Source: a candidate division WOR-3 bacterium (GTDB lineage Bacteria; Hydrothermota; Hydrothermia; UBA1063). Taken from it: a stretch of 64,000 nucleotides of DNA. The DNA is taken from NCBI GenBank assembly GCA_039803545.1, contig JBDRYS010000001.1, positions 499,866 through 563,865 on the forward strand. The letters run 5' to 3'. Below, one piece after another: positions 1 to 64,000 of this stretch; the first letter of the stretch is position 1; the number at the start of each line of letters is the position of its first letter. A model generated the notes under the pieces. The model had not been told where the DNA came from, ran no database searches, and was given only the letters and a program-made list of their open reading frames with translations. The translations under genes and the position numbers were made by a program.

Positions 1-1
1 G

Positions 2-1777
2 AGACTTGGAACTTACACACGATACTTTACAATCTTGGATCGAGAAGATCAGAAGAAGATTTTAAAAGAGGTCCTGGGCGAGATCGGCGAAGAAAGCTCG
101 AAACTCGAAAGTTTAGCAGAAAGCATCTCCCGTTATAAGACAGGTTTATTTGAAGCGGAAGATCAATATTTTTTAACCCTCTTCAAACACTATTCGAGAA
201 AATTACTGGAATACAATGCCCTTGATTTCGATGACCTTCTCCTTCTTCCCTTGAGGATCTTTAAGGAATTTCCAGAAGTTCTTGAATACTACTCAACTAA
301 ATTTCAGCATGTTCTGGTAGATGAGTACCAGGATACAAACCATTTGCAGTATTTACTCATAAAGGCCCTATCTCATATTCACAGAAACGTTTTTGTTGTC
401 GGAGATGAAGACCAGTCTATTTACTCCTTCAGAGGAGCAGACATACAAAATATTCTCAATTTTGAAAAGGATTTCCCTGATTGCAAAATTATAAAACTGG
501 AACAAAACTACCGAAGCACTCAAAAAATATTACACGCAGCCTCCACCGTGATTAAAAACAATAGATACAGAATCGGAAAAACCTTATGGACTTCAAACCC
601 ACCAGGAGAAAATCTTGTTATAATAGAGACAGAAGACGAGGATGAGGAGGCACAAAAAGTGGTTGAAATAATTAGGGCTTCAAAACGTCCTTTTGGTGAC
701 TTTCTTATCCTTTACAGAATAAATGCCCAATCAAGGTCACTGGAATCTGCACTTCAGAGAAACGGAATTAATTATAAGATCGTTGGTGGAATAAAGTTCT
801 ACGAAAGAAAAGAGATAAAAGATATACTCGCATACCTAAAATTTCTTGTCAACCCAAAGGACGATATCTCCCTCGAGAGAATATTAAACGTTCCACCACG
901 GGGAATAGGTCCGGAGACCATTAAAGTTCTAAAGGAAAAATCTCATGAACTCGGCTTACCACTCTTTGAAATTATTAAAAACCATCAGGAAATTTCACTG
1001 AATTCGAGGATTCACAGGGCTTTAGACAATTTTCTTGGCTTAATCACCGCCCTGGAGTCAAAGGTTTCGGAACTTAGTGCTTACGAAATGGTTACCTTTC
1101 TGGTGGACGAAATTCGTTATTATGATTACCTTCTTAGATCTACCGAACCTGAAAAGGCTCAGGAAAAGATAGAAAATGTTAGGGAACTAATTGGGGAGAT
1201 TAAGAAGTTTTCTGAAGAAAACTCAAAGAGTGTAATGGATTACGTGCTTCAGATCTCCCTGCGCTCCGATATCGATGATTATAATGCATCCCCTGATTTT
1301 GTTACGTTAATGACGGTACACAATGCAAAAGGTTTAGAATTTCCAGTAGTTATAATTACCGGATTAGAAGAGTCAATTTTCCCTCACTATAGATCAAAAG
1401 ATAACCCCCTCGAACTTGAAGAAGAAAGGAGGCTTTTTCATGTTGCCTTGACAAGGGCTAAAGAAAAGGTATATATTACCTTTACAAAGAATAGATACTT
1501 GCGCAAGGGTTTCCTCGAACCATCAAGGTTTATTTATGAACTGCCAGAAGAAGTAATTGATTACGTCGGAAAGTCAGAGGCTGAAACTGTCATAGAAAAA
1601 TACCATTTTAAAGAAAAAAAGAGAGGTGAATTTGAACCTGGTGACTTAGTGCATCATCAAGTTTTTGGCATGGGTAAGGTAGTAGAAGTCTATGAGGATA
1701 AAATCAAAGTGAACTTTTTTAAGGTTGGTTTAAAAACATTGGTGATCGAGTATGCAAAACTTGAGAGAGTGGAATAA
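2..1777 (+). CDS. uvrD: UvrD/PcrA-type superfamily 1 DNA helicase, 5'-truncated by the window edge
   Basis: ATP-dependent 3'-5' DNA helicase of the UvrD/PcrA/Rep family, acting in repair and replication restart. The reading frame is open to the left edge, so the TTG at 35 is not the start; the N-terminal Walker A part lies outside the window. Visible motifs in order are motif II VDEYQDTN (near visible residue 106), motif III GDEDQSIYSFRGAD, motif IV QNYRS, motif V TVHNAKGLEFP and motif VI RRLFHVALTRAK. The C-terminal 45 residues (FEPGDLVHHQVFGMGKV and on) match the small Tudor-like domain of PcrA that contacts RNA polymerase. The 3' end overlaps the YitT gene by 26 bases. The family is clear; which paralogue (uvrD, pcrA or rep) cannot be decided here. 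Confidence 0.93.
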   Translation, partial: RLGTYTRYFTILDREDQKKILKEVLGEIGEESSKLESLAESISRYKTGLFEAEDQYFLTLFKHYSRKLLEYNALDFDDLLLLPLRIFKEFPEVLEYYSTKFQHVLVDEYQDTNHLQYLLIKALSHIHRNVFVVGDEDQSIYSFRGADIQNILNFEKDFPDCKIIKLEQNYRSTQKILHAASTVIKNNRYRIGKTLWTSNPPGENLVIIETEDEDEEAQKVVEIIRASKRPFGDFLILYRINAQSRSLESALQRNGINYKIVGGIKFYERKEIKDILAYLKFLVNPKDDISLERILNVPPRGIGPETIKVLKEKSHELGLPLFEIIKNHQEISLNSRIHRALDNFLGLITALESKVSELSAYEMVTFLVDEIRYYDYLLRSTEPEKAQEKIENVRELIGEIKKFSEENSKSVMDYVLQISLRSDIDDYNASPDFVTLMTVHNAKGLEFPVVIITGLEESIFPHYRSKDNPLELEEERRLFHVALTRAKEKVYITFTKNRYLRKGFLEPSRFIYELPEEVIDYVGKSEAETVIEKYHFKEKKRGEFEPGDLVHHQVFGMGKVVEVYEDKIKVNFFKVGLKTLVIEYAKLERVE

Positions 1778-2642
1778 AAGTCTATTTCTGAAAATAAACT
1801 GGGCGGATGTCGCCGTCATTACCCTCGGGACACTCATTACCTCCGTTGGGATCGTTCTATTCCTGGCACCTAACAAGATCGCAGCAGGTGGGGTGTCAGG
1901 TATAAGCATTATATTATTTCACCTTTTCCACTTTCCAATAGGACTCACAATGCTCATAATAAATGCTATTCTGTTTGTAATCGCCTTTGTACTCCTTGGA
2001 AGTGAATTCGGATTGAAAAGCATTTATGCCACAGTCATGCTAAGTGTATTCGTCGATTTACTGGAGTACCTTCTTCCAAAGTCCTTGTATATTAATGACC
2101 TTGTGATAGCAACACTCTTTGGTGATCTCTTAACGGGATTTGGGATTGCCCTGGTCGTTTCGAGGGGGGCTTCCACCGGTGGAACCGATATTGTGGCAAT
2201 GATCATTAAGAAATACACCAACATCGATATGGGAAAAGCTCTTATGGTAATAGATTTCACTATCACTCTCTTTGCAGGAATCTTCTTTGGTAAGATAATT
2301 GGGATGTATTCGCTCCTCGCCGTCATTATAAATACGAACACCATTGATTACGTTCTTGAAGGTATAACTACGTCCTTCCAGGCCTTCATAATATCAAAGG
2401 AGCACGAGGCCATTAAAGAAAGGATATTAAAGGAGATAGGACGAGGAGTAACTTTGATAAGAGCGATAGGTGGTTTTACCGGTGAAGAGCGACTTGCCCT
2501 ATGGGTTATTTTAAAATCTCCAAGGGAAATAGTGAAACTTAAGGAGATAGTTAAAGAAGAGGACCCCACGGCCTTTGTTACAATAACTCACGTCCGTGAG
2601 GTCCTCGGAAAGGGATTTAAAAGAATTTCAAGTTCATTCTAA
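1752..2642 (+). CDS. YitT family integral membrane protein
   Basis: A 296-residue protein of the YitT/DUF161 family. Five to six hydrophobic helices fill residues 20-200, including the glycine-rich segments APNKIAAGGVSGI and SRGASTGGTDIVAM that are family hallmarks. A soluble C-terminal domain of about 90 residues (TLIRAIGGFTGEERLALWVILK) matches DUF2179, a predicted ligand-binding fold. The transported substrate of this family is unknown. It is translationally coupled to the helicase gene, starting inside its last codons, and its 3' end overlaps the convergent membrane gene by 4 bases, so no terminator separates them. Confidence 0.88.
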   Translation: MQNLREWNKSLFLKINWADVAVITLGTLITSVGIVLFLAPNKIAAGGVSGISIILFHLFHFPIGLTMLIINAILFVIAFVLLGSEFGLKSIYATVMLSVFVDLLEYLLPKSLYINDLVIATLFGDLLTGFGIALVVSRGASTGGTDIVAMIIKKYTNIDMGKALMVIDFTITLFAGIFFGKIIGMYSLLAVIINTNTIDYVLEGITTSFQAFIISKEHEAIKERILKEIGRGVTLIRAIGGFTGEERLALWVILKSPREIVKLKEIVKEEDPTAFVTITHVREVLGKGFKRISSSF

Positions 2643-3271
2643 AAAGGCCTGATTCCGAGCCATTTGTTCAATAAGAAATCAAGTCTCCCTACAAGTAAGG
2701 AGAACCTCGCCATTACCGTATAACCGAAGGAGGCACCGAATCCAAGCATCAACAAGAATAGCCCCACCTTGGAAATCTGTTTTACGCCCGGCCTATCATG
2801 GGGAATTGAGAAGTAGAAATAGACCAGTACAGAAACTACTCCTACGAACAGAATCAAAGCATTGATCCAACTTATTAAATTAGGGTAAGGAGGTCTCAAA
2901 ATTGAACTTTTGCTCTGCTCTATTATGTAAGTTTGAATAGTTAAAGGAATACTTAAACCCGAACCAATACCGAGTAGAACAGCCATGGGCCACCTTATCA
3001 TATAGGAAATCTTTGGGAAAGCCGAAGTGAGATAAAGAAGTCCGAGAACAAATGGTATTATGAAAATGAATTGCTTCTCTTGAAATAGGGGAACCCACAC
3101 ATTAGGATAAAAGGCATTTTTATAAACCACCACAAGTCCGTACCCTGTAGCAAGCCCAACGAATAAGTGCTCGGCCATCCTGAAGAGTGGATTATCCTTA
3201 TACAAAAAAGTGAAAATTGCTAAAGTGAGCAAAGCCTGAATCCATATCCAAAGGTTTGTCGAAATGTGCAT
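2639..3271 (-). CDS. Six-helix membrane protein, last gene of the DUF6754-like cluster
   Basis: A 210-residue, strongly hydrophobic protein with about six membrane helices and short loops; I recognise no catalytic motif. It starts 1 base after the stop of the preceding gene, and the four genes between 5844 and 2639 run with gaps of 1-12 bases, so they are almost certainly co-transcribed and probably form one membrane assembly. The helix near the N-terminus carries LFRMAEHLFVGLATGYGL, the most conserved-looking segment. Function unknown; the call as a real gene rests on length, tight packing and a typical membrane-protein composition. Confidence 0.75.
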   Translation of the reverse strand: MHISTNLWIWIQALLTLAIFTFLYKDNPLFRMAEHLFVGLATGYGLVVVYKNAFYPNVWVPLFQEKQFIFIIPFVLGLLYLTSAFPKISYMIRWPMAVLLGIGSGLSIPLTIQTYIIEQSKSSILRPPYPNLISWINALILFVGVVSVLVYFYFSIPHDRPGVKQISKVGLFLLMLGFGASFGYTVMARFSLLVGRLDFLLNKWLGIRPF

Positions 3272-3272
3272 G

Positions 3273-4130
3273 TTACTTCCTCCTCCTTGATAAAAAGTAA
3301 CCTATGTTGCCAATTATTATGAACAAGATAATGAGTAATTGCCCTATTGAATTAGCATCCATCATCCTGATCGCTGAAGTAGAAAATTTACCTATTCCTT
3401 TCTCTTTCAAAATGCGATTAACGGCATCTTCGTATTCGGCTGCTGCTTTCATCCCAGCCAGCATGCCTATAAACTGGCCCGCCTGTATATATGGATAAAA
3501 ATCACCTGCGCTAACACCAGTTACTGCTGCTGCAACTTTAACCCCGTATTTTGTATAAGCATAAACTGCCCATGTAGCAGGAATTGCTGATCCACTAAAA
3601 CTTATAACTAAGGCAATATCTCTATAATTTTTTACAGGCTTTAGAGCGTAAATATCTGTGGTCTTAGTTCCAAAGTAATCTGTCTTATAAACGCTTTTAA
3701 TGTCTTCTCCAAGCCCTAAAATCACTACAGCACCACCAGCTTGGTAGCCTAAGAAGACATAGTCAGTATCTCGACGAGCCCCAAGAACTCTCTCGGCTTC
3801 GGTAAAGGCATCCAGTGCTAAGCCGGCTCCTTGAACTCCTAAGGTCATGCCGATAGGAATTACCCCTCTTAGGATACAGTGTTTTACAACGGCCTTATAC
3901 ATTGGGTGTACTTCAGGAGCAACCGAGGGATCATAATCAGCGGACAAGATAACATAAGAGCCTTTGGGAAGAGTATCTATATATTCAAATACCCTCTTCA
4001 CCTGGGGTGACATTTTTTGAGGGAAATGCGGTGGGAAGATTAAAGGAATTATGAGTCCAATTAAAATCACAAGATAAATGTATTTTCTGTCAATCTTGCT
4101 AAGTTTAATAAAGAAATCCCTTACTGACAT
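3273..4130 (-). CDS. Membrane-anchored protein with a large soluble alpha/beta domain, DUF6754-like cluster
   Basis: A 285-residue protein with one helix near the N-terminus (residues 18-36), a soluble region of about 210 residues, and a C-terminal helix followed by a basic SRRRK tail. That places the soluble domain between two anchors, on one side of the membrane. The soluble part has alternating beta-alpha character with glycine-rich turns (GVQGAGLALDAF, GYQAGGAVVILGLGED), suggesting ligand binding, but I do not recognise the family. It sits 1 base from its neighbour on each side. It resembles the third soluble domain type seen in small uncharacterised clusters of candidate phyla; the function is unknown. 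Confidence 0.75.
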   Translation of the reverse strand: MSVRDFFIKLSKIDRKYIYLVILIGLIIPLIFPPHFPQKMSPQVKRVFEYIDTLPKGSYVILSADYDPSVAPEVHPMYKAVVKHCILRGVIPIGMTLGVQGAGLALDAFTEAERVLGARRDTDYVFLGYQAGGAVVILGLGEDIKSVYKTDYFGTKTTDIYALKPVKNYRDIALVISFSGSAIPATWAVYAYTKYGVKVAAAVTGVSAGDFYPYIQAGQFIGMLAGMKAAAEYEDAVNRILKEKGIGKFSTSAIRMMDANSIGQLLIILFIIIGNIGYFLSRRRK

Positions 4131-4131
4131 A

Positions 4132-4755
4132 TCAACCTCCTACCCAGTTTCTTTCAATTCCAAGGATTATTTTGATGGAAGTTGCTACCACTCCAAGTCC
4201 AACGCCAATCATAATACCCCTCTTAGAAGCCAAATTGGGGACAGCCATAATCCATTCAACTATTTCATTCATCTTTGGAACATAGTTACCTATGGTAGTT
4301 GTTCCGAAGATTATTATAAAAGCAGTAATCATAAGGACCGTCGCTTCAACTCCCCTAATCCTGAATGCCCTATATGCCGCAGAGGACATGTAGAAGGCGA
4401 GCAAGGAAAAGGTCGTTGCCTGCAAAGGCACCATCATGTTATTATACATTTTCTGGAAGAGGGAATCGGAACCTGTACCGCCAATAAAGCCGATTAACAC
4501 CATTGCTGCAAAAGATAGAATGGCTACCAAACTGTAGGGGGCGTAATTCTTGTCTTTGAGTCTTCTCGAATGGAACCTTAAAAAGCTAACTATAGCCATT
4601 ATGTAAGCCATTGAAGCTATTGCTCGGTCCCACATAAGTGAGTTGTCATATATAGTCTGAGATATCGGGTGCGGTACGAAATACTGTAAGGTCATAATAA
4701 TACCTATTATGAAAACAAGGGCCAAAGGTATTTTCTTTTCTAATAAAGGTCTCAT
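4132..4755 (-). CDS. Five- to six-helix membrane protein, DUF6754-like cluster
   Basis: A 207-residue integral membrane protein with about five hydrophobic segments. It starts with a basic residue-flanked helix (MRPLLEKKIPLALVFIIG) and holds short polar loops with DRAIASMAYIMA and GGTGSDSLFQKMYNNMM. No known catalytic motif is visible. A ribosome site (AGGAGG) lies just upstream of its ATG, 12 bases beyond the preceding stop. It is the second gene of the cluster and probably pairs with the 210-residue membrane protein to form the integral part of a complex with two membrane-anchored soluble partners. Confidence 0.75.
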   Translation of the reverse strand: MRPLLEKKIPLALVFIIGIIMTLQYFVPHPISQTIYDNSLMWDRAIASMAYIMAIVSFLRFHSRRLKDKNYAPYSLVAILSFAAMVLIGFIGGTGSDSLFQKMYNNMMVPLQATTFSLLAFYMSSAAYRAFRIRGVEATVLMITAFIIIFGTTTIGNYVPKMNEIVEWIMAVPNLASKRGIMIGVGLGVVATSIKIILGIERNWVGG

Positions 4756-4767
4756 CTCATAACCTCC

Positions 4768-5844
4768 TTAGAACAAACCTAAGGTGATATTCACTTTAAA
4801 AAGGCTTAATATACTTAGCAAAACCATGACGACAACCAGAAGTAACTTAGCGAGGTCCTGGGCTTTAATAGTACCTGTGAGAAGAGGTTCCCTTGATAAA
4901 TATGCGCTTGCTGCGTAAAGCTCCTCACCGATTAGTGTATAGTCACAGGTAACGACAAAGAATGGCAACTGAGCAACCGAATCCGTACCTGCAACCTGAA
5001 TAGCCCCCGTTGAGGCGCCAGTTTCGGATAGAATTAGGGATTCCGCATAGTAATATCCCATAAAGAAGTTAGTAGCACTTTGCTCCCTTACCATCCTTGC
5101 AGCAACATGGGCTGCGTAACCAAACTGGCTATCAGTGGCAAAATAAACATCATCAGGATTAAATAAGTCTGGCCTGCCAATCGTTGTGTATGCTTCCTTC
5201 ACTATTTCTCTCGCTATGGTGTAAACGACGGGGTCGTAACATGGTACGACTATTCTTGTCTCAAATTGACCTGCCCTCTTCGTCACATGCGAGAGAATAT
5301 TGAGGGCTGCAATGGTAGCAATATCTGAAATGCCCGTCAATCCGTTTACATAAATTATAGGCCTACCCATTTCCGTGGCACGTCCAATTGCCTCATTCAC
5401 AGCCTCTAATCCCGCTATTGGTCGTAGATAAAGCGGTTTGTTTGCCCTTGCCTGTGCAATGTAATAAATCATAATAATTGTAAATAGCATCATTGCTATA
5501 AATAGCGGGAGTTTGTCCTTGTCAAACCACTTTGCGGTAGGCCTGGTATATTCACTCCACTCACTTTCAAAGATGAGATTCCCATTGGAATAAGCAAGGA
5601 TCTTATACCGGTAATCCTTTTTGTGGCTGAGGCTATTATCTGTATACGCCTTTAGAAATGGTAAAATATCTAAAGTATCAATCTTTCCATCGCTACATTT
5701 TCTCACAAGATTTAGAGTAGTAATTTGAGGTCGAATTGTATCAGGTATATCCAGTACTATAGTGAGTTTTTTACCTGTTCCATCAGGGCTAAAGACCCTT
5801 GGTGGTGACAGGAATAGCATAAAAAGGATAGTTTTTAAAAGCAT
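4768..5844 (-). CDS. DUF6754-like exported/membrane-anchored protein, first gene of the cluster
   Basis: A 358-residue protein. The third possible codon (ATG at 5844) is chosen because the upstream GTG lies inside the AAGGAGG ribosome site. Order of parts: signal-like helix (residues 1-18), an Ig/FN3-like extracytoplasmic region, a membrane helix near residue 118 (LFIAMMLFTIIMIYY), a soluble domain of about 180 residues (RPIAGLEAVNEAIGRATEMG, then GLTGISDIATIAALNI and TGASTGAIQVAGTDSVAQLPFF), and a final membrane helix. The soluble domain resembles the family called DUF6754; this is from memory and unverified. It leads the four-gene operon and has its own likely promoter at 5872-5899. Confidence 0.72.
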   Translation of the reverse strand: MLLKTILFMLFLSPPRVFSPDGTGKKLTIVLDIPDTIRPQITTLNLVRKCSDGKIDTLDILPFLKAYTDNSLSHKKDYRYKILAYSNGNLIFESEWSEYTRPTAKWFDKDKLPLFIAMMLFTIIMIYYIAQARANKPLYLRPIAGLEAVNEAIGRATEMGRPIIYVNGLTGISDIATIAALNILSHVTKRAGQFETRIVVPCYDPVVYTIAREIVKEAYTTIGRPDLFNPDDVYFATDSQFGYAAHVAARMVREQSATNFFMGYYYAESLILSETGASTGAIQVAGTDSVAQLPFFVVTCDYTLIGEELYAASAYLSREPLLTGTIKAQDLAKLLLVVVMVLLSILSLFKVNITLGLF

Positions 5845-5871
5845 TGCCACCTCCTTCGCATATTAGGATTA

Positions 5872-5899
5872 ATTTTAAACTAAAAACCTTCTACTGCAA
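5872..5899 (-). promoter_or_regulatory. Probable sigma-70-type promoter of the four-gene membrane cluster
   Basis: Read on the minus strand: TTGCAG (5899-5894), 16-base spacer, TAAAAT (5877-5872). Transcription would start about 20 bases before the ATG at 5844, leaving room for the AAGGAGG site. Both boxes match four of six consensus bases. Confidence 0.4.
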
Positions 5900-5907
5900 A
5901 ATACAAA

Positions 5908-6258
5908 TTATGCAAACTTGCAGGGATTAGAAGTTTCTTGTGATTTTAGTACTTCTTCAAAATTAAGTCTACTTGAAAGATCATCTATTGTAGTTCTGAT
6001 GCCCATTCGAGGCTCCTTTTCTTGTTGTAAGCCCTGTCAAGCTCGCTTTGCAACATGATTATCGCTTGTGTTAATTTTACTATCTTTATGTTATCCCTCA
6101 AACTCTCAATTCTCCTTTTTACTTCTTTACATAAGCTTTCAACTCTTAACTCCACCCGTTTAACGGCGTTTCTATCTCATATCCACTTTACCTTTCTCTC
6201 CGTTTATTTTGTGTTTCTCGCTACCTTCATTTGCTATGACTACATTGCGTTCCTCCTT
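5908..6258 (-). pseudogene. Remnant of a small charged, helical protein with two apparent frameshifts
   Basis: Three consecutive minus-strand reading frames make one coherent charged, helical product. The first (6258 to about 6180) reads KEERNVVIANEGSEKHK and stops at TAG. The second (6155-5985, 56 codons from a GTG) reads as a coiled-coil-like stretch with LCKEVKRRIESLRDNIK. The third (6006-5908, 32 codons) reads MGIRTTIDDLSSRLNFEEVL. The third frame has its own AAAAGGAG six bases before an ATG, so it could still be translated or be a tiny gene of its own. The plus-strand hydrophobic frame here is the expected mirror image of a charged antisense product. I do not recognise the ancestor. Confidence 0.4.
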
Positions 6259-6363
6259 GTTTGAAGAATAAAAAATGCAGTATGGTCGCCGTTTTATTAC
6301 TTTGTTATTTTTGAAGAAACAATCCAATTTCGATTAGATTAATTTTGAGGAACGCTGTTTTTT

Positions 6364-6392
6364 TTGACTGTTTTAATAACCGAAGGTATAAT
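6364..6392 (+). promoter_or_regulatory. Near-consensus promoter of the nuoEF/chimera/gdh operon
   Basis: TTGACT (6364-6369), 17-base spacer, TATAAT (6387-6392): five and six of six consensus bases at optimal spacing. Transcription would start near 6399, giving a leader of about 90 bases before the first ATG at 6488. The leader shows no strong hairpin that I can see. The 6265-6360 stretch upstream holds no gene. Confidence 0.78.
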
Positions 6393-6487
6393 TTTAACAA
6401 TGCAATTTCTGATATACTTAGTTCAAAAATGTTCAGCAAAAATGCAAACTAATACAACCACAGAGGTAAAAACACAGGAGAGGTATT

Positions 6488-6952
6488 ATGGAGGATAAAC
6501 TAAATTTTATTAGAACCAGCGAAAAAAGTCCGAGCTCACTGATTCCACTCCTCCAAAAAACTCAGGAAACATTTGGATACTTGCCAAAAGAGGCTCTGGA
6601 GGAAATTTCGCGTCATCTTGAAATTCCCCTTACAAGGGTATTAGGAGTGGCAACTTTCTACGCTCAATTCCGCTTTGAACCCTTAGGTAAGTATGTTATC
6701 AAAATCTGTCACGGAACAGCATGTCATGTGAATGGTGCTGAAAATATTGCACAAGCGCTTCGTGAGGAGACAGGCATCGATGAAGGACAAACAACTCCTG
6801 ATGGACTTATAACGATCGAAAGAGTCGCGTGTTTGGGATGTTGCAGTTTGGCTCCGGTTATTATGATTAACGATAAAGTTTATGGTAAGCTTAACGGCGA
6901 AGCTGTCAGAAAGTTAATTAGAAAATTAAAGAAAGGAGAGCTTAATGATTAA
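6488..6952 (+). CDS. nuoE: NuoE/HydC-like [2Fe-2S] thioredoxin-fold subunit
   Basis: The 24-kDa-type subunit of NADH-dependent complexes (NuoE of complex I, HydC of bifurcating hydrogenases). At 154 residues it has the normal length. The four cluster ligands are visible as C74, C79, C115 and C119 (CHGTAC and CLGCC). An N-terminal helical bundle (PSSLIPLLQKTQETFGYLP) precedes the thioredoxin-like fold. A ribosome site (AGGAG) lies eight bases before the ATG. The 3' end overlaps the NuoF-like gene by 8 bases. With no complex I membrane subunits nearby, it more likely belongs to a soluble bifurcating enzyme than to complex I. Confidence 0.92.
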   Translation: MEDKLNFIRTSEKSPSSLIPLLQKTQETFGYLPKEALEEISRHLEIPLTRVLGVATFYAQFRFEPLGKYVIKICHGTACHVNGAENIAQALREETGIDEGQTTPDGLITIERVACLGCCSLAPVIMINDKVYGKLNGEAVRKLIRKLKKGELND

Positions 6953-8751
6953 GGCAATTGCTGTTGGTATGAATTCATGTGGAATTGCTGCAGGGGCAAA
7001 GGAAACATTTAATGCCCTTCAGAGGTTTTTAAAAGAGAAAAATATCAATATTCCTCTGAAGGTAACAGGGTGCGTTGGAATGTGCTATAGAGAACCTTTG
7101 GTCGATATTATATACGAAGATACTATCATTACTTACGGGAATTTGACTCAAGAAAAAGTTGAAAAACTGATTGATTCTCATATTATAAACAATGTACCCA
7201 TTCAAGAATGGATAGTCAAAACCGATAAAATCAATGGTACAAAAATCCTTGAAACTTGGGATGTTGATGGTTTCTTTGCTATGCAAAAGAAAATTGTTCT
7301 TGAAAATTCAGGATACATAGACCCTGAAAATATTGATGAGTATATTGCAAGGGATGGGTATGAAGCATTGAGAATCGCCCTAAAGCATAAACCTGAAGAG
7401 ATAATAGAAATCATTGAAAAATCAGGGCTTCGTGGCCGTGGAGGCGCGGGGTTTCCAACGGGTTTAAAATGGAAATTTACCCGAGAAGCACCAGGAGAAA
7501 AGAAATACGTAGTATGTAATGCTGATGAGGGCGATCCTGGTGCTTTTATGGACAGAAACGTTTTAGAGGGAGACCCACACAGAGTTTTAGAAGGAATGAT
7601 CATTGGGGCCTATGCAATTGGTGCCAGTGAAGGATACATTTACGTGCGTGCTGAATATCCGCTTGCAATTAAGAGACTTAAAATAGCAATTGCTCAGGCA
7701 AGAGAAAAAGGGTTCCTTGGTGAAAATATTTTGGGAAGTAATTTCTCATTCGATATAAAAATAAAAGAAGGTGCTGGCGCCTTTGTTTGTGGAGAGGAAA
7801 CAGCTTTAATAGCCTCTATTGAAGGAAAACGGGGAATGCCAAGGCCAAGACCACCATTCCCTGCTCAGAAGGGACTCTTTGGCAAACCGACAAACATAAA
7901 CAATGTTGAAACGTGGGCAAATGTTCCTTGGATAATAAGACATGGACCAGAGGCTTTCGCTTCAATTGGAACTGAAAAGAGCAAGGGAACTAAAGTTTTT
8001 GCTTTGGCTGGGAAAATCTCCAGGGGCGGTAATGTAGAGGTCCCCATGGGACTCTCTTTACGCGATATCCTGGTAAAGATCGGTGGAGGGACGAAAACAG
8101 GAAAACCAATCAAAGCAGTCCAACTCGGCGGGCCTTCAGGTGGTTGTATTCCCGAACAAATGCTTGATATTCCAGTCGATTACGAGTCTATAAACAAAAC
8201 GGGAGCGATCATGGGTTCAGGTGGGATGGTGGTGATGGATGCTGACACATGTATGGTTGATGTTGCTAAATTCTTTCTGGATTTTACAGTCAAAGAGTCG
8301 TGTGGGAAATGTACCTTCTGCAGGCTTGGAACAATGAGAATGTGGGAAATTCTTGATAAGATTTCAAAGGGAAATGGTGTTTTAGAAGACCTTGAAAATC
8401 TTGAAAAATTGGCATACGAAGTGAAAGCTGGTTCCCTCTGTGGCCTGGGTCAAACTGCTCCGAATCCCGTACTCACAACCCTTAGATACTTTAAGCACGA
8501 GTATATAGAACACGTGGTTGATAAAAAGTGTCGTGCTAAGGTATGTAAGCCTTTAATTGCTTATCGAATAATTACCGACAAATGCACCGGTTGTACAGCC
8601 TGTGCAAGATATTGCCCTGTTAAAGCAATCACAGGGGAGGTTAGAAAACCCCATTACATAAACCAGGATATTTGTATCAAGTGTGGTACTTGTTATGAAG
8701 TGTGCAGGTTCAACGCAATAGAGATTGTAGATGCTTTCCAGGGAGTGAAAA

Positions 8752-8765
<14 letters not shown>
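6945..8765 (+). CDS. nuoF: NuoF/HydB-like NADH-binding flavoprotein with N-terminal 2Fe-2S and C-terminal ferredoxin domains
   Basis: The 606-residue diaphorase subunit that binds NADH, FMN and Fe-S clusters. Order of parts: a thioredoxin-like domain (residues 1-85) with C12, C43 and C47 visible; the FMN site GRGGAGFPTG near 163; the NADH loop CGEETALIASIEG near 280; an SLBB domain; the NuoF [4Fe-4S] site (ESCGKCTFC near 450, last ligand in SLCGLG near 495); and a two-cluster ferredoxin domain (CTGCTACARYC near 546, CIKCGTCYEVC near 575). This extended layout is typical of HydB and other bifurcating BfuB-type subunits, not of complex I NuoF, which lacks the added ends. It overlaps both neighbours, by 8 and 14 bases, so the three subunits are made together. 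Confidence 0.93.
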
Positions 8766-13052
<4,287 letters not shown>

Positions 13053-13078
13053 TAAATCCAAAGGTTAAGAACCCTCGC

Positions 13079-13105
13079 AGGGCCCCGCAAGGGGCCCTGT
13101 TTTTT
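13079..13105 (+). terminator. Rho-independent terminator after gdhA
   Basis: An 8-bp perfect stem (AGGGCCCC / GGGGCCCT, 13079-13086 with 13091-13098), GCAA tetraloop, then GTTTTTT. It closes the nuoE-gdhA operon. Confidence 0.92.
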
Positions 13106-13141
13106 ATGAGAAAAAACCTTTGCTTAATTTCGGGGGGCAAA

Positions 13142-13894
13142 ATGAGAGCAAGAGAAATCGCTGAATACCTTGATAGTATCTTAAGAACCAAGGAAATTCA
13201 AGATGCATCGCTAAACGGTTTAATTCTCGAAAATTCCAATCACATAAGAAGAATTGGCCTTGCGGTGGATTTCAATCTTCCAGCCATCAGAAAAGCAGTT
13301 GAAGAAAAGGTTGATATGGTTCTCTTCCATCACGGACCATTTTGGGGCACTCCTCTACCCTTTGTAGGAGCATTGTATGAAAGATTCAAACTTCTCTTTC
13401 AGCACGACATTGCAGTCTATGTTTCACATCTCCCCCTTGATATGCATCCTGAATTCGGAAACAACGCCTATGCAATGAAATTGCTGGGTATTGAAGACCA
13501 TAAGGAATTCGGAGACTACCATGGGATAAAAATAGGAAGGGAATTTCAACTTAAGGAGCCTTTAAAATTCAAAGATTTCATTTCGCTTTTAGAGTCCAAA
13601 ATCGGAAAGGTCCTCCTTTACTGGGATTTTGGAAATAAAGAGATTGTAAGGGGCGCCTTCGTCTCGGGCGATGCGGTATCAGTTCTACCAGAAGCAATAG
13701 AAAAGGGTCTTGACGTTTTAGTCGTTGGTGAGCCAAGGCATTATGCCTACTCCATTGCTATAGATAACCATATCAATGTAGTTTTCCTTGGCCACTATCA
13801 ATCGGAAACTCTTGGACTTATTGCCTTAGCTGAACATCTCAAAGAAAAATTCTCCTTAGACTACGTGTTTTTACCAGCTCCAACGGGCTTGTAG
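13142..13894 (+). CDS. Nif3-like dinuclear metal-centre protein (GTP cyclohydrolase I type 2 homologue family)
   Basis: A conserved protein of the Nif3/YqfO family, which forms hexamers with a two-metal site; the true substrate is debated. At 250 residues it is the short form without the inserted PII-like domain. Metal-binding stretches are visible: LFHHGPFWG, VSHLPLDMHPEFGNN and, at the C-terminus, GHYQSETLG. The frame is open to 13106 upstream, but that would start in the T-tract of the terminator; the ATG at 13142, preceded by GGGGGGCAAA, is the better start. Confidence 0.88.
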   Translation: MRAREIAEYLDSILRTKEIQDASLNGLILENSNHIRRIGLAVDFNLPAIRKAVEEKVDMVLFHHGPFWGTPLPFVGALYERFKLLFQHDIAVYVSHLPLDMHPEFGNNAYAMKLLGIEDHKEFGDYHGIKIGREFQLKEPLKFKDFISLLESKIGKVLLYWDFGNKEIVRGAFVSGDAVSVLPEAIEKGLDVLVVGEPRHYAYSIAIDNHINVVFLGHYQSETLGLIALAEHLKEKFSLDYVFLPAPTGL

Positions 13895-14017
13895 GAACTG
13901 CACAAGGATTTTAAAATTTCCTCCTGTTTGGTAATGGTGCCAATCTCTCAATTTGTTTTGCAGATATTCTCGAGATTTCTTCCCATGTTGTTACAAATTC
14001 CAACGACACTTAAATGT

Positions 14018-14046
14018 TTGATTTTTTGCAGATTTCAAGGTAAAAT
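14018..14046 (+). promoter_or_regulatory. Promoter producing a probably leaderless sugar-permease transcript
   Basis: TTGATT (14018-14023), 17-base spacer, TAAAAT (14041-14046). The ATG of the first permease is at 14053, only six bases after the -10 box, and no Shine-Dalgarno sequence is present, so the message should begin at or next to the ATG. Confidence 0.62.
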
Positions 14047-14052
14047 TTAACA

Positions 14053-14997
14053 ATGCCAAACGAACGAAGGGAGATTATTTATGGTCTTCTTTTCCTGCTT
14101 CCTGCCCTTGTAATCCTTTTTATTTTTAAGGTTCTGCCTATCCTCTTTGCCTTTAACATCTCTTTCCACGAATGGGGAATCGCAGGGGATAAGGGGTTTG
14201 TTGGCCTCCAGAACTACAAGTTTTTACTCCGGGATAGGTACTTTTGGCAAGCTTTGTGGAACACCGTCTTATATACCATATTTTCCGTTCCCCTTAGCAT
14301 TGTACTTGCCCTCTTTATCGCCTATCTCCTTAACCAAAATATAAAAGGCGTTGGACTCTTCCGAACGGTATTCTTCTTACCAGTTATTACATCTTTGGTC
14401 GCTGTTTCTGTGGTGTGGAAATGGTTATACAATCCCCAGAGGGGCCTTTTTAACGCTATCCTTGCCTTCTTAAAACTTCCAACCCTAAAATGGCTTGAAG
14501 AACCACGAGGGATCTTTGAACTTTTAACGGGAAAAGACTTGCCTTATCTTCTTGAAGGGCCTTCCCTGGCTTTATTCTCTCTCGTTATTTTAAGCGTATG
14601 GAAATCCCTTGGTTACAATATAGTGATTTTTATCGCGGGTCTCAAAAATATTTCGGAAACTTATTATGAAGCTGCAAGGATTGATGGGGCGAATAGATGG
14701 CAGATAATAAAGCACGTGATGTTGCCCCTTCTCTCTCCCACGACCTTTTATGTGTTTATAATGACTACCATTTCTTCTTTTCAGGTGTTTGCCCCTGTGT
14801 GGATGATGACGGGGCCTCCAACGGGAGGTCCTCTTGGTACAACATCAGTAGTGGTTTACTACCTTTATAGAAAGGGATATGAAGAGTACCAGGTTGGATA
14901 CGGTTCTGCAATTGCCTTCGTTTTCTTCGTAATTATACTTTTAATAACTCTCTTCCAGCGTAAAGTGAGCGAAAAGAGGGTCTATTATGAAGTTTAG
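14053..14997 (+). CDS. Carbohydrate ABC transporter permease, MalF/UgpA-like
   Basis: Inner-membrane permease of a binding-protein-dependent sugar importer, CUT1 family. It has 314 residues with six membrane helices, starting with GLLFLLPALVILFIFKVLPI, and the EAA loop EAARIDGANRWQIIKHVMLPLLSP that docks on the ATPase. It overlaps the second permease by 11 bases. No solute-binding protein or MsmX-type ATPase is encoded within the flanking genes, so the substrate cannot be told and the rest of the transporter must be elsewhere. The start is set by the leaderless promoter at 14018-14046. Confidence 0.92.
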   Translation: MPNERREIIYGLLFLLPALVILFIFKVLPILFAFNISFHEWGIAGDKGFVGLQNYKFLLRDRYFWQALWNTVLYTIFSVPLSIVLALFIAYLLNQNIKGVGLFRTVFFLPVITSLVAVSVVWKWLYNPQRGLFNAILAFLKLPTLKWLEEPRGIFELLTGKDLPYLLEGPSLALFSLVILSVWKSLGYNIVIFIAGLKNISETYYEAARIDGANRWQIIKHVMLPLLSPTTFYVFIMTTISSFQVFAPVWMMTGPPTGGPLGTTSVVVYYLYRKGYEEYQVGYGSAIAFVFFVIILLITLFQRKVSEKRVYYEV

Positions 14998-15817
14998 AAG
15001 TGTCATAATCTGGAAAATCATTGTCTATTCAATCCTCATTGCCCTTGCTATACTTTCTATATTGCCATTTTATTGGATGCTAACAACCTCCTTTAAGACG
15101 CCTGCGGAATCCATTGCCGTTCCTCCTACATGGATTCCAAAAACCTTCACCCTCTTAGGCTATAAAACCGTCCTTACTAAAATTCACTTTCTCAGGTACA
15201 TGTATATCTCCCTTATCACCTCTATTCTCACCATCCTTGGCTCTCTTATAACGGCGCTTCTTGCCGCCTATGCCTTTTCCTGGATTCAGTTTAAGGGTAG
15301 AGATACTATTTTTATGGGCTTCTTATCTCTAATGATGGTGCCGATGCCGGTTTACATTATACCGCTCTTTCTCATAGTACAGAGACTTGGCTGGCTCGAT
15401 ACCCTGCAGGTTATGATAGTCCCCTGGACAGTAAGTATCTTTAGCATTTTCTTACTCAGGCAGAATATGCGCTCCATTCCCAAGGATTTATACGATGCAG
15501 CGGTCATTGATGGGTGCGGTAGACTGAGATTTCTGTTTCAAATAATTGTTCCTCTTATTAAACCTGCTATAACCACGATGGTCATCTTCGAGTTCATTTC
15601 CAGCTGGAACACCTTTATGTGGCCCCTTATGGTTATAAACAAAGACAATCTGAGACCCATTCAGGTTGGGCTTGCATACTTTGCCCAGGGCGAATCCACA
15701 AACTACCCTGCCCTTATGGCAGCTTCAACCCTTTCCATTCTGCCTCTTGTGATTTTATTCTTCATTGCCCAAAAACAGATAATCGAAAGTTATGCCAGAA
15801 GCGGTCTAAAAGAATAG
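14987..15817 (+). CDS. Carbohydrate ABC transporter permease, MalG/UgpE-like
   Basis: Second permease of the CUT1 sugar importer: 276 residues, six helices, EAA loop DAAVIDGCGRLRFLFQIIVPLIKP. The N-terminal SILPFYWMLTTSFKTPAE is typical of MalG proteins. It starts inside the MalF-like gene and ends 3 bases before the RNA ligase gene, so the three lie in one operon. Expected to pair with the previous product as the two membrane halves. Confidence 0.92.
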   Translation: MKFRSVIIWKIIVYSILIALAILSILPFYWMLTTSFKTPAESIAVPPTWIPKTFTLLGYKTVLTKIHFLRYMYISLITSILTILGSLITALLAAYAFSWIQFKGRDTIFMGFLSLMMVPMPVYIIPLFLIVQRLGWLDTLQVMIVPWTVSIFSIFLLRQNMRSIPKDLYDAAVIDGCGRLRFLFQIIVPLIKPAITTMVIFEFISSWNTFMWPLMVINKDNLRPIQVGLAYFAQGESTNYPALMAASTLSILPLVILFFIAQKQIIESYARSGLKE

Positions 15818-15820
15818 CTC

Positions 15821-16912
15821 ATGCAAGAAGCGGTCAAGCAAGCCCTTGACTTGAAAAAGGCCGTCTACGAAACCTATCGAGATATTCAATATATTCGTTT
15901 CGTTGATGACTCGAAAATCTTTAAGCGGGGCACTATAGTAATTGGGGACACAATTATTCCTCCTTACCCTAAAATTGGGCGTCTTTTTGTTTTAGAAGAA
16001 GGTCTTAAGCGTTTTTTCAAAGAGCCCTTCTACATAGAGGAAAAGGCCGATGGTTACAATATAAGGGTAATATATTACAAAGAGAGGCCTCTTGCCATTA
16101 CCCGAGGAGGCTTCATCTGTCCCTTTAGTACTGACAGACTTAAAGATTTTTATGACTTCAATGAATTTTTTAGAAAATACCCAGAACTTGTCCTCTGTGG
16201 AGAAATCGTAGGCCCCAATAACCCTTATATGGAATTGCATCCACCCTACATCACCTTTGACGTTGCCTTTAGGCTATTTGACATCTATGATTTGAAAGAA
16301 AATAGGTTTTTACTACCTGAAGAGCGTTATAAAATTGCTGATACCTTTCAGATACCACAGGTTACCAGGTACGGACTTTACACAACCGGGGATATTGAAA
16401 GGATCAAGGAACTTATATTAAAACTCAACGCTGAAGAGATTGAGGGAGTTGTAATCAAGTCCGCCCAAAGGCATTTAAGATATTTCAAGTACGCCACCCC
16501 CATTATCAACATTAAGGACATTGAAGCCGATGTAGATTTACTCCTTGAACTCCCCGGTGAATTTTTTATTCAAAGAATCATAAGGTTTGCCCTCTCATCC
16601 CTTGAACTTGGTTACGATGGAAAAGAAATGGCTAATAGATTGGGTGAAATTTTCATTGAAAACTTCAAGAAGATTGTACAGGAATTTAAAGAGTCAGGTA
16701 AAATATCGCGCCAATACGTGCTCTATTTCAATGAAGAGGAAAACATTGAGGAATTTTTGAAACTGGAAAACAGGGCCTCGGACTTGATTAAAGTAAAACT
16801 CATTGGAGTCGAAAGGGAACAAAACAAATACAAAGTTACCATCGAGAAAACCTTCCTTAAAGCAACCTCACGGCTTTACAGGCTTATCAGAGGTTATCCT
16901 CTTTACGATTAG
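15821..16912 (+). CDS. ATP-dependent RNA ligase, Rnl3 (Pab1020) family
   Basis: Joins or circularises RNA ends with ATP through a lysine-AMP intermediate. The nucleotidyltransferase motif I is EEKADGYN with the expected nucleophile K75. Further motifs are FICPFSTDR, the CGEIVGPNNPY stretch (motif III region), EGVVIKSA (motif IV) and an RYFKYATP segment (motif V). At 363 residues with a helical C-terminal domain it fits the archaeal-type Rnl3 enzymes known from Pyrococcus and Methanothermobacter. It starts 3 bases after the MalG-like gene and its tail overlaps the convergent partner gene by 26 bases. Rare in bacteria; horizontal origin from archaea is possible but not shown. Confidence 0.88.
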   Translation: MQEAVKQALDLKKAVYETYRDIQYIRFVDDSKIFKRGTIVIGDTIIPPYPKIGRLFVLEEGLKRFFKEPFYIEEKADGYNIRVIYYKERPLAITRGGFICPFSTDRLKDFYDFNEFFRKYPELVLCGEIVGPNNPYMELHPPYITFDVAFRLFDIYDLKENRFLLPEERYKIADTFQIPQVTRYGLYTTGDIERIKELILKLNAEEIEGVVIKSAQRHLRYFKYATPIINIKDIEADVDLLLELPGEFFIQRIIRFALSSLELGYDGKEMANRLGEIFIENFKKIVQEFKESGKISRQYVLYFNEEENIEEFLKLENRASDLIKVKLIGVEREQNKYKVTIEKTFLKATSRLYRLIRGYPLYD

Positions 16913-17471
16913 AGAGAAGTACTGAAATTAACGCCTTTGGGTTGATATATCTTACTCCGAGCTTTTCTGCCCACTTTCTTACACCCTCATCGGCAGAGAC
17001 AATGGCAGCACCAAGTTCCATAGCGAGAAGAATCAAATCTACATCCTCCGTTGAATCTATAATGCCACTTCTTAGTGCCTCACGATACTTGTTCCTTAAA
17101 CGATTGATGATCTTTTCCTTACTCTGTTTCTCGGCAACCTGAACCGCTTCTTCAGCAACCCTTAAACCCTTATTAATTCGGTTTCTGACCTCTTCAATTA
17201 GCTCATAAAGGAGGAATCCGGGGACCTCAATATTGAACCTTTTAGGGGATTTCAATTTTATAGTCAGGTCCGCTTCAGGGGGTATACTATCTTCTCCCAG
17301 AATGAGATTCAACTCCTCAAACACCGAAGGAGGCATATAAAATTCAAATTCATTCTTAAAGCTCTTTGCGAGTTCTAAAAAATTCCTGAAGGCATCCTTT
17401 GCGCTTTTACCAAAGAGGCTGTAAACATCAGGATTTGTAAATACACTGGTGTCAATAACGATTTTTTCCAT
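16887..17471 (-). CDS. RNA ligase partner protein, PIN-domain family
   Basis: A 194-residue PIN-fold protein of the family named RNA ligase partner because it accompanies Rnl3 genes. Acidic residues expected for a PIN metal site are present: D7 in VIDTSVF, E48 in PSVFEELN, D141-D143 in STEDVDLILLA and D159 in VSADEGVRKWA. It probably cleaves or binds RNA and may create or process the ligase substrate. It is convergent with and overlaps the ligase gene, and lies 20 bases behind sppA, with which it may be co-transcribed. Family recognition is firm; biochemical role is not known. Confidence 0.87.
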   Translation of the reverse strand: MEKIVIDTSVFTNPDVYSLFGKSAKDAFRNFLELAKSFKNEFEFYMPPSVFEELNLILGEDSIPPEADLTIKLKSPKRFNIEVPGFLLYELIEEVRNRINKGLRVAEEAVQVAEKQSKEKIINRLRNKYREALRSGIIDSTEDVDLILLAMELGAAIVSADEGVRKWAEKLGVRYINPKALISVLLSNRKEDNL

Positions 17472-17491
17472 AGTAAAATTTTACTTCCTTT

Positions 17492-19657
17492 CTATCTTAC
17501 AATCAAAGGTTTTGTAAACTCAATGTAAGATGGTCCCTCTAACAGCATATCCAAAACCGTTGTTTGAGGCATCAGATTAGCAAAGGGCAAGGAAGGCTTG
17601 CGAGTCGGGTAATAGATAACTTTAACGTCCTCACATTTTATAAGAACTTTAGAAAGTTTTATCGCATCCAAAATTCCACCATTCTCATCAACAATTCCAA
17701 TCCTTTTTGCATCTCTTCCACTCCATATCCTACCCCTTCCAATTTTGTCAACGCTATCCGGATCAAGCCCCCTACCCTCCTGGATTCTCTTCAGGAATTT
17801 CTGGTATGCCCATTGGATTTCTCTATTCATTATCTCTTCACCCTCAGGTCCGAGCTCTTCATAGGATGAAAAAGATAGGGCATATTTTCCAATTTTAACG
17901 GAATATAAATTTATTCCCAATTTGTTAAAGAGCCCCGTGGTCACAAATTTACCATTGAGAACGCCTATTGAACCCGTTAATGTCGTTTTAGAAGCAAGTA
18001 CCTTTGTTCCTGCTGAGGAGATGTAATATCCTCCCGATGCAGCAACAGAGCCCATTGTTACTATCACAGGTTTCTTTTTGGACACCTTTCTTATTGCATT
18101 CCACATAATATCGGAAGCGAGGGCAGAACCGCCGGGTGAATTTACCCTGAGAATTACGGCTTTTACTCTCCTGTCTTTTTCGAGCTTCGAAAAGGTTTTT
18201 TCAATTGTCGAAGAGCCGAGGTTTCTTCCGCCGATAAAAGGAAGTGGGAGTGGATTGTCACTACTCTCCCCCTCCACTATGCTCCCATCTGCCACTACAT
18301 AGGCAACTTTATACTTTGGTTCATACCAGGCTGTTCTCACGGGTTGCCAAGGATTTCTTAATCCTCGTACAATTTGAACCTTTTTTCCAAATTCTTTCCT
18401 TATAATGTCCTGAATATCGCTTTCAAAAATTAACGAATCAACATACTTCTTCTCTTTAGCCTTATCTGCGTTAATTACAGCGTATTCAAAAATGGAATCA
18501 ATCTCCGGGATGGCTTCCTTTGCATAGTCGTAGATTGTATTAAGATAAGCCATAAGCTGCTCTCTGTTATAAGAACTCATTGTGTCCATAATAAAGGGTT
18601 CCGCCGCCGACTTGTATTCACCAATTCTCTGGAACTCCGGCTTGATACCGAGCCTTTCTAAAGCGGTCTTGAAATACATACTAACTGTGCCCAAACCGGG
18701 TATAAAAATGTCGCCCGAAGGGTTTAGAAAGACCTTATCTCCAGCTCTTGCAAGAAGATATGAACCTAAGAAATAGTTTTCGGAGTAGGTATAAACTTTA
18801 ATTCCATTTTGCCTGAGTTTCGAAATGACATTCCTGAGTTCTTCGATCTGATTAATAGAAAGGGCAACATTGTCTAAAATTAGGAAAAGACCCTTTACCG
18901 ATTTATCTGAAGAAAGGGAATCAAGGGCAGTAACTAAATCAAAAAAGGACATTTTTCTTCTCATTGCGAAGGAACCCTCCGCCCTCATTTCATCATATTC
19001 CCCGCTCAGACGAACAATATGGACTTTTGGCATCTTCATGAGAGAAGGGTAAGGGTTGGCAGATATTATGGCACCATAAGTGGTTTTATTATCTTCCCGC
19101 GATCCAGAGAACACGAGGTTTCCAAGGCTTATTTCAACTCCAAAAGAAGGTTTTCCATCTTTAACAGTTGTTGCATATAAATTAATTCCGCTCACCGGCT
19201 CAAGCTCAATCCCGCCTTCGAAATGCTTGCCATTTGTAACATCAACATAGACCTTGACATATTCCTTGAAGGGTTTTATAGCAAGGCCAAATCTATTATT
19301 TTTATAGTTATTGTATGTATAGCCACAGGACAGAAAATCCGCGGGTCTTAAAAGTATTCCACCGTAATAACCGTATCCAGAGTCTTTTGCATATTTTAAG
19401 CCCAATCCTAAGTATACATTCTCCGCAAGTTTGATGCCGTCAGCCACATAATAGGAATTCGAACCTTTATCCCAGGAAAAACCAAGGGTTCCTGAATAGA
19501 GGTTTAAACGGTAATTATCTTTATTGCCAAAATAAGATAACTCAAAGCCCTGAGAGAAAGCAAGGCCCGCCGGATTAACTGTAGTTGCGAGACTCCGCTC
19601 AGAGAGAGCCACAGAATTTAAATTGAAAAAAGATGAAAGAATTAGAAAAAATAACAT
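17492..19657 (-). CDS. sppA: SppA-type S49 serine protease fused to an N-terminal barrel-like domain
   Basis: A signal peptide peptidase-like protease of 721 residues. After a signal sequence (MLFFLILSSFFNLNSVALS), residues 20-205 are rich in alternating aromatic beta strands with glycine turns (SYFGNKDNYRLNLYSG, YGYYGGILLRPADFLS), like an outer-membrane barrel or porin fragment. Two S49 domains follow. The catalytic lysine is in GEYKSAAEPF near residue 347 and the nucleophile serine in SVAASGGYY near 539, matching the two-domain 67-kDa class. A TATAAT lies on the minus strand about 35 bases before the AAAGGGAGG site, but without a good -35. The N-terminal part differs from E. coli SppA, which begins with a plain membrane anchor. 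Confidence 0.88.
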   Translation of the reverse strand: MLFFLILSSFFNLNSVALSERSLATTVNPAGLAFSQGFELSYFGNKDNYRLNLYSGTLGFSWDKGSNSYYVADGIKLAENVYLGLGLKYAKDSGYGYYGGILLRPADFLSCGYTYNNYKNNRFGLAIKPFKEYVKVYVDVTNGKHFEGGIELEPVSGINLYATTVKDGKPSFGVEISLGNLVFSGSREDNKTTYGAIISANPYPSLMKMPKVHIVRLSGEYDEMRAEGSFAMRRKMSFFDLVTALDSLSSDKSVKGLFLILDNVALSINQIEELRNVISKLRQNGIKVYTYSENYFLGSYLLARAGDKVFLNPSGDIFIPGLGTVSMYFKTALERLGIKPEFQRIGEYKSAAEPFIMDTMSSYNREQLMAYLNTIYDYAKEAIPEIDSIFEYAVINADKAKEKKYVDSLIFESDIQDIIRKEFGKKVQIVRGLRNPWQPVRTAWYEPKYKVAYVVADGSIVEGESSDNPLPLPFIGGRNLGSSTIEKTFSKLEKDRRVKAVILRVNSPGGSALASDIMWNAIRKVSKKKPVIVTMGSVAASGGYYISSAGTKVLASKTTLTGSIGVLNGKFVTTGLFNKLGINLYSVKIGKYALSFSSYEELGPEGEEIMNREIQWAYQKFLKRIQEGRGLDPDSVDKIGRGRIWSGRDAKRIGIVDENGGILDAIKLSKVLIKCEDVKVIYYPTRKPSLPFANLMPQTTVLDMLLEGPSYIEFTKPLIVR

Positions 19658-20238
19658 AAAAACCTCCCTTTTTAAAGCAGTAAAATTATAGGGTTTGAAA
19701 GGGGAAAGGAAAAGGCAAGTGGGCCAGCAAATAGATGGGGCAGGGAGAAGTTCAAAATCAGGGGGTGTTTGGAGTTTAAAGGAAAAAATTTATGGGAGCC
19801 CAGTAAAGTTAAGTTACTCTTAGTGGATGAGCTATCATGAAACTAATAACTGTATAATTGCAAGTTAGATTGCCATAGATTTATTGGCAATTTAGTAATG
19901 CAGGCCAAGGCATCTTTTGAAACCTTATGATTCAAATTTAAGAAAAACATCTTTCAAAACTAATGGTTTCAAAAGGTTAAAATTAAATTAGAGCCACTTC
20001 GTCGTGCATCGACTATGGCTGGCACTTACAACTTCTTGTGAAGCTTTCGGATAGAAGATCTGCTTTCACCTTGCATCGGCAGTAGCTGGTCTAACCGGTT
20101 TTAAAATTTTAAAAGTCCGCAAACACAGCCGCAATGTTTATATAAATCCCAAAATTTTGCCTTAAAAGGCTTCTTTAAAATTGTCGGTGAATTGGCTCTT
20201 TCTGATATTACAAGGGGATTTAAAAAAACTCTTTCAAA
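19658..20238. other. Non-coding stretch with an 11-bp inverted repeat and a short imperfect direct repeat
   Basis: No convincing gene. I see an 11-base inverted repeat, CTTTTGAAACC at 19914-19924 and GGTTTCAAAAG at 19965-19975, with a 40-base loop. I also see a GC-richer patch at 19990-20100 where GCATCG...GCTGG occurs twice (about 20006-20022 and 20073-20089, 13 of 17 bases alike). A smaller inverted repeat, ATTGCCA/TGGCAAT, is at 19870-19892. The purpose of these is unknown. Confidence 0.4.
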
Positions 20239-20273
20239 AATTTGCGCGCGCCCCGAAGGGGCGCGCGCAAATT
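20239..20273 (-). terminator. Very strong terminator hairpin ending the surface operon
   Basis: A perfect 16-bp stem (20239-20254 with 20258-20273, core GCGCGCGCCCC) and a 3-base loop. On the minus strand it is followed by TTTTTG and, after a short gap, a T7 run. It lies 20 bases beyond the stop at 20294. Confidence 0.9.
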
Positions 20274-20293
20274 GAAAACAAAAGCCACACTCC

Positions 20294-22186
20294 TTACTTT
20301 ACTATCACTACCTTCTGAGTAGCCACCTTACCATCCGCATTGACAACTAAGAAGTAGGCACCAGGTCTCACATTGGATACATCAACCTTCACGCTCTTTC
20401 CAAACCCTTTGCCTTCATAAAGCGTTATCACCTTTCTACCTTCGACATTGTAAAGTTCAGCCCTTACCATGTTCGCATTTGTCGGTATACTAAGCTCTAA
20501 GCTTGATTTTGCAATCGAGTTTTTCAATGTCACTAAGCCAGTCTCTCTAACACTGGAAGGTACAATATCTGCATCAGTTCTCGGATAGAGGGTCCCTCTG
20601 TACCTTAAAATACCTACGAGCATATCAATCTGCTGATGAACTTCAGTGGGCCTCCAGGTATATCCAATCGCCTGATCCCCCTCGACCGTTAAGACAAAGG
20701 TATCTGGCTCAACATAAGTATATACTCTCCAATCGCCACCAGTACCAACATCATACACAAACACCGGTGGTTGAACAGCCACCAATACGTGTTCCCATTG
20801 TTCAGAAACGGCACCCGCTTCGTTTCTAAGATCCGGTAAAGGAACCACTACTGGATTTACAGTATGCCCACTACTTACAACCCTATAATACCTTATGTTG
20901 ATAAGTTCTGTTATTGCATTGGCACCGTATTCAGCAACATCACCTGCAATTATCACCGAATCCCCTTCTTGCATCGCATTTACAGGGATGAAATTGGGGC
21001 TATCAAATCCGTGAATACCCGTCCAGGGTCCTTCACCCTGCTGCACAAAGAAGATTGGATAAAGGAATTTGTCCTTCCAGCCCGTGATTATACCTGTGAT
21101 CGTCACAGTTCTTCCCATCCAGTTACTCCTGAAACCATTGGCAGAATCATTCGGCATAGTATCAGACTCAATTAAAGTTATCGGGGTAAAGCCACCGTAG
21201 AAATAGGCTGTATCGGTAACTTGTTGTCCGTAGGTGTCTGTTAGGTTCTGTCCAAAGAATCTATATTTAAGTGCATCAACCATGTTGTCAGTTGTCAAGG
21301 TCACATAATGGCTATCACTGGTTGATACCTCCGCTGAAATCACATTGAGAGGGGTTGAAGTTGCACTATCCTGCAAAATATACTTTGTTGGATCTTGAGC
21401 AGTAGAAGGTCTCATTGGGGTCTTGAACTTGATCAATACCTTGTTTCTATCGATGGAGTAAATGTCAGCGACACCAGGGAGTAAGAATTCATAATCGTCA
21501 ATAGACCTTGGCCTCAGCATGTAATAGGTTATACCACCAAGTGTTCTGGTTTCTACAATCCCTTGAATGTTCATCGCATCGCCAACGGTAGGAGTGTATG
21601 AGTAATTGTTCCTTACAATAACATAACCAGTGCCATCAGAGATCTCAAATTCGTTATTGGTTCCAAGCCCAGTTCTCGTTACGTAGGCATTTTCAATTCT
21701 CACAAGAACACCTTCGTAGGCCTCAGCGGAGTCGACAGGGAAAGCAGAAGTGGATGTTGTATCAAGATGGGCACAGGTAATGAGTGCTGGTGCAGGTGGT
21801 GTATGTCCTGTATCAACAATCTGAAAATCGCTTATACTGTTAACTTGAATTTCCGTATTACCATAATACTCTAATACACCGCCTGTGAAAACCACACTGT
21901 CACCTACGTTTATTGGGGGCAAAGTTCCAGCAGAGGCTGGGAAGTAAACCATTATACCACGCCAAGGGCCTCCTGGATTCATTTCGACGAAGATGTTACG
22001 AGTGCCTGTAACCCCCGTCTTAGCAACAACAATACCCCTTAGGGTAACGGTCTGATATACCCAAAGGGAAGCCTGGGTGTTTGGATCCCTCTCGTACTGG
22101 ATCGCATATATGGTGGTATCCACCGCCTGGGCGCTCAGCATTGTGAAGCCCAGGAGGAGTACTGTTACTATACTTTTGACCCTCAT
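20294..22186 (-). CDS. Secreted protein with two OB-like modules and a C-terminal sorting domain
   Basis: A 630-residue exported protein with a signal peptide ending near SAQA. It contains two related modules of about 100 residues (roughly 40-140 and 360-465). Each runs TVT(L/I)(R/T)GI..., GPW(R/T)GI..., GDSV...AG/TG, EYG/YYGN, and resembles the OB-fold-like domains found beside secreted nucleases. Between them is a putative beta-sandwich region. The last 80 residues (VRAELYNVEGRKVITLYEG ... GAYFLVVNADGKVATQKVVIVK, shown in parts) are a classic T9SS/Por-type sorting domain, so the protein is probably exported and attached at the surface. The start at 22186 is set by AGGAGG; the GTG six bases earlier lies in that site. 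No catalytic motif seen. Confidence 0.82.
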   Translation of the reverse strand: MRVKSIVTVLLLGFTMLSAQAVDTTIYAIQYERDPNTQASLWVYQTVTLRGIVVAKTGVTGTRNIFVEMNPGGPWRGIMVYFPASAGTLPPINVGDSVVFTGGVLEYYGNTEIQVNSISDFQIVDTGHTPPAPALITCAHLDTTSTSAFPVDSAEAYEGVLVRIENAYVTRTGLGTNNEFEISDGTGYVIVRNNYSYTPTVGDAMNIQGIVETRTLGGITYYMLRPRSIDDYEFLLPGVADIYSIDRNKVLIKFKTPMRPSTAQDPTKYILQDSATSTPLNVISAEVSTSDSHYVTLTTDNMVDALKYRFFGQNLTDTYGQQVTDTAYFYGGFTPITLIESDTMPNDSANGFRSNWMGRTVTITGIITGWKDKFLYPIFFVQQGEGPWTGIHGFDSPNFIPVNAMQEGDSVIIAGDVAEYGANAITELINIRYYRVVSSGHTVNPVVVPLPDLRNEAGAVSEQWEHVLVAVQPPVFVYDVGTGGDWRVYTYVEPDTFVLTVEGDQAIGYTWRPTEVHQQIDMLVGILRYRGTLYPRTDADIVPSSVRETGLVTLKNSIAKSSLELSIPTNANMVRAELYNVEGRKVITLYEGKGFGKSVKVDVSNVRPGAYFLVVNADGKVATQKVVIVK

Positions 22187-22347
22187 AAACACCTCCTGTT
22201 TTTATGTTTTGAATCTTTGACTTGTAAAAATTGTAAAGTTAAAATTTCAAACATGTGTTAAGAATATGTCAGGCCCCGTTTACAAATCCTCTGCTGCTTA
22301 AAATGATCGTCTGTTTGGCGCAATTTAAATTCAATAGCCATATCCAG

Positions 22348-23688
22348 TTACTTAGTATATCCCAGTTCCTCGCTGATCATCTTGTGCAGGATAGTGAAGG
22401 CGTTTCCGCGGCCATTCAAAGCATGAAGTTGAATGGAAGAGAAGATTACCTTCGGATTAGAGGAAGGATAGGCAATGATCACGGGTGGATTACCAGGCCA
22501 ACGAGAAGGCACCGTTGGAAGCACATAAAGAACCTTTGAATTTTGATCTGCTAAAAATCCATCAAACCTTGAAATTATGGGAGATCCACAACTAAGGGTA
22601 TCGTAGCCCACTGCCATGGGGTAAAGTTTTTCATTTCTTAAAAGAAGCTTATTCCATGCCAGCACCGTATCGACACCCAAGTAATTTCTTGCAAAGGGAG
22701 AAGGAGTAAAGGCAGGGTTTAAAAGTACATCGAGGATTTGGGGGCTGATAAGCACCAGTTTGTTTCCATTGTCAATGTATCGTGTAAAGGAAGGTAAAGC
22801 AGGAGAGAAATGCTCAGTCTGATCGGCAGTATACCAGATTATAAGCCTAAATCCCATTCCATTGATCATATAGTCTACATCCAAGGAAGAGTATGGCAAC
22901 CCATTCTCCACCATGAAAACCGTATAATTCCCAGGATAATAGCCATCAAGAAAGGCAGTGTAAAATTGATCCGCCTGTGTCACATTTGCATCGTCGATCA
23001 ACAAAATATCACCAACTTTCGGCTTCACATACCAGTTATGAGATACCGTATCAGAGAGGGCGTAGGACTCGTCCACCGCCCACAAATATATCGTTCTCTG
23101 ACCTTCGGGAATGTCAGTCAAGAACACTGAGGCACTGTCTTTACTTACAAAATGCATCACGGTATCGGGCTCATAGTCAAGTCTATAAAGGAAACCAATG
23201 ACGGTCCAATCGCCGTCAACATCGGTAGCGCCAAAGTAAAAGGTGGCGACGGGCAAAGTGGTATCGGGTGGAAGTTTTTCCGTAATGAAAAAGGCAACAG
23301 GAGGAGTGTTCCTCACAGGTATTGTAACCTTTGCGGGTGTAGGGTCCTTTGCACCTTCATTATCTACTGCCCATACCTCAAAGGTATGTGTCGCAAAGGT
23401 GTCACCGCTGGGCACATTAAATGTAAAGGTTTCACTGGTTTTCGTAGTGAAAGTGGTATCCTTTCCATCAATGGCATAGTAGAACCCCACCACTTCACCA
23501 TCGGGGTCATTACCCATCCAGTAAAGTGTAACCTTCGCAGGCACTGTATCAACGGTATCCACGTGGGCTATGAAACAATAGGTTTCAGGTGGTAGATTTC
23601 CGACGGGGCTTTCAATGGGCTTCTTAATACAGGATGATACAAGAAGCCCAAAAGTTAGAGCAATACTTAGAATAAAAAGCCTCTTCAT
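22348..23688 (-). CDS. Lipoprotein with FN3/Ig-like domains and a C-terminal Rossmann-like region
   Basis: A 446-residue lipoprotein. The lipobox LVSSC sits at residues 16-20, after a basic N-terminus. Two beta-sandwich domains follow (each with a DPDGEVVGFYYAID or DVDGDWTVIGFLYRLD motif, typical of Ig/FN3-like repeats). A C-terminal alpha/beta part begins with KVGDILLIDDANVTQADQFY, a signature I associate with ThuA/glutaminase-like domains in surface proteins. It starts 3 bases after the stop of the 613-residue gene and belongs to the same operon. Its function is probably structural or binding at the outer membrane; the specific ligand is unknown. Confidence 0.8.
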   Translation of the reverse strand: MKRLFILSIALTFGLLVSSCIKKPIESPVGNLPPETYCFIAHVDTVDTVPAKVTLYWMGNDPDGEVVGFYYAIDGKDTTFTTKTSETFTFNVPSGDTFATHTFEVWAVDNEGAKDPTPAKVTIPVRNTPPVAFFITEKLPPDTTLPVATFYFGATDVDGDWTVIGFLYRLDYEPDTVMHFVSKDSASVFLTDIPEGQRTIYLWAVDESYALSDTVSHNWYVKPKVGDILLIDDANVTQADQFYTAFLDGYYPGNYTVFMVENGLPYSSLDVDYMINGMGFRLIIWYTADQTEHFSPALPSFTRYIDNGNKLVLISPQILDVLLNPAFTPSPFARNYLGVDTVLAWNKLLLRNEKLYPMAVGYDTLSCGSPIISRFDGFLADQNSKVLYVLPTVPSRWPGNPPVIIAYPSSNPKVIFSSIQLHALNGRGNAFTILHKMISEELGYTK

Positions 23689-23691
23689 AAC

Positions 23692-25533
23692 TCACCTCAC
23701 AATGGTAAACTTTGCAATCTTCACATTACCCGTGTCTTCGTCTTTGACAACGAGGTAATATAGCCCTGTGGCAACTGGTTGATTTTTATCGGAGAGCAAA
23801 TCCCAGGTTTCTTCACCGTAATCACTATCGTGACTTATAGTTTTTACCACATCCCCTGCAACATTCATAATGTAGATAGTGCATTTCTTGGGTAAATTGT
23901 AAAACCTTATAATCTTCTCATTCCCCTTTTCCCATACCGAGCTTAATCGGTAAGGGTTAGGATAGACGCCTACAGGAGACTCAGAAGTTGCAGGTGTACC
24001 AGGGATTACCTTTACCATATTTAGCAATTTAGAACTTTCAAGACTGGGTAAGCCGAGTAAAGTATCACCTACATCGTAGGATGTAACTGCATAGTAATAG
24101 GTAAAACCATTTTTAACCCCTGTATCTTCAAACTTATACCAGCCTTTGAATAGACCCTCTGTCTCTACCTGTGGCAGTCCTGTATTGAAACCTATGGAAT
24201 GATCCACATCCCTGATGGAATCATCTGGCGTCTTATCAAATTCTGCAACCAACTTCCAGGATGTATCTTCAATGTTGTAAGTCGTTCCCCTGTAAATTCT
24301 ATATCCTTCGAAGTCCCTCAAATGGGGAGGGAAGGGATCCCGGGAAAACTCTGGTATATTGTCAAAATAGAGGGTAACTTTTCTGTTGTCGGGTACTGCC
24401 ACAAGATTTGGAGACGGGGGTGGAGCAGGCAAAATAAAATTGGCTTCGAAGGCCTTTTGAGCCCAGGAAGCGTTTTCATACAAAGATTGCAAGTCCATCC
24501 CACCTATGAAAGCCATTACAAATACAATGGAATCGCCAATATTTACATGGGGTATAGGACCGACAGAAAGTAGTGGAATTGGATCTGGGTAACCCCTCGT
24601 ATAAACATAGTTATCGTCCACATCGGGGTCTCTTTCGCCATTGGACATAATTTTATATCTAATTGTGTCCGGAACTGTTCCTCTCATATCCCTCCAGGTC
24701 CACCAGTTATAACTTACTCTCATCGTGTCAAAATCTACCCGTACACTATCCCAGTACATACCGAGAAACTTAAAGGCGCCATAGCCCGTTGCCAGATTAT
24801 CGTATCCATCATTTCTTTCATAAACAAGATAGTTTTGAGGATCGTAAAACAGCCTTTTATGTTGGAAATAAGGGGTTGTTCCAAAATCGTCACCCCAGAA
24901 GTCCCTCGATCCTGAGGCAAGTTCTCCATAAAATCCTATGTACACGCTATCCCAGTCACCTGCGTAGCCGTCGTTGTATAGAACAAACTTCACTATCACC
25001 ACATCGTCGATATAAGGATAGCTCCAAACCAGTACCGTTTGGGAAACTCTTAAACCCAGGGGGATATGTTCCGGTGGAAAGGTGGTGAAGTCTCTGTAAT
25101 CCGTATAAGAGCAGTAAAAATCCTGCTCCGAAATGGCATCGGGGGAATAGTAAGGCGATGTTATAATACTTGACTTTTCAATAATCGTGTCGGAAATGGA
25201 GGGTGACGGAAGGAACTCAAACCCCTGGGTTGAACCTGGTGTAACGCTGGTCTCATCCACCGCTCCTGTTGTTACCGTTTTACCCAGTGGTGTCTTTGCA
25301 CCTACCCAAAGTCCCCCCTTGTAAAGTCTTTCTATTTTGCTGAATTTTGGATATTCCATTGAAGGATAGGGTTGCCCTGTGGAGGGATCGATGTACCGCG
25401 AAAAGCTCGTACCAAAGAGGCCAAAATTCGTAACATTCAGTCGCATATTACCGATGGATGTATATTTAAAGGAGACGATTTTGCTACTCAAAAGGCCAAA
25501 AGTCAACAATAAGCCAAATAATGTCCTCTTCAT
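23692..25533 (-). CDS. Large secreted protein with C-terminal sorting domain
   Basis: A 613-residue exported protein with a signal peptide (MKRTLFGLLLTFGLLSSK). The middle is rich in aromatic beta-strand sequence (for example GYDNLATGYGAFKFLGMYWD) and resembles large uncharacterised surface proteins of Bacteroidota-like and WOR-3 bacteria. A fibronectin-like region (YRIYRGTTYNIEDTSWKLVA) comes next. The C-terminal 90 residues start with PVGVYPNPYRLSS and end with KIAKFTIVR, a FlgD-like/Por sorting domain. It overlaps the NHL lipoprotein gene by 4 bases and the next gene begins 3 bases on. Likely exported and displayed with the other products of this operon. Confidence 0.8.
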   Translation of the reverse strand: MKRTLFGLLLTFGLLSSKIVSFKYTSIGNMRLNVTNFGLFGTSFSRYIDPSTGQPYPSMEYPKFSKIERLYKGGLWVGAKTPLGKTVTTGAVDETSVTPGSTQGFEFLPSPSISDTIIEKSSIITSPYYSPDAISEQDFYCSYTDYRDFTTFPPEHIPLGLRVSQTVLVWSYPYIDDVVIVKFVLYNDGYAGDWDSVYIGFYGELASGSRDFWGDDFGTTPYFQHKRLFYDPQNYLVYERNDGYDNLATGYGAFKFLGMYWDSVRVDFDTMRVSYNWWTWRDMRGTVPDTIRYKIMSNGERDPDVDDNYVYTRGYPDPIPLLSVGPIPHVNIGDSIVFVMAFIGGMDLQSLYENASWAQKAFEANFILPAPPPSPNLVAVPDNRKVTLYFDNIPEFSRDPFPPHLRDFEGYRIYRGTTYNIEDTSWKLVAEFDKTPDDSIRDVDHSIGFNTGLPQVETEGLFKGWYKFEDTGVKNGFTYYYAVTSYDVGDTLLGLPSLESSKLLNMVKVIPGTPATSESPVGVYPNPYRLSSVWEKGNEKIIRFYNLPKKCTIYIMNVAGDVVKTISHDSDYGEETWDLLSDKNQPVATGLYYLVVKDEDTGNVKIAKFTIVR

Positions 25534-26462
25534 TTTCCACCTCCTGGATTTTGGGGAAGCTCAGGTTTTTTCATCTTCAATACCTTGTTTGAAAAAGCAA
25601 CATAAAGATAGGCTCCATCCTTTGATGTAGCGAGGCTCACCGGCGCTACCGAAAATCCTTCCTGCGTCACGAATTCCCCTGTTTGCCTAAACTTCTGCAC
25701 TCTATTGTTTCCGTAATCCAGAACATAAATATTACCAAGGGTATCTGACCAAACATCCGTTGGTGTATTGAAAACTCCAGCCGTATCACCACCTTCGTGG
25801 GTTGTACCACCTAAGTGAACTATATTCACCCTTGGAGTTGTTATGGAGAGTGCCTCAACCCAGTTGTTTCCTGTGCTGGCCACTATAACAGCTCCCATCT
25901 TTTCGTTAACAAATAACCCATGAGGGTTATTAACACTCAAAATTCCGCTTCCATAAGAGGCAATAAGTTCAACAAAGTTTCCGAGGGAATCGAGTTTTAC
26001 AACTTTATGAAGTTCCGGCTCTGTGATGTAAAGGTATTTGCGGCTATCCACATCTATCCCATAGGGCTTCAAAGTATCGGCAAAATTTATAACTCGCAAA
26101 AGGTTTTTATCTCTGTCAAAAACATAGATCATACAAGAATCTGTGATATAAAGATTTCTGCTAACATCCTGAGCCACACTTTTTGCATTCACAAAATCTG
26201 AATAAAAGGTATCAACAAGGTCTCCGTTAAAGTTTAATTTTAAAAGTGCGTGTGCTTCAAGAACATAGATGTAACCATCCTTTCCCACGATGATGTCCCT
26301 TATCCCATTAAAGGTCTGGTTATCCCAGGAGGTGTTCCTCACTTCGATGTAATCCTCTTCGTAAGGTAATGAACCTGGATTTTCTGGTGGTAGGGGATAT
26401 TTATACCCACAACTCAAGCCCAAAATAAAGACAATAAACGCACCAAATTTTAAGTATCTCAT
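25530..26462 (-). CDS. NHL-repeat lipoprotein (beta-propeller)
   Basis: A 310-residue lipoprotein. The lipobox LGLSC is at residues 14-18. Repeats typical of NHL propellers are visible: DIIVGKDGYIYVLEAHALLKLN, then GIDVDSRKYLYITEP and TDVWSDTLGNIYVLDYGNNRVQKF (each quoted in part), roughly six blades. Such propellers serve binding rather than catalysis. It overlaps its neighbours by 1 and 4 bases, so it is tightly coupled with the PorV-like and 613-residue proteins and probably sits with them at the outer membrane. Confidence 0.83.
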   Translation of the reverse strand: MRYLKFGAFIVFILGLSCGYKYPLPPENPGSLPYEEDYIEVRNTSWDNQTFNGIRDIIVGKDGYIYVLEAHALLKLNFNGDLVDTFYSDFVNAKSVAQDVSRNLYITDSCMIYVFDRDKNLLRVINFADTLKPYGIDVDSRKYLYITEPELHKVVKLDSLGNFVELIASYGSGILSVNNPHGLFVNEKMGAVIVASTGNNWVEALSITTPRVNIVHLGGTTHEGGDTAGVFNTPTDVWSDTLGNIYVLDYGNNRVQKFRQTGEFVTQEGFSVAPVSLATSKDGAYLYVAFSNKVLKMKKPELPQNPGGGK

Positions 26463-27427
26463 CAGAAATTCACCCCCATTTGCGCCTTGTGAACAATCCC
26501 TGCAAACCCCATAGAGGTGGCCGCATAGTCAATGTGAATATCCTTTTTAAATCCAATGCTCTTTGTGAGTCCAATTCCGGCTGTGAATCCAGAATATTCT
26601 CCAGGCAAATTGGCATTCAATCTGTAGCCAAACCTCAAAGCCAAAACCTCACCGATAATGTATTCAACGCCTGCCCTGAAGATTTCAACATTGTCAGTAC
26701 TCTTTTCAAGCTGTGCCGAAATATAAAAGGTACTAAAGGGGCTTCCATAAAATCCAAGACGATATATCACGGGTAATGAAAAGGTAGAAGGCGTCTCCGC
26801 TGGATTTGGACTTTTAACAATAGGGTCAGGCCCTATATTGGAGATGGAAATACCGAGGCTAAGGTCTCGATAACCTATGAGGTAAAAAGTACCAACGTCC
26901 AGTGCAACGGTATACTGGGTATAGTCGTCAAGAACTTCATTTAAGTATTTGACGGTAATCCCAAAGGCAAATCTATCGATCAACTTCCTTGAAAGGGAAA
27001 TTCCTACATAGGAACTCGATACTCTGTAATAGGTACCGAGGCCAAAGGGATGATACTCATCAGTCCTCTGTATGTACCCAGAGTGAAGATTCCCGAGCAT
27101 AATACCCGCCCTTGTGAATTTCCCAAATTCATAAACTGCTCCACCGAAAGTATAGTAAGCATCTGCAATCCACCGTTGAGAGAATAAAGCAGTACTCTTT
27201 CCCGATGGAATAAAGGAAATCGCTGATGGATTCCAGTACATGCAGGTAGCATCACTGGCAATGGCAACCCCTGTTTCTCCCAGGGCTCCTTGCTTTGCCC
27301 CCACTGGAATCTTAAGAAATGCCATCGTGGTTGTACCTATCTTTTGCCCTCCTAAGAATTCGAAAATAGTGAGGGCTTTTAGTGATCCACTTGCTAATAG
27401 AAGTAGGACAAGAATTCTTTTTACCAT
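26462..27427 (-). CDS. PorV/PorQ-family outer-membrane barrel protein
   Basis: A 321-residue outer-membrane protein with a signal peptide (residues 1-19). The stretch AFLKIPVGAKQGALGETGVA, with SDATCMYWNPS after it, is the hallmark of the PorV/PorQ family. In Bacteroidota the PorV protein shuttles type IX secretion substrates with C-terminal sorting domains to the surface attachment step. The rest is barrel-like beta sequence ending in phenylalanine. Placement in the same operon as two sorting-domain proteins supports a dedicated export/attachment role. No other type IX components (PorK, L, M, N, SprA) are in this window. Confidence 0.85.
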   Translation of the reverse strand: MVKRILVLLLLASGSLKALTIFEFLGGQKIGTTTMAFLKIPVGAKQGALGETGVAIASDATCMYWNPSAISFIPSGKSTALFSQRWIADAYYTFGGAVYEFGKFTRAGIMLGNLHSGYIQRTDEYHPFGLGTYYRVSSSYVGISLSRKLIDRFAFGITVKYLNEVLDDYTQYTVALDVGTFYLIGYRDLSLGISISNIGPDPIVKSPNPAETPSTFSLPVIYRLGFYGSPFSTFYISAQLEKSTDNVEIFRAGVEYIIGEVLALRFGYRLNANLPGEYSGFTAGIGLTKSIGFKKDIHIDYAATSMGFAGIVHKAQMGVNF

Positions 27428-30087
27428 CTTATCAACACCCCCACAAAAATCTCCCTTGGTTCGCCATATCTTGCTGGATTCAACATGCTTTCAGGAGTGG
27501 TTCTTGGAGGAAGGGGGTCGCCAGGTTCATACGCCCTGCCAGTCACAGGATTTATTATTCTATGATCTCGCCAGTTGAAAACGTTCCGGATCTCTGACTT
27601 AAATCGGAAATCTACTTTTCCAGTCTTGAAAAGACCTTTTTCAAATTTTATATCTGCCCTCTTCCACATAGGCCCGAGTTTTGAGTTTATCTCACCTGTA
27701 TTTCCAAGGGTATCCTGAGGCGTGTACCTTACGCCGGATTGAAGAGACAAACCAGCAGAAATGAGCAGATCATCTATTTTTAACTTAGAGATCCTTAAAT
27801 ATTCTCCCTTTCTCAATGAATAAGCGATATCCCCATAAAATTTAACGGGCCTATCCCACTTCAAATACCATTCTTTTAGCGTTTCTACGCCACCACTCCA
27901 GTACCAATCTTCAGAGGAAGAGGACCTACCCTTACTTTGAGAAAGGGTAAGAGATAGAGAGCCATAGATGTGATAAGGGGTATAATAACTCAAGTCTGCT
28001 TCGAGCCCCACCGAGCGTGAATAGTCGGAGTTAAAGTACATCCAGAAGGATGGATTGGGAGGTATACCAGGGACTTTTCTCGCAGTAGGATAATTGAACA
28101 CATCCTTGTAGTAAGCGGTAACCTTTAGTTTACTTTTCTGATGTAAAAGTTGTTCAACACCAATTTCATAGGCAACGGTAACCGTAGGTCTCAAGTTGGG
28201 ATTTCCCACAAGTTCGTAAGAGGATGAAGCCCTCACCCCCAGTTTAGAATAGACATACTTCAGATCGGGTAGCTGAGAAAAATGGCCATAAGAGGCAAAA
28301 AACTTTGTATTCTCAGTAATTGGATATGCGAAACCAAGACGAGGGCTTACATGGAACTTTACAATCCTTCCCCGGATTGAAGCGTTATCGTTCAAATATT
28401 TTGTATATTCGGATTTAATCGCTGGAGGTAAATCAGGTTCTTGTAGGATTCTTTTGACTGCATCGTCAACATACTTACCAGGTACCCAGAAGTCTCCACG
28501 AATTCCAAGGTTTGCTATCATCCCTGCAAAGGTTATTTCCGTCTGGGCGTAAGCACCACCATCAAAGGAGTAAATCTTATAAAGGTCGTAGTTGAGGCCA
28601 AGCCCATTTTGTGTGCCATACCAGGGATAATGGATGTCAAGCCACTGCAATTCATTTCTATTAGCTATAAAGCCGGTTTTGATCTTCCAGATCTTAGAGA
28701 AGATCCGAGTAAAATCGAATTTCGCTGTCCAGGTTTCTACATAATGGTCATGCCAGTAAGGTGCATCCCCGTAATCCCAGAACAAATCCTGAGGTATAGT
28801 ATCAACGGTTTCCACGTATTGTGACCAATGTTTACCATTCACATCTGCTCTTAGATTCGTAAAAAACCTCGAAATTTTAAGGTCGTAAAAGCTTTTAAGG
28901 GAAAGGGCATGATTTATAGAAATGGCCTGCTGAATAGCATCTCTTGTAAAGGTTAGATAATTCTGAAGGTTATAGATATAACGATAAGGAAATCCATTGG
29001 CAAAGGGATAGTCGGAAGAAGATAGGTAATAACCCTGATTGATTTCTAAGGATTTGTTTACCATAAAATAAACGCGGAAATTGTTCGTGACCTTCCAGGA
29101 AATTCTTGAAAGAAGTGAATAGTCGTTTTCTTCCCGTGGTGAAAGCTTCCAGGTTTTATAAATCGATGTGTACAGGCTATCCGCATGGGGCAAATGGGTA
29201 TCTTCAAGGTCAGAGTGAAAACTCACATAGTAAGTGATATTACCGGGAATATTAACTTTCAAGAAATTTTTGAGGGCAAAAGAGAGAGGCTCTGGACCGC
29301 TCAAACTAACATTAAGCACATCTTTATTTTGGTGGTTCTTAATCCTCAATAGGTCATTATACTGTCCAAAGTTGTCCCTTACATAATCAACGGTTCCAGT
29401 GAACCGTGATGAGCCTTCCCTTAAGCTCAGATTCACTACCCCTGACATCGCCTGACCGTATTCGGCGTTAAACCCACCAGTCAAGGCTTCAAGCTCTTCA
29501 ATAGCAGAACTTGGAATATAAAGGCCAAAAGCACTGCCAGAGAGAACATCTTTGATAGGAAGTCCGTCAATTAAGACCATAACTTCGTTCGAGCGTCCAC
29601 CCCTTACATGAATATCGGTACCCTGTCCTTGAAAACCCGCCTGTTTTTCAAGGATTCCCTTTACATCTTCTGAGGGTATAATATCTAACCTCTCCTTCCT
29701 CACTACAGTCTTTGATGACGAGACTTCCTTTTCAATTGCAGGCTTCTCACCGACAGCGACGATCTCCTCAACTTTAAAAACTTCTTCCTGCAAATAGAAA
29801 TTGACCTCCCTCGTTTCATTACCGCGAATAGTAACTTTTATCGTTTGCGGCTTATATCCCACCATTGAAGCGACAAGAAGATATTCTCCAGGGGGAACCT
29901 TTGGTATAATGTAGTTTCCCTCGAGATCACAGGATGTACCAATCTTAGTCCCTTGAATTAGAACATTGGCAAGGGGGAGGCCCTTTCCTGTTACCGCATC
30001 ATAAACCCTCCCCACAATTTTCCCTTGCGCGTAAAGGAAATTCAGGAAAATCGTGGTTATAATAAGGTAACGTAAAGTTTTGTACAT
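27421..30087 (-). CDS. TonB-dependent outer-membrane receptor with carboxypeptidase-regulatory-like N-terminal domain
   Basis: An 888-residue receptor for TonB-driven uptake. Order of parts: signal peptide, a CarboxypepD_reg-like domain (GKIVGRVYDAVTGKGLPLAN, residues 21-105), a plug domain (VHVRG-type segment DIHVRGGRSNEVMVLIDGLP, near 180), and a large barrel ending in the aromatic W typical of outer-membrane proteins. The start at 30087 (AAAGGAGGG six bases before) is preferred; the longer frame would run into the promoter. It leads the surface operon that includes PorV-like and sorting-domain proteins. The substrate is not evident; a SusC-like role with the lipoproteins is possible. Confidence 0.9.
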   Translation of the reverse strand: MYKTLRYLIITTIFLNFLYAQGKIVGRVYDAVTGKGLPLANVLIQGTKIGTSCDLEGNYIIPKVPPGEYLLVASMVGYKPQTIKVTIRGNETREVNFYLQEEVFKVEEIVAVGEKPAIEKEVSSSKTVVRKERLDIIPSEDVKGILEKQAGFQGQGTDIHVRGGRSNEVMVLIDGLPIKDVLSGSAFGLYIPSSAIEELEALTGGFNAEYGQAMSGVVNLSLREGSSRFTGTVDYVRDNFGQYNDLLRIKNHQNKDVLNVSLSGPEPLSFALKNFLKVNIPGNITYYVSFHSDLEDTHLPHADSLYTSIYKTWKLSPREENDYSLLSRISWKVTNNFRVYFMVNKSLEINQGYYLSSSDYPFANGFPYRYIYNLQNYLTFTRDAIQQAISINHALSLKSFYDLKISRFFTNLRADVNGKHWSQYVETVDTIPQDLFWDYGDAPYWHDHYVETWTAKFDFTRIFSKIWKIKTGFIANRNELQWLDIHYPWYGTQNGLGLNYDLYKIYSFDGGAYAQTEITFAGMIANLGIRGDFWVPGKYVDDAVKRILQEPDLPPAIKSEYTKYLNDNASIRGRIVKFHVSPRLGFAYPITENTKFFASYGHFSQLPDLKYVYSKLGVRASSSYELVGNPNLRPTVTVAYEIGVEQLLHQKSKLKVTAYYKDVFNYPTARKVPGIPPNPSFWMYFNSDYSRSVGLEADLSYYTPYHIYGSLSLTLSQSKGRSSSSEDWYWSGGVETLKEWYLKWDRPVKFYGDIAYSLRKGEYLRISKLKIDDLLISAGLSLQSGVRYTPQDTLGNTGEINSKLGPMWKRADIKFEKGLFKTGKVDFRFKSEIRNVFNWRDHRIINPVTGRAYEPGDPLPPRTTPESMLNPARYGEPREIFVGVLIRW

Positions 30088-30109
30088 CAGCCCTCCTTTT
30101 AAGCATTTA

Positions 30110-30138
30110 ATATTAATACAATGACCGTATGCGGTCAA
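30110..30138 (-). promoter_or_regulatory. Promoter of the surface operon
   Basis: On the minus strand: TTGACC (30138-30133), 17-base spacer, TAATAT (30115-30110). Transcription would start near 30103, about 16 bases before the ATG at 30087, just containing the ribosome site. A perfect palindrome overlaps the -35 box and spacer. Confidence 0.68.
30122..30137. promoter_or_regulatory. Candidate operator palindrome TGACCG-TATG-CGGTCA
   Basis: A perfect inverted repeat with 6-base arms and a 4-base centre, covering five bases of the -35 box and most of the upstream spacer of the surface-operon promoter. A repressor bound here would block polymerase directly. The regulator is not identifiable from this window. 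Confidence 0.5.
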
Positions 30139-30389
30139 ATTGAATTGAAGTTTTTAGTTCGAACAAGATAGTCGCATCGTGCATAAAAGTCACTATTCAA
30201 AAATACATGTAACACTATATTGGGTAGTAATCCCCCAATGGCATCAGGGCTGCTGACCTGGCAAGTCCAGCTGGTGAACGGCCTCCTTTAGCATCGAGAG
30301 CATAAAAGGTTCAGCGTGCCGTTTTCCAATTTCCTTATTTCAAAGAGACTATAGAATTTCAAGCAAACTGTTCTGAGAACGCCGTTTCG
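30139..30389. other. Intergenic stretch with a GC-rich unexplained patch
   Basis: Non-coding between divergent promoters. Positions 30236-30330 are visibly richer in G and C than the surroundings and contain partly complementary segments such as CTGG...CCAG. Both strands carry only short open frames here. It could be a decayed gene or a structured RNA, but I cannot assign it. Confidence 0.3.
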
Positions 30390-30418
30390 TTGATTTTATT
30401 TTTCGCCTCTGTTATAGT
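30390..30418 (+). promoter_or_regulatory. Promoter of the XRE/type IIG restriction-modification pair
   Basis: TTGATT (30390-30395), 17-base spacer, TATAGT (30413-30418). The ATG of the regulator is 21 bases beyond the -10 box with no Shine-Dalgarno sequence, so the transcript leader is short or absent. Confidence 0.6.
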
Positions 30419-30439
30419 ATTATAAATCATCAAAAAACA

Positions 30440-30655
30440 ATGAGATCTTATTCAAATGTTAAATCGGACATCGCCCAAAATATAAGAAAATTACGAAAAC
30501 AAAAGGGCCTCTTGCAAGCCCGATTTCCTAAATCGGCTGTTGTCTCCTATAAGGCAGCGAAAGAGTCGGCTTCTGCTGGCATCACCACCCTTCAGATTAA
30601 CACATTCAAAAAATTAGCAAAGAACCTTATTTTTTTTGATGATTTAACGAAGTAA
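30440..30655 (+). CDS. Degenerate XRE-family helix-turn-helix protein upstream of a restriction-modification gene
   Basis: A 71-residue protein matching the Cro/C1-type helix-turn-helix frame: IAQNIRKLRKQKGLLQ at the first helix and TLQINTFKKLAKNL at the last. The central part (ARFPKSAVVSYKAAKESASAG) departs from the usual pattern: the turn glycine is V and the typical I/IESG after the recognition helix is gone. It could be a decaying or a diverged regulator. It sits 6 bases before the restriction-modification gene, the usual place for a controller (C) protein that delays nuclease expression. No ribosome site is visible. Confidence 0.6.
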   Translation: MRSYSNVKSDIAQNIRKLRKQKGLLQARFPKSAVVSYKAAKESASAGITTLQINTFKKLAKNLIFFDDLTK

Positions 30656-30661
30656 AAGGCT

Positions 30662-33600
30662 ATGGACAAAAAATCTTTACAAAATTCAAATCACGATTCA
30701 CTCATTAAATTAGCTGATAGTCTTGTTTCTGAAACAAGAAATTTACTCCGTGAAGCTAAAACTGAAGAAGATTTAAGAATAGGCTTTGAAAAACTTTTGG
30801 AACCGATTAGGTCAAAGTTAAATCTAAAATCAACCCCTAAATATGAAAAGTCGGTTTATAGCGGCCGTTCCGATGCGGTACATGGGCAGGTAATAATTGA
30901 ATACGAGCCTCCAGGATCATTTTCATCAAAGAAGAATGTAGAGCATGCCTACGAGCAGTTGGTAAATTACTTATCAGACGAAGCAAAAGAAACAAAATTA
31001 ACTCAATTAGTGGGAGTGGGCTTCGATGGTGAACAGATTTTCTTTGTTCAATATCAAGATAACGATTGGAAAACAATAGATAGAACCAAATTTATTAGAC
31101 GAGGGCCCTATGACTTTAATCCCGAAAGTGCCCGAACATTTTTGATACATTTGAGGGCTCTATCGCGGCTTCCCCTTACTGCTGAGAACCTTGCACAAAG
31201 ATTTGGTCCCCAAAGTGAACTGGCAACTAAAATGGTTTCTGCTCTTGCCAACGCTTTAGAATACTGGGGAAATCAAACACATATTAGAACATTTTTTAAC
31301 GAATGGAAAAGAATATTTGGTATCGTTTATGGCGAACAATTTACCAGCGGCCAACAAGGGAAAGAATACGAAACACTCTCGAAACTTTACAAAGTCGGCA
31401 AAGATACCGATTTTCAAGAACTTTTATTTTCTGTTCATACTTACTTTGCCTTTCTAATGAAACTTATCGCCGCAGAAATTTTAACCTTAAGAGAAACATC
31501 TTTTAGCTCTTCCCTCGCTTACGAACTCGTCCATATTTCTGATGACGAACTCAAGAGAAAGCTTGAAGATATAGAGAACGGTGGAATTTATGCCCAAAAA
31601 GGGATTACCAATTTTTTGGAAGGCGACTTTTTCCGCTGGTATCTTGACGCTTTTGATTCGCCAGAATTAAGAGATGCAATAAGAGAAACTGCCAGAACCC
31701 TTTCTGAATTTGAACCGGCGACCAGCACATTAGAGCCCATCTCAACCCGAGATCTTCTCAAAAAACTTTACCAGTATTTAGTTCCACAAGAAGTCCGCCA
31801 TCGCCTCGGTGAGTACTATACTCCCGATTGGTTAGCGGAATTGTTACTAAACGAGGTAGGTTATGACGGAAATAACTTCAAAAGATTTTTAGATCCAGCT
31901 TGCGGTTCAGGGACATTCTTAGTTTTAGCAATACAAAGAGCCATAAAGTGGGGAAGAGAAAATGGTCGACCAGATTTAGAAATAGCAAAAAGCATAAAAG
32001 CCAATATCTGGGGCTTCGATCTGAATCCTCTGGCTGTTATTGCTGCACGTACAAATTACCTGTTTGCTTTGGGAGATTTAGTGAATGAAGTATTAGATAA
32101 AGGAGGAACGATAGAGATTCCAATTTATCTTTGTGATTCTGTTTTAACACCAACAACGATAACCAGAGAAATTTACGGAGAATCTTTACTTGTCTCGACC
32201 TCTGTTGGAAAATTCAGGATACCAGCGGAATGGGTAAAAGATAGTTTTACATTAAACCGTGCTGCTCCGCTTGTTGAAGAAATGGTAAAGAATCAATACT
32301 CGGTTGATGAAGCAATGGAAAGATTCGAAAAAGAAGGATTAGTTTTACCATACAATAAACAAGTTGTAAGGGATTTTTATAATCAAATTTTAGAACTCGA
32401 AAAACAAAATAAAAACGGCATCTGGGCAAGATTTCTGAAAAACGCTTTTGCGCCAATGATCGCTGGCAAATTTGATTTTGTTGTCGGCAATCCGCCGTGG
32501 ATTATGTGGCAATATTTATCGAAAGAATATAGAGAAGCTACACAAAATCTATGGGAGAATTATGGATTGACTAAAATTGGAGAAACACGAAATGTTCTCA
32601 TTAGGGGCAGAAGAGATTTTTCAATGCTTTTTGTTTACACTTCTGCTGATTATTACTTAAAAGATGGCGCAAAATTAGGATTTCTTATAACTCAAGAAGT
32701 TTTTAAATCAAAAGGTGCTGGTGAGGGATTTAGAAGATTCCAACTTGGCGAAGGTAAATATCTAAAGGTATTAAAGGCTCACGATTTGGTTTCTATCCAA
32801 CCATTCGAGGGACCAGCTAATAAAACCGCTGCAATTATTCTTAAAAAAGGAGAGAAAACAGAATACCCTGTACCTTATATTCTTTGGACCAAAAAGAAAG
32901 GTGTTGGCAAAATTGCTACTGACAAATTATTAGATGAAGTATTGCCGCTTTTACAAAAGAAAAGACTCATTGCGCAACCGATTGGTTCATTTGTTGGTCC
33001 TTGGCAAACACAATTATCAGAATTAGAAGAATTACTAAAAATCCAAGGTAAAAATTATTATCAAGCTAATATAGGTGTCGTTGTTTCCCCTTATGGAGTA
33101 TTTTGGTTGAATGTAAAACAGGTTCTATCGAATGGCGATTTACTGATAGAAAATTTTAACGAAGAGGGAAAAGTCAAAATTCCAAAAGTTGAAGCAATAG
33201 TTGAGCAAGATTTGGTTTTTCCTGCAATAAGAAGTTCTGATATTCATAGATGGTCAGCGACTCCAGAAATTTTTGTTTTAATTACTCATCCAGCATCACA
33301 AATTCCATACAGTGAGACAACAATGAAAAATAAGTGGCCGAAAACTTACAGCTATCTGCTAAATTTTAAGGATATCTTAATGCAGATGGCTCTCTATAAG
33401 CATTTCCATGAACCTGTGGGTGGCCCATTTTATGGTGAGCGTAATATCGGGAAGCATATATTCTCTCCTTATAAAGTTGTATGGAGAAGACAAGCCAACG
33501 ATATAAATGCGGCCGTGGTCGTTCAACATAAAACCCCATTTGGATACAAAACAGTAGTTGTACTTGATCCTTCAGCGTTTTTTGCCACTGACTCCGAATC

Positions 33601-33892
33601 CGAAGCCCATTATCTCTGTGCCATTATCAACTCAAAACCGGTTCGCGATTTTATCAAATCCTTTTCTTCTGCTGGTCGGGGTTTTGGCACACCTTCGGTG
33701 ATGGAGCATGTTGGCATTCCAAAATTTGACCCCCAAAATCCGCTTCACCAAAAACTCGCCGAGATCTCCAAAAAATGCCACGAGCTTAAAGCTGAAGGCA
33801 AAGAAAAAGAAATTGAGGAATTAGAAAAAGAAAACGACAACTTAGTAAGGCAACTATTTAATATCCAGTTGCCTGAAAAGAAACAAAAATAG
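30662..33892 (+). CDS. Type IIG restriction-modification enzyme (fused nuclease, N6-adenine methylase and target recognition)
   Basis: A 1076-residue single-chain restriction-modification protein of the Eco57I-like kind. The N-terminal region (1-160) carries a PD-(D/E)xK-like layout with GRSDAVHG near 68 followed by VIIEYEPP; the usual lysine of ExK is E here. The methylase has motif I DPACGSGTF near 410 and motif IV NPPW near 612, the adenine-N6 type; a helical linker comes before it. The last 350 residues form the target-recognition part. It would methylate its own DNA and cut unmodified DNA. No separate methylase or specificity gene is present. The composition is slightly more AT-rich than neighbours, in line with a mobile defence gene. 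Confidence 0.88.
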   Translation: MDKKSLQNSNHDSLIKLADSLVSETRNLLREAKTEEDLRIGFEKLLEPIRSKLNLKSTPKYEKSVYSGRSDAVHGQVIIEYEPPGSFSSKKNVEHAYEQLVNYLSDEAKETKLTQLVGVGFDGEQIFFVQYQDNDWKTIDRTKFIRRGPYDFNPESARTFLIHLRALSRLPLTAENLAQRFGPQSELATKMVSALANALEYWGNQTHIRTFFNEWKRIFGIVYGEQFTSGQQGKEYETLSKLYKVGKDTDFQELLFSVHTYFAFLMKLIAAEILTLRETSFSSSLAYELVHISDDELKRKLEDIENGGIYAQKGITNFLEGDFFRWYLDAFDSPELRDAIRETARTLSEFEPATSTLEPISTRDLLKKLYQYLVPQEVRHRLGEYYTPDWLAELLLNEVGYDGNNFKRFLDPACGSGTFLVLAIQRAIKWGRENGRPDLEIAKSIKANIWGFDLNPLAVIAARTNYLFALGDLVNEVLDKGGTIEIPIYLCDSVLTPTTITREIYGESLLVSTSVGKFRIPAEWVKDSFTLNRAAPLVEEMVKNQYSVDEAMERFEKEGLVLPYNKQVVRDFYNQILELEKQNKNGIWARFLKNAFAPMIAGKFDFVVGNPPWIMWQYLSKEYREATQNLWENYGLTKIGETRNVLIRGRRDFSMLFVYTSADYYLKDGAKLGFLITQEVFKSKGAGEGFRRFQLGEGKYLKVLKAHDLVSIQPFEGPANKTAAIILKKGEKTEYPVPYILWTKKKGVGKIATDKLLDEVLPLLQKKRLIAQPIGSFVGPWQTQLSELEELLKIQGKNYYQANIGVVVSPYGVFWLNVKQVLSNGDLLIENFNEEGKVKIPKVEAIVEQDLVFPAIRSSDIHRWSATPEIFVLITHPASQIPYSETTMKNKWPKTYSYLLNFKDILMQMALYKHFHEPVGGPFYGERNIGKHIFSPYKVVWRRQANDINAAVVVQHKTPFGYKTVVVLDPSAFFATDSESEAHYLCAIINSKPVRDFIKSFSSAGRGFGTPSVMEHVGIPKFDPQNPLHQKLAEISKKCHELKAEGKEKEIEELEKENDNLVRQLFNIQLPEKKQK

Positions 33893-34059
33893 GGTTCTAT
33901 TATCGAAACCTTTTTACGACATTTTCCGTTTTGAAATTTCTCGACATGCGAAATTAAAGGCACTTTAAAAGTCCAGACGGATAAAGGCACTAATTAATCA
34001 AAGCTCATTTTGATCGCTGGGCTGGTAAAGTATTAACTCAGATGCAGCTGTTAACTTCC

Positions 34060-34800
34060 TTAATACTGTGACCCTGAGGAACTACCTGTCCCCCTGACGA
34101 TATCAACACTCTTTGAAGCGCCAATTCTGGAGGCTCCCGCCTTTACCATTTTGAGAGCATCCTCGTAGGTTCTGATGCCACCTGCAGCCTTTACCTTTAC
34201 CCTGTCACCCGCAGTATTGCTTAAAATTAACACATCGTACACCGTTGCACCACCCTTCCCAAAACCCGTTGAGGTCTTCACAAAATCGGCACCACTATCG
34301 GCACAAAGTTTCGTTGCTATCACCTTTTCTTCGTCTTCCAAATAGCACGTTTCAATAATGACCTTAAGAATCTTATCCCCTATGATTTTCTTTATTCCCG
34401 CAATTTCAGCTGAAACATAGTCAAGATCCCTTTCCTTCAGCTTACCTATATTGATCACCATATCAATTTCATCTGCACCGTCTTCTACCGCCCTTTCGGC
34501 CTCCCTAATCTTCAATTCCATAGTGTTCTGGCCCAATGGAAAGCCCACAACAGAACAAACTTTTACCTCGCTCCCCTTAGTAAGTTCCTTTGCCAGTTTA
34601 ACATTGACAGGATTAACACAGACACTAAAGAAACCATACTCTATTGCCTCTTTTACAAGTTTTTCGATATCAGCCTTCGTTGCAAAAGCATTTAAATTCG
34701 TGTGGTCAATCATCTTAGCAAGGCGCGAAGGTTCAATTTTTTCATATTCTCCCTTTTCGATTTTTTCGGCAATTTTTTTGAGTTCATCAAAATTCACCAT
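34060..34800 (-). CDS. deoC: Deoxyribose-phosphate aldolase
   Basis: Splits 2-deoxyribose 5-phosphate into glyceraldehyde 3-phosphate and acetaldehyde (nucleoside salvage). The Schiff-base lysine is in DFVKTSTGF, with partner residues in ADEIDMVINIG and VKAAGGIR. At 246 residues it has the short class I DeoC length plus a 30-residue N-terminal extension. The ATG at 34800 with AAGGAGGG upstream is chosen over an upstream codon that would start before the ribosome site. The gene is monocistronic and divergent from the M16 pair. A TATAAT is present on the minus strand about 35 bases upstream without a clear -35. Confidence 0.93.
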   Translation of the reverse strand: MVNFDELKKIAEKIEKGEYEKIEPSRLAKMIDHTNLNAFATKADIEKLVKEAIEYGFFSVCVNPVNVKLAKELTKGSEVKVCSVVGFPLGQNTMELKIREAERAVEDGADEIDMVINIGKLKERDLDYVSAEIAGIKKIIGDKILKVIIETCYLEDEEKVIATKLCADSGADFVKTSTGFGKGGATVYDVLILSNTAGDRVKVKAAGGIRTYEDALKMVKAGASRIGASKSVDIVRGTGSSSGSQY

Positions 34801-34901
34801 AATCCCTCCTTGTTGTAATTTATTATAATGATTAACCATCGAATAGCCCTAAAAGATAGTTCGTGATACAAACAATATAATTTAGAGCAAAAGGAGGCTA
34901 A

Positions 34902-36323
34902 ATGAGGATTTTACTTCTTTTACTAACACTTACAACCTCTGGTAAACCCATAACTATGTATACCTTAGAAAACGGCCTGCGAGTGGTCTTCGTGCAGGAC
35001 AGGACACTCCCGGTCTTCTTAGGCTTTATTCAGTTCAATACCGGCTCTGCCGACGAATTCCCTGGACTCACAGGTACATCTCACCTGTTGGAACATATGC
35101 TTTTTAAGGGGACAAAAAAACTGGGAACCACCAACTATAAGGAAGAAGAAAAACTGAACCGCAAATTGGATGAGCTCTACCAGCAGTTAGAGATTGCAAA
35201 AGACGACTCTTCTAAGAAGGTTTTGTTATCGCGAATCGACAGCATTAAACAGGAACTTAAAAAATATATAGTCTCTGAAGAAATCTGGCGAATTTATCTA
35301 TCCCACGGCGGCTCAATGATGAACGCATCCACATCAAAGGTTAGCACTCAGTATTATGTAATGCTACCATCGAACAAAAAGGAATTGTGGTACAAAGTGG
35401 AATCGGATAGGTTCAAAAACCTCGTATTACGCGAATTTTACTCCGAAAGGGACGTTGTAAATGAGGAAAGGAGGATGGGAGAAAACAATCCTTACAATAA
35501 GATATGGGATGCTCTGATGGCTACGGTGTACTATGCATCGCCATTGAGGTGGCCAGTTGTTGGATGGGAAGATGATATAATGAATGTCAAGCCCTACCAA
35601 GTTATGTGGTACTACAAAACCCATTATACTCCTGACAACTGTGTCATCGTTTTAGTTGGAGATGTGGAACCAGAAGAAGATATTAAACTTATTAAGAAAT
35701 ACTTTGGAGACTGGAGCGGTAAAAAACTCAAAATCTCAAGATATACGAAGGAACCTCCTCAAAGGGGTGTGAGGCGTGTTAGCGTAAAATCTTATGGAAA
35801 ACCCACAATAGCAATCGGCTTTCAAGGGCCATATTATCCCGAAAAGGAGTACTACGCCCTTTCTATTTTCTCCTTTATATTTGGCGAATCCGACGCATCA
35901 ATTATGAAAAAGTCCCTTGAGGAGAAAGGAATGGCCTCAAATACCTACTCTTTCAACATAGATTGGGACGGGAAAGGTCCTTCCCTATTCGGCATCTACC
36001 TCTACCCTGCCCCAGGAATTTCAATGGATTCATTAGAAAAAAGAGTATTCGAACTCATAGATTCCCTCAAAAATGCCGGGATCGATGAGCATTTGCTTAA
36101 AAAGGCGAAGAATAACTACAAGATGTATTATGTAACAAGGCAAAGAAACCCTCTAAGCTTTGCCTTTACGATCTCAAGGGGCGTAAGGCTATTCAACAAC
36201 CCTGAATTTTACAAGAAAGAAATCGAAATTATTGAATCCATTCAGTCTGAGGACGTAATAAACGCCGTTAAAAAGTACCTAAGAAAAGACAATGCATCCA
36301 TAGTAACCTTAGGAGGTGAGTGA
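34902..36323 (+). CDS. M16 zinc metallopeptidase, catalytic subunit, exported
   Basis: A 473-residue M16 (insulinase/PqqL-like) peptidase with a signal peptide. The zinc motif HxxEH is seen in HLLEHMLF near residue 60, and the downstream glutamate in VVNEERRMGENNP near 186. M16 enzymes form a clam of two halves; the second half is the next gene. AAAGGAGG lies before the ATG and a TATAAT at 34876-34881 suggests a promoter in the short divergent gap. It probably digests peptides in the periplasm. Confidence 0.93.
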   Translation: MRILLLLLTLTTSGKPITMYTLENGLRVVFVQDRTLPVFLGFIQFNTGSADEFPGLTGTSHLLEHMLFKGTKKLGTTNYKEEEKLNRKLDELYQQLEIAKDDSSKKVLLSRIDSIKQELKKYIVSEEIWRIYLSHGGSMMNASTSKVSTQYYVMLPSNKKELWYKVESDRFKNLVLREFYSERDVVNEERRMGENNPYNKIWDALMATVYYASPLRWPVVGWEDDIMNVKPYQVMWYYKTHYTPDNCVIVLVGDVEPEEDIKLIKKYFGDWSGKKLKISRYTKEPPQRGVRRVSVKSYGKPTIAIGFQGPYYPEKEYYALSIFSFIFGESDASIMKKSLEEKGMASNTYSFNIDWDGKGPSLFGIYLYPAPGISMDSLEKRVFELIDSLKNAGIDEHLLKKAKNNYKMYYVTRQRNPLSFAFTISRGVRLFNNPEFYKKEIEIIESIQSEDVINAVKKYLRKDNASIVTLGGE

Positions 36324-37741
36324 TGTTTAGAATTTTGCTTGGTGTTTTACTTCTCTTTTCTTTTGTTTTCGGTGGAAATCAGGAATCTCCGATGTCACGA
36401 GAAATCAAAAAAATGAAATTCAAACCGTTAAAGTGGGAGGTTCCTGAAGTTGGAAAAGATATAAACAAAATTGTGCTTCCTTCGGGTGTGACCGTCTATT
36501 CTAAGGAAAATCATACCCTTCCCCTCATTGAAGTTACCGTCTTTGTTAAAGGTGGACCAGCCTATCTACCCGAGGGATATGGGCTAATCCCAGAACTACT
36601 AATAAGAAATATGCTAAAGGGCGGTACGAGAAGTTTCAGCCCCGAAGAATTGATCGACTCCATAGAGTACAACGCTATTCAAATTAATCACCGTGCGGAG
36701 AATGAATATTGCTCTATTACTTTTACCTTCGATCCAAAGGTTAAAGACATCGCTGAAAAGCTTATTTACGAAATCCTTTTCGCACCAAGGATTGACGAAA
36801 AGGTATTGAAAGTAGAAAAATCGAGATTAATGGACGATTGGAGGAGAACCCTTGACGACCCTGATGAAGTGATAAACACTCTTAGCACAATGATCTTATA
36901 CAAAGGCACAACCCTTGAAAGTCCACCCGATACGATGAAAGTACTAAATATAACCCGCGAAGAATTGTTGAAAATTCACAGAACACTCTTCCAGCCAAAG
37001 AATATAACAGTTTCCATTGTTGGAGATTTCGTTAAAGACTGGCCACAAGCCTTTGCACAATTCGCTTTTAGTGATTCGCTAAATGATACCCTCGAGCTAA
37101 CTTCACCAAAGGCTTTACCTGTCGAAGGTAAGAAGGTCTATTTCTGCCAGAGACCCATAGAGCAAGGTTATGTTATGCTGGTGGGCGAAGCTCCAAATGG
37201 CTACTTTGAAGATGTATTCAAATTATTTATACTCGGTGACATTCTCGGAGGTGGCTTTAACTCCAAAATAGTTTCAAAGGTCAGGAATGAACTGGGATTA
37301 GCTTATGAAACTTACGCTTATTTCAGTATTTTGAGCAACATAAAGGGAGGATTCTACTCTTTCACGGCTACGCGGAGCGATGCGGTGGGCACCTCGATTT
37401 ACTATATCTTTGACGCCATAAATCAAATGGTGAACGGTCAAATATCGGAAGAAGAACTTAAATTCTCCAAAGACTCTTTTTTGAATTCAACTGTTACTTC
37501 CATAAGAAGTGATTGGGCCTACGTGCAAAGACTTGCATTAAGAAGCCTCTTTGGATTCCCCGATGATTACTTTGTCAAAATGCAAAAGGCCATTGACAAA
37601 ATCACCTTGGATGACATTAAAGAGGCCTCAAAAAGGTATCTAAAACCCGACGAAATTTCCCTTGTCGTAGTGGGGGACAGCACCAAATTAAATCTTAATG
37701 AACTGGCAAGGTACGGAGAGATAGTGAGGCTGAACTTCTGA
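36320..37741 (+). CDS. M16 family non-catalytic partner subunit, exported
   Basis: A 473-residue M16-fold protein with a signal peptide (MFRILLGVLLLFSFVFGG). At the place where HxxEH should be, it reads LLIRNMLKGG, so it lacks the zinc ligands. Such inactive halves pair with the catalytic subunit and supply the R/Y substrate-binding contacts, with the C-terminal domain seen around GLAYETYAYFS. It overlaps the catalytic gene by 4 bases, supporting equal production of the two halves. Confidence 0.92.
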   Translation: MMFRILLGVLLLFSFVFGGNQESPMSREIKKMKFKPLKWEVPEVGKDINKIVLPSGVTVYSKENHTLPLIEVTVFVKGGPAYLPEGYGLIPELLIRNMLKGGTRSFSPEELIDSIEYNAIQINHRAENEYCSITFTFDPKVKDIAEKLIYEILFAPRIDEKVLKVEKSRLMDDWRRTLDDPDEVINTLSTMILYKGTTLESPPDTMKVLNITREELLKIHRTLFQPKNITVSIVGDFVKDWPQAFAQFAFSDSLNDTLELTSPKALPVEGKKVYFCQRPIEQGYVMLVGEAPNGYFEDVFKLFILGDILGGGFNSKIVSKVRNELGLAYETYAYFSILSNIKGGFYSFTATRSDAVGTSIYYIFDAINQMVNGQISEEELKFSKDSFLNSTVTSIRSDWAYVQRLALRSLFGFPDDYFVKMQKAIDKITLDDIKEASKRYLKPDEISLVVVGDSTKLNLNELARYGEIVRLNF

Positions 37742-37806
37742 GCCAAGGTACGCCAATAAATTAACAAGCAGTTTACTTTACGAAAAATTTGATTAAAAAT
37801 TCTTTT

Positions 37807-38502
37807 ATGCAAATTTTCATAGGAACATCGGGTTGGAGATATTCCTGGAACCTTGGTAATTCCTTAGATTGGTACATTAAGAACTCCAATCTCAACGCGG
37901 TAGAACTAAATGCCTCCTTTTATAGGTTCCCCTTCCCGTCACAGGTTAAAGGCTGGTCAAAAACTTGTAGTCAATTGAGATGGGCAGTAAAGGTCACCCG
38001 AAGGATAACCCATATACATAAATTCAACGACGAATCTTTGGGTATATGGGAAGATTTTAAAAAGCTTTTTGAACCACTTGACCTTTGCGTTGATTTTTAT
38101 CTCTTTCAGCTTCCGCCCTCTCTCAAAATAGATTCAATTGATAAAATCCAGAAATTTGCCACTTTTGCGAATCTTGGTCAAAGGTTTGCCCTTGAGCCAA
38201 GAAACCTAACATGGTTTTCTGATGAGACTATTGGTTGGGCGAAATCCCTTGGTATAACATTGGTTTCAGTCGATGCACCAAATTTACCGAGGACAATTTT
38301 CAATGTAAATGGTATTGTCTATTTAAGAATGCATGGACGTGATAGGTGGTATTCCTACGAATATTCAGAAAGGGAATTAAAAGAAGTGGCTACAAAAATC
38401 CTCGAGACGAATCCTGAAAAGGTTTATGTATTTTTCAACAATGACTATGCAATGTTAAAAAACGCCCAGGAGTTGGCAAAGATTTTAAACACCCTGCTGT
38501 AA
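37807..38502 (+). CDS. DUF72 (YecE-like) protein
   Basis: A TIM-barrel protein of the DUF72 family: IFIGTSGWRYSWN at the N-terminus, NAVELNASFYRFP, WAVKVTRRITH, and LRMHGRDRWYSY near the end are all typical. At 232 residues it is close to the family norm. Biochemical function is unknown. The ATG at 37807 is chosen over a TTG 18 bases earlier. It has no ribosome site; a weak TTTACT/16 bp/TAAAAA pair ends seven bases before this ATG, another possible leaderless gene. Confidence 0.87.
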   Translation: MQIFIGTSGWRYSWNLGNSLDWYIKNSNLNAVELNASFYRFPFPSQVKGWSKTCSQLRWAVKVTRRITHIHKFNDESLGIWEDFKKLFEPLDLCVDFYLFQLPPSLKIDSIDKIQKFATFANLGQRFALEPRNLTWFSDETIGWAKSLGITLVSVDAPNLPRTIFNVNGIVYLRMHGRDRWYSYEYSERELKEVATKILETNPEKVYVFFNNDYAMLKNAQELAKILNTLL

Positions 38503-38549
38503 AAATTCACAATTTTGAGGTTATAATTAAGTTAAGAAAAGGAGGCATT

Positions 38550-39041
38550 ATGGATCTGAGCAAATACACATTAAAGGATATCATTCTTACGGCGCTTAAA
38601 AGCGAAGTGGAGTCGAAAGACCTTTATGAAAAAATGAAAAATAGGGTCTCAAATTTCGTACTGAGAGACAAATTCGATTTCCTTGCAAAGGAAGAGGAAA
38701 AACACAGAGTCTTTTTCGAGAAAATGTTCACACAAAACTTTCCCGGCGAAACAGTAGCGCTCCCAGATAAATCCCCTGTCCCACTCCCAGAAATCGGACC
38801 CGAGGTCGAAAAGTTACCCATTTCTGAGGTCCTTGAAATCGCAATGAAAGCAGAACTAAAAGCCTCTGAGTTTTACAAATCTATGATGGAACTGTTTTCC
38901 GATGAGATGATAAGGAAAACCTTAGAATATATTTCGACCGTTGAGCTTTCACATTACAAGCTCCTGGAAATAGAAAGAGACTATGCAAAGAAATTCGAAG
39001 ATTACGAGGTTGAGTGGCCCGGCTTCCATATAGGTGCTTAA
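38550..39041 (+). CDS. Ferritin-like (rubrerythrin-type) diiron protein
   Basis: A 163-residue four-helix-bundle protein. Paired carboxylate motifs are seen in the first half (LKSEVESKDLYEK, then FLAKEEEKHRVFFEKM) and repeated in the second (MKAELKASEFYKSM, then ISTVELSHYKLLEIE), the layout of rubrerythrin-family diiron domains. No rubredoxin domain (CxxC) follows. Likely a peroxide or iron-handling protein in anaerobe oxidative-stress defence. AAAAGGAGG stands before the ATG and a TATAAT lies about 25 bases upstream. Confidence 0.85.
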   Translation: MDLSKYTLKDIILTALKSEVESKDLYEKMKNRVSNFVLRDKFDFLAKEEEKHRVFFEKMFTQNFPGETVALPDKSPVPLPEIGPEVEKLPISEVLEIAMKAELKASEFYKSMMELFSDEMIRKTLEYISTVELSHYKLLEIERDYAKKFEDYEVEWPGFHIGA

Positions 39042-39069
39042 AAAAACTTAAGTATTAACTTTCATATAA

Positions 39070-39963
39070 ATGATCTATGCTATACTTTCTGTTCTCTTAT
39101 GGTCGACACAAGCAACCGCTTTTAAGCTTACCCTAAGGTATACAAACCAGTTTGGTTTGCTTGTCCTTTCTTCCTCTACATCTTTAATAGTTTATCTAAT
39201 ATGGCTTACAGTTACGAACAAGTTCACCGATCAGGTCAAAAACTTTGGAAGAAATACAAAATCCCTAATCCTCGGCTTTCTAAACCCTTTCCTCTATTAT
39301 ATCGTCCTCTTTACCGCTTATAGTTTGCTAAAGGCTCAAGAGGCCCTCGTCCTCAATTATTTATGGCCAATAGTTTTAACTATTTTGAGCTCTGTACTTT
39401 TAAAAAAGCCTTTGACCCCCGTAAAGCTAATTGCTCTCTTTTTAAGTTTTTCTGGTGCCTTCATAACAATAACCCAGGGTAACGTAAAAAACCTCTCCTT
39501 TAAAAACCCATTGGGAGTTATCTTAGCTCTATTGAGTACAGTTATATGGGCACTTTACTGGCTTCTAAATATGACCGATAAAAGGGAAACAGAAACAAAA
39601 CTCTTTTATAACTTCTTGTTCGGCGATCTCTACCTGTTGATCTTTACACTTATCTTAAGGCCCGTTAAAATAAGCTCGACCACTGCCTTACTTGGGGGAA
39701 TATATGTTGGACTCTTTGAGATGGGGATCACCTTTTTGCTGTGGCTTAAAGCCTTGAGCACCATCAAAGACACAGCAAGGGTAAGCAATCTTATCTATTT
39801 TGCCCCCTTTCTTTCGTTACTGTTCATTTCATTAGTTCTAAAGGAGAAAATTTATACATCAACAATCATAGGGCTTGTCCTCATAATTTCAGGGGTGCTT
39901 CTTCAGGAATATCTTCATACTAAAAGGGGCTCAAAAAATGCTGTTAATATTGTTCGTAACTAA
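39070..39963 (+). CDS. EamA/DMT-family membrane transporter
   Basis: A 297-residue protein with ten membrane helices in two EamA halves: WSTQATAFKLTLRY starts the first, and LGVILALLSTVIWALYWLL the second. The drug/metabolite superfamily exports amino acids, metabolites or drugs; the substrate is not predictable. No ribosome site precedes the ATG and a TATTAA box sits close upstream, possibly another short-leader transcript. Its end overlaps the next gene by 26 bases. Confidence 0.9.
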   Translation: MIYAILSVLLWSTQATAFKLTLRYTNQFGLLVLSSSTSLIVYLIWLTVTNKFTDQVKNFGRNTKSLILGFLNPFLYYIVLFTAYSLLKAQEALVLNYLWPIVLTILSSVLLKKPLTPVKLIALFLSFSGAFITITQGNVKNLSFKNPLGVILALLSTVIWALYWLLNMTDKRETETKLFYNFLFGDLYLLIFTLILRPVKISSTTALLGGIYVGLFEMGITFLLWLKALSTIKDTARVSNLIYFAPFLSLLFISLVLKEKIYTSTIIGLVLIISGVLLQEYLHTKRGSKNAVNIVRN

Positions 39964-42508
39964 TTACCTTTTTGTTAACGCCTTAAAGAGCAAGAATTTC
40001 ATTGTGTACTACCGTGAAGATTCTACAAACGCAGTTAAAATCTGCAACTATCTGGAACAAAACAGAGATCAAATTCTAAATATTACCGGAGGAAATCCTC
40101 CAAAACCTTACATTTTCATAGAGGATATGGGTACAATGTCCAACGGCTATTCCGATCCCACATCTAAGACCATCTCAATTTTTAACCACACGCCAGAGCC
40201 TGACTTTCACTTTGGAACAATGAAATCCTGGTGGAGAACGGTATCAGTGCACGAATACACACACCATGCCCAACTCTCTAATATAGGTTTTCCTGCAAGC
40301 CTTCTGAGGCTCATTTTTGGGAAAATATATTTACCCAATATGCTGTTTTTGCCAGGATATATGCATGAAGGGATTGCAGTTTACAACGAGTCTAACCTCG
40401 AGCCTGATGATGGTAGGCTTAATGAAGGTTATTTTGACGCTTATTTAAAGATACTAAATGCGAGAAACAAATTGAGACAAGGCGTTTATCTCAACCATGA
40501 CCCGGTGGATTACCCAAAGGGCGAAATTGTTTACTTGATGGGCTCAGAATTCACGGAATTTATTGCGAAGAAATATGGCGAACAAAAGCTAAAAGAATAC
40601 TATACAACCATTGGAAGGATGCCTTTTACTGTCCCCCTAATTGATGTTCCCGCACTTTTAACCTTTAAAAAGCCACTGAGCTCTATTTGGAGGGAATGGC
40701 AGAAAGATTTAAGATTCCACAAAAAATATTTTCTTCCACTTAGATTTTATGTGGATCGGGGATATTACATCAAGTACCTCAGAAACTTTAACGGGAAAAT
40801 TTACTATGTTAAAACAAATTACAAGAGGCTTTCCTGGAATGACACTTACTACGAATCGGTCCTATGCGTCTTTGACCCTAAATATGTAAAAATTGAGAAA
40901 ATTTACACCGGTGACATTTCGCTACCACCTGTAGTATCCGGAACCTCCATATACCTTGGAATTTCTGATGTAAAAAAGGGGAACTCAAACATTTCTTTTT
41001 ATGGCCTCCAATTTACCAATGCCATAGTAAAAGTTGACGGCTCAGGAAAGCCCAAATATCTTTTAAGCGGTAGAATAAGGGCCTTTGATGTTTCTAATGA
41101 CACCATTTTCTATGTGATTGATGAAACTGAAGGCTCCTCTCTATGGAAATACAAGGATGGAACTAAAGAAAAAATAGCGGAATTCAAAGACTTAAAGATT
41201 CAGCAGGTTAAGCGTGAGGGCGAGGATTTCTATTTCTTAGCCCAAAAGGAATTAGAAGGTAATCAAATATACAGACTTTCGGAGGGAAGGGTAGAAAAAG
41301 TTGTCAGCCTACCATTTCAAATTGGATATTTCGAAAGGAAGGGAAAGGAATTCATATTCCCTGGTAATTATGACGGAAAATGGAGCCTATTCACCTTTGA
41401 CACGGAAAACCATAGATTGAAGATCTTTGATGAACCCATTCTTGCCTATTACCCTGCCCTCGATTCTCAAACGGTCTACTATGTTACGGTTGACATCGAT
41501 GGAGAATATATAAAAACAGCATCAATAAAGGATTTCACCGATTTTGAAATAACCCCTAAAAACGCCGAGAGATCAACGCAAACTGAATTCGTTACCACTA
41601 TAGAAAAAACTACTAACCTGAGTTATCTCAAAGAAATTCTTTACCCTGATCTCATTTTACCGGTGATAAACATTAGTTCTGAATATCCGCAGAACCTGTA
41701 CAATGCTAAAATATCCATTGAAGGCATTCAATTCCAGGGGCACTCGCCTCTTAATCTCTTAGAATACTCAGCATTGGCGAATTTCAGAGAACTAAGAAAA
41801 AGCATTTTTACCTCTTACTACAACGGCATACCTGCAACAAGTATCTCCTTCTCTATCTCGGGAATTCGAAATAACATAGGCCTTGGTATAGGGCATATAC
41901 TATATGTGCGAAATTATGGCTACTGGAGGCAAATAAACCTTTATGGAGAACTATTTCCCTGGTCGGCCCGAGGCAGTTTTTCGACAGTATTGTTGGGAAA
42001 AATATACCCGGATATACATCAAACCTATTCTTTTGGCCTGCAATACGAAAACAAAAAGTTCACCACTTCTTATTACCACTCCACTCGACTACCGGTAGCT
42101 CGGACCCTTCTAATTTCAGGGGAACTTGGAGTAAATTACTGCCATTACTCGAAAAAAATAGAACACGTCGAAGACCTCAAAATGACATTACCCCTTGTAA
42201 GGATAAACTGGGGCAATGATGCGATTATCCACTTCTTTTATGAGAGAAACTTTTTGACCCTGGAACTGGTTAATGTATCTACGGATAGCACCTCTGGAAG
42301 GGGTATGCTTCTAACCCTCGATCACCTTATGAGCATATTGAACGGAAATTTCAAAGTGGCATTAAGAACGGGACTTTTAAAGAAATTTGGAGAACCTGTT
42401 CCATACCTTTTTATCACAATGGAGCCAGCATCTTTTAACTTCTCAAAGGGTATGTTTAGAAAACGGTGGATTTTGAGAGAATTAACAGGAGGGGCAAATC
42501 TTTTATGA
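39938..42508 (+). CDS. Exported HEYTH metalloprotease fused to a beta-propeller and a barrel-like C-terminus
   Basis: An 856-residue protein with a signal peptide. The N-terminal domain carries the zinc motif HEYTHHAQ near residue 105 and a third-ligand glutamate in MHEGIAVYNE near 142, a gluzincin layout. Residues 280-550 form TolB-like propeller blades (YDGKWSLFTFDTENHRLKIF type repeats). The last 280 residues are aromatic beta strands such as NYGYWRQINLYGELFPW, like an outer-membrane barrel. The protein probably sits on or in the outer membrane with the protease exposed. Parts are clear; the substrate is unknown. It is translationally coupled at both ends. Confidence 0.8.
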   Translation: MLLILFVTNYLFVNALKSKNFIVYYREDSTNAVKICNYLEQNRDQILNITGGNPPKPYIFIEDMGTMSNGYSDPTSKTISIFNHTPEPDFHFGTMKSWWRTVSVHEYTHHAQLSNIGFPASLLRLIFGKIYLPNMLFLPGYMHEGIAVYNESNLEPDDGRLNEGYFDAYLKILNARNKLRQGVYLNHDPVDYPKGEIVYLMGSEFTEFIAKKYGEQKLKEYYTTIGRMPFTVPLIDVPALLTFKKPLSSIWREWQKDLRFHKKYFLPLRFYVDRGYYIKYLRNFNGKIYYVKTNYKRLSWNDTYYESVLCVFDPKYVKIEKIYTGDISLPPVVSGTSIYLGISDVKKGNSNISFYGLQFTNAIVKVDGSGKPKYLLSGRIRAFDVSNDTIFYVIDETEGSSLWKYKDGTKEKIAEFKDLKIQQVKREGEDFYFLAQKELEGNQIYRLSEGRVEKVVSLPFQIGYFERKGKEFIFPGNYDGKWSLFTFDTENHRLKIFDEPILAYYPALDSQTVYYVTVDIDGEYIKTASIKDFTDFEITPKNAERSTQTEFVTTIEKTTNLSYLKEILYPDLILPVINISSEYPQNLYNAKISIEGIQFQGHSPLNLLEYSALANFRELRKSIFTSYYNGIPATSISFSISGIRNNIGLGIGHILYVRNYGYWRQINLYGELFPWSARGSFSTVLLGKIYPDIHQTYSFGLQYENKKFTTSYYHSTRLPVARTLLISGELGVNYCHYSKKIEHVEDLKMTLPLVRINWGNDAIIHFFYERNFLTLELVNVSTDSTSGRGMLLTLDHLMSILNGNFKVALRTGLLKKFGEPVPYLFITMEPASFNFSKGMFRKRWILRELTGGANLL

Positions 42509-43503
42509 AGGCAATGGTTTTAGAGAAGCCTGACTATATAGAGAAAAGCCCTTTAGTTTTGAAAGAACTGGAAATCCCAGAACCTCGGGAAGATGAAGTC
42601 CTTATAAAGGTATTAGTTTGTGGTGTATGTCACACCGATTTGCACATCGTAGAAGGGGACATTGTGCCTCCAAGATACCCTCTCATTCCAGGTCATCAAG
42701 TAATTGGAAAAATAGAAGAGATCGGAGAAAAAGTGGAAGGCTTCAAAAAAGGCGACCTCGTTGGAGTTCCCTGGCTTCACTACAACTGCGGCCAGTGCAA
42801 ATACTGTAAAAAGGGCCTCAGCAACCTCTGTAAAAACATCCTCTTCACAGGATTCCACGTAAACGGTGGTTATGCAGAATATATGGTCGCTAAAAAGACC
42901 GCCATTTATAAAATCCCAGATACTGTCGATATTACAAGCTTCGCTCCCATCCTATGCGGTGGAGTAATCGGCTACAGGGCATTAAAACTAACTAATGTAA
43001 AAGAAGGTCAAAAACTGGGGCTTGTGGGCTTTGGCTCTTCTGCTCATATCGTTCTACAAATAGCTCTCTACAAAAATATGGAAGTTTACGTATTCTCGAG
43101 ATCGGAGACCCATAGAAGAAAAGCTCTGGAAATGGGCGCAAAGTGGGCAGGAAAGTTGGGTGATGCTTTAACAGAGAAACTTGACGGAATAATTGTTTTC
43201 GCGCCTGTTGGAGATACATTAGTTGAAAGCTTGAAATATGTTGACAAAGGTGGCGCAGTTGTAAGTGCAGGCATCCATATGACCGATATCCCATCCTTTC
43301 CCTACAGCCTTCTGTATGAAGAAAGAACCCTAAAATCTACGGCAAATAGCACAAGGGAAGATGTAGAAGAAACAATAAAACTCGCCGTTGAAATTCCAAT
43401 AAGGCCTGTAGTAACCACTTACCCATTGGAACTGGCTAATAAGGCACTGCAAGATGTAAAACACTCAAAGATAGACGGCTCTGCTGTTTTGACTATTGGC
43501 TGA
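42505..43503 (+). CDS. Zinc-dependent alcohol dehydrogenase
   Basis: A 332-residue medium-chain dehydrogenase/reductase. Catalytic zinc ligands are seen in VCGVCHTDLH and PGHQVIGKIEE, the structural zinc set in CGQCKYCKKGLSNLC, and the nucleotide fold in GLVGFGSSAHIVLQ. Oxidises alcohols or reduces aldehydes with NAD(P). The ATG at 42505 forms an ATGA overlap with the previous stop and has AGGAGGGG upstream; the longer frame starting at 42466 is rejected. The 3' end overlaps a convergent gene by 11 bases. Confidence 0.93.
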   Translation: MKAMVLEKPDYIEKSPLVLKELEIPEPREDEVLIKVLVCGVCHTDLHIVEGDIVPPRYPLIPGHQVIGKIEEIGEKVEGFKKGDLVGVPWLHYNCGQCKYCKKGLSNLCKNILFTGFHVNGGYAEYMVAKKTAIYKIPDTVDITSFAPILCGGVIGYRALKLTNVKEGQKLGLVGFGSSAHIVLQIALYKNMEVYVFSRSETHRRKALEMGAKWAGKLGDALTEKLDGIIVFAPVGDTLVESLKYVDKGGAVVSAGIHMTDIPSFPYSLLYEERTLKSTANSTREDVEETIKLAVEIPIRPVVTTYPLELANKALQDVKHSKIDGSAVLTIG

Positions 43504-44227
43504 AAAGTTGGGCTTCTTCCTCTTTAATAAGTTGAGATTCCACTTGCCTTAAAAGAGATTTGAAAAATTTATCGTAATAAAGTCGGTATTTAACCTTAGT
43601 GTTTCTTATTCCGCCCCTGTAAAATCTTTCAATAATGGGATAGCCTGAAAAAAGGGCTTCGTATACAAGTCCCTTTTTCAAATAATAATAAACTACATAG
43701 GCTCCGAGGGTGCTCAAAGTGAGGGTTCCGAGAAATAGCGGGACATCCCCAAGAAATAAAAGGCCTGAACCTGGTAAAATCATCGAGGCAGTCTTTAATT
43801 TATTTAGGCTCATATATTTAGGATAATTAATGCCAAAAGAGTCAAGAGACCGAAAAGCATCAAAATAATTCCCATTTAATCCTTCAGATATAGTTAGCAG
43901 GGTCATCGCTAAGCTATCTTTTAAACCTGCAAGCAATTCTCGAGCTTCGCTGTACTTTTTCATTTTTATTAAGCACAAAGCAAAGAGCCTTTGTACCTCA
44001 GTAGAAGGGTTTTCGTAGAGAATATCAGAATAATAGCTTGCCGCTTCCTCAAAAAGCCCTCTTTTTACATAACAAAGTGCCATCTTTCTAAGAAGTAAAT
44101 TCGAATCTGAAGATGCAAAATACAGTTCCCTCTTGTATTCCGTTATTGCGTTGAAAAAATCACCTTCCTTAAATAGCGAATCACCGATGTTTAAAGAGAG
44201 GAGAGAAATTAAAACCAGTATTTCCAT
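43493..44227 (-). CDS. TPR-type periplasmic/membrane protein, paralogue B
   Basis: A 244-residue protein with a signal sequence, TPR-like helical repeats (LFKEGDFFNAITEYKREL, GLFEEAASYYSDILYENP) and then two to three hydrophobic segments starting after SMILPGSGLLFLGD. It is a paralogue of the next upstream gene (44209-44907), with the same order and the same PG(S/A)G turn. It overlaps that gene by 19 bases. The pattern resembles envelope proteins of the DUF5683 kind; function unknown. It is the last gene of the YidD operon. Confidence 0.72.
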   Translation of the reverse strand: MEILVLISLLSLNIGDSLFKEGDFFNAITEYKRELYFASSDSNLLLRKMALCYVKRGLFEEAASYYSDILYENPSTEVQRLFALCLIKMKKYSEARELLAGLKDSLAMTLLTISEGLNGNYFDAFRSLDSFGINYPKYMSLNKLKTASMILPGSGLLFLGDVPLFLGTLTLSTLGAYVVYYYLKKGLVYEALFSGYPIIERFYRGGIRNTKVKYRLYYDKFFKSLLRQVESQLIKEEEAQLFSQ

Positions 44228-44907
44228 ACATTGAACCTGACTTCAAAATCCTTAACCGTCTTTTCAAGGCTTACACTGTTATACTCATTAACTGCCACAT
44301 AGGAACCATATACATCCCCGAGGTAAAAGATCAAAAACAAGCTCGAATATAGGTAAAATTCAAGACCTCTGCCATTTCTATAAGCCCTATAGGCAGAATA
44401 GCCAGTGGAGGCATTTACAATGAGTGAAACAATCCCGTCAAAAACCCTTCCAGCGTAAATCTTGCCAGCACCAGGCACTACGACAGACAGAAAGCCCCCA
44501 AGAAAAGGGGATTTCCTATTAACAGAAATGTTGGGAAACAACAACTTTGCTTTATCAAGCTGTCCACTTTTTAAATATAACCAGGTTAGGAGGGTGTCGT
44601 TATCCTGCCAGTAATTTTCTGCAATTTTATAGTTACCAAGATACAAATTGGGAAAGCCTAATTTTATCCTTTTTAATGGATCCTTTTCAGAGATGCGTTC
44701 AGCATATAAAAGGGCATCGTTAAAAGATCCAATCTTAAGGGATAAATAGGCAATTTTAGTAGCCGCTGAATCTCTTAAGGTTGAATCCTTTATTTCAAAA
44801 TAGACTCTTTTATATTCGTAAATAGCCCTGAAAAGGTCTCCCTCTTCCTCCAAATGCTTTGCAAACTCAATAGATTGTCCAAAAATTAATAAAAGAAGCG
44901 CTATCAT
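44209..44907 (-). CDS. TPR-type periplasmic/membrane protein, paralogue A
   Basis: A 232-residue protein with a signal sequence, TPR-like helices (HLEEEGDLFRAIYEYKRV, LKIGSFNDALLYAERISEKDP) and a C-terminal hydrophobic part starting at FLSVVVPGAGKIYAGRVFDG. The VVPGAGKIYAGR segment recurs in envelope proteins with DUF5683-like membrane ends. It overlaps yidD by 4 bases. Duplication with 43493-44227 is old, as only the overall plan and scattered residues are shared. Confidence 0.72.
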   Translation of the reverse strand: MIALLLLIFGQSIEFAKHLEEEGDLFRAIYEYKRVYFEIKDSTLRDSAATKIAYLSLKIGSFNDALLYAERISEKDPLKRIKLGFPNLYLGNYKIAENYWQDNDTLLTWLYLKSGQLDKAKLLFPNISVNRKSPFLGGFLSVVVPGAGKIYAGRVFDGIVSLIVNASTGYSAYRAYRNGRGLEFYLYSSLFLIFYLGDVYGSYVAVNEYNSVSLEKTVKDFEVRFNVWKYWF

Positions 44908-45275
44908 TTCACCGGGTCAAAAGCCTTGGCCCCTCTTATTGAATCTTCCTTTAAGCCATAGTAGTCCGGATAATACAAGATGGCAAAGCCGTGGCACCTC
45001 TGAACCCTGTCGGAAGCCATAAGTAACCCTTTGATAATATCGTGTTTCCTTATTGCCTCATAGCCGTAATGGGAGCAAGATGGAATAAAATTACAAACAT
45101 CTCCCTGAACCTTTGAAACGGTGCCCTGATAAATTCGTATTGACTTTAAGATTAGAAACTTTAGAGGATTCGAATACAACGAGTATTCCGATTTTAAAAC
45201 ACTATCGGCTCTATTTTGCAAGATCTCAGGAATATCAAAGGTTAAGAGTGTGAGAAAAAGCAGCAATTCTTTCAT
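44904..45275 (-). CDS. yidD: YidD-like membrane protein insertion efficiency factor with a signal-like N-terminus
   Basis: A 123-residue protein carrying the YidD core: FIPSCSHYGYEAIRKH and MASDRVQRCHGF correspond to the conserved cysteine-rich motifs. Standard YidD proteins are short, amphipathic and coded between rnpA and yidC. This one is longer by an N-terminal hydrophobic helix (MKELLLFLTLLTF) and sits in an envelope operon with 4-base overlaps on both sides. It may have been recruited to help a particular membrane or outer-membrane protein insert. No yidC or rnpA is nearby. Confidence 0.82.
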   Translation of the reverse strand: MKELLLFLTLLTFDIPEILQNRADSVLKSEYSLYSNPLKFLILKSIRIYQGTVSKVQGDVCNFIPSCSHYGYEAIRKHDIIKGLLMASDRVQRCHGFAILYYPDYYGLKEDSIRGAKAFDPVK

Positions 45276-45970
45276 TTCTCAAAACCTTTGCATTCTACCT
45301 TTGTGTCTTTACCCACCTCAAGATAAGACCTCAGTGAATCGGTAAAGGGTACAAACCTTGGGTTAGAGAGTTTGTAAATTTCCTGATAGTCTGGAGACGT
45401 AATCTTCATCATCATTGGCAGGTCTTTATCTTTGATCCTTTGATAATCACCATAACTCACCTTAATCAAAGTGTCCCCCTTCTCTGAAAGAGAAGCCATT
45501 TCAAGTAAGTGTTCCCCTTCAAAGGTGTAAATTAGCTTCAATTTGGTTTTCGGATGAATCCAGATCTCACTTTTCCGGTTACCATTTCTTTCCCTTTTTA
45601 AAAACATAAAGCCGGCTTTCTTAAGATTGGAGCCAGTTTTTCCTAAAGGGCCTCCTGGAGTCTGGAATTTAAAAGTAATACCTGATTTCACCTTGAAAGC
45701 TCGCTTTGATTCCGGGTAATTTACGATCATTGTATCAGTGGAAAAATAAATTACTTGTTTTAAAGGATACTCAACGCTGATGTAGAAAAGAGTGTCGCCT
45801 TTATAAATTTGGCCGCGAGCTGTATCTGATTTTACCTGGTCTTTCAAAATATGGGTAAAATCAAATACGATAAAGGTATCAACGTGAATCACTAAAAAAG
45901 TAAAACCGATAAAAACATGACGTCTCTTTAAAACACAAAGGGGCCCTACGGGCCCCTTTGTGTAAAGCAA
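45272..45970 (-). CDS. LolA-like/outer-membrane lipoprotein carrier-type protein, start uncertain
   Basis: Up to 232 residues. Beta-strand-rich sequence such as SDTARGQIYKGDTLFYISVE, MIVNYPESKRAFKV and LIYTFEGEHLLEMASL fits the LolA/DUF4292 kind of half-barrel. A hydrophobic signal-like helix follows KRRHVF. No ATG is available: the frame opens with a TTG at 45970, nine bases after the previous stop, and reads straight through the hairpin at 45933-45963; the alternative GTG at 45892 would cut the signal helix. The 3' end overlaps yidD by 4 bases. The start is unresolved, and the family call is moderate. Confidence 0.6.
   Translation of the reverse strand: MLYTKGPVGPLCVLKRRHVFIGFTFLVIHVDTFIVFDFTHILKDQVKSDTARGQIYKGDTLFYISVEYPLKQVIYFSTDTMIVNYPESKRAFKVKSGITFKFQTPGGPLGKTGSNLKKAGFMFLKRERNGNRKSEIWIHPKTKLKLIYTFEGEHLLEMASLSEKGDTLIKVSYGDYQRIKDKDLPMMMKITSPDYQEIYKLSNPRFVPFTDSLRSYLEVGKDTKVECKGFEK
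45933..45963 (-). terminator. Terminator or attenuator hairpin after the small membrane protein gene
   Basis: A perfect 14-bp stem (45933-45946 with 45950-45963; arms ACACAAAGGGGCCC and its complement), 3-base loop, and a TTTT run on the minus-strand downstream side. It would end most transcripts of the 135-residue gene and let a fraction read into the YidD operon. Confidence 0.82.
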
Positions 45971-45979
45971 ACTCGAGTT

Positions 45980-46387
45980 TTAGTACGCAGTGGAAGCAGA
46001 CCCGGCCCAAACAAGCCACCAGAGCACTTCCCAAGCGACTACAACTAAACCACTTACTACACAGCCAGTTATTGCTTTCTTGGTCTGAATGCTTTTAGCC
46101 GCACTTGTATAACAGTCTGTATATGCCTGGATGTATTCTGGAGACTTACCCAAAAGTCTCGATGCCGGAGGCGTAGGCTCAATCAAATAAGCGGCTGCAA
46201 CGCCGAAAATACCTCCAAAGAAACCAATTGCCAACCACAAAGTCCCATTGACATCCCTATGGGCATCGAATTCACCCTGCTTACAAGCATTGGCAAGTAC
46301 TTCAGACTCAGCGGCATTGATGACTATTGGGTTTGCTATGAAACCCAATGCAACCACACCTGTTAGCACATATTTTAGGACCTTCAC
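45980..46387 (-). CDS. Small exported/membrane protein of an unrecognised family
   Basis: A 135-residue protein starting with GTG at 46387, seven bases after AAGGAGG. A signal-like helix (residues 4-25) ends near INAAES. Then come a short acidic loop, a membrane helix (TLWLAIGFFGGIFGVAAAYL), the segment PTPPASRLLGKSPEYIQAYTDCY, and a tryptophan-rich C-terminal helix. The GKSPEYIQAYTDCY motif looks conserved and I have seen similar short proteins in Bacteroidota-like genomes, but the function is unknown. Its consensus-like promoter and strong terminator suggest high expression. Confidence 0.75.
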   Translation of the reverse strand: MKVLKYVLTGVVALGFIANPIVINAAESEVLANACKQGEFDAHRDVNGTLWLAIGFFGGIFGVAAAYLIEPTPPASRLLGKSPEYIQAYTDCYTSAAKSIQTKKAITGCVVSGLVVVAWEVLWWLVWAGSASTAY

Positions 46388-46414
46388 TTTTAAACCTCCT
46401 TTTTGTATAACAAA

Positions 46415-46443
46415 ATTCTAATGGCATCTGTTGATTATGTCAA
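46415..46443 (-). promoter_or_regulatory. Near-consensus promoter of the 135-residue membrane protein gene
   Basis: On the minus strand: TTGACA (46443-46438), 17-base spacer, TAGAAT (46420-46415). All six -35 bases and five -10 bases match consensus. The start would be near 46408, giving a 21-base leader that contains AAGGAGG. Confidence 0.8.
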
Positions 46444-46539
46444 GAATTTCATCTCGAATGGCTGAAAGTCTCGATAAATAAACCTTTTAAGAATCCGAAA
46501 AATTTAGTAAGATAAAGAGGGTTTAAAACTCGGAAAACC

Positions 46540-47250
46540 TCAATCTGGAATGAGCCCCGAGATCAATTCTTTAAACTTTTTAAGTTGCTCAATATACATT
46601 TTCTCGAGATCAGGGCTTTTCTTACGAATAATATAGGACGGATGCAAGACAGGAAATACCGTTATGCTCCCATCCCTTATTTTTCTGGGTGTACCCAAAA
46701 CTGCTGTGACATTTACATTCTTACCCAGAAAGTACCTAACAGAAGGGTTTCCCATAGCGAGTATGAACTTGGGTTTAATTATGGAAATTTGGGCCTCAAG
46801 CCACTGAGAACAGGCTTCAATCTCGGAATTGCTCGGAGCCCTAAAAGATTTTTTGCCATAATTATTAACTAACGCGACAGGATTTCCATTTGAACCCGTT
46901 GCTAATTCAACGGGTATGCATTTTAAAACGTTTGCGAGGTATATATCCCTCTCCCTGTCAATACCTGCCTCCTTAAGGGCATAGTTTAAAAATTCCCCTG
47001 CCCTTCCTACGAAAGGCTTTCCAAGTTTGTCTTCATCTGGCCCAGGAGCCTCTCCAACAGCCATAATTCCAGAATATGGATTTCCCCATCCGAACACAAA
47101 TTTATCCCGTGTACGGTACAGTGGGCACTTCCTGCATTTACTTGCTTGCTGTTCCAAAAGGAACAATTTTAAATTTTTATTGGAATCCGGAAGCCAAACC
47201 CTGTCAAATCCAAGAGCTTCCTTGTAAATAATAACCCGTGGGTCCTTCAT
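46540..47250 (-). CDS. Family 4 uracil-DNA glycosylase (Fe-S type)
   Basis: Removes uracil from DNA; the family 4 enzymes carry a [4Fe-4S] cluster and are typical of thermophiles. At 236 residues, it shows the N-terminal cysteine pair CRKCPLY near 36, the active-site stretch GEAPGPDEDKLGKPFVGRAG, the further cluster cysteines in NVLKC and EACSQW, and HPSYIIRKK near the end. The start overlaps coaBC by 4 bases; it is the last gene of the five-gene operon. A radical SAM protein of the UDG-linked family lies at 60396-61562. Confidence 0.93.
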   Translation of the reverse strand: MKDPRVIIYKEALGFDRVWLPDSNKNLKLFLLEQQASKCRKCPLYRTRDKFVFGWGNPYSGIMAVGEAPGPDEDKLGKPFVGRAGEFLNYALKEAGIDRERDIYLANVLKCIPVELATGSNGNPVALVNNYGKKSFRAPSNSEIEACSQWLEAQISIIKPKFILAMGNPSVRYFLGKNVNVTAVLGTPRKIRDGSITVFPVLHPSYIIRKKSPDLEKMYIEQLKKFKELISGLIPD

Positions 47251-48416
47251 TTTACCAATTTGATGATCTTCTTAACAATTTTTATCGCAAGGGCTTCTTT
47301 GGATAAATTCGAGAATTCTTCAATTCCCCCATTCTTATCAATAACTAAACCACTGGAGAATTCTGAGCCCATCGCACTCGCATAATTTCCAACAATAATA
47401 TCAAGATTCTTTTCCTCTAACTTCTTCTTGGCGTAACTTTCAAGATTCGAAGTCTCAAGGGCAAACCCCACAAAAATCTGCCCTTCCCGTTTTAAAGGTG
47501 CAACTGTTTTCAAAATATCCTTTGTAGGCACAAGTTCAATTGTTAATTTTTCACCCTTTTTCAATTTCTCTGAATATTGATGTTCTGAGCGATAGTCGGA
47601 AACCGCGGCCGCCATGATAAAAACATCAGCCTGTTCTAAATATTTTTCAACGGAGTTTAACATTTCCTCTGCCGTTTTTACCCTTACAACCTCGTCTCTT
47701 TCATAGGGGGGTACTGAAGTTTCACCCACTACTTGAATCAATTTCCCACCATATTCTTTAACCGCTTTTGCTATGTAATAACCCATCAAGCCTGAAGACC
47801 TGTTCGTTATAACCCTCACGGCATCGACTGGTTCTTCAGTCCTTCCATAACACAAAAGGATTTTATAACTCTTTAAAGGAGACCCTTTTAAAGCGGCTTC
47901 AATATCCTCAACAATGAATTCCTCCCGTAAAAGCCTGCCACAACCTGTTTCTCCGGATGCCAACACTCCTCTTTCTGGACCCGAAACCAAAACTCCCCTA
48001 AACTCTTTGAGGTATTCCACAGAATTCTGAATTTCGGGATTTAACCACATCTCCTGGTGCATAGCAGGGGCAATTAGCAAAGGCCCTTTAAAGGCAAGGA
48101 TTGTAGAAGTCAATAAATTATCTGCTATTCCGTAACGTATCTTAGAAATTGTATTCGCAGTACAAGGCACTACCGCAATCAACTCAGCCCATCTCGCAAG
48201 ATCAATATGAATGCTCTTGCCTTTTCCCCAGAAATCAACATCAGTATAAACTTCCCCTTTAATAGTGGAACTTACAAGCAAAGGGTTAACAAATTTCTGC
48301 GCTGATTCAGTTAAAACCGCTTTAACGCTATGCCCTCTTTTTTCAAGAAGACGAAGGACATTTATAGACTTATAGACTGAAACACTGCCAGTCAGACCAA
48401 CTAATACCTTGGCCAC
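47247..48416 (-). CDS. coaBC: Bifunctional phosphopantothenoylcysteine synthetase/decarboxylase
   Basis: Two steps of coenzyme A synthesis. The N-terminal CoaC flavoprotein half shows GSVSVYKSINVLRLL, APAMHQEMWLNP and the clamp SGETGCGRLL; the C-terminal CoaB half starts near residue 197 with GRTEEPVDAVRVITNRSSG and holds AAAVSDYR and KKGEKLTIELVPTKDIL. Its 389 residues match the usual bifunctional length. It lies 10 bases after rpoZ and overlaps udg by 4, a common rpoZ-coaBC arrangement in bacteria. Confidence 0.95.
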   Translation of the reverse strand: MAKVLVGLTGSVSVYKSINVLRLLEKRGHSVKAVLTESAQKFVNPLLVSSTIKGEVYTDVDFWGKGKSIHIDLARWAELIAVVPCTANTISKIRYGIADNLLTSTILAFKGPLLIAPAMHQEMWLNPEIQNSVEYLKEFRGVLVSGPERGVLASGETGCGRLLREEFIVEDIEAALKGSPLKSYKILLCYGRTEEPVDAVRVITNRSSGLMGYYIAKAVKEYGGKLIQVVGETSVPPYERDEVVRVKTAEEMLNSVEKYLEQADVFIMAAAVSDYRSEHQYSEKLKKGEKLTIELVPTKDILKTVAPLKREGQIFVGFALETSNLESYAKKKLEEKNLDIIVGNYASAMGSEFSSGLVIDKNGGIEEFSNLSKEALAIKIVKKIIKLVK

Positions 48417-48426
48417 TTAGTTTATC

Positions 48427-48669
48427 CTATTCTTCGGCTGTTTTTTCTTGTTCAAGTCTAAACTTTACACCTTCGCGGAGGATTCTATATAATGCCAGGA
48501 CCGTGGGCTTAACATCTTCGTCACTAATACCGAGCCTCGCAGCAACCTCTTTCTCTTGCTTGGTATCCGATATTACCTTAGCAACTTTAGAGGCAAGCAG
48601 AATAACTAAGTACCTTGAACCGTATCTTTCTTTTAACTCATCAAGAACTCTGAATTTACTCTTTACCAT
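48427..48669 (-). CDS. rpoZ: RNA polymerase omega subunit
   Basis: An 80-residue RpoZ-like protein: FRVLDELKERYGSRYLVILLASKVAKVISD matches the N-terminal helix and conserved RYxxVxxASKRA-type core of omega (shown in part). Omega assists assembly of RNA polymerase. The ATG at 48669 with AAGGAGGG upstream is chosen over the longer frame from 48714. It overlaps the rnhA end by 14 bases and sits directly before coaBC, the usual neighbour. Confidence 0.85.
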   Translation of the reverse strand: MVKSKFRVLDELKERYGSRYLVILLASKVAKVISDTKQEKEVAARLGISDEDVKPTVLALYRILREGVKFRLEQEKTAEE

Positions 48670-49069
48670 CCTTTCCCTCCTTGGAAACCTTTTTTGCAAG
48701 AAAATCTGTTTCAAAATTTTGCTCTCTATTTATATGGGTTATCCGCCATTTTTTAAAAAATTTTAGCAAACTTAAAGCTTCATCTCTTAATGGTATTAGG
48801 TTTAATGCCCTTACCTTGTAAACACCATTAATCTGATTTACAAGAAGCTCTGAATCTGAATAAACCATTATCTCCTCACACCCCACTTCCCTTGCAGCTT
48901 TTAAAGCCTCAATCAAGCCAAAATACTCAGCCTCGTTATTTGTCTTAACACCAAGATAGATGCTTTTCTCAAGTAATTTCTTACCTTCAGAGTATATTAC
49001 GAATCCACACCCTGCCTCACCGGGATTACCTCTGGAGGAACCATCAATGTAAAGCTCACATTTCCTCAT
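48656..49069 (-). CDS. rnhA: Ribonuclease HI family protein
   Basis: Cuts RNA in RNA-DNA hybrids. The start codes YIDGSSRGNPGEAGCGFVIY, with the first catalytic aspartate in DGSS. The second acid is in TNNEAEYFGLIEAL and the third in VYSDSELLVNQ, with a final acid in NFETDFLAKK. At 137 residues it is the short reverse-transcriptase-like RNase HI type. The ATG at 49069 lies within the last codons of the previous gene (14-base overlap); a GTG at 49090 is less likely. Confidence 0.88.
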   Translation of the reverse strand: MRKCELYIDGSSRGNPGEAGCGFVIYSEGKKLLEKSIYLGVKTNNEAEYFGLIEALKAAREVGCEEIMVYSDSELLVNQINGVYKVRALNLIPLRDEALSLLKFFKKWRITHINREQNFETDFLAKKVSKEGKDGKE

Positions 49070-49793
49070 GATAGTAAATAATACGCCCACAATTTGGGCA
49101 TCTGGAGTAAGTGTGTTTTGATTTTAACTCTTGCACAAAGGAAAGGGGCAATACACTGTAACATCCTGAACACACATAGTCTTTTTCAGATTTGGACACA
49201 TCATTTTCAACGACCTTGCAAATCGCATAACTTCCAAAACGGGACTGTAGTTTAAGATACAATTGCCTTTCCTTGTCTGGTAATTTTTCAAGAAGCACCT
49301 TCTTCTTTTCTTCATTCCATTTTAGTTGCTCTTCTATTTCTGCCAATTGCTGTTTGGAAATATTTGCGGTTTTTTCCAATTCTTGCTTTTTTTCATCTAA
49401 AGATTTCGTCTTCTCCGGTAACTCCCTTTGAAGTTTTTCAACCAACTCCATTTGTACAACTATTTCCTCTTCCTTTTTTAACTTTTCCATGTTCGCATGC
49501 TCAATTTGGGAGATCATTGCACGGTATTCCTCGTTGCTCTTTACCTGCCTCGATCTTTCCTGAAAATTCCTGATCTTTTCCTGAATCTCTTTCAGGTCTA
49601 CTTCGAGCTCTCGCAGTTTAATCTCTTCCTTTTTGAAACTCGCTATTATCTTTTCCTTTTCCGCTGACAGTTTCCGAATTTCGTTCTCCAGCTCCTGAAT
49701 TTCCTTAGGAAGGCTATTTTTTTTGTGTCTCAACTTTTCAATTTCACTGTCCAAATTCTGAATTGCTATTAGAACTTTTAAAATTTCGTCCAT
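49056..49793 (-). CDS. Coiled-coil protein with C4 zinc ribbon (CdsZ-like)
   Basis: A 245-residue protein: a long coiled coil (residues 1-180, heptad-rich with many E, K and L) and a C-terminal zinc ribbon with CSGC and CPNCGR near residues 208-236. It matches the zf-RING_7/CdsZ family, thought to act in nucleic-acid binding or regulation. The ATG at 49793 is preferred because the promoter -10 box ends eight bases upstream. It opens the operon to rnhA, rpoZ, coaBC and udg. Confidence 0.88.
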   Translation of the reverse strand: MDEILKVLIAIQNLDSEIEKLRHKKNSLPKEIQELENEIRKLSAEKEKIIASFKKEEIKLRELEVDLKEIQEKIRNFQERSRQVKSNEEYRAMISQIEHANMEKLKKEEEIVVQMELVEKLQRELPEKTKSLDEKKQELEKTANISKQQLAEIEEQLKWNEEKKKVLLEKLPDKERQLYLKLQSRFGSYAICKVVENDVSKSEKDYVCSGCYSVLPLSFVQELKSKHTYSRCPNCGRIIYYHEEM

Positions 49794-49801
49794 ACTTCTA
49801 A

Positions 49802-49830
49802 ATTTTACAACGGAAACCACGCATAATCAA
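49802..49830 (-). promoter_or_regulatory. Promoter of the zinc-ribbon/rnhA/rpoZ/coaBC/udg operon
   Basis: On the minus strand: TTGATT (49830-49825), 17-base spacer, TAAAAT (49807-49802). The -10 ends eight bases before the ATG at 49793, so the message is leaderless or nearly so. Its two boxes are identical to those of the sugar-permease promoter. Confidence 0.65.
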
Positions 49831-49844
49831 GGGAAAATAAAAAA

Positions 49845-51176
49845 CTACGAAGAAAGTACTTCTTCTGCTTTGGCAATCAAAGAAAGAGTTTCCTCCTCTG
49901 TAGGAGATTCAGCATAAATCCTAACAATCGGCTCGGTATTGGATTTCCTGATATGAACCCATGCATCTTTCTTCCTTAAATAAATTCCATCGGTGAGGTC
50001 TATCTTGAAACCTTTAAAGGCTTTTTCAAACTTCTCTTTTGGCAATTCTGAGTCAAATTTTACCTGCTTTTTTCTCATACAAAACTTAGGTATAGAGGAA
50101 TAAACAGAATAAATGTCCTTTTCCGCAAGGAGGGAAAGAATTATCGCTATTCCTGTTAAAGAATCTCTGCAGGCATTTATAGATGGGAAGATGACTCCAC
50201 CATTACCTTCTCCCCCAATGATGGCGTTTTTTTCCATCATCGTATTAACAACATTAGCCTCCCCAACAGCGGTACGGTAGACTTTCACTTTGAAGGCTTC
50301 AGCCACATGTTCTATCATCATAGATGTTGAAAGATTAACTACAATATCCCCTTTCTTTTTGCCTAAAATCTGATAAGCGCACAATGGAACGGTGTACTCT
50401 TCAGAGAGTAGTCCCGTATCTCTAAAACCAACTAAGAGCCTATCCCCATCGGGATCAGTAGCAAAGGCAACATCTGCATCTTTTTCAAAGAGTAGATTCT
50501 CAAGCTCTGTTAAATGCTCTTTCTTTGGTTCTGGGTTCCTTGTAAATTCTCCAGAATCATCGCAATTAATGCACACAACTTCACAACCAAGTTCTTTGAG
50601 CAGAGTCGGTATAGCTTGATAAGCGGCACCATTGATACAATCACAGGCAACTTTAAACTTCTTTTTCCTTATTAATGACACATTAATGAAAGGGCTTTCC
50701 ACGATTTTTTCTATATGGTCCTTTATAGCATTCACATTCTGCCTCAATGGTTTAAATTCGTCAAACTTTGACCATGTAGGCTCTTCCTGCGCTAACTTCT
50801 CAACTTCATCGATATCTTCTTTTGAGATAAAAAGCCCATTTTTATTTACAAATTTCAGGGCATTCCATTCAATCGGATTATGGCTGGCAGTGATCATTAT
50901 TCCGCCATCCGCTTTTTTCTCGCGGATTGTGAGTAAAAGTGTGGGAGTAGGCACCACTCCAAGATCCACGACTTCTTTACCCATCGAAAGCAAGGTTGAA
51001 ATTACCGCAAGTTTTATTGCAAAACTATGGGGTCTTGTATCCTGGGCAACAAAATATAGGTTGCCGCCATTATGCTTTGCGAAGGCTGATGTGTACTTTA
51101 TTATGAGAGGAACGGTGAGACTTTCACCGACTATACCCCTTAGACCAGACACTGAAAACAAAGCTTTATTTTCCAT
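49845..51176 (-). CDS. Phosphohexomutase (phosphoglucosamine/phosphomannomutase family)
   Basis: Interconverts hexose 1- and 6-phosphates. The catalytic phosphoserine is in TASHNP near residue 98, the metal loop in DPDGDR near 241, the sugar-specificity loop in GEGNGG, and the phosphate-binding C-terminal part in RKSNTEPIVR. At 443 residues the domain order matches the alpha-D-phosphohexomutase family; GlmM and ManB/PGM cannot be told apart here. The ATG has no ribosome site and lies about 14 bases after tRNA-Thr, so it may share that transcript. Confidence 0.9.
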   Translation of the reverse strand: MENKALFSVSGLRGIVGESLTVPLIIKYTSAFAKHNGGNLYFVAQDTRPHSFAIKLAVISTLLSMGKEVVDLGVVPTPTLLLTIREKKADGGIMITASHNPIEWNALKFVNKNGLFISKEDIDEVEKLAQEEPTWSKFDEFKPLRQNVNAIKDHIEKIVESPFINVSLIRKKKFKVACDCINGAAYQAIPTLLKELGCEVVCINCDDSGEFTRNPEPKKEHLTELENLLFEKDADVAFATDPDGDRLLVGFRDTGLLSEEYTVPLCAYQILGKKKGDIVVNLSTSMMIEHVAEAFKVKVYRTAVGEANVVNTMMEKNAIIGGEGNGGVIFPSINACRDSLTGIAIILSLLAEKDIYSVYSSIPKFCMRKKQVKFDSELPKEKFEKAFKGFKIDLTDGIYLRKKDAWVHIRKSNTEPIVRIYAESPTEEETLSLIAKAEEVLSS

Positions 51177-51189
51177 AATTAATTAAAAA

Positions 51190-51262
51190 AGCTGGCGGGC
51201 GGACTCGAACCGCCAACCTGCGCATTACGAATGCGCTGCTCTGCCGATTGAGCTACGCCAGC
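51190..51262 (-). tRNA. tRNA-Thr, anticodon CGU
   Basis: A full cloverleaf on the minus strand: acceptor stem GCTGGCG/CGCCAGC (7 bp), D arm GCTC...GAGC, anticodon stem GCGCA/TGCGC with loop TTCGTAA giving anticodon CGT (reads ACG), T arm GGCGG-TTCGAGT-CCGCC. The discriminator base is T. CCA is not encoded; T6 follows. An A6 on the 5' side pairs with this T6. Confidence 0.96.
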
Positions 51263-51275
51263 TTTTTTAGTATTT

Positions 51276-53924
51276 TTAATGTGGTAACCTCTGTCTCTTC
51301 ATTTTTTCTTTCACAACAGCCTGAGCAGCAGCAAGCCTGGCCACGGGTACACGGAAGGGCGAGCAGGAGACATAATCCATTCCAACTCTGTGACAGAACT
51401 CCACTGAAGATGGCTCGCCACCATGTTCACCACAGATACCCACTTTTAGATTTGGCCTTGTGGATCTCCCCTTTTCGATACCAATTTTCACAAGCGCACC
51501 GACTCCTTCTTGATCAAGGACCTGGAATGGATCATCCTTCAAAATGCCAAGCTCGATATACTTCGGTACAAATTTACCCACATCGTCTCTTGAAAAGCCG
51601 TATGTCGTCTGTGTTAGGTCATTGGTTCCAAAGGAGAAAAATTCTGCTGTCTGTGCTATTTTATCAGCAGTCACACAGGCTCTGGGTAACTCAATCATTG
51701 TACCAACAGTATATTCAACTTCGACGCCCTTCTCTTTCATCACCTCTTCTGCAACCCTATCAATAATCGCCTTTTGATTGTCCAACTCCTCTTTCATGGA
51801 GACTATCGGGACCATTATTTCTGGTATCGCCTTTATTCCTTCTTTAATGCATTCACAAGCCGCCTCAAAAATTGCCCTTGCCTGCATCTCTGTTATTTCA
51901 GGGTAAACTATGCCCAAACGGCAACCTCTATGACCCAGCATAGGGTTAGCCTCACGGAGAGCTTCAGACTTCGCTGCAATTTCCTCTACCGGGATCCCCG
52001 TCCTCTTGGAAAGCTCCTCCATTTGCTCCCTTGTCTTTGGTACAAACTCGTGGAGTGGTGGGTCCAGTAAGCGGATCGTCACCGGGAATCCGTCCATAGC
52101 TTTAAACAAGCCTTTGAAATCTTCTCTTTGCATAGGCAGTAATTTGGCAAGAGCCCGTTCTCTTTCTTCTTTAGTCTTCGCCAGAATCATTTCCTGCATA
52201 GCATAGATTCTTTCGCCCTCAAAGAACATATGCTCAGTTCTGCAAAGGCCTATCCCCTCTGCTCCGAATTTTCTCGCCCTTTGAGCGTCTGCAGGAGTAT
52301 CGGCGTTGGCACGTACGCCAATCCATCTGATCTCATCAGCCCACTTAAGAAGTTCATTAAATTCTTCGAAGAGTTCAGGGTCTACCGTGGGCACTTTGCC
52401 TAACAATACCTCGCCAGTTGAACCATCAATGGTTATTATGTCACCTTTTTTAACAACTACATCTCTCACCTTGAACAGATTATTTTCATAGTCAACCTCG
52501 ATTTCCTCTGCCCCCACTACACAAGGTTTTCCGATACCACGGGCCACTACCGCTGCATGGGATGTCATTCCACCCCTCGCGGTGAGAATGCCTCTTGACC
52601 TCGCCATTCCGCGAATATCATCGGGAGAAGTCTCATCCCTGACCAGAATAACAGGTTCCCCAGCCTCGGAAAGGTCAGCAGCTTCATCAGAATCAAAAAT
52701 TACCTTACCCCAGGCTGCGCCAGGTGAAGCAGGAAGTCCTTTGGTAAGCACAACCTTCTCAGCCTTAGGATCAATCATCGGATGCAACAGCTGTTCAATT
52801 CTTCTGGGATCAACTCTTAAAATTGCCTCTTCTTTCGTAATTAATCCTTCCTTCACCATGTCAACAGCGATCTTAACTTCCGCACGAGCACTCCTCTTCC
52901 CCACCCTCGTTTGAAGTATATAGACTTTTCCTTTTTCGATGGTAAACTCAATGTCCATCATGTCTCTATAGTGCTTTTCGAGTCTATCAAAGATTTCGAG
53001 CAACTCTTTATACGCCTCTGGCATCTCGTTAGCAAGAAGCTGTAATTTCTTCGGAGTTCTTATTCCCGCTACTACATCTTCACCCTGAGCGTTGGGAAGA
53101 TACTCGCCGTAAACGGTCTTTTCACCAGTGGATGGGTCTCTGGTAAAGGCGACACCTGTCGCTGAATCGAATCCCATATTTCCGAAGACCATTGTTTGTA
53201 CATTGCAAGCAGTACCCCAATCATCGGGGATCTTATGAAGTCTTCTGTATTCAATAGCCCTCTTGTTGTTCCAAGACTTAAAGACCGCTTCAATGGCAAG
53301 CCAGAGCTGCTCATAAGGATCCTGAGGGAATGGCTTACCCGTGACCTTCTTAACTATGTCCTTAAACTCTTCAACAAGTTCTTTAAGATGTTTTGCCTGT
53401 AACTCAAAATCTTCCCGTACACCAACCTCCGCCTTCTTAGCTCTTAGCCGCTCTTCAAATAGGTTTCTATCCACACCCAAAACCACATCGGAAAACATTT
53501 GGATAAACCTACGGTAAGAATCATAGGCGAAACGCTCATCATTGGTCCTCTTCGCAAGCCCCTGGACCGACTGGTCATTAAGACCGAGGTTTAGAATAGT
53601 ATCCATCATGCCTGGCATCGATGTGCGGGCACCAGATCTCACGGAAACCAGTAATGGATTGTCGATAGAACCGAAGGTCTTGCCGGTTAAATTCTCTAAC
53701 TTTTTAAGATTCTCCTTAACTTCCTCTTCAAGACCTGGTGGGAAAGAACCATTTTTAAAATAATATACGCATGCTTCAGTAGTAATTGTGAATCCAGGAG
53801 GGACAGGTATGCCGATATTTGTCATTTCGTGTAAATTGGCGCCCTTCCCGCCAAGTAAATTCTTCATATCCTTGTTGCCTTCAGCCTTTCCACCACCAAA
53901 AAAGTATACATATTTCTTCGCCAT
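51276..53924 (-). CDS. ppdK: Pyruvate, phosphate dikinase
   Basis: Interconverts pyruvate, ATP and phosphate with PEP, AMP and pyrophosphate. The N-terminal ATP-grasp domain starts with FFGGGKAEGNKDMKNLLGGKG; the catalytic histidine is in GGMTSHAAVVARG near residue 456; the C-terminal PEP barrel shows GLCRTEHMFF, SFGTNDLTQ and GICGEHGG near the end. Its 882 residues match the usual length. The AAAGGAGG site precedes the ATG. Common in anaerobes for gluconeogenesis or pyrophosphate-linked glycolysis. Confidence 0.97.
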   Translation of the reverse strand: MAKKYVYFFGGGKAEGNKDMKNLLGGKGANLHEMTNIGIPVPPGFTITTEACVYYFKNGSFPPGLEEEVKENLKKLENLTGKTFGSIDNPLLVSVRSGARTSMPGMMDTILNLGLNDQSVQGLAKRTNDERFAYDSYRRFIQMFSDVVLGVDRNLFEERLRAKKAEVGVREDFELQAKHLKELVEEFKDIVKKVTGKPFPQDPYEQLWLAIEAVFKSWNNKRAIEYRRLHKIPDDWGTACNVQTMVFGNMGFDSATGVAFTRDPSTGEKTVYGEYLPNAQGEDVVAGIRTPKKLQLLANEMPEAYKELLEIFDRLEKHYRDMMDIEFTIEKGKVYILQTRVGKRSARAEVKIAVDMVKEGLITKEEAILRVDPRRIEQLLHPMIDPKAEKVVLTKGLPASPGAAWGKVIFDSDEAADLSEAGEPVILVRDETSPDDIRGMARSRGILTARGGMTSHAAVVARGIGKPCVVGAEEIEVDYENNLFKVRDVVVKKGDIITIDGSTGEVLLGKVPTVDPELFEEFNELLKWADEIRWIGVRANADTPADAQRARKFGAEGIGLCRTEHMFFEGERIYAMQEMILAKTKEERERALAKLLPMQREDFKGLFKAMDGFPVTIRLLDPPLHEFVPKTREQMEELSKRTGIPVEEIAAKSEALREANPMLGHRGCRLGIVYPEITEMQARAIFEAACECIKEGIKAIPEIMVPIVSMKEELDNQKAIIDRVAEEVMKEKGVEVEYTVGTMIELPRACVTADKIAQTAEFFSFGTNDLTQTTYGFSRDDVGKFVPKYIELGILKDDPFQVLDQEGVGALVKIGIEKGRSTRPNLKVGICGEHGGEPSSVEFCHRVGMDYVSCSPFRVPVARLAAAQAVVKEKMKRQRLPH

Positions 53925-53945
53925 TGAAAACCTCCTTTTAAATTA

Positions 53946-53974
53946 ATTATAGATTCACAGATTCGAACACTCAA
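53946..53974 (-). promoter_or_regulatory. Promoter of ppdK
   Basis: On the minus strand: TTGAGT (53974-53969), 17-base spacer, TATAAT (53951-53946). The transcript would start near 53939, 15 bases before the ATG, just leaving the ribosome site. Confidence 0.72.
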
Positions 53975-53993
53975 GAAACACAGAGGATAAAAA

Positions 53994-56027
53994 CTACCTT
54001 AAAAGAATCTTAGCAGGCTCCTTTTCGTCAGAAACGATCAAATAAATTCCTTTTGCCCATCCAGAAGTGTCAAAATAAAAAAGATCACCTTCTTTTTGAG
54101 CCTTATAGGGTAGTCTTCTCATGGTTAGGTCATAAACTGAAGGCTCCTCTACTGTTCCTACATAGACTCTATCTCCAACTCTCGCGGGATTTGGAAAAAC
54201 GCGGAAAGTCTTCTTTCGCAGTTCTGGAAACAGAACTTTAATTTCGAGAATACCCTCTTCGCCTCCAGCCACGATTGTGCCATCACCCAAAATTTCGAGA
54301 ACATCCCTAACCTGGTAGTATGGCTCATCTATAGGCGTAAAAGGTGAGTTTAAATCTCTAAAGGAGTATAAAACCGAATCATTACTTATTAAAAGAATTG
54401 CAGAGTCGGTCAAAGCCACCACAAAATTTTTATAAAATTCCATGTCCCTCACATAACCATTAGCAATTTTCTTAATATTCTGACTTTGATAGACCAACAA
54501 ACCGTTACTGGTACCCAAGTATATTTTTTCGCCCTTCTTTTTGGCAACGCTCACTAATGAAGAACCAAGTTCTGAAGGTGTAAGCCTCAATAATTCCGTT
54601 CCAAGGGTGTCGATTACTATAAGTCCTTCATTTTCTGTTCCAATAAGATAAGAGCCATCACCTGGCTGTTCTATGTAAAATGGATAATCAACTCTATAGA
54701 CTTCCTCTGCCGAAAACTCTGAACCTTTTTTGTGAATCCTGTATATACCGTTTAACCACAGCGCTACGACCGTATCCTTTGCAATTGAAATATGGCATAT
54801 AATTGTTGTTGGCAAATCGTTAATAATGTGAGTGAGCCTTCCAAACTTATCAAATATGAAAATCCCCGGGCTGTTGTCCGAATAAAGACCAACCCAAACG
54901 TTACCAGAATCATCTATGTCTAAGGTTCTGATCGCGTGATTTATGGTCCTCAAACTTTCGCCATTATAAAACTCATTTCCGTCAAAAATAAGAAGTTTCG
55001 AGGGTAAAGAAAGGGTATCGGAGGTCCAGGCAAGAATACCGGCGGCGTAAATTCCATTTTTTACCTTTAAAGCTGTAATCAAATTGAAAAGAACAGGACT
55101 TCTAAATTGGTAGACCTTACTTCCGTCAAAAAGTCTCCAGGGAGGCCCATAATAAGAGAACTCGCGATTTGAGGAAAAGAAAGTAAATACAACCTCAGAA
55201 TCTCCGACGGGAATAATGCAGGCAGAAGGATAGTTCAAAATTTTTCTGAGTCGTCTATTTTCGAAAACATAAGTTCCCCAACTAGTTCCAATGTAAATTT
55301 TCTCATCTTTCTTAGTTGAAGTATAAATTGTCCCAGCATCGTAAACTAAAGTTGTCTCCGCCGAATTGAAAATCACTTTCATGCCTGAAGAATAAAGAAT
55401 TCCTTCGTTTAATTCCTGCACAATTCCGAATTCACCGAAATTCAGAGGCACACTTACCCTGAAAGTACTATCAGGTGTCCATCCATATATGTTAGATGGA
55501 GTCACGATGTAAGCAAAGTTCTTTCCCTTAGAAATAAACTTAACGGTGTCACGAATTAACAAAGGTGGATAGATCCGGTCATCGGAAGGATCAAAGTTGC
55601 TATTGGTTTTAAGAACTAAAAGTCCATAATTCGTGCCGATCAAATAATAATCTTCTCCGTAGTACTTTAGAATTTTAGCCTTTCTCAAAGTGACAATTGG
55701 CAATTCATAGGTTTCAAATTTGTCTGAATTTCTCCTTTTAACCTGAATCCCCACATCCTTCACAGCAACCCACAAATTACCTCCACTATCAGCATCGATA
55801 TCTAAAATATAATTCCGACGAAGCCCGTCAACGGTGGTAAAGACTCTATAAGGAAAATCGAAAGTTGATTCATTTAGTTTTATACTCGAGGGGGAAAAAC
55901 TTACAACCCCACCAACCGTCGCAGCGTAAATCGTGTCCTCAACCTTTACAAAAGAAAAGGCATTGTGAAAATTTGTAAAATACCGGGCATTAAAGATGTA
56001 TGAAACAAGTACAAGGGTCAACAACAT
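53994..56027 (-). CDS. Exported two-component-regulator-like beta-propeller with C-terminal sorting domain
   Basis: A 677-residue protein with a signal peptide and repeated propeller blades of the kind seen in two-component sensor extracellular domains: ILDIDADSGGNLWVAVKDVG, TLDIDDSGNVWVGLYSDN, EKIYLGTSNGLLVY. The end, FRVFPNPARVGDRVYVG ... KGIYLIVSDEKEPAKILLR (in parts), is a FlgD-like/Por sorting domain. It has no kinase or DNA-binding part, so it is a surface binding protein rather than a regulator. It lies on the minus strand, divergent from the DUF3160 gene. The ATG at 56027 lies six bases from the -10 box. Confidence 0.8.
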   Translation of the reverse strand: MLLTLVLVSYIFNARYFTNFHNAFSFVKVEDTIYAATVGGVVSFSPSSIKLNESTFDFPYRVFTTVDGLRRNYILDIDADSGGNLWVAVKDVGIQVKRRNSDKFETYELPIVTLRKAKILKYYGEDYYLIGTNYGLLVLKTNSNFDPSDDRIYPPLLIRDTVKFISKGKNFAYIVTPSNIYGWTPDSTFRVSVPLNFGEFGIVQELNEGILYSSGMKVIFNSAETTLVYDAGTIYTSTKKDEKIYIGTSWGTYVFENRRLRKILNYPSACIIPVGDSEVVFTFFSSNREFSYYGPPWRLFDGSKVYQFRSPVLFNLITALKVKNGIYAAGILAWTSDTLSLPSKLLIFDGNEFYNGESLRTINHAIRTLDIDDSGNVWVGLYSDNSPGIFIFDKFGRLTHIINDLPTTIICHISIAKDTVVALWLNGIYRIHKKGSEFSAEEVYRVDYPFYIEQPGDGSYLIGTENEGLIVIDTLGTELLRLTPSELGSSLVSVAKKKGEKIYLGTSNGLLVYQSQNIKKIANGYVRDMEFYKNFVVALTDSAILLISNDSVLYSFRDLNSPFTPIDEPYYQVRDVLEILGDGTIVAGGEEGILEIKVLFPELRKKTFRVFPNPARVGDRVYVGTVEEPSVYDLTMRRLPYKAQKEGDLFYFDTSGWAKGIYLIVSDEKEPAKILLR

Positions 56028-56033
56028 GCAGAA

Positions 56034-56062
56034 ATATTAAAGCTTCCCGCTTGCATGAGCAA
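56034..56062 (-). promoter_or_regulatory. Promoter of the propeller gene, probably leaderless
   Basis: On the minus strand: TTGCTC (56062-56057), 17-base spacer, TAATAT (56039-56034), then six bases to the ATG at 56027. The -35 is weak (three of six). Confidence 0.45.
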
Positions 56063-56102
56063 AAATTAATTGACGAAAAAACAGCATTATAATTTATCCA
56101 CT

Positions 56103-57995
56103 ATGCTGGCAATAATTGTTTTCGCATCCTTAATTTTAGGCAACAATGATAGTAAAAGGGAGGCCATCCTGAAAGAAAAGGGATTCGTAGCAGTAAAGAG
56201 CAACGAGAATCATTTCACCACAATTTACAAACGAATCAAAGATAAAAATGAGCCAATGTATATCACTATCGATCCCCTTCTCCACGGCGTCCACCTAATT
56301 TATGATTTCACTCTTAGAACCCTTGAAACAGAGCAATTTTATGCGGATTTAAAAACAATACTCTACAAATTAGATGCAAGGTTCCGAGAACTTAAAGAGG
56401 CAAAAAATCGGGAAATTAAAGAAGCCTCGATGACAAACCTCGCCTACATTGAAGTTGCCAACAAGCTCTTGGACCCAGAATTTAAGGTAGATAATGACGT
56501 GAAAGAAATTGTTGAAGCGGAACTAAACTTAATTTTTGAACATTCCGGATTTGACACCTCAAAGGTATTAAAGGTTCTTGAGGATTACTCCCAATACATT
56601 CCTCGTGGACACTATACAAGAAGTGATACCCTCAAAAGATATTTCCTCAGTATGATGTGGCTTGGAAGAATGCCCTTCTACATTTCCATAGACAAAGAAA
56701 ACTTTAAGCGTAACCTTTTCCTGACAAGGTGTGCAATTTTGATGGCATGGGTTATCTCTCAGGATTCGGAAGTTCAAAAACTTTACAGTCGCATTTACGA
56801 AATGACATCCTATCTTGTGGGAGAAAGCGATGACCTGAATTTCATCGAGTTAACACCCTTTGTATATAAACAGTTTCCTGGGTTCCCAGTAGGGTTTTCC
56901 GATGATTCTCAGATTTTAGAATTTATGAAGTTGGCTTCCACTCTCAGAAAACCTTCAATTTATTCGACATGGTTCAGAGATGTTGACAAACCAGAAGCGG
57001 TCCTCCTCTCTTGTAAATTCATGTCTCAGAGATTCATTCCCGATGCCTATATCTTTCAAAATCTTGTTTATTCCAAGGTCGGAACAAGAGCAAAGCCACG
57101 CCTCTTCCCGAGGGGATTGGACCTATTAGCTGTTCTCGGGAATGACAGAGCAAAGGATATACTCATAAACTATTACAAAGAGAACCAATATGCAAATTAT
57201 ACAAAGATGCTGGACAGCCTCGAAAAATGGTCTAAGGCCATCAAAATTGAGGAGTGGCATAAAAATGCCTACTGGCACTGGCTATACATAATAAAAACGA
57301 TGAATGAGACACCTCATTTCCCTGCTTCTTTAAATGTGAATGCCGTTGCTTATCGGGATAAACTTTTAGTAACTCAGCAGGGATTTTGGGCAGAACTCAG
57401 GCATGATACAATTCTTTACGCAAAGCAAAGTTATACAGCAAAGGTGACGGCCTTTAGACCCGAGCCTCTTATCCCAGATGTAAAGGTAGAGCCCTTGCCA
57501 AAGAGCTATCGCGAAATCCTGAGCTTCTTAGATTCCTTCAAAAACAAGCTCACCACCTATGGCTTTGAAAATGAAACTATTCTTGAGAAAATAGACGAGT
57601 TAAAGGAACTGACACAGAATATCTTGGAAGCTTGCGAATTACAGTCCTCTAACAAACCCTTACCCTTAGATAAAGCCAAGTATCTCTACTCCTTCGGCGA
57701 GATACTGGACAGAATTTACACCTTCCCATCCTCCTTTGCTCAGAATGAAGAAGATGCACTATTACCATTAGTTGCCGATGTACACACTGATGTAAATTCA
57801 GGACAAGTTCTTGAAGTGGCAATAGGGTATCCACTGGAAATTTATGTTAAGGGAAAGGGGAAGACCTATAGAGGTGCGATGTTTTCCTACTATGAGTTCA
57901 AACAGCCGATGAAAGAAAGGATGACGGACAAAGATTGGCAAGAAAAAGCGAATTCTACACCTTTAGAAAAGTGGATTTTCTTTATCTCGGAGTAA
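56103..57995 (+). CDS. DUF3160 exported protein
   Basis: A 630-residue protein of the DUF3160 family, found in Thermotogae and other thermophiles. Family marks are LLHGVHLIYDFTLRTLE near the N-terminus, LRKPSIYSTWF, and AELRHDTILYAKQSY near residue 455. A short signal-like helix (MLAIIVFASLILGNN) supports the ATG at 56103; the frame continues upstream to a TTG at 56070, which is not needed. A TATAAT (56088-56093) ends nine bases before this ATG and no ribosome site is present. The tail overlaps the convergent transglutaminase gene by 14 bases. Function unknown. Confidence 0.83.
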   Translation: MLAIIVFASLILGNNDSKREAILKEKGFVAVKSNENHFTTIYKRIKDKNEPMYITIDPLLHGVHLIYDFTLRTLETEQFYADLKTILYKLDARFRELKEAKNREIKEASMTNLAYIEVANKLLDPEFKVDNDVKEIVEAELNLIFEHSGFDTSKVLKVLEDYSQYIPRGHYTRSDTLKRYFLSMMWLGRMPFYISIDKENFKRNLFLTRCAILMAWVISQDSEVQKLYSRIYEMTSYLVGESDDLNFIELTPFVYKQFPGFPVGFSDDSQILEFMKLASTLRKPSIYSTWFRDVDKPEAVLLSCKFMSQRFIPDAYIFQNLVYSKVGTRAKPRLFPRGLDLLAVLGNDRAKDILINYYKENQYANYTKMLDSLEKWSKAIKIEEWHKNAYWHWLYIIKTMNETPHFPASLNVNAVAYRDKLLVTQQGFWAELRHDTILYAKQSYTAKVTAFRPEPLIPDVKVEPLPKSYREILSFLDSFKNKLTTYGFENETILEKIDELKELTQNILEACELQSSNKPLPLDKAKYLYSFGEILDRIYTFPSSFAQNEEDALLPLVADVHTDVNSGQVLEVAIGYPLEIYVKGKGKTYRGAMFSYYEFKQPMKERMTDKDWQEKANSTPLEKWIFFISE

Positions 57996-60393
57996 ATTTT
58001 CTAATTAGGTCTCCCAAGTTCAACGTTAAGCCTTCTACAAAAAATGCAACTCTTCCATTAAGGAGGAGGATAAAAGAAGGTTCCTTCATAAATCCCGCTT
58101 TGCTCAACTCTTCAGAATCGATTTTGAACACATCACCGTAGAGATTTTTATCCTTCAGGTACGAGATAGCAGAAAGTGTGTCCGAAGTCATTATCACCAG
58201 TCTTCCTGTAAAGTTTCGAAGTTCTGTCACAGCGGAATTTAATGAAGACTTAGAGGCTTCAGATGCAAGATTAACCCATGCGATCAAATAATTTCCCCTT
58301 TCGAGTTCGTAACCCTCAAGTAACTCTTTAAGCCTATCAAGGTTTACGGTCCTGACGACTAAGTCTCCCTCTTTTAGCCATTCCAAGGGGAAGGAGACAT
58401 CAAGAAAAATCGACTGAGTACTATCTTTCTTGACATTAAATTTCCGGCTTTTGCCAAAAACATCACCCAATGCATTCCTAAAACCGTACATCAAATAATA
58501 TTCACCTGGGACAAGCTCAAAAAACACAGCTGAATCTTCATTACTTCCTTCAACATCAAGCCTCACAGGATAATCTTTAAATTTCTGGATAGAAAAGTTG
58601 TAGTAGTACTGCAATTCCTTTGTCACATCAATGCCGTCTCTGGAAAAGGTCAACTTTATCTTTCCAGTCTCAAGTTTTTTAGGGGTCTTGCCTTCAAAGG
58701 TAAAAACTTTCCACCCATTGACATAATATTGTACTCCGTTTAAATCATCGGTTAGCTTTGCAGGGATGCCAAAGGTTCTAAAGACGGCAGAAATAAACAC
58801 ATATATTTCCCTGTCACTCCCCTGCTTAAGCAATAGCGTCTGAACTGGGCTCTGAAAAGGCTTGTAAAACTCCTTTGAATTAACCCTCCTGATGTTTTTC
58901 TTAACCCAACTCAGCAACTTATTATCAAAAGACTCTTCATCATACATTGCTTTAAACCTGCTGTACAATGCTTTCCTATAAAATCCAAATTCTTCGTAAT
59001 AAATCCTGGGCGGGATAACAAAGCTGTCCACAAGAACTTGTGGCGCCCTTGACAATTTTAAAGCGCTATCCATATAGCAGAGTTCATCACAAAGCCCAAC
59101 GGTATCAAGCATTACAAGGTCCTTAGATTCAAATCTTGATAGATAAACCTTAAAAACAGACGCCAAATTGCCGTGATTTTTGTAAAAATTCCACAATGCA
59201 GGCCAGTTTCCCCTTGATTCGGTGAAAATCTTGATTAAAATTGTGTCGTTTATTGAGTCCCTGAATGGAAACTCCAGCTTTTCGAAATACTCCGCACGCG
59301 CCTGCTGAAGATGCTCTAAATCCGGTGAATACTTAGGCCTCTCAGTATCTGGAAGAGTCCGAACTGTCCGCATCGTAAACAATGTATCAAGTTCTAAATT
59401 TTTGCCGAGTTTTAATTTAACTTCAACGGTATCTCTCGTGGGTCTCAAAAAGTAAAAAGCCCTTTTATCACCTTTTTGAGCATAGAGAAGAAAATCGGTT
59501 CTACCGAGAGCAAAAGATCCAACACCTTTACTTAAACTGCAGGCCCAAACGGGTACAAAGGCAGAATAGTTCCACACATTAATGGAGAATGAAACATCCT
59601 TTGCGAGTCTACCGCCATCAAAAACCCTTACTTTCAAAACAAAAGGATTTGTGTAATTCTTTGTTATGTTCAACACCGTGTAATTTCTGTACCTTCTTAT
59701 AATTTCATCAGTAGAGCCTTTGATATTGCCAAAGGCAACAGCAAGTACGATTCCCGCCTTCTTAGAAGGTTCTCGAAACCAGGCAAAATTCAGGTCCGTT
59801 GGCTCTGCCGATCCAAGAAACTTCCACCCCTTTTCAGTCCAGACCTCTACCCATGCATGGTTAGACTCGGTGAAGGGCCACCAGGGCGTATAAACATAAC
59901 GAACGGGAATTGCCACTGTTCTCAGAGCCTTCATAAAAAGGATCGTCATTTCCTCGCATCTTCCAAATCCCCTTTTCAGAGTTGCTGTTGCCGATTGATC
60001 CCATGGATCGGTAGGTTTGTACTCCATGTGAATAAAACACCATTCGTTAACCTTCAGAATTGCCTCTTCTATGGAGCTACAATCTTTTACCAGATTATAG
60101 AGAGTATCTCTGTAAAGCCAGGTAAAGTTTTCCAGAGGTTCTTGGGAAACCCGTGGCGGTATAACATAAGGATAAATAAGCTCCTTTGTCAAATTTTTCC
60201 CCCAGGGGAGCCTCTCCATGTTTACTTTTATCGCTAAAAGGTGCTTTAAAAAGTTTTCTTCATTAAAATTGGCTCGGTCCACAGGAGCAGAATACTCCCA
60301 AATAAATTTAGCCCACTCACCTACTCTCATTTCATCAGCCTTCTTTAATAATGAACTATTTTGAATGAGTATTACAAGGATCAAAGGCCACAT
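57982..60393 (-). CDS. Exported transglutaminase-like protein
   Basis: An 803-residue protein with a signal sequence. The transglutaminase-like core shows a Cys-His-Asp set: RGFGRCEEMT near 145, SNHAWVEVW near 179 and EPTDLNFAWF near 200. The middle third is beta-rich with a LolA/carboxypeptidase-like look, and the last 110 residues (GNYLIAWVNLASEASKSSLN and after) resemble a thioredoxin-like domain without CxxC. Such proteins cleave or cross-link peptides outside the cytoplasm. AGGAGG stands before the ATG, 2 bases after the radical SAM stop, so the two genes are co-transcribed. No sorting domain is seen. Confidence 0.8.
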   Translation of the reverse strand: MWPLILVILIQNSSLLKKADEMRVGEWAKFIWEYSAPVDRANFNEENFLKHLLAIKVNMERLPWGKNLTKELIYPYVIPPRVSQEPLENFTWLYRDTLYNLVKDCSSIEEAILKVNEWCFIHMEYKPTDPWDQSATATLKRGFGRCEEMTILFMKALRTVAIPVRYVYTPWWPFTESNHAWVEVWTEKGWKFLGSAEPTDLNFAWFREPSKKAGIVLAVAFGNIKGSTDEIIRRYRNYTVLNITKNYTNPFVLKVRVFDGGRLAKDVSFSINVWNYSAFVPVWACSLSKGVGSFALGRTDFLLYAQKGDKRAFYFLRPTRDTVEVKLKLGKNLELDTLFTMRTVRTLPDTERPKYSPDLEHLQQARAEYFEKLEFPFRDSINDTILIKIFTESRGNWPALWNFYKNHGNLASVFKVYLSRFESKDLVMLDTVGLCDELCYMDSALKLSRAPQVLVDSFVIPPRIYYEEFGFYRKALYSRFKAMYDEESFDNKLLSWVKKNIRRVNSKEFYKPFQSPVQTLLLKQGSDREIYVFISAVFRTFGIPAKLTDDLNGVQYYVNGWKVFTFEGKTPKKLETGKIKLTFSRDGIDVTKELQYYYNFSIQKFKDYPVRLDVEGSNEDSAVFFELVPGEYYLMYGFRNALGDVFGKSRKFNVKKDSTQSIFLDVSFPLEWLKEGDLVVRTVNLDRLKELLEGYELERGNYLIAWVNLASEASKSSLNSAVTELRNFTGRLVIMTSDTLSAISYLKDKNLYGDVFKIDSEELSKAGFMKEPSFILLLNGRVAFFVEGLTLNLGDLIRKFTPR

Positions 60394-60395
60394 AT

Positions 60396-61562
60396 TTAAA
60401 CCTCCTGAGTTTCACTTTGGAAAAGCGCACCCTGTAAGGCTATCCTGGCAGGTCTTTTGCCTTTAACAGTGATATAAGGCAAAGCCTTCCTCAGGTTTGG
60501 GTAAACCTTTAAAGCATTAAGCAGCGAATGGACAGAAAGGTTTTCCTTCACTTTTAGTATCCACCTTGCAGTCTTTGGGCCAATTCCAGGGATCCTTAAA
60601 AGTTCAAAATAGTCAGCCTTAGTGATTTCTACAGGAAAGAAATCAATATGTTGCAAAGCCCACAATTCCTTTGGATCCTTCGTTAATGGCAGAAACCCCG
60701 CCTCATCGAAAACAATTTCTTCAAGGTTAAACCCGTACCTCCTCAATAAATAATCTACTTGGTAAAGTCTTACTTCTCTTGTTATATTTGTAGGTGGCTT
60801 GTTTTCCAGCGGAGTTCCTGGAACGGGCTGGAAAGCGCTATAATAAGCCCTTGAAAGCCTAAGATTTCTATAAAGATCATAAACCCTTTTAAAAATTTGA
60901 AGGTCATTTTCTCCTGCAGCTCCAACAACAAACTGGGTTGTGAACCCATCCTTCAAAATATCAGGGTGACTCTCTTTTATAGCGGAAATTTTGCTGAGCT
61001 TCTCTAATAGATCCTTTGCAAGGTCTTTTTTTGACGAGACTCTCTTTAAGTAAACATCGTCCGGTGCTTCTAAATTAACAGAAACCCTCGACGCCAACTT
61101 TACTGCTTCTTCAACACTCTGAATGGAAACCCCGGGCAGGATTTTCAGGTGGATGAAACCTTTGAAGTGATATTTATTTCTTAAAAGCCAAACGGTATCA
61201 ATGAGTTCCTGCATAGTCCTTTCAGGATCTCTTTTGACCCCTGAAGAAAGGAACAAACCGCTCACAATTCCTCTATGATAAAGATTAATGAAAACGTCAG
61301 CCAGTTCCTGGGGAGTAAAAGAAACTCTCCTTATGTTCATAAATTTGGATATAGAACAATAGGCACAATCGTTTTCGCAGTAGTTGGAGTATAGAACCTT
61401 TAAAAGCCGAACTTTTTTACCATCGGGTAGAAGTTCAGGGTAAATCCATTTAGAGTGGGATATGTCTTTTACTCTCTTTACATCTTCTGAAAGGAAACAG
61501 TCACCACATAAGTCATACTTAGCTGATTCGATGAGAAGTTTGACTTTTGATACGCGGTCCAT
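60396..61562 (-). CDS. Radical SAM protein of the UDG-linked DNA modification/repair family, with helix-hairpin-helix
   Basis: A 388-residue radical SAM enzyme. The cluster motif is CENDCAYC near residue 62, preceded by KVRLLKVLYSNY. A helix-hairpin-helix, RIPGIGPKTARWIL, lies near 325 and suggests DNA contact. This matches the family described as a putative DNA modification/repair radical SAM protein that occurs next to a uracil-DNA glycosylase-like gene. Here the UDG homologue (46540-47250) is 13 kb away. It has no ribosome site; a TAATAT lies about 14 bases before the ATG. The substrate is unknown. Confidence 0.87.
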   Translation of the reverse strand: MDRVSKVKLLIESAKYDLCGDCFLSEDVKRVKDISHSKWIYPELLPDGKKVRLLKVLYSNYCENDCAYCSISKFMNIRRVSFTPQELADVFINLYHRGIVSGLFLSSGVKRDPERTMQELIDTVWLLRNKYHFKGFIHLKILPGVSIQSVEEAVKLASRVSVNLEAPDDVYLKRVSSKKDLAKDLLEKLSKISAIKESHPDILKDGFTTQFVVGAAGENDLQIFKRVYDLYRNLRLSRAYYSAFQPVPGTPLENKPPTNITREVRLYQVDYLLRRYGFNLEEIVFDEAGFLPLTKDPKELWALQHIDFFPVEITKADYFELLRIPGIGPKTARWILKVKENLSVHSLLNALKVYPNLRKALPYITVKGKRPARIALQGALFQSETQEV

Positions 61563-61656
61563 TTTACTGTAGAAATATATTAAACTACAACCATCAGTCT
61601 TTAAAATGTTTGCAAATCCAGCTCCAAATCCTTAAACTTTTTACAGGAGGTGAGCA

Positions 61657-62118
61657 ATGAAGGGAAATGAGAAAATACTGGAAGTACTAAATGATTTACT
61701 GGCCGATGAAATAACGGCCATAAATCAGTATATTGTACATGCTGAAATGTGTGAAAGCTGGGGCTACGAGAAACTAAACAAGATGATCGAAGATAGAGCA
61801 AAAGTAGAAATGAAACATATGGAAATGCTTATAAAGAGAATCCTTTTCCTCGAAGGAAATCCGACAGTTACAAAATTGAAAAAGGTAATGATAGGCTCTA
61901 CAGTGGAGGAGATGTTCAAAAATGACTGGCAAGCAGAATATGATGCTATCGAGGCCTATAACAAAGCTGTTAAGCTCTGTGCAGATCTTGGTGACAATGG
62001 GACAAAGACCTTGTTAGAGTCAATTTTAAACGACGAGGAAAACCATATTGACGAAATAGAAGAGCAACTTGATCAAATCAAACAGATGGGTATACAGAAT
62101 TACTTAGCGAAACAATAA
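61657..62118 (+). CDS. bfr: Bacterioferritin
   Basis: Stores iron in a 24-mer shell. The diiron ligands fall at the E. coli Bfr positions: E18, E51, H54, E94, E127 and H130. M52, the heme ligand between subunits, is also kept. Its 153 residues match the family. AGGAGGTG precedes the ATG by five bases. A terminator follows at 62140-62173. Monocistronic. Confidence 0.96.
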   Translation: MKGNEKILEVLNDLLADEITAINQYIVHAEMCESWGYEKLNKMIEDRAKVEMKHMEMLIKRILFLEGNPTVTKLKKVMIGSTVEEMFKNDWQAEYDAIEAYNKAVKLCADLGDNGTKTLLESILNDEENHIDEIEEQLDQIKQMGIQNYLAKQ

Positions 62119-62139
62119 AAAATTCTTGGTGGAAAATAG

Positions 62140-62173
62140 AAGGGGAGGGGTTAACCCCTCCCCTTTGTTTTTT
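62140..62173 (+). terminator. Terminator between convergent bfr and VWA genes
   Basis: A perfect inverted repeat AAGGGGAGGGG-TTAA-CCCCTCCCCTT (62140-62165) followed by TGTTTTTT. Because it is a self-complementary repeat, it may also serve the opposite gene, though the T-run on that side is broken. Confidence 0.92.
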
Positions 62174-62187
62174 AGTTGATATTAAGT

Positions 62188-63207
62188 TTATGGTGCAACA
62201 AATTGCCATATCTTAGTCAACGTATTTCCACCAGAAGTAATTTTAATCTTCCCAAATATTGAAGAGCCCGTACCAGGGATGGGAGTTATCTTAGCAATCA
62301 CCTTGCTATATCCTTGCGATAAGCCAAATCCCATCGAATTGAAAACGGTTTCGAGAGCATTTGCCTCAACTGCATTAGCGAAAACACCGCCTGTAGAATT
62401 TGCAACCCGCTTTAATTCAGTAAAATCAACACTACCGGTATCTCCAAGTCCCACCGCATATATAGGAATTCCATAGTTTTTCGCCTTGTTTATTACGCTA
62501 TCACTGGTAATTGGGTCACTTTCATTATCTTCACCGTCTGTCAGCACAAGAATTGCGTGACCATATCCCGACTCTCTTCTATTGTATACATAATCGAGAA
62601 GATACCAGAGAGACAAATACAGGGGAGTCCCACCTAATTCAGTTGCACTATCGGCGGCAGTAAAGAGGCCAGTAGTATCTGAAACATAAACAAAATCCTG
62701 CAGAACTCTCAAATAGTAGTCATCTATCCCATCACCATTGGCGTCCCCACTACTTCCTGCAAAATCGAAGATTCCGGCCTTGTGTAAGTTATTATTCGAT
62801 AAAAGCAGTCTTATAAAATCCTTTGAAGCCGTAACTCTTACCCTATTTGGATCATTCCATTCCATACTGCCACTGGAATCGAGTAACAAGGCCACTTTTA
62901 TTTTCCCGGTAGAACTCGGCTGGACGTAGGTAACATCAACAAGCTGGATTTTATAAGAACCAATCGAAGGTTTAACTGAATCTAAAATAACATGAGCTTG
63001 ATTATCAGAGAGCCTTATCACATTGTCTTCATTATCCAGCGCTATAACATTAAGATTGAATTTTCCGGTGGACTGGAAATCCGATTGAGGGACAGCGTCA
63101 CCCAAGAGCCGCAACTCTTTAAGTTCTGGCGTGTTATCGGGCAACTTAATACAGCTCGACAACAACAAGACTACACCCATTATTATAAGTACCTTTAACC
63201 TTGACAT
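62188..63207 (-). CDS. VWA-domain lipoprotein
   Basis: A 339-residue lipoprotein with lipobox LLSSC after a basic start and hydrophobic helix. An N-terminal beta domain of about 80 residues precedes a von Willebrand A domain with a full metal site: DSSGSM near residue 109, a TELGGTPLY threonine, and LTDGEDN near 224. A short GTGSS-containing beta stretch closes the protein. VWA proteins bind partners through a divalent metal. The ATG at 63207 is preceded by AAAGGAGG; the longer frame is rejected. Confidence 0.88.
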   Translation of the reverse strand: MSRLKVLIIMGVVLLLSSCIKLPDNTPELKELRLLGDAVPQSDFQSTGKFNLNVIALDNEDNVIRLSDNQAHVILDSVKPSIGSYKIQLVDVTYVQPSSTGKIKVALLLDSSGSMEWNDPNRVRVTASKDFIRLLLSNNNLHKAGIFDFAGSSGDANGDGIDDYYLRVLQDFVYVSDTTGLFTAADSATELGGTPLYLSLWYLLDYVYNRRESGYGHAILVLTDGEDNESDPITSDSVINKAKNYGIPIYAVGLGDTGSVDFTELKRVANSTGGVFANAVEANALETVFNSMGFGLSQGYSKVIAKITPIPGTGSSIFGKIKITSGGNTLTKIWQFVAP

Positions 63208-63363
63208 ATAACCTCCTTTAGCCTCAAACTTAGATCCGGGACTCAAGATATAAGTTTGAGACGGTTTAGATTATACAGATTTTTTAAATTTCTGTCAAGC
63301 TTTCGTCTTTCCTTAAGGGGGGCCTATTGCAATTAGCCGCTGTTTGAATATTAAAAGCTTTCT

Positions 63364-63392
63364 TTGGAATACCGCCATCTCGAGAGTATAAT
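63364..63392 (+). promoter_or_regulatory. Promoter of the flippase-like gene, probably leaderless
   Basis: TTGGAA (63364-63369), 17-base spacer, TATAAT (63387-63392). The GTG start is at 63399, six bases after the -10 box, with no Shine-Dalgarno sequence. Confidence 0.55.
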
Positions 63393-63398
63393 ATTTTC

Positions 63399-64000
63399 GT
63401 GAAAATACCGGGGTTATCAAAGAAGAATTTGATTATTTCAGCAAGTCTTATCGTTTTGGTTTTGCTAATCATCCTCCTAAAAACGACCTCTAAGGAAACT
63501 TTTGAGGCTTTAAAAAGCGCACAGCCTTCCTATTTATTTTTAGCTCTATTAGCCTGGATTTCCTATGTATTCTTTGACGGCCTGAGATTTGCCCTTGCCA
63601 GTTTAAGCATTGGAGAGCACAAACTTAACTTGCTTACCGCAATAAAAGTTATAACCGTCGGCATCTTCCTGGCAGCAGTTTCGCCATTTCAAGTCGCTGG
63701 TTTACCCGTTCAAATTATGCTTTTAAACAAAAGAAAAATTGGGTTGGGAAGGTCCACAGCGCTTTTGGCAGCACGAGGCTTTATTGGCTACTTAACCATT
63801 TTAATTGCCGTGTTAATTTCATTAAAATACATATGGCCCCCACCCTCAGGAATTGTTAGAGGAATTATCATTTATGCTACTATACTGGTTGCAGGAATTT
63901 TTCTCCTCTATTCTGTTGCTTTGTTTTTGCCTAATTTACTCAAAAAAATCATAAAAAGCGAGAGAATTATTAAGGAAATTTTTTCCCTCAGAGAAACAAC
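63399..64000 (+). CDS. Flippase-like (AglD/MprF-type) membrane protein, 3'-truncated by the window edge
   Basis: An open frame from a GTG at 63399 to the right edge (at least 200 residues). It begins with a basic stretch (KIPGLSKKN) and a membrane helix, then YLFLALLAWISYVFFDGLRF, and the characteristic AAVSPFQVAGLPVQIMLLNKRKIG segment of the lysylphosphatidylglycerol synthase/flippase family (UPF0104). Products of this family move or modify polyprenyl or phospholipid head groups. The gene is divergent from the VWA lipoprotein. Start chosen for the leaderless promoter and hydrophobic N-terminus. Confidence 0.85.
   Translation, partial: MKIPGLSKKNLIISASLIVLVLLIILLKTTSKETFEALKSAQPSYLFLALLAWISYVFFDGLRFALASLSIGEHKLNLLTAIKVITVGIFLAAVSPFQVAGLPVQIMLLNKRKIGLGRSTALLAARGFIGYLTILIAVLISLKYIWPPPSGIVRGIIIYATILVAGIFLLYSVALFLPNLLKKIIKSERIIKEIFSLRET

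Follow-up and report, generated by a model that had tools for sequence, protein, structure and literature searches.

A conserved four-gene cluster with a DUF6754 protein is part of a new seven-part system and probably encodes a membrane complex

A four-gene cluster (A–B–C–D) in a WOR-3 genome is part of a larger system to which three soluble proteins, a relative of GlmL and two that we refer to as M2 and S120 (names coined here), also belong. We interpret the four proteins as an inner-membrane complex that makes up the membrane-bound half of a conserved module of seven parts, with ATP-serviced transport or transduction as its most likely role, and give this reading a probability of about 0.5; no physical interaction between the proteins has been shown. 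We know of no system with the same parts list, and here the preliminary description of the cluster, which knew of no such system, still stands. Only two of the seven have a main domain that matches any family model: one belongs to a family of unknown function and the other is a distant GlmL relative. Gene families of unknown function from uncultivated taxa have been catalogued (PMC10849945). Our literature search, which left out most subscription journals, found no paper naming DUF6754 or PF13941 and none on GlmL more broadly that linked it to a membrane complex.

The window, i.e. the whole 64,000-nucleotide stretch of DNA that was analysed, carries the genes as four tightly packed ORFs on the minus strand at 2639–5844. 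The intergenic gaps are 12 (A–B), 1 (B–C) and 1 (C–D) bases, in line with the 1–12 base spacing described earlier, and a strong Shine-Dalgarno sequence precedes every gene start (aaggagg, taggagg and gaggagg among them). The listed start of A was the GTG at 5850, but translation more likely begins at the ATG at 5844, which is preceded by AGGAGG with a five-base spacing. The genes and their domains are:

4768–5844, minus strand: gene A (4768–5850 if the in-frame GTG start is used), with signal peptide, Fn3 domain, helix, DUF6754 domain and helix.
5551–5799, minus strand: Fn3 domain of A, residues 18–100 numbered from the GTG at 5850 (PDB profile matches and Foldseek).
4885–5439, minus strand: alpha/beta core of the DUF6754 domain of A, residues 138–322 (AF2 model).
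4132–4755, minus strand: gene B, six transmembrane helices, predicted N-in/C-in (family-averaged hydropathy and charge).
3273–4130, minus strand: gene C, helix, alpha/beta domain predicted to be extracytoplasmic, helix (AF2 pLDDT 95.3 and charge profile).
3402–4007, minus strand: alpha/beta domain of C, residues 42–243 (AF2 model).
2639–3271, minus strand: gene D, six to seven transmembrane helices, with the C-terminal motif FGASFGYTVMARxSLLxGR.

We note that the 3′ end of D shares four bases with that of a convergent gene of the YitT family.

Protein A is a clear member of the DUF6754 family (PF20539; 370.2 bits against a Pfam cut-off of 27, E 5.6e-111, profile positions 2–253 of 257), as had been suspected, and is the only one of the four with a family match. 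This family is of unknown function, and the model is silent on B, C, D and the soluble partners. The AlphaFold model of A (pLDDT 92.9) has a signal helix, Fn3 domain, helix, alpha/beta domain and helix in that order, and PDB profile matches and Foldseek both support an extracytoplasmic Fn3 domain preceding the first helix after the signal peptide. The positive-inside rule, applied with family-averaged hydropathy and charge, predicts that the Fn3 domain lies outside and the DUF6754 domain in the cytosol. The core of the latter has 64% mean pairwise identity amongst about 140 sequences from many phyla, with invariant E, D, Q, R and K residues in the domain, compared with 28–38% for the remainder of A (Fn3 and helices; 27.6% for Fn3 alone), and the outer portion of A varies from near zero to about 900 residues across relatives. 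A Foldseek search with the whole model was dominated by Fn3 matches and found no enzyme fold for A.

That the variable part of A is the outer part (80 to about 900 residues) would be compatible with a signalling or envelope-status complex. In such a complex a ligand or contact would be sensed by the outer Fn3 and alpha/beta domains and relayed through the membrane proteins, with a cytosolic state being set by the ATPase. The presence of a DUF4388 protein and two other soluble proteins after the cluster in one WOR-3 lineage would also be compatible with it. However, the inner domain is conserved far beyond the needs of a relay and the seven proteins yielded no output domain of the kinase, cyclase or DNA-binding type, and we regard this explanation as rather improbable.

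Family-averaged hydropathy gives six helices for B, six to seven for D, and one on each side of the soluble domain for both A and C, which together with the AlphaFold models of A and C (pLDDT 95.3 for the helix, alpha/beta domain and helix of C) bears out the earlier view of two multi-helix proteins and two soluble domains flanked by helices. The alpha/beta domain of C is predicted from its hydropathy and charge profile to lie outside the cytoplasm. No Pfam family was matched above its cut-off by B, C or D of the window, and this includes the known transporter and channel families in the case of B and D, whose relatives gave weak scattered matches only; the label 'channel-like' given to these two proteins is supported by nothing more than their helix count. 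Similarly, none of A–D matched ABC or ECF families above cut-off, with chance-level weak matches in members of the B family, and profiles of B, C, D and M2 gave no usable match against PDB and Pfam. A Foldseek search of PDB with C recovered weak matches to generic Rossmann-like folds (best E 3e-3, TM-scores of about 0.5 or less) and no enzyme fold. The domain of C is a six-strand alpha/beta layer, and the matches include 2pmb, 5zbl and 6y01, which would at most hint at SLOG or other Rossmann-like nucleotide-binding domains; they are weak and mixed with unrelated Rossmann folds and we claim no membership of SLOG. A and C also have soluble domains that are unlike each other in sequence, as noted previously, with no significant hhalign comparison, though the predicted secondary structure of each, set between two membrane helices, follows the same order of a helix and then six strand-helix units, and because of this agreement a distant kinship in fold is possible.

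The order A–B–C–D is found in more than 100 other clusters, with 104 strict ABCD runs amongst the loci read (gaps with medians between -4 and 9 bases), and the whole genus and nearly the whole class carry the four genes in order, usually as two copies per genome. The two findings that would have refuted the preliminary description, that the genes are apart in other genomes or that one of them matches a known transporter family, were both looked for and neither was met. The A protein of the window shares 61% identity with its counterpart in another family of the same order and 44% with the second copy in its own genome, and the duplication is therefore old. Distance matrices for A, B, C and D from 122 complete clusters agree (Mantel r 0.79–0.86, permutation maximum 0.21), and sequence comparison at this level shows that the four genes have evolved as one unit with a common history.

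DUF6754 was identified in 140 of 147 WOR-3 genomes, with one to seven copies in each, but in none of 14 control genomes. In named genomes a scan matched at least 585 stretches, and amongst the matches listed are Latescibacterota, Poribacteria, Edwardsbacteria, Zixibacteria, Eisenbacteria, Cloacimonadota, Armatimonadota, Planctomycetota, Bdellovibrionales, CSSED10-310, Mcinerneyibacteriota, Fermentibacter and others (it should be noted that some of the MAG names may be wrong). DUF6754 is thus near-universal in the little-studied WOR-3 phylum and scattered in at least a dozen other bacterial phyla, and a system so placed, with a domain that is 64% identical across phyla, must serve something basic.

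Clustering of neighbouring genes placed three further genes directly upstream of A in several phyla, encoding a GlmL relative of about 600 residues, the 375-residue M2 and S120 of about 110 residues. Many Planctomycetota genomes show the order S120–GlmL-like–M2–A–B–C–D directly, and ABCD forms the 3′ half of this seven-gene operon in Planctomycetota, in some WOR-3 lineages and elsewhere, including one WOR-3 locus with the same order and two ABCD sets. In the source genome ABCD forms a gene cluster of its own (contig C1, 502–506 kb) and the three partners are unlinked single copies (S120 at C1:393648, GlmL-like at C1:428935 and M2 at C1:265808) located 70–240 kb from it, a point against the reading as one module. 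Neighbours beyond the seven genes differ between genomes and do not point to a consistent pathway. ExbB/ExbD, DUF4388, MazG, LspA and SAM-cycle genes were rejected as parts of the system as they are lineage-specific neighbours, and one neighbour cluster (cluster 0) was found to consist of spurious antisense ORFs.

The GlmL-like partner covers the full PF13941 (GlmL/MutL) model (E 8e-126; 438 bits against a cut-off of 27 for the source genome protein), and the ASKHA phosphate (ATP-binding) motif D-C/V-G-S-T is kept in 43 of 44 GlmL-like proteins. Nevertheless, we refrain from naming it GlmL, the methylaspartate mutase accessory protein, because the Planctomycetota operon protein scores below every NCBIfam GlmL cut-off (NF040745, 236 against 475 bits; NF040744, 212 against 600; TIGR01319, 175 against 204). 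Unlike GlmL/MutL, it is encoded with M2 and a membrane complex and not with a glutamate or ornithine mutase. No confident domain match was obtained for M2 and no family match for S120. A paralogue of about 950 residues encoded elsewhere is a fusion of GlmL-like and M2-like parts, which ties these two proteins to each other; the fusion has a weak match to an NqrA-type barrel-sandwich (E 8e-4, under the cut-off).

An activase or chaperone role has been proposed for GlmL where it is encoded beside B12-dependent mutases, and the GlmL kinship of the partner (PF13941 E 8e-126, NCBIfam GlmL 236 bits) raises the alternative of a membrane-bound enzyme or redox complex, in which A through its cytosolic domain (and C through its outer one) would be catalytic or bind a cofactor and the GlmL-like protein and M2 would act as activase or chaperone. 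The A domain is enzyme-like in its conservation and invariant residues, and in WOR-3 the glycine-cleavage P-protein gene lies directly upstream of S120 in several lineages and a lipoate ligase gene downstream of D in some. These neighbours are, however, lineage-restricted and absent beside the Planctomycetota operons we read, no B12 enzyme was seen adjoining the GlmL-like gene, the GlmL-like scores fall short of the cut-offs as described above, and neither A nor C yielded an enzyme fold. We consider an enzyme unlikely, though it remains a serious possibility.

Cytosolic ASKHA proteins are also known as partners of inner-membrane complexes in the form of PilM and GspL. The combination of such a protein with membrane proteins bearing large outer domains, and the presence of ExbB/ExbD genes upstream in some Planctomycetota, recall the PilM/GspL platforms and ExbB–ExbD motors and could suggest a secretion- or pilus-like assembly platform in which the GlmL-like protein replaces PilM or GspL. 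We doubt this strongly: A–D have no sequence match in Pfam to the components of these platforms or of ExbB–ExbD, the GlmL-like protein matches GlmL and hydantoinase models and not PilM, and no secretin, pilin or traffic ATPase was recognised adjoining the operon in the loci read.

The linkage of ABCD with the soluble partners is well supported by their distribution. Whole-genome profile searches found GlmL-like proteins in 139 of 147 WOR-3 genomes and M2 also in 139 of 147, and the five parts tested (A, C, GlmL-like, M2 and S120) are all missing from the sister genomes G127 and G128 (94–95% complete), with other genera of the same family having them. DUF6754 was found in 69 and M2 in 63 of 244 Planctomycetota genomes, 62 having both and 174 neither; the seven genomes with DUF6754 and no M2, and the one with the reverse, are counter-evidence to a one-system model. 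M2 and GlmL-like proteins occur together in 63 of the same genomes, with no genome having M2 alone, seven having the GlmL-like protein alone and 174 having neither. In Bdellovibrionota, DUF6754 was above cut-off in four of 241 genomes and M2 was found in the identical four. Fisher values for Planctomycetota are 1e-45 and below but overstate the certainty, because related genomes share ancestry and are not independent, and the recurrence of co-occurrence in three phyla is a stronger argument. The varying immediate flanks could be taken to indicate four unrelated genes brought together by chance or by a common need for expression, but order, packing, joint history and co-loss over many phyla contradict this and we give it almost no weight.

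The preferred reading of an ATP-serviced membrane complex has a base that is established, i.e. the conserved gene order, the co-occurrence and co-loss with the partners and the conservation of the cytosolic domain of A, with the topology derived from sequence. The remaining steps are inferred: the GlmL-like protein and M2 would dock on the cytosolic DUF6754 domain of A and spend ATP on driving, gating or resetting the complex, the membrane core would be made up of B and D, and the outer domains of A (Fn3 or larger) and C would handle or choose a ligand outside. There is one GlmL-like/M2/S120 set of this type per genome and up to seven ABCD sets (e.g. in G089), and because these share a single set of partners we suggest, by analogy, that each ABCD set is probably a ligand-specific head for an engine common to them all. 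ECF transporters work in a comparable manner, with exchangeable S-components as membrane heads sharing one energising module, and the likeness is that of one cytosolic ATPase set and several paralogous membrane sets; it is a works-like analogy only, as the module has no ABC ATPase and no EcfT or S-component family match and its ATPase is of the ASKHA type. The fuller proposal, that a single GlmL-type ATPase and two soluble partners service several ABCD complexes with differing outer domains as an undescribed ATP-driven envelope machine, is tentative and we hold it with less than even confidence.

The membrane complex envisaged in the preliminary description is thus supported, whereas the suggestion that it 'senses or moves something' is still an inference: the best fit to the pattern is ATP-serviced transport or transduction across the inner membrane, followed by an activase-dependent membrane enzyme and then sensing, though no substrate or pore has been identified and no experiment or structure decides. 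In the preferred reading the poorly understood GlmL/MutL ATPase family gains a role in which its neighbour is a membrane complex and not a B12 mutase. Seven-gene operons are present in several single-contig Planctomycetota genomes of 5–8 Mb, which is a usual size for cultured strains, and the question is therefore probably testable in culture.

In several WOR-3 families the start of S120, the ~110-residue protein encoded first in the proposed seven-gene module (S120, a GlmL-like ATPase, its 375-residue partner M2, then A to D), is overlapped by a glycine-cleavage P-protein gene (loci L181, L185, L186 and L188), and in L181 a lipoate ligase gene comes after D. A lipoate ligase is also encoded a little 3' of the ABCD cluster in L027, L057, L080, L092 and others, and ExbB-like genes are found close to ABCD in the WOR-3 loci L080 and L092. 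In one WOR-3 lineage D is always followed by genes for a DUF4388 protein and two more soluble proteins (L053, L054, L056, L058, L074, L079 and L086), with small membrane proteins beyond these in most of the loci. Amongst the Planctomycetota, the L190 operon of seven genes has TPR, ExbB and two ExbD-like genes upstream, and the upstream genes in L191–L193 resemble these in size.

The profile built on the gene C family also matched a 644-aa open reading frame (L149 4075-6009) made up mostly of HEAT repeats. Other ~950-aa open frames like the following were also found, and this GlmL-like and M2-like fusion is distinct from the pair linked to ABCD:

L177 3760-6612, fused GlmL-like + M2-like paralogue, ~950 aa

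The second ABCD cluster of the window's own genome (L021, G000:C3:139000-151000) is flanked by SAM synthetase and S-adenosylhomocysteine hydrolase genes on one side and by signal peptidase II and urocanase genes on the other. The window itself includes the following features:

5851-6487, gap of ~640 bases between A and a divergent NuoE-like gene, without a convincing gene
8752-11676, fusion protein of 974 aa joining a NuoG-type 2Fe-2S/4Fe-4S part to an NfnB/GltD-like flavoprotein part (Pyr_redox_2, Fer4_20)
20294-22192, protein bearing a C-terminal sorting domain for type IX secretion
27421-30138, TonB-dependent receptor
30662-33892, Eco57I/MmeI-like single-chain restriction-modification protein, 1076 aa

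Minus-strand fragments within the gap (5985-6327) may represent a decayed gene. The fusion gene is immediately preceded by NuoE- and NuoF-like genes and followed by a glutamate dehydrogenase gene, and with its neighbours it may encode an electron-bifurcating complex. The sorting-domain protein and the TonB-dependent receptor together indicate a diderm envelope.

Follow-up and report, generated by a model that had tools for sequence, protein, structure and literature searches.

The co-occurrence and gene neighbourhood of HARP, the minimal protein-only RNase P family, and the RNA ligase Rnl3 were described by Seshadri and Gopalan (mBio 2025; PMC12153264), who found Rnl3 in 665 of 751 HARP genomes and, among bacteria, within 5 kb of HARP in 127 of 164 cases. 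The orientation of the two genes was given there as ‘typically bidirectional’, with 10 tandem cases, and divergent and convergent pairs were not separated. The main text of that study names bacterial orders other than the one considered here, and does not cross the presence of the ligase with that of an RNA-based RNase P. HARP-only members have been placed in Aquificae, Nitrospirae and unclassified bacteria, in a paper whose accessible part does not contain the word ‘ligase’ (PMC6380272). These two papers were the only ones on topic among the matches listed for the family names, and a literature search on RNase P and HARP together with WOR-3 and rnpB gave no paper with WOR-3 among the matches listed.

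We analysed a 64,000-nucleotide stretch of DNA (the window) from a candidate division WOR-3 bacterium, in which a 363-aa Rnl3-type ATP-dependent RNA ligase is predicted at 15821..16912 on the (+) strand and a 194-aa HARP at 16887..17471 on the (−) strand. The two genes converge, and their 3′ ends share 26 bases (16887..16912) that code for the tail of HARP and for the C-terminus of the ligase, whose last residues are YD. Two ABC sugar permease genes on the (+) strand precede the ligase, the first (14053..14997) opening the run and the second (14987..15817) ending 3 bases upstream of the ligase, with which it is likely co-transcribed. On the (−) strand, a gene for an SppA-type signal peptide peptidase (17492..19657) lies 20 bases upstream of HARP, and these two are likewise probably co-transcribed. 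The initial annotation had described an Rnl3 ligase and a PIN-domain partner, convergent, behind different operons and sharing 26 bases, and each of these features is found at the positions given above. Its remark that Rnl3 is known mainly from archaea understates the record, as the bacterial pair has already been published in 164 bacterial genomes (PMC12153264). With the ligase less than 5 kb from HARP and on the opposite strand, the window pair belongs to this published kind, with which it shares the same two families, adjacency, opposite strands and coexistence with an RNA-based RNase P; its phylum is unnamed in the main text of that study, and where the published pairs are described only as bidirectional, the window genes converge and overlap at their stops. 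A single tRNA gene was found in the window, a tRNA-Thr (CGT) at 51189-51263 on the minus strand.

The predicted ligase scored 303.5 bits against TIGR01209 (curated cut-off 136.9), matched the Pfam families RNA_ligase and Lig_C (Lig_C 54 versus 25 bits), and aligned near full length to the solved proteins 3qwu and 2vug (Pab1020); the alignment to 5d1o (MthRnl) covers residues 35-354. It contains the nucleotidyltransferase motifs EEKADG, EGVVIK and KYATP, which we take to be motifs I, IV and V, with the nucleotidyl lysine K75 in the first of them. Residues K75, D77, G78, E208, G209, K213 and K223 were invariant in a 19-row alignment in which up to 2 gaps were allowed. Judged by its sequence, then, the window ligase is an Rnl3 RNA ligase, predicted to be of the ATP-dependent RNA-circularising type. 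It resembles the archaeal enzymes Pab1020 (2vug) and MthRnl (5d1o) in homology over most of its length, nucleotidyltransferase motifs and Lig_C; unlike them, it is not expected to have a C/D box substrate. A second, short ligase-like open frame (196 aa; G000:C4:36904-37341) scored below the TIGR01209 cut-off, and similar short sub-cut-off frames were seen in G002 and G003.

The partner scored 210.6 bits against TIGR03875, ‘RNA ligase partner’ (curated cut-off 95.3), and also matched PIN_5. RNA-free ribonuclease P is the name carried by each of its seven best solved homologues (best E 4.7e-57), and on this homology we identify it as HARP, which the initial annotation had missed. It aligns near full length to the Aquifex aeolicus HARP, Aq880, and to 7e8k, 8kd9, 8ssf, 7f3e and 7og5, with which it shares the catalytic aspartates. 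Four aspartates, D7, D138, D142 and D161, are reported as indispensable in Aq880 in the accessible part of PMC8266387, and these correspond to D7, D139, D143 and D161 of the window protein. In a 31-row HARP alignment, D7 was conserved in all 26 rows that reach the position and D139, D143 and D161 in 31/31, so that the PIN acid residues, whose absence had been set beforehand as grounds for discarding the pairing, are all present. In its own cell Aq880 is the only RNase P, whereas the window genome retains the RNA-based enzyme. As a separate observation, in both genomes of genus g9 (G014, L106:7600-8500; G039, L108:2900-3800) a run of nine A residues marks the point where the HARP reading frame changes; neither stretch has another such run, and HARP is the sole RNase P found in either genome. 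Slippage during transcription or a programmed shift may be involved.

We compared the arrangement of the two genes across genomes. HARP scored over the cut-off in 26 of 390 bacterial genomes from the phylum and beyond, 23 of them within the phylum. In the window’s order, all eight HARP-bearing genomes (families f1 and f2) carry the pair convergent and overlapping, by 26 bases in G000 and G002, 29 in G001 and G003, 4 in G004, G005 and G006, and 10 in G008, with the G003 ligase and the G004 HARP split by contig ends. Profile searches found neither gene in G007, a genome of the same order. Outside the phylum, the pairs of G287 and G314 are also convergent (overlaps of 27 and 18 bases), and no ligase was found within about 9.5 kb on either side of the HARP of G270. 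Adjacent bacterial pairs were thus convergent with overlapping stops in 10/10 cases, from four families, two of them outside the phylum, in a count that leaves out Aquificota and Gammaproteobacteria; the remaining six phylum genomes with both genes (f5, f7 and f11) carry them on separate contigs, and no abutting copies were seen. Neither protein matched in 50,697 phage records, and among 72,556 plasmid records we found five with HARP and two with the ligase, all haloarchaeal. The two haloarchaeal plasmid pairs are divergent, and in the three further plasmids the annotation places no ligase within 5-6 kb of HARP.

The expectation that the two genes are conserved together was borne out, the pair being adjacent in 8/8 genomes of the order and 2/2 outside the phylum. 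The genes upstream are a sugar permease and sppA in f1, and a TPR protein and an unknown in f2; because they differ between the families, the pair outlives its operons. The proposal of two separate regulation routes fits the gene order of the window, yet the pair is kept from one family to the next with other genes in front of it. For the bacteria sampled, the tail-to-tail, overlapping architecture across families is new here and narrows the earlier ‘bidirectional’.

We then considered HARP against the RNA-based enzyme. The window’s genome contains both RNase P RNA (E 4e-91) and RnpA (1.7e-11), so HARP is not its housekeeping RNase P, and we rejected the idea that HARP is the main or sole RNase P here. 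Searches of 147 phylum genomes placed HARP over the cut-off in 23 and the ligase over the cut-off in 15, and detected RnpA in 128 and RNase P RNA in 121; all of the ligase-bearing genomes except G037 also carry HARP. Each of the 14 genomes with both HARP and the ligase retains RNase P RNA or RnpA (RnpA only in G004, RNA only in G011 and G013). By contrast, both were absent from all nine phylum genomes with HARP and no ligase (G009, G014, G022 and G039 of f3; G045 and G143-G146 of f17). The lists were crossed by hand, and the missing RNA of the five f17 genomes was first placed by elimination; when all nine were re-searched by name for RNase P RNA with looser filters, the best E was 0.69. Of the 124 phylum genomes without HARP, only G136, which is 61% complete, has neither the RNA nor RnpA. 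The association of the ligase with retention of the RNA-based RNase P gave a Fisher p of 1.2e-6 at the level of genomes, which are non-independent, and at the level of families 0.048 within the phylum, or 0.008 once the three outside genomes are added, a split resting on 2 or 3 ligase-free versus 5 or 7 ligase-bearing families; an independent-pairs test on the HARP tree yielded 1-2 pairs and had no power. In three genomes of genus g5, the RnpA matches each contain one in-frame TGA (G010:C1:58783-59073, G015:C3:186366-186650 and G023:C30:20895-21185), which may reflect recoding, selenocysteine or an alignment artefact.

The three genomes outside the phylum fit the same split, as judged by RNase P RNA in G287 and G314 and by the RNA together with the rnpA locus in G270. 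RNase P RNA was present in the paired G287 and G314 (E below 1e-97) and absent on searching from G270, whose HARP has no ligase nearby. In G270 (L130:4380-10140), rpmH, yidD and yidC are present and the interval between rpmH and yidD lacks rnpA; because the stretch is continuous, this looks like gene loss and not an assembly gap. At its other end the block carries HARP, tail-to-tail with mnmE and 2 bases from it. Here rpmH, yidD and the order rpmH-rnpA-yidD-yidC-mnmE were recognised by eye against the block of the window genome (L116). Two exceptions of opposite kinds lie beyond this sample. Aquifex has HARP and Rnl3 (3qwu) and is not known to have the RNA-based enzyme. Haloferax volcanii, used as a control, has HARP and no TIGR01209 match, and PMC12153264 credits it with an RNA-based RNase P; that enzyme is therefore not lost in every genome whose HARP lacks a ligase. 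Since both break the split, we regard it as a pattern of the sampled bacteria and not a law; this ligase-dependent split in RNase P retention is likewise new here. That the ligase is kept, in the bacteria sampled, only beside the RNA-based enzyme suggests that the pair does a job different from that of a tRNA-trimming RNase P.

What this job might be is indicated by the chemistry of the two enzymes. PIN nucleases such as HARP leave 5′-phosphate and 3′-hydroxyl ends. HARP, as a metal-dependent PIN endonuclease for tRNA-like folds, would cut RNA to leave these ends, and Rnl3 with ATP would seal exactly such ends, as 5′-phosphate to 3′-hydroxyl joining is described for Rnl3 in the accessible part of PMC5599603. 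Because the ends made by HARP would be the substrates of Rnl3, the two could act in turn without an end-healing step, and the outcome would be an RNA that is trimmed and circularised, or one from which a piece is excised and the rest rejoined. Bulk tRNA 5′ maturation would be done by the RNA-based RNase P, with no need of HARP, which makes an accessory module the best reading of the pair. We therefore favour, at even confidence, a ligase-paired HARP and Rnl3 that form an accessory cut-and-seal module for stable RNA and have no part in housekeeping RNase P activity. We infer that both act on the same RNA, a tRNA or another stable RNA. Loss of Rnl3 in Thermococcus kodakarensis also leaves aberrant rRNA fragments, according to the accessible part of PMC9014305, and rRNA trimming or repair is for this reason possible as well. 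Against the cut-and-seal reading stand the four recombinant bacterial HARPs that failed at pre-tRNA cleavage (PMC12153264) and the lack of true ThiI in the window’s order, as do the Haloferax and Aquifex exceptions and the small number of lineages behind the split.

The genes next to HARP or the ligase, inspected after the fact, hint at stable RNA. thiI lies beside one or the other in five genomes in which the two genes are apart: it follows the ligase in 4/4 f11 genomes that have the ligase and adjoins HARP in G011, the only such case in f5, where the thiI of G016 is on another contig. A TudS-type gene precedes HARP in G031 (f11) and G004 (f1), and TudS recycles tRNA-derived 4-thio-UMP, as stated in the accessible part of PMC10611767. 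We considered 4-thiouridine as a common theme and kept it as a hint only, since the window’s order has no true ThiI (E below 1e-40). RNase P RNA, Rnl3 and thiI stand in series on the same strand in G035 (L104:7645-9153), the RNA ending 32 bases ahead of the ligase. In G314 (L132:10147-11758), the ligase is preceded on its own strand by a tmRNA, at a distance of about 155 bases, and the pair may occupy a tmRNA 3′ integration site. Separately, the ligase-free HARP of f17 (L109, L110 and L111) adjoins the tRNA t6A gene tsaE in G045, G143 and G144, the G143 copy having been assigned by clustering.

Alternatively, the two genes may render separate services under one stress, HARP as a backup RNase P and Rnl3 in the repair of heat-broken RNA, linked by a common need and by no shared pathway. 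This was the first hypothesis of the authors of PMC12153264, and it accords with the patchy distribution in extreme habitats and with the HARP knock-outs that showed no phenotype in two archaea (PMC12153264). Independent genes, however, need no tail-to-tail order in four bacterial families, and a backup RNase P gives no reason for the ligase to track the RNA-based enzyme, so we consider this explanation unlikely.

That the overlap is itself a device, with read-through giving antisense or double-stranded 3′ ends that mutually tune both genes, strikes us as quite improbable. All 10 adjacent bacterial pairs overlap, and where terminator-like sites were looked for in or next to the overlap, none was listed. 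Yet other convergent pairs in the same loci overlap in 11/41 cases, and in 5/11 in the window’s order, and the overlap lengths of 4, 10, 18, 26, 27 and 29 bases differ in phase. The excess of 10/10 over 11/41 gave a Fisher p of 3e-5, with pairs that come from only four families and are non-independent. With 11 of the 41 background pairs overlapping too, the overlap is by itself weakly remarkable; it is also the whole of the evidence for the double-stranded RNA or antisense ends proposed in the initial annotation, and such overlaps are common in these genomes.

Very improbable, in our assessment, is a toxin-antitoxin system in which HARP, as a VapC-like toxin, would cut tRNA and Rnl3 would reverse the damage by ligation, an idea proposed in PMC12153264 and in keeping with HARP being a PIN_5 protein. 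A type II system consists of two small co-directional genes in one operon; the window genes are convergent, with different upstream genes and no shared promoter. HARP moreover persists without the ligase in 9 genomes, which an untamed toxin would not allow, and T. kodakarensis without the ligase grows (PMC12153264). Maturation of C/D box RNAs, in which HARP would trim and Rnl3 circularise guide RNAs as proposed for archaea, is barely conceivable for bacterial pairs, as C/D box guide RNPs are not known outside archaea and eukaryotes. Its basis is the Rnl3 knock-out of T. kodakarensis, which represses C/D sRNA circles according to the accessible part of PMC9014305.

Returning to the cut-and-seal module, its relation to the ligase-free HARPs may be that of two states: bacterial HARP paired with Rnl3 beside an RNA-based RNase P, and, once the ligase is lost, HARP as the sole RNase P with rnpB and rnpA lost. 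We propose this tentatively, and within the phylum the switch to a sole-enzyme HARP may have occurred more than once. In the HARP tree (31 rows), the ligase-free rows need two changes, f3 branching within the paired rows, with a long stem (1.85), and f17 and G270 outside them; a single clade of ligase-free HARPs was neither shown nor rejected (AU p 0.235). The ligase tree (19 rows) joins f1 and f2 (100/98), with f11 next (92/92), and haloarchaea are the only archaea in either tree. At stake is what keeps a protein RNase P in cells that have the ribozyme, and why an RNA ligase accompanies it, a question that can be tested by comparing relatives because the phylum holds paired and sole-enzyme HARPs in one class. 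If the two-state reading is true, these bacteria would offer a natural before-and-after set for the replacement of a ribozyme by a protein.
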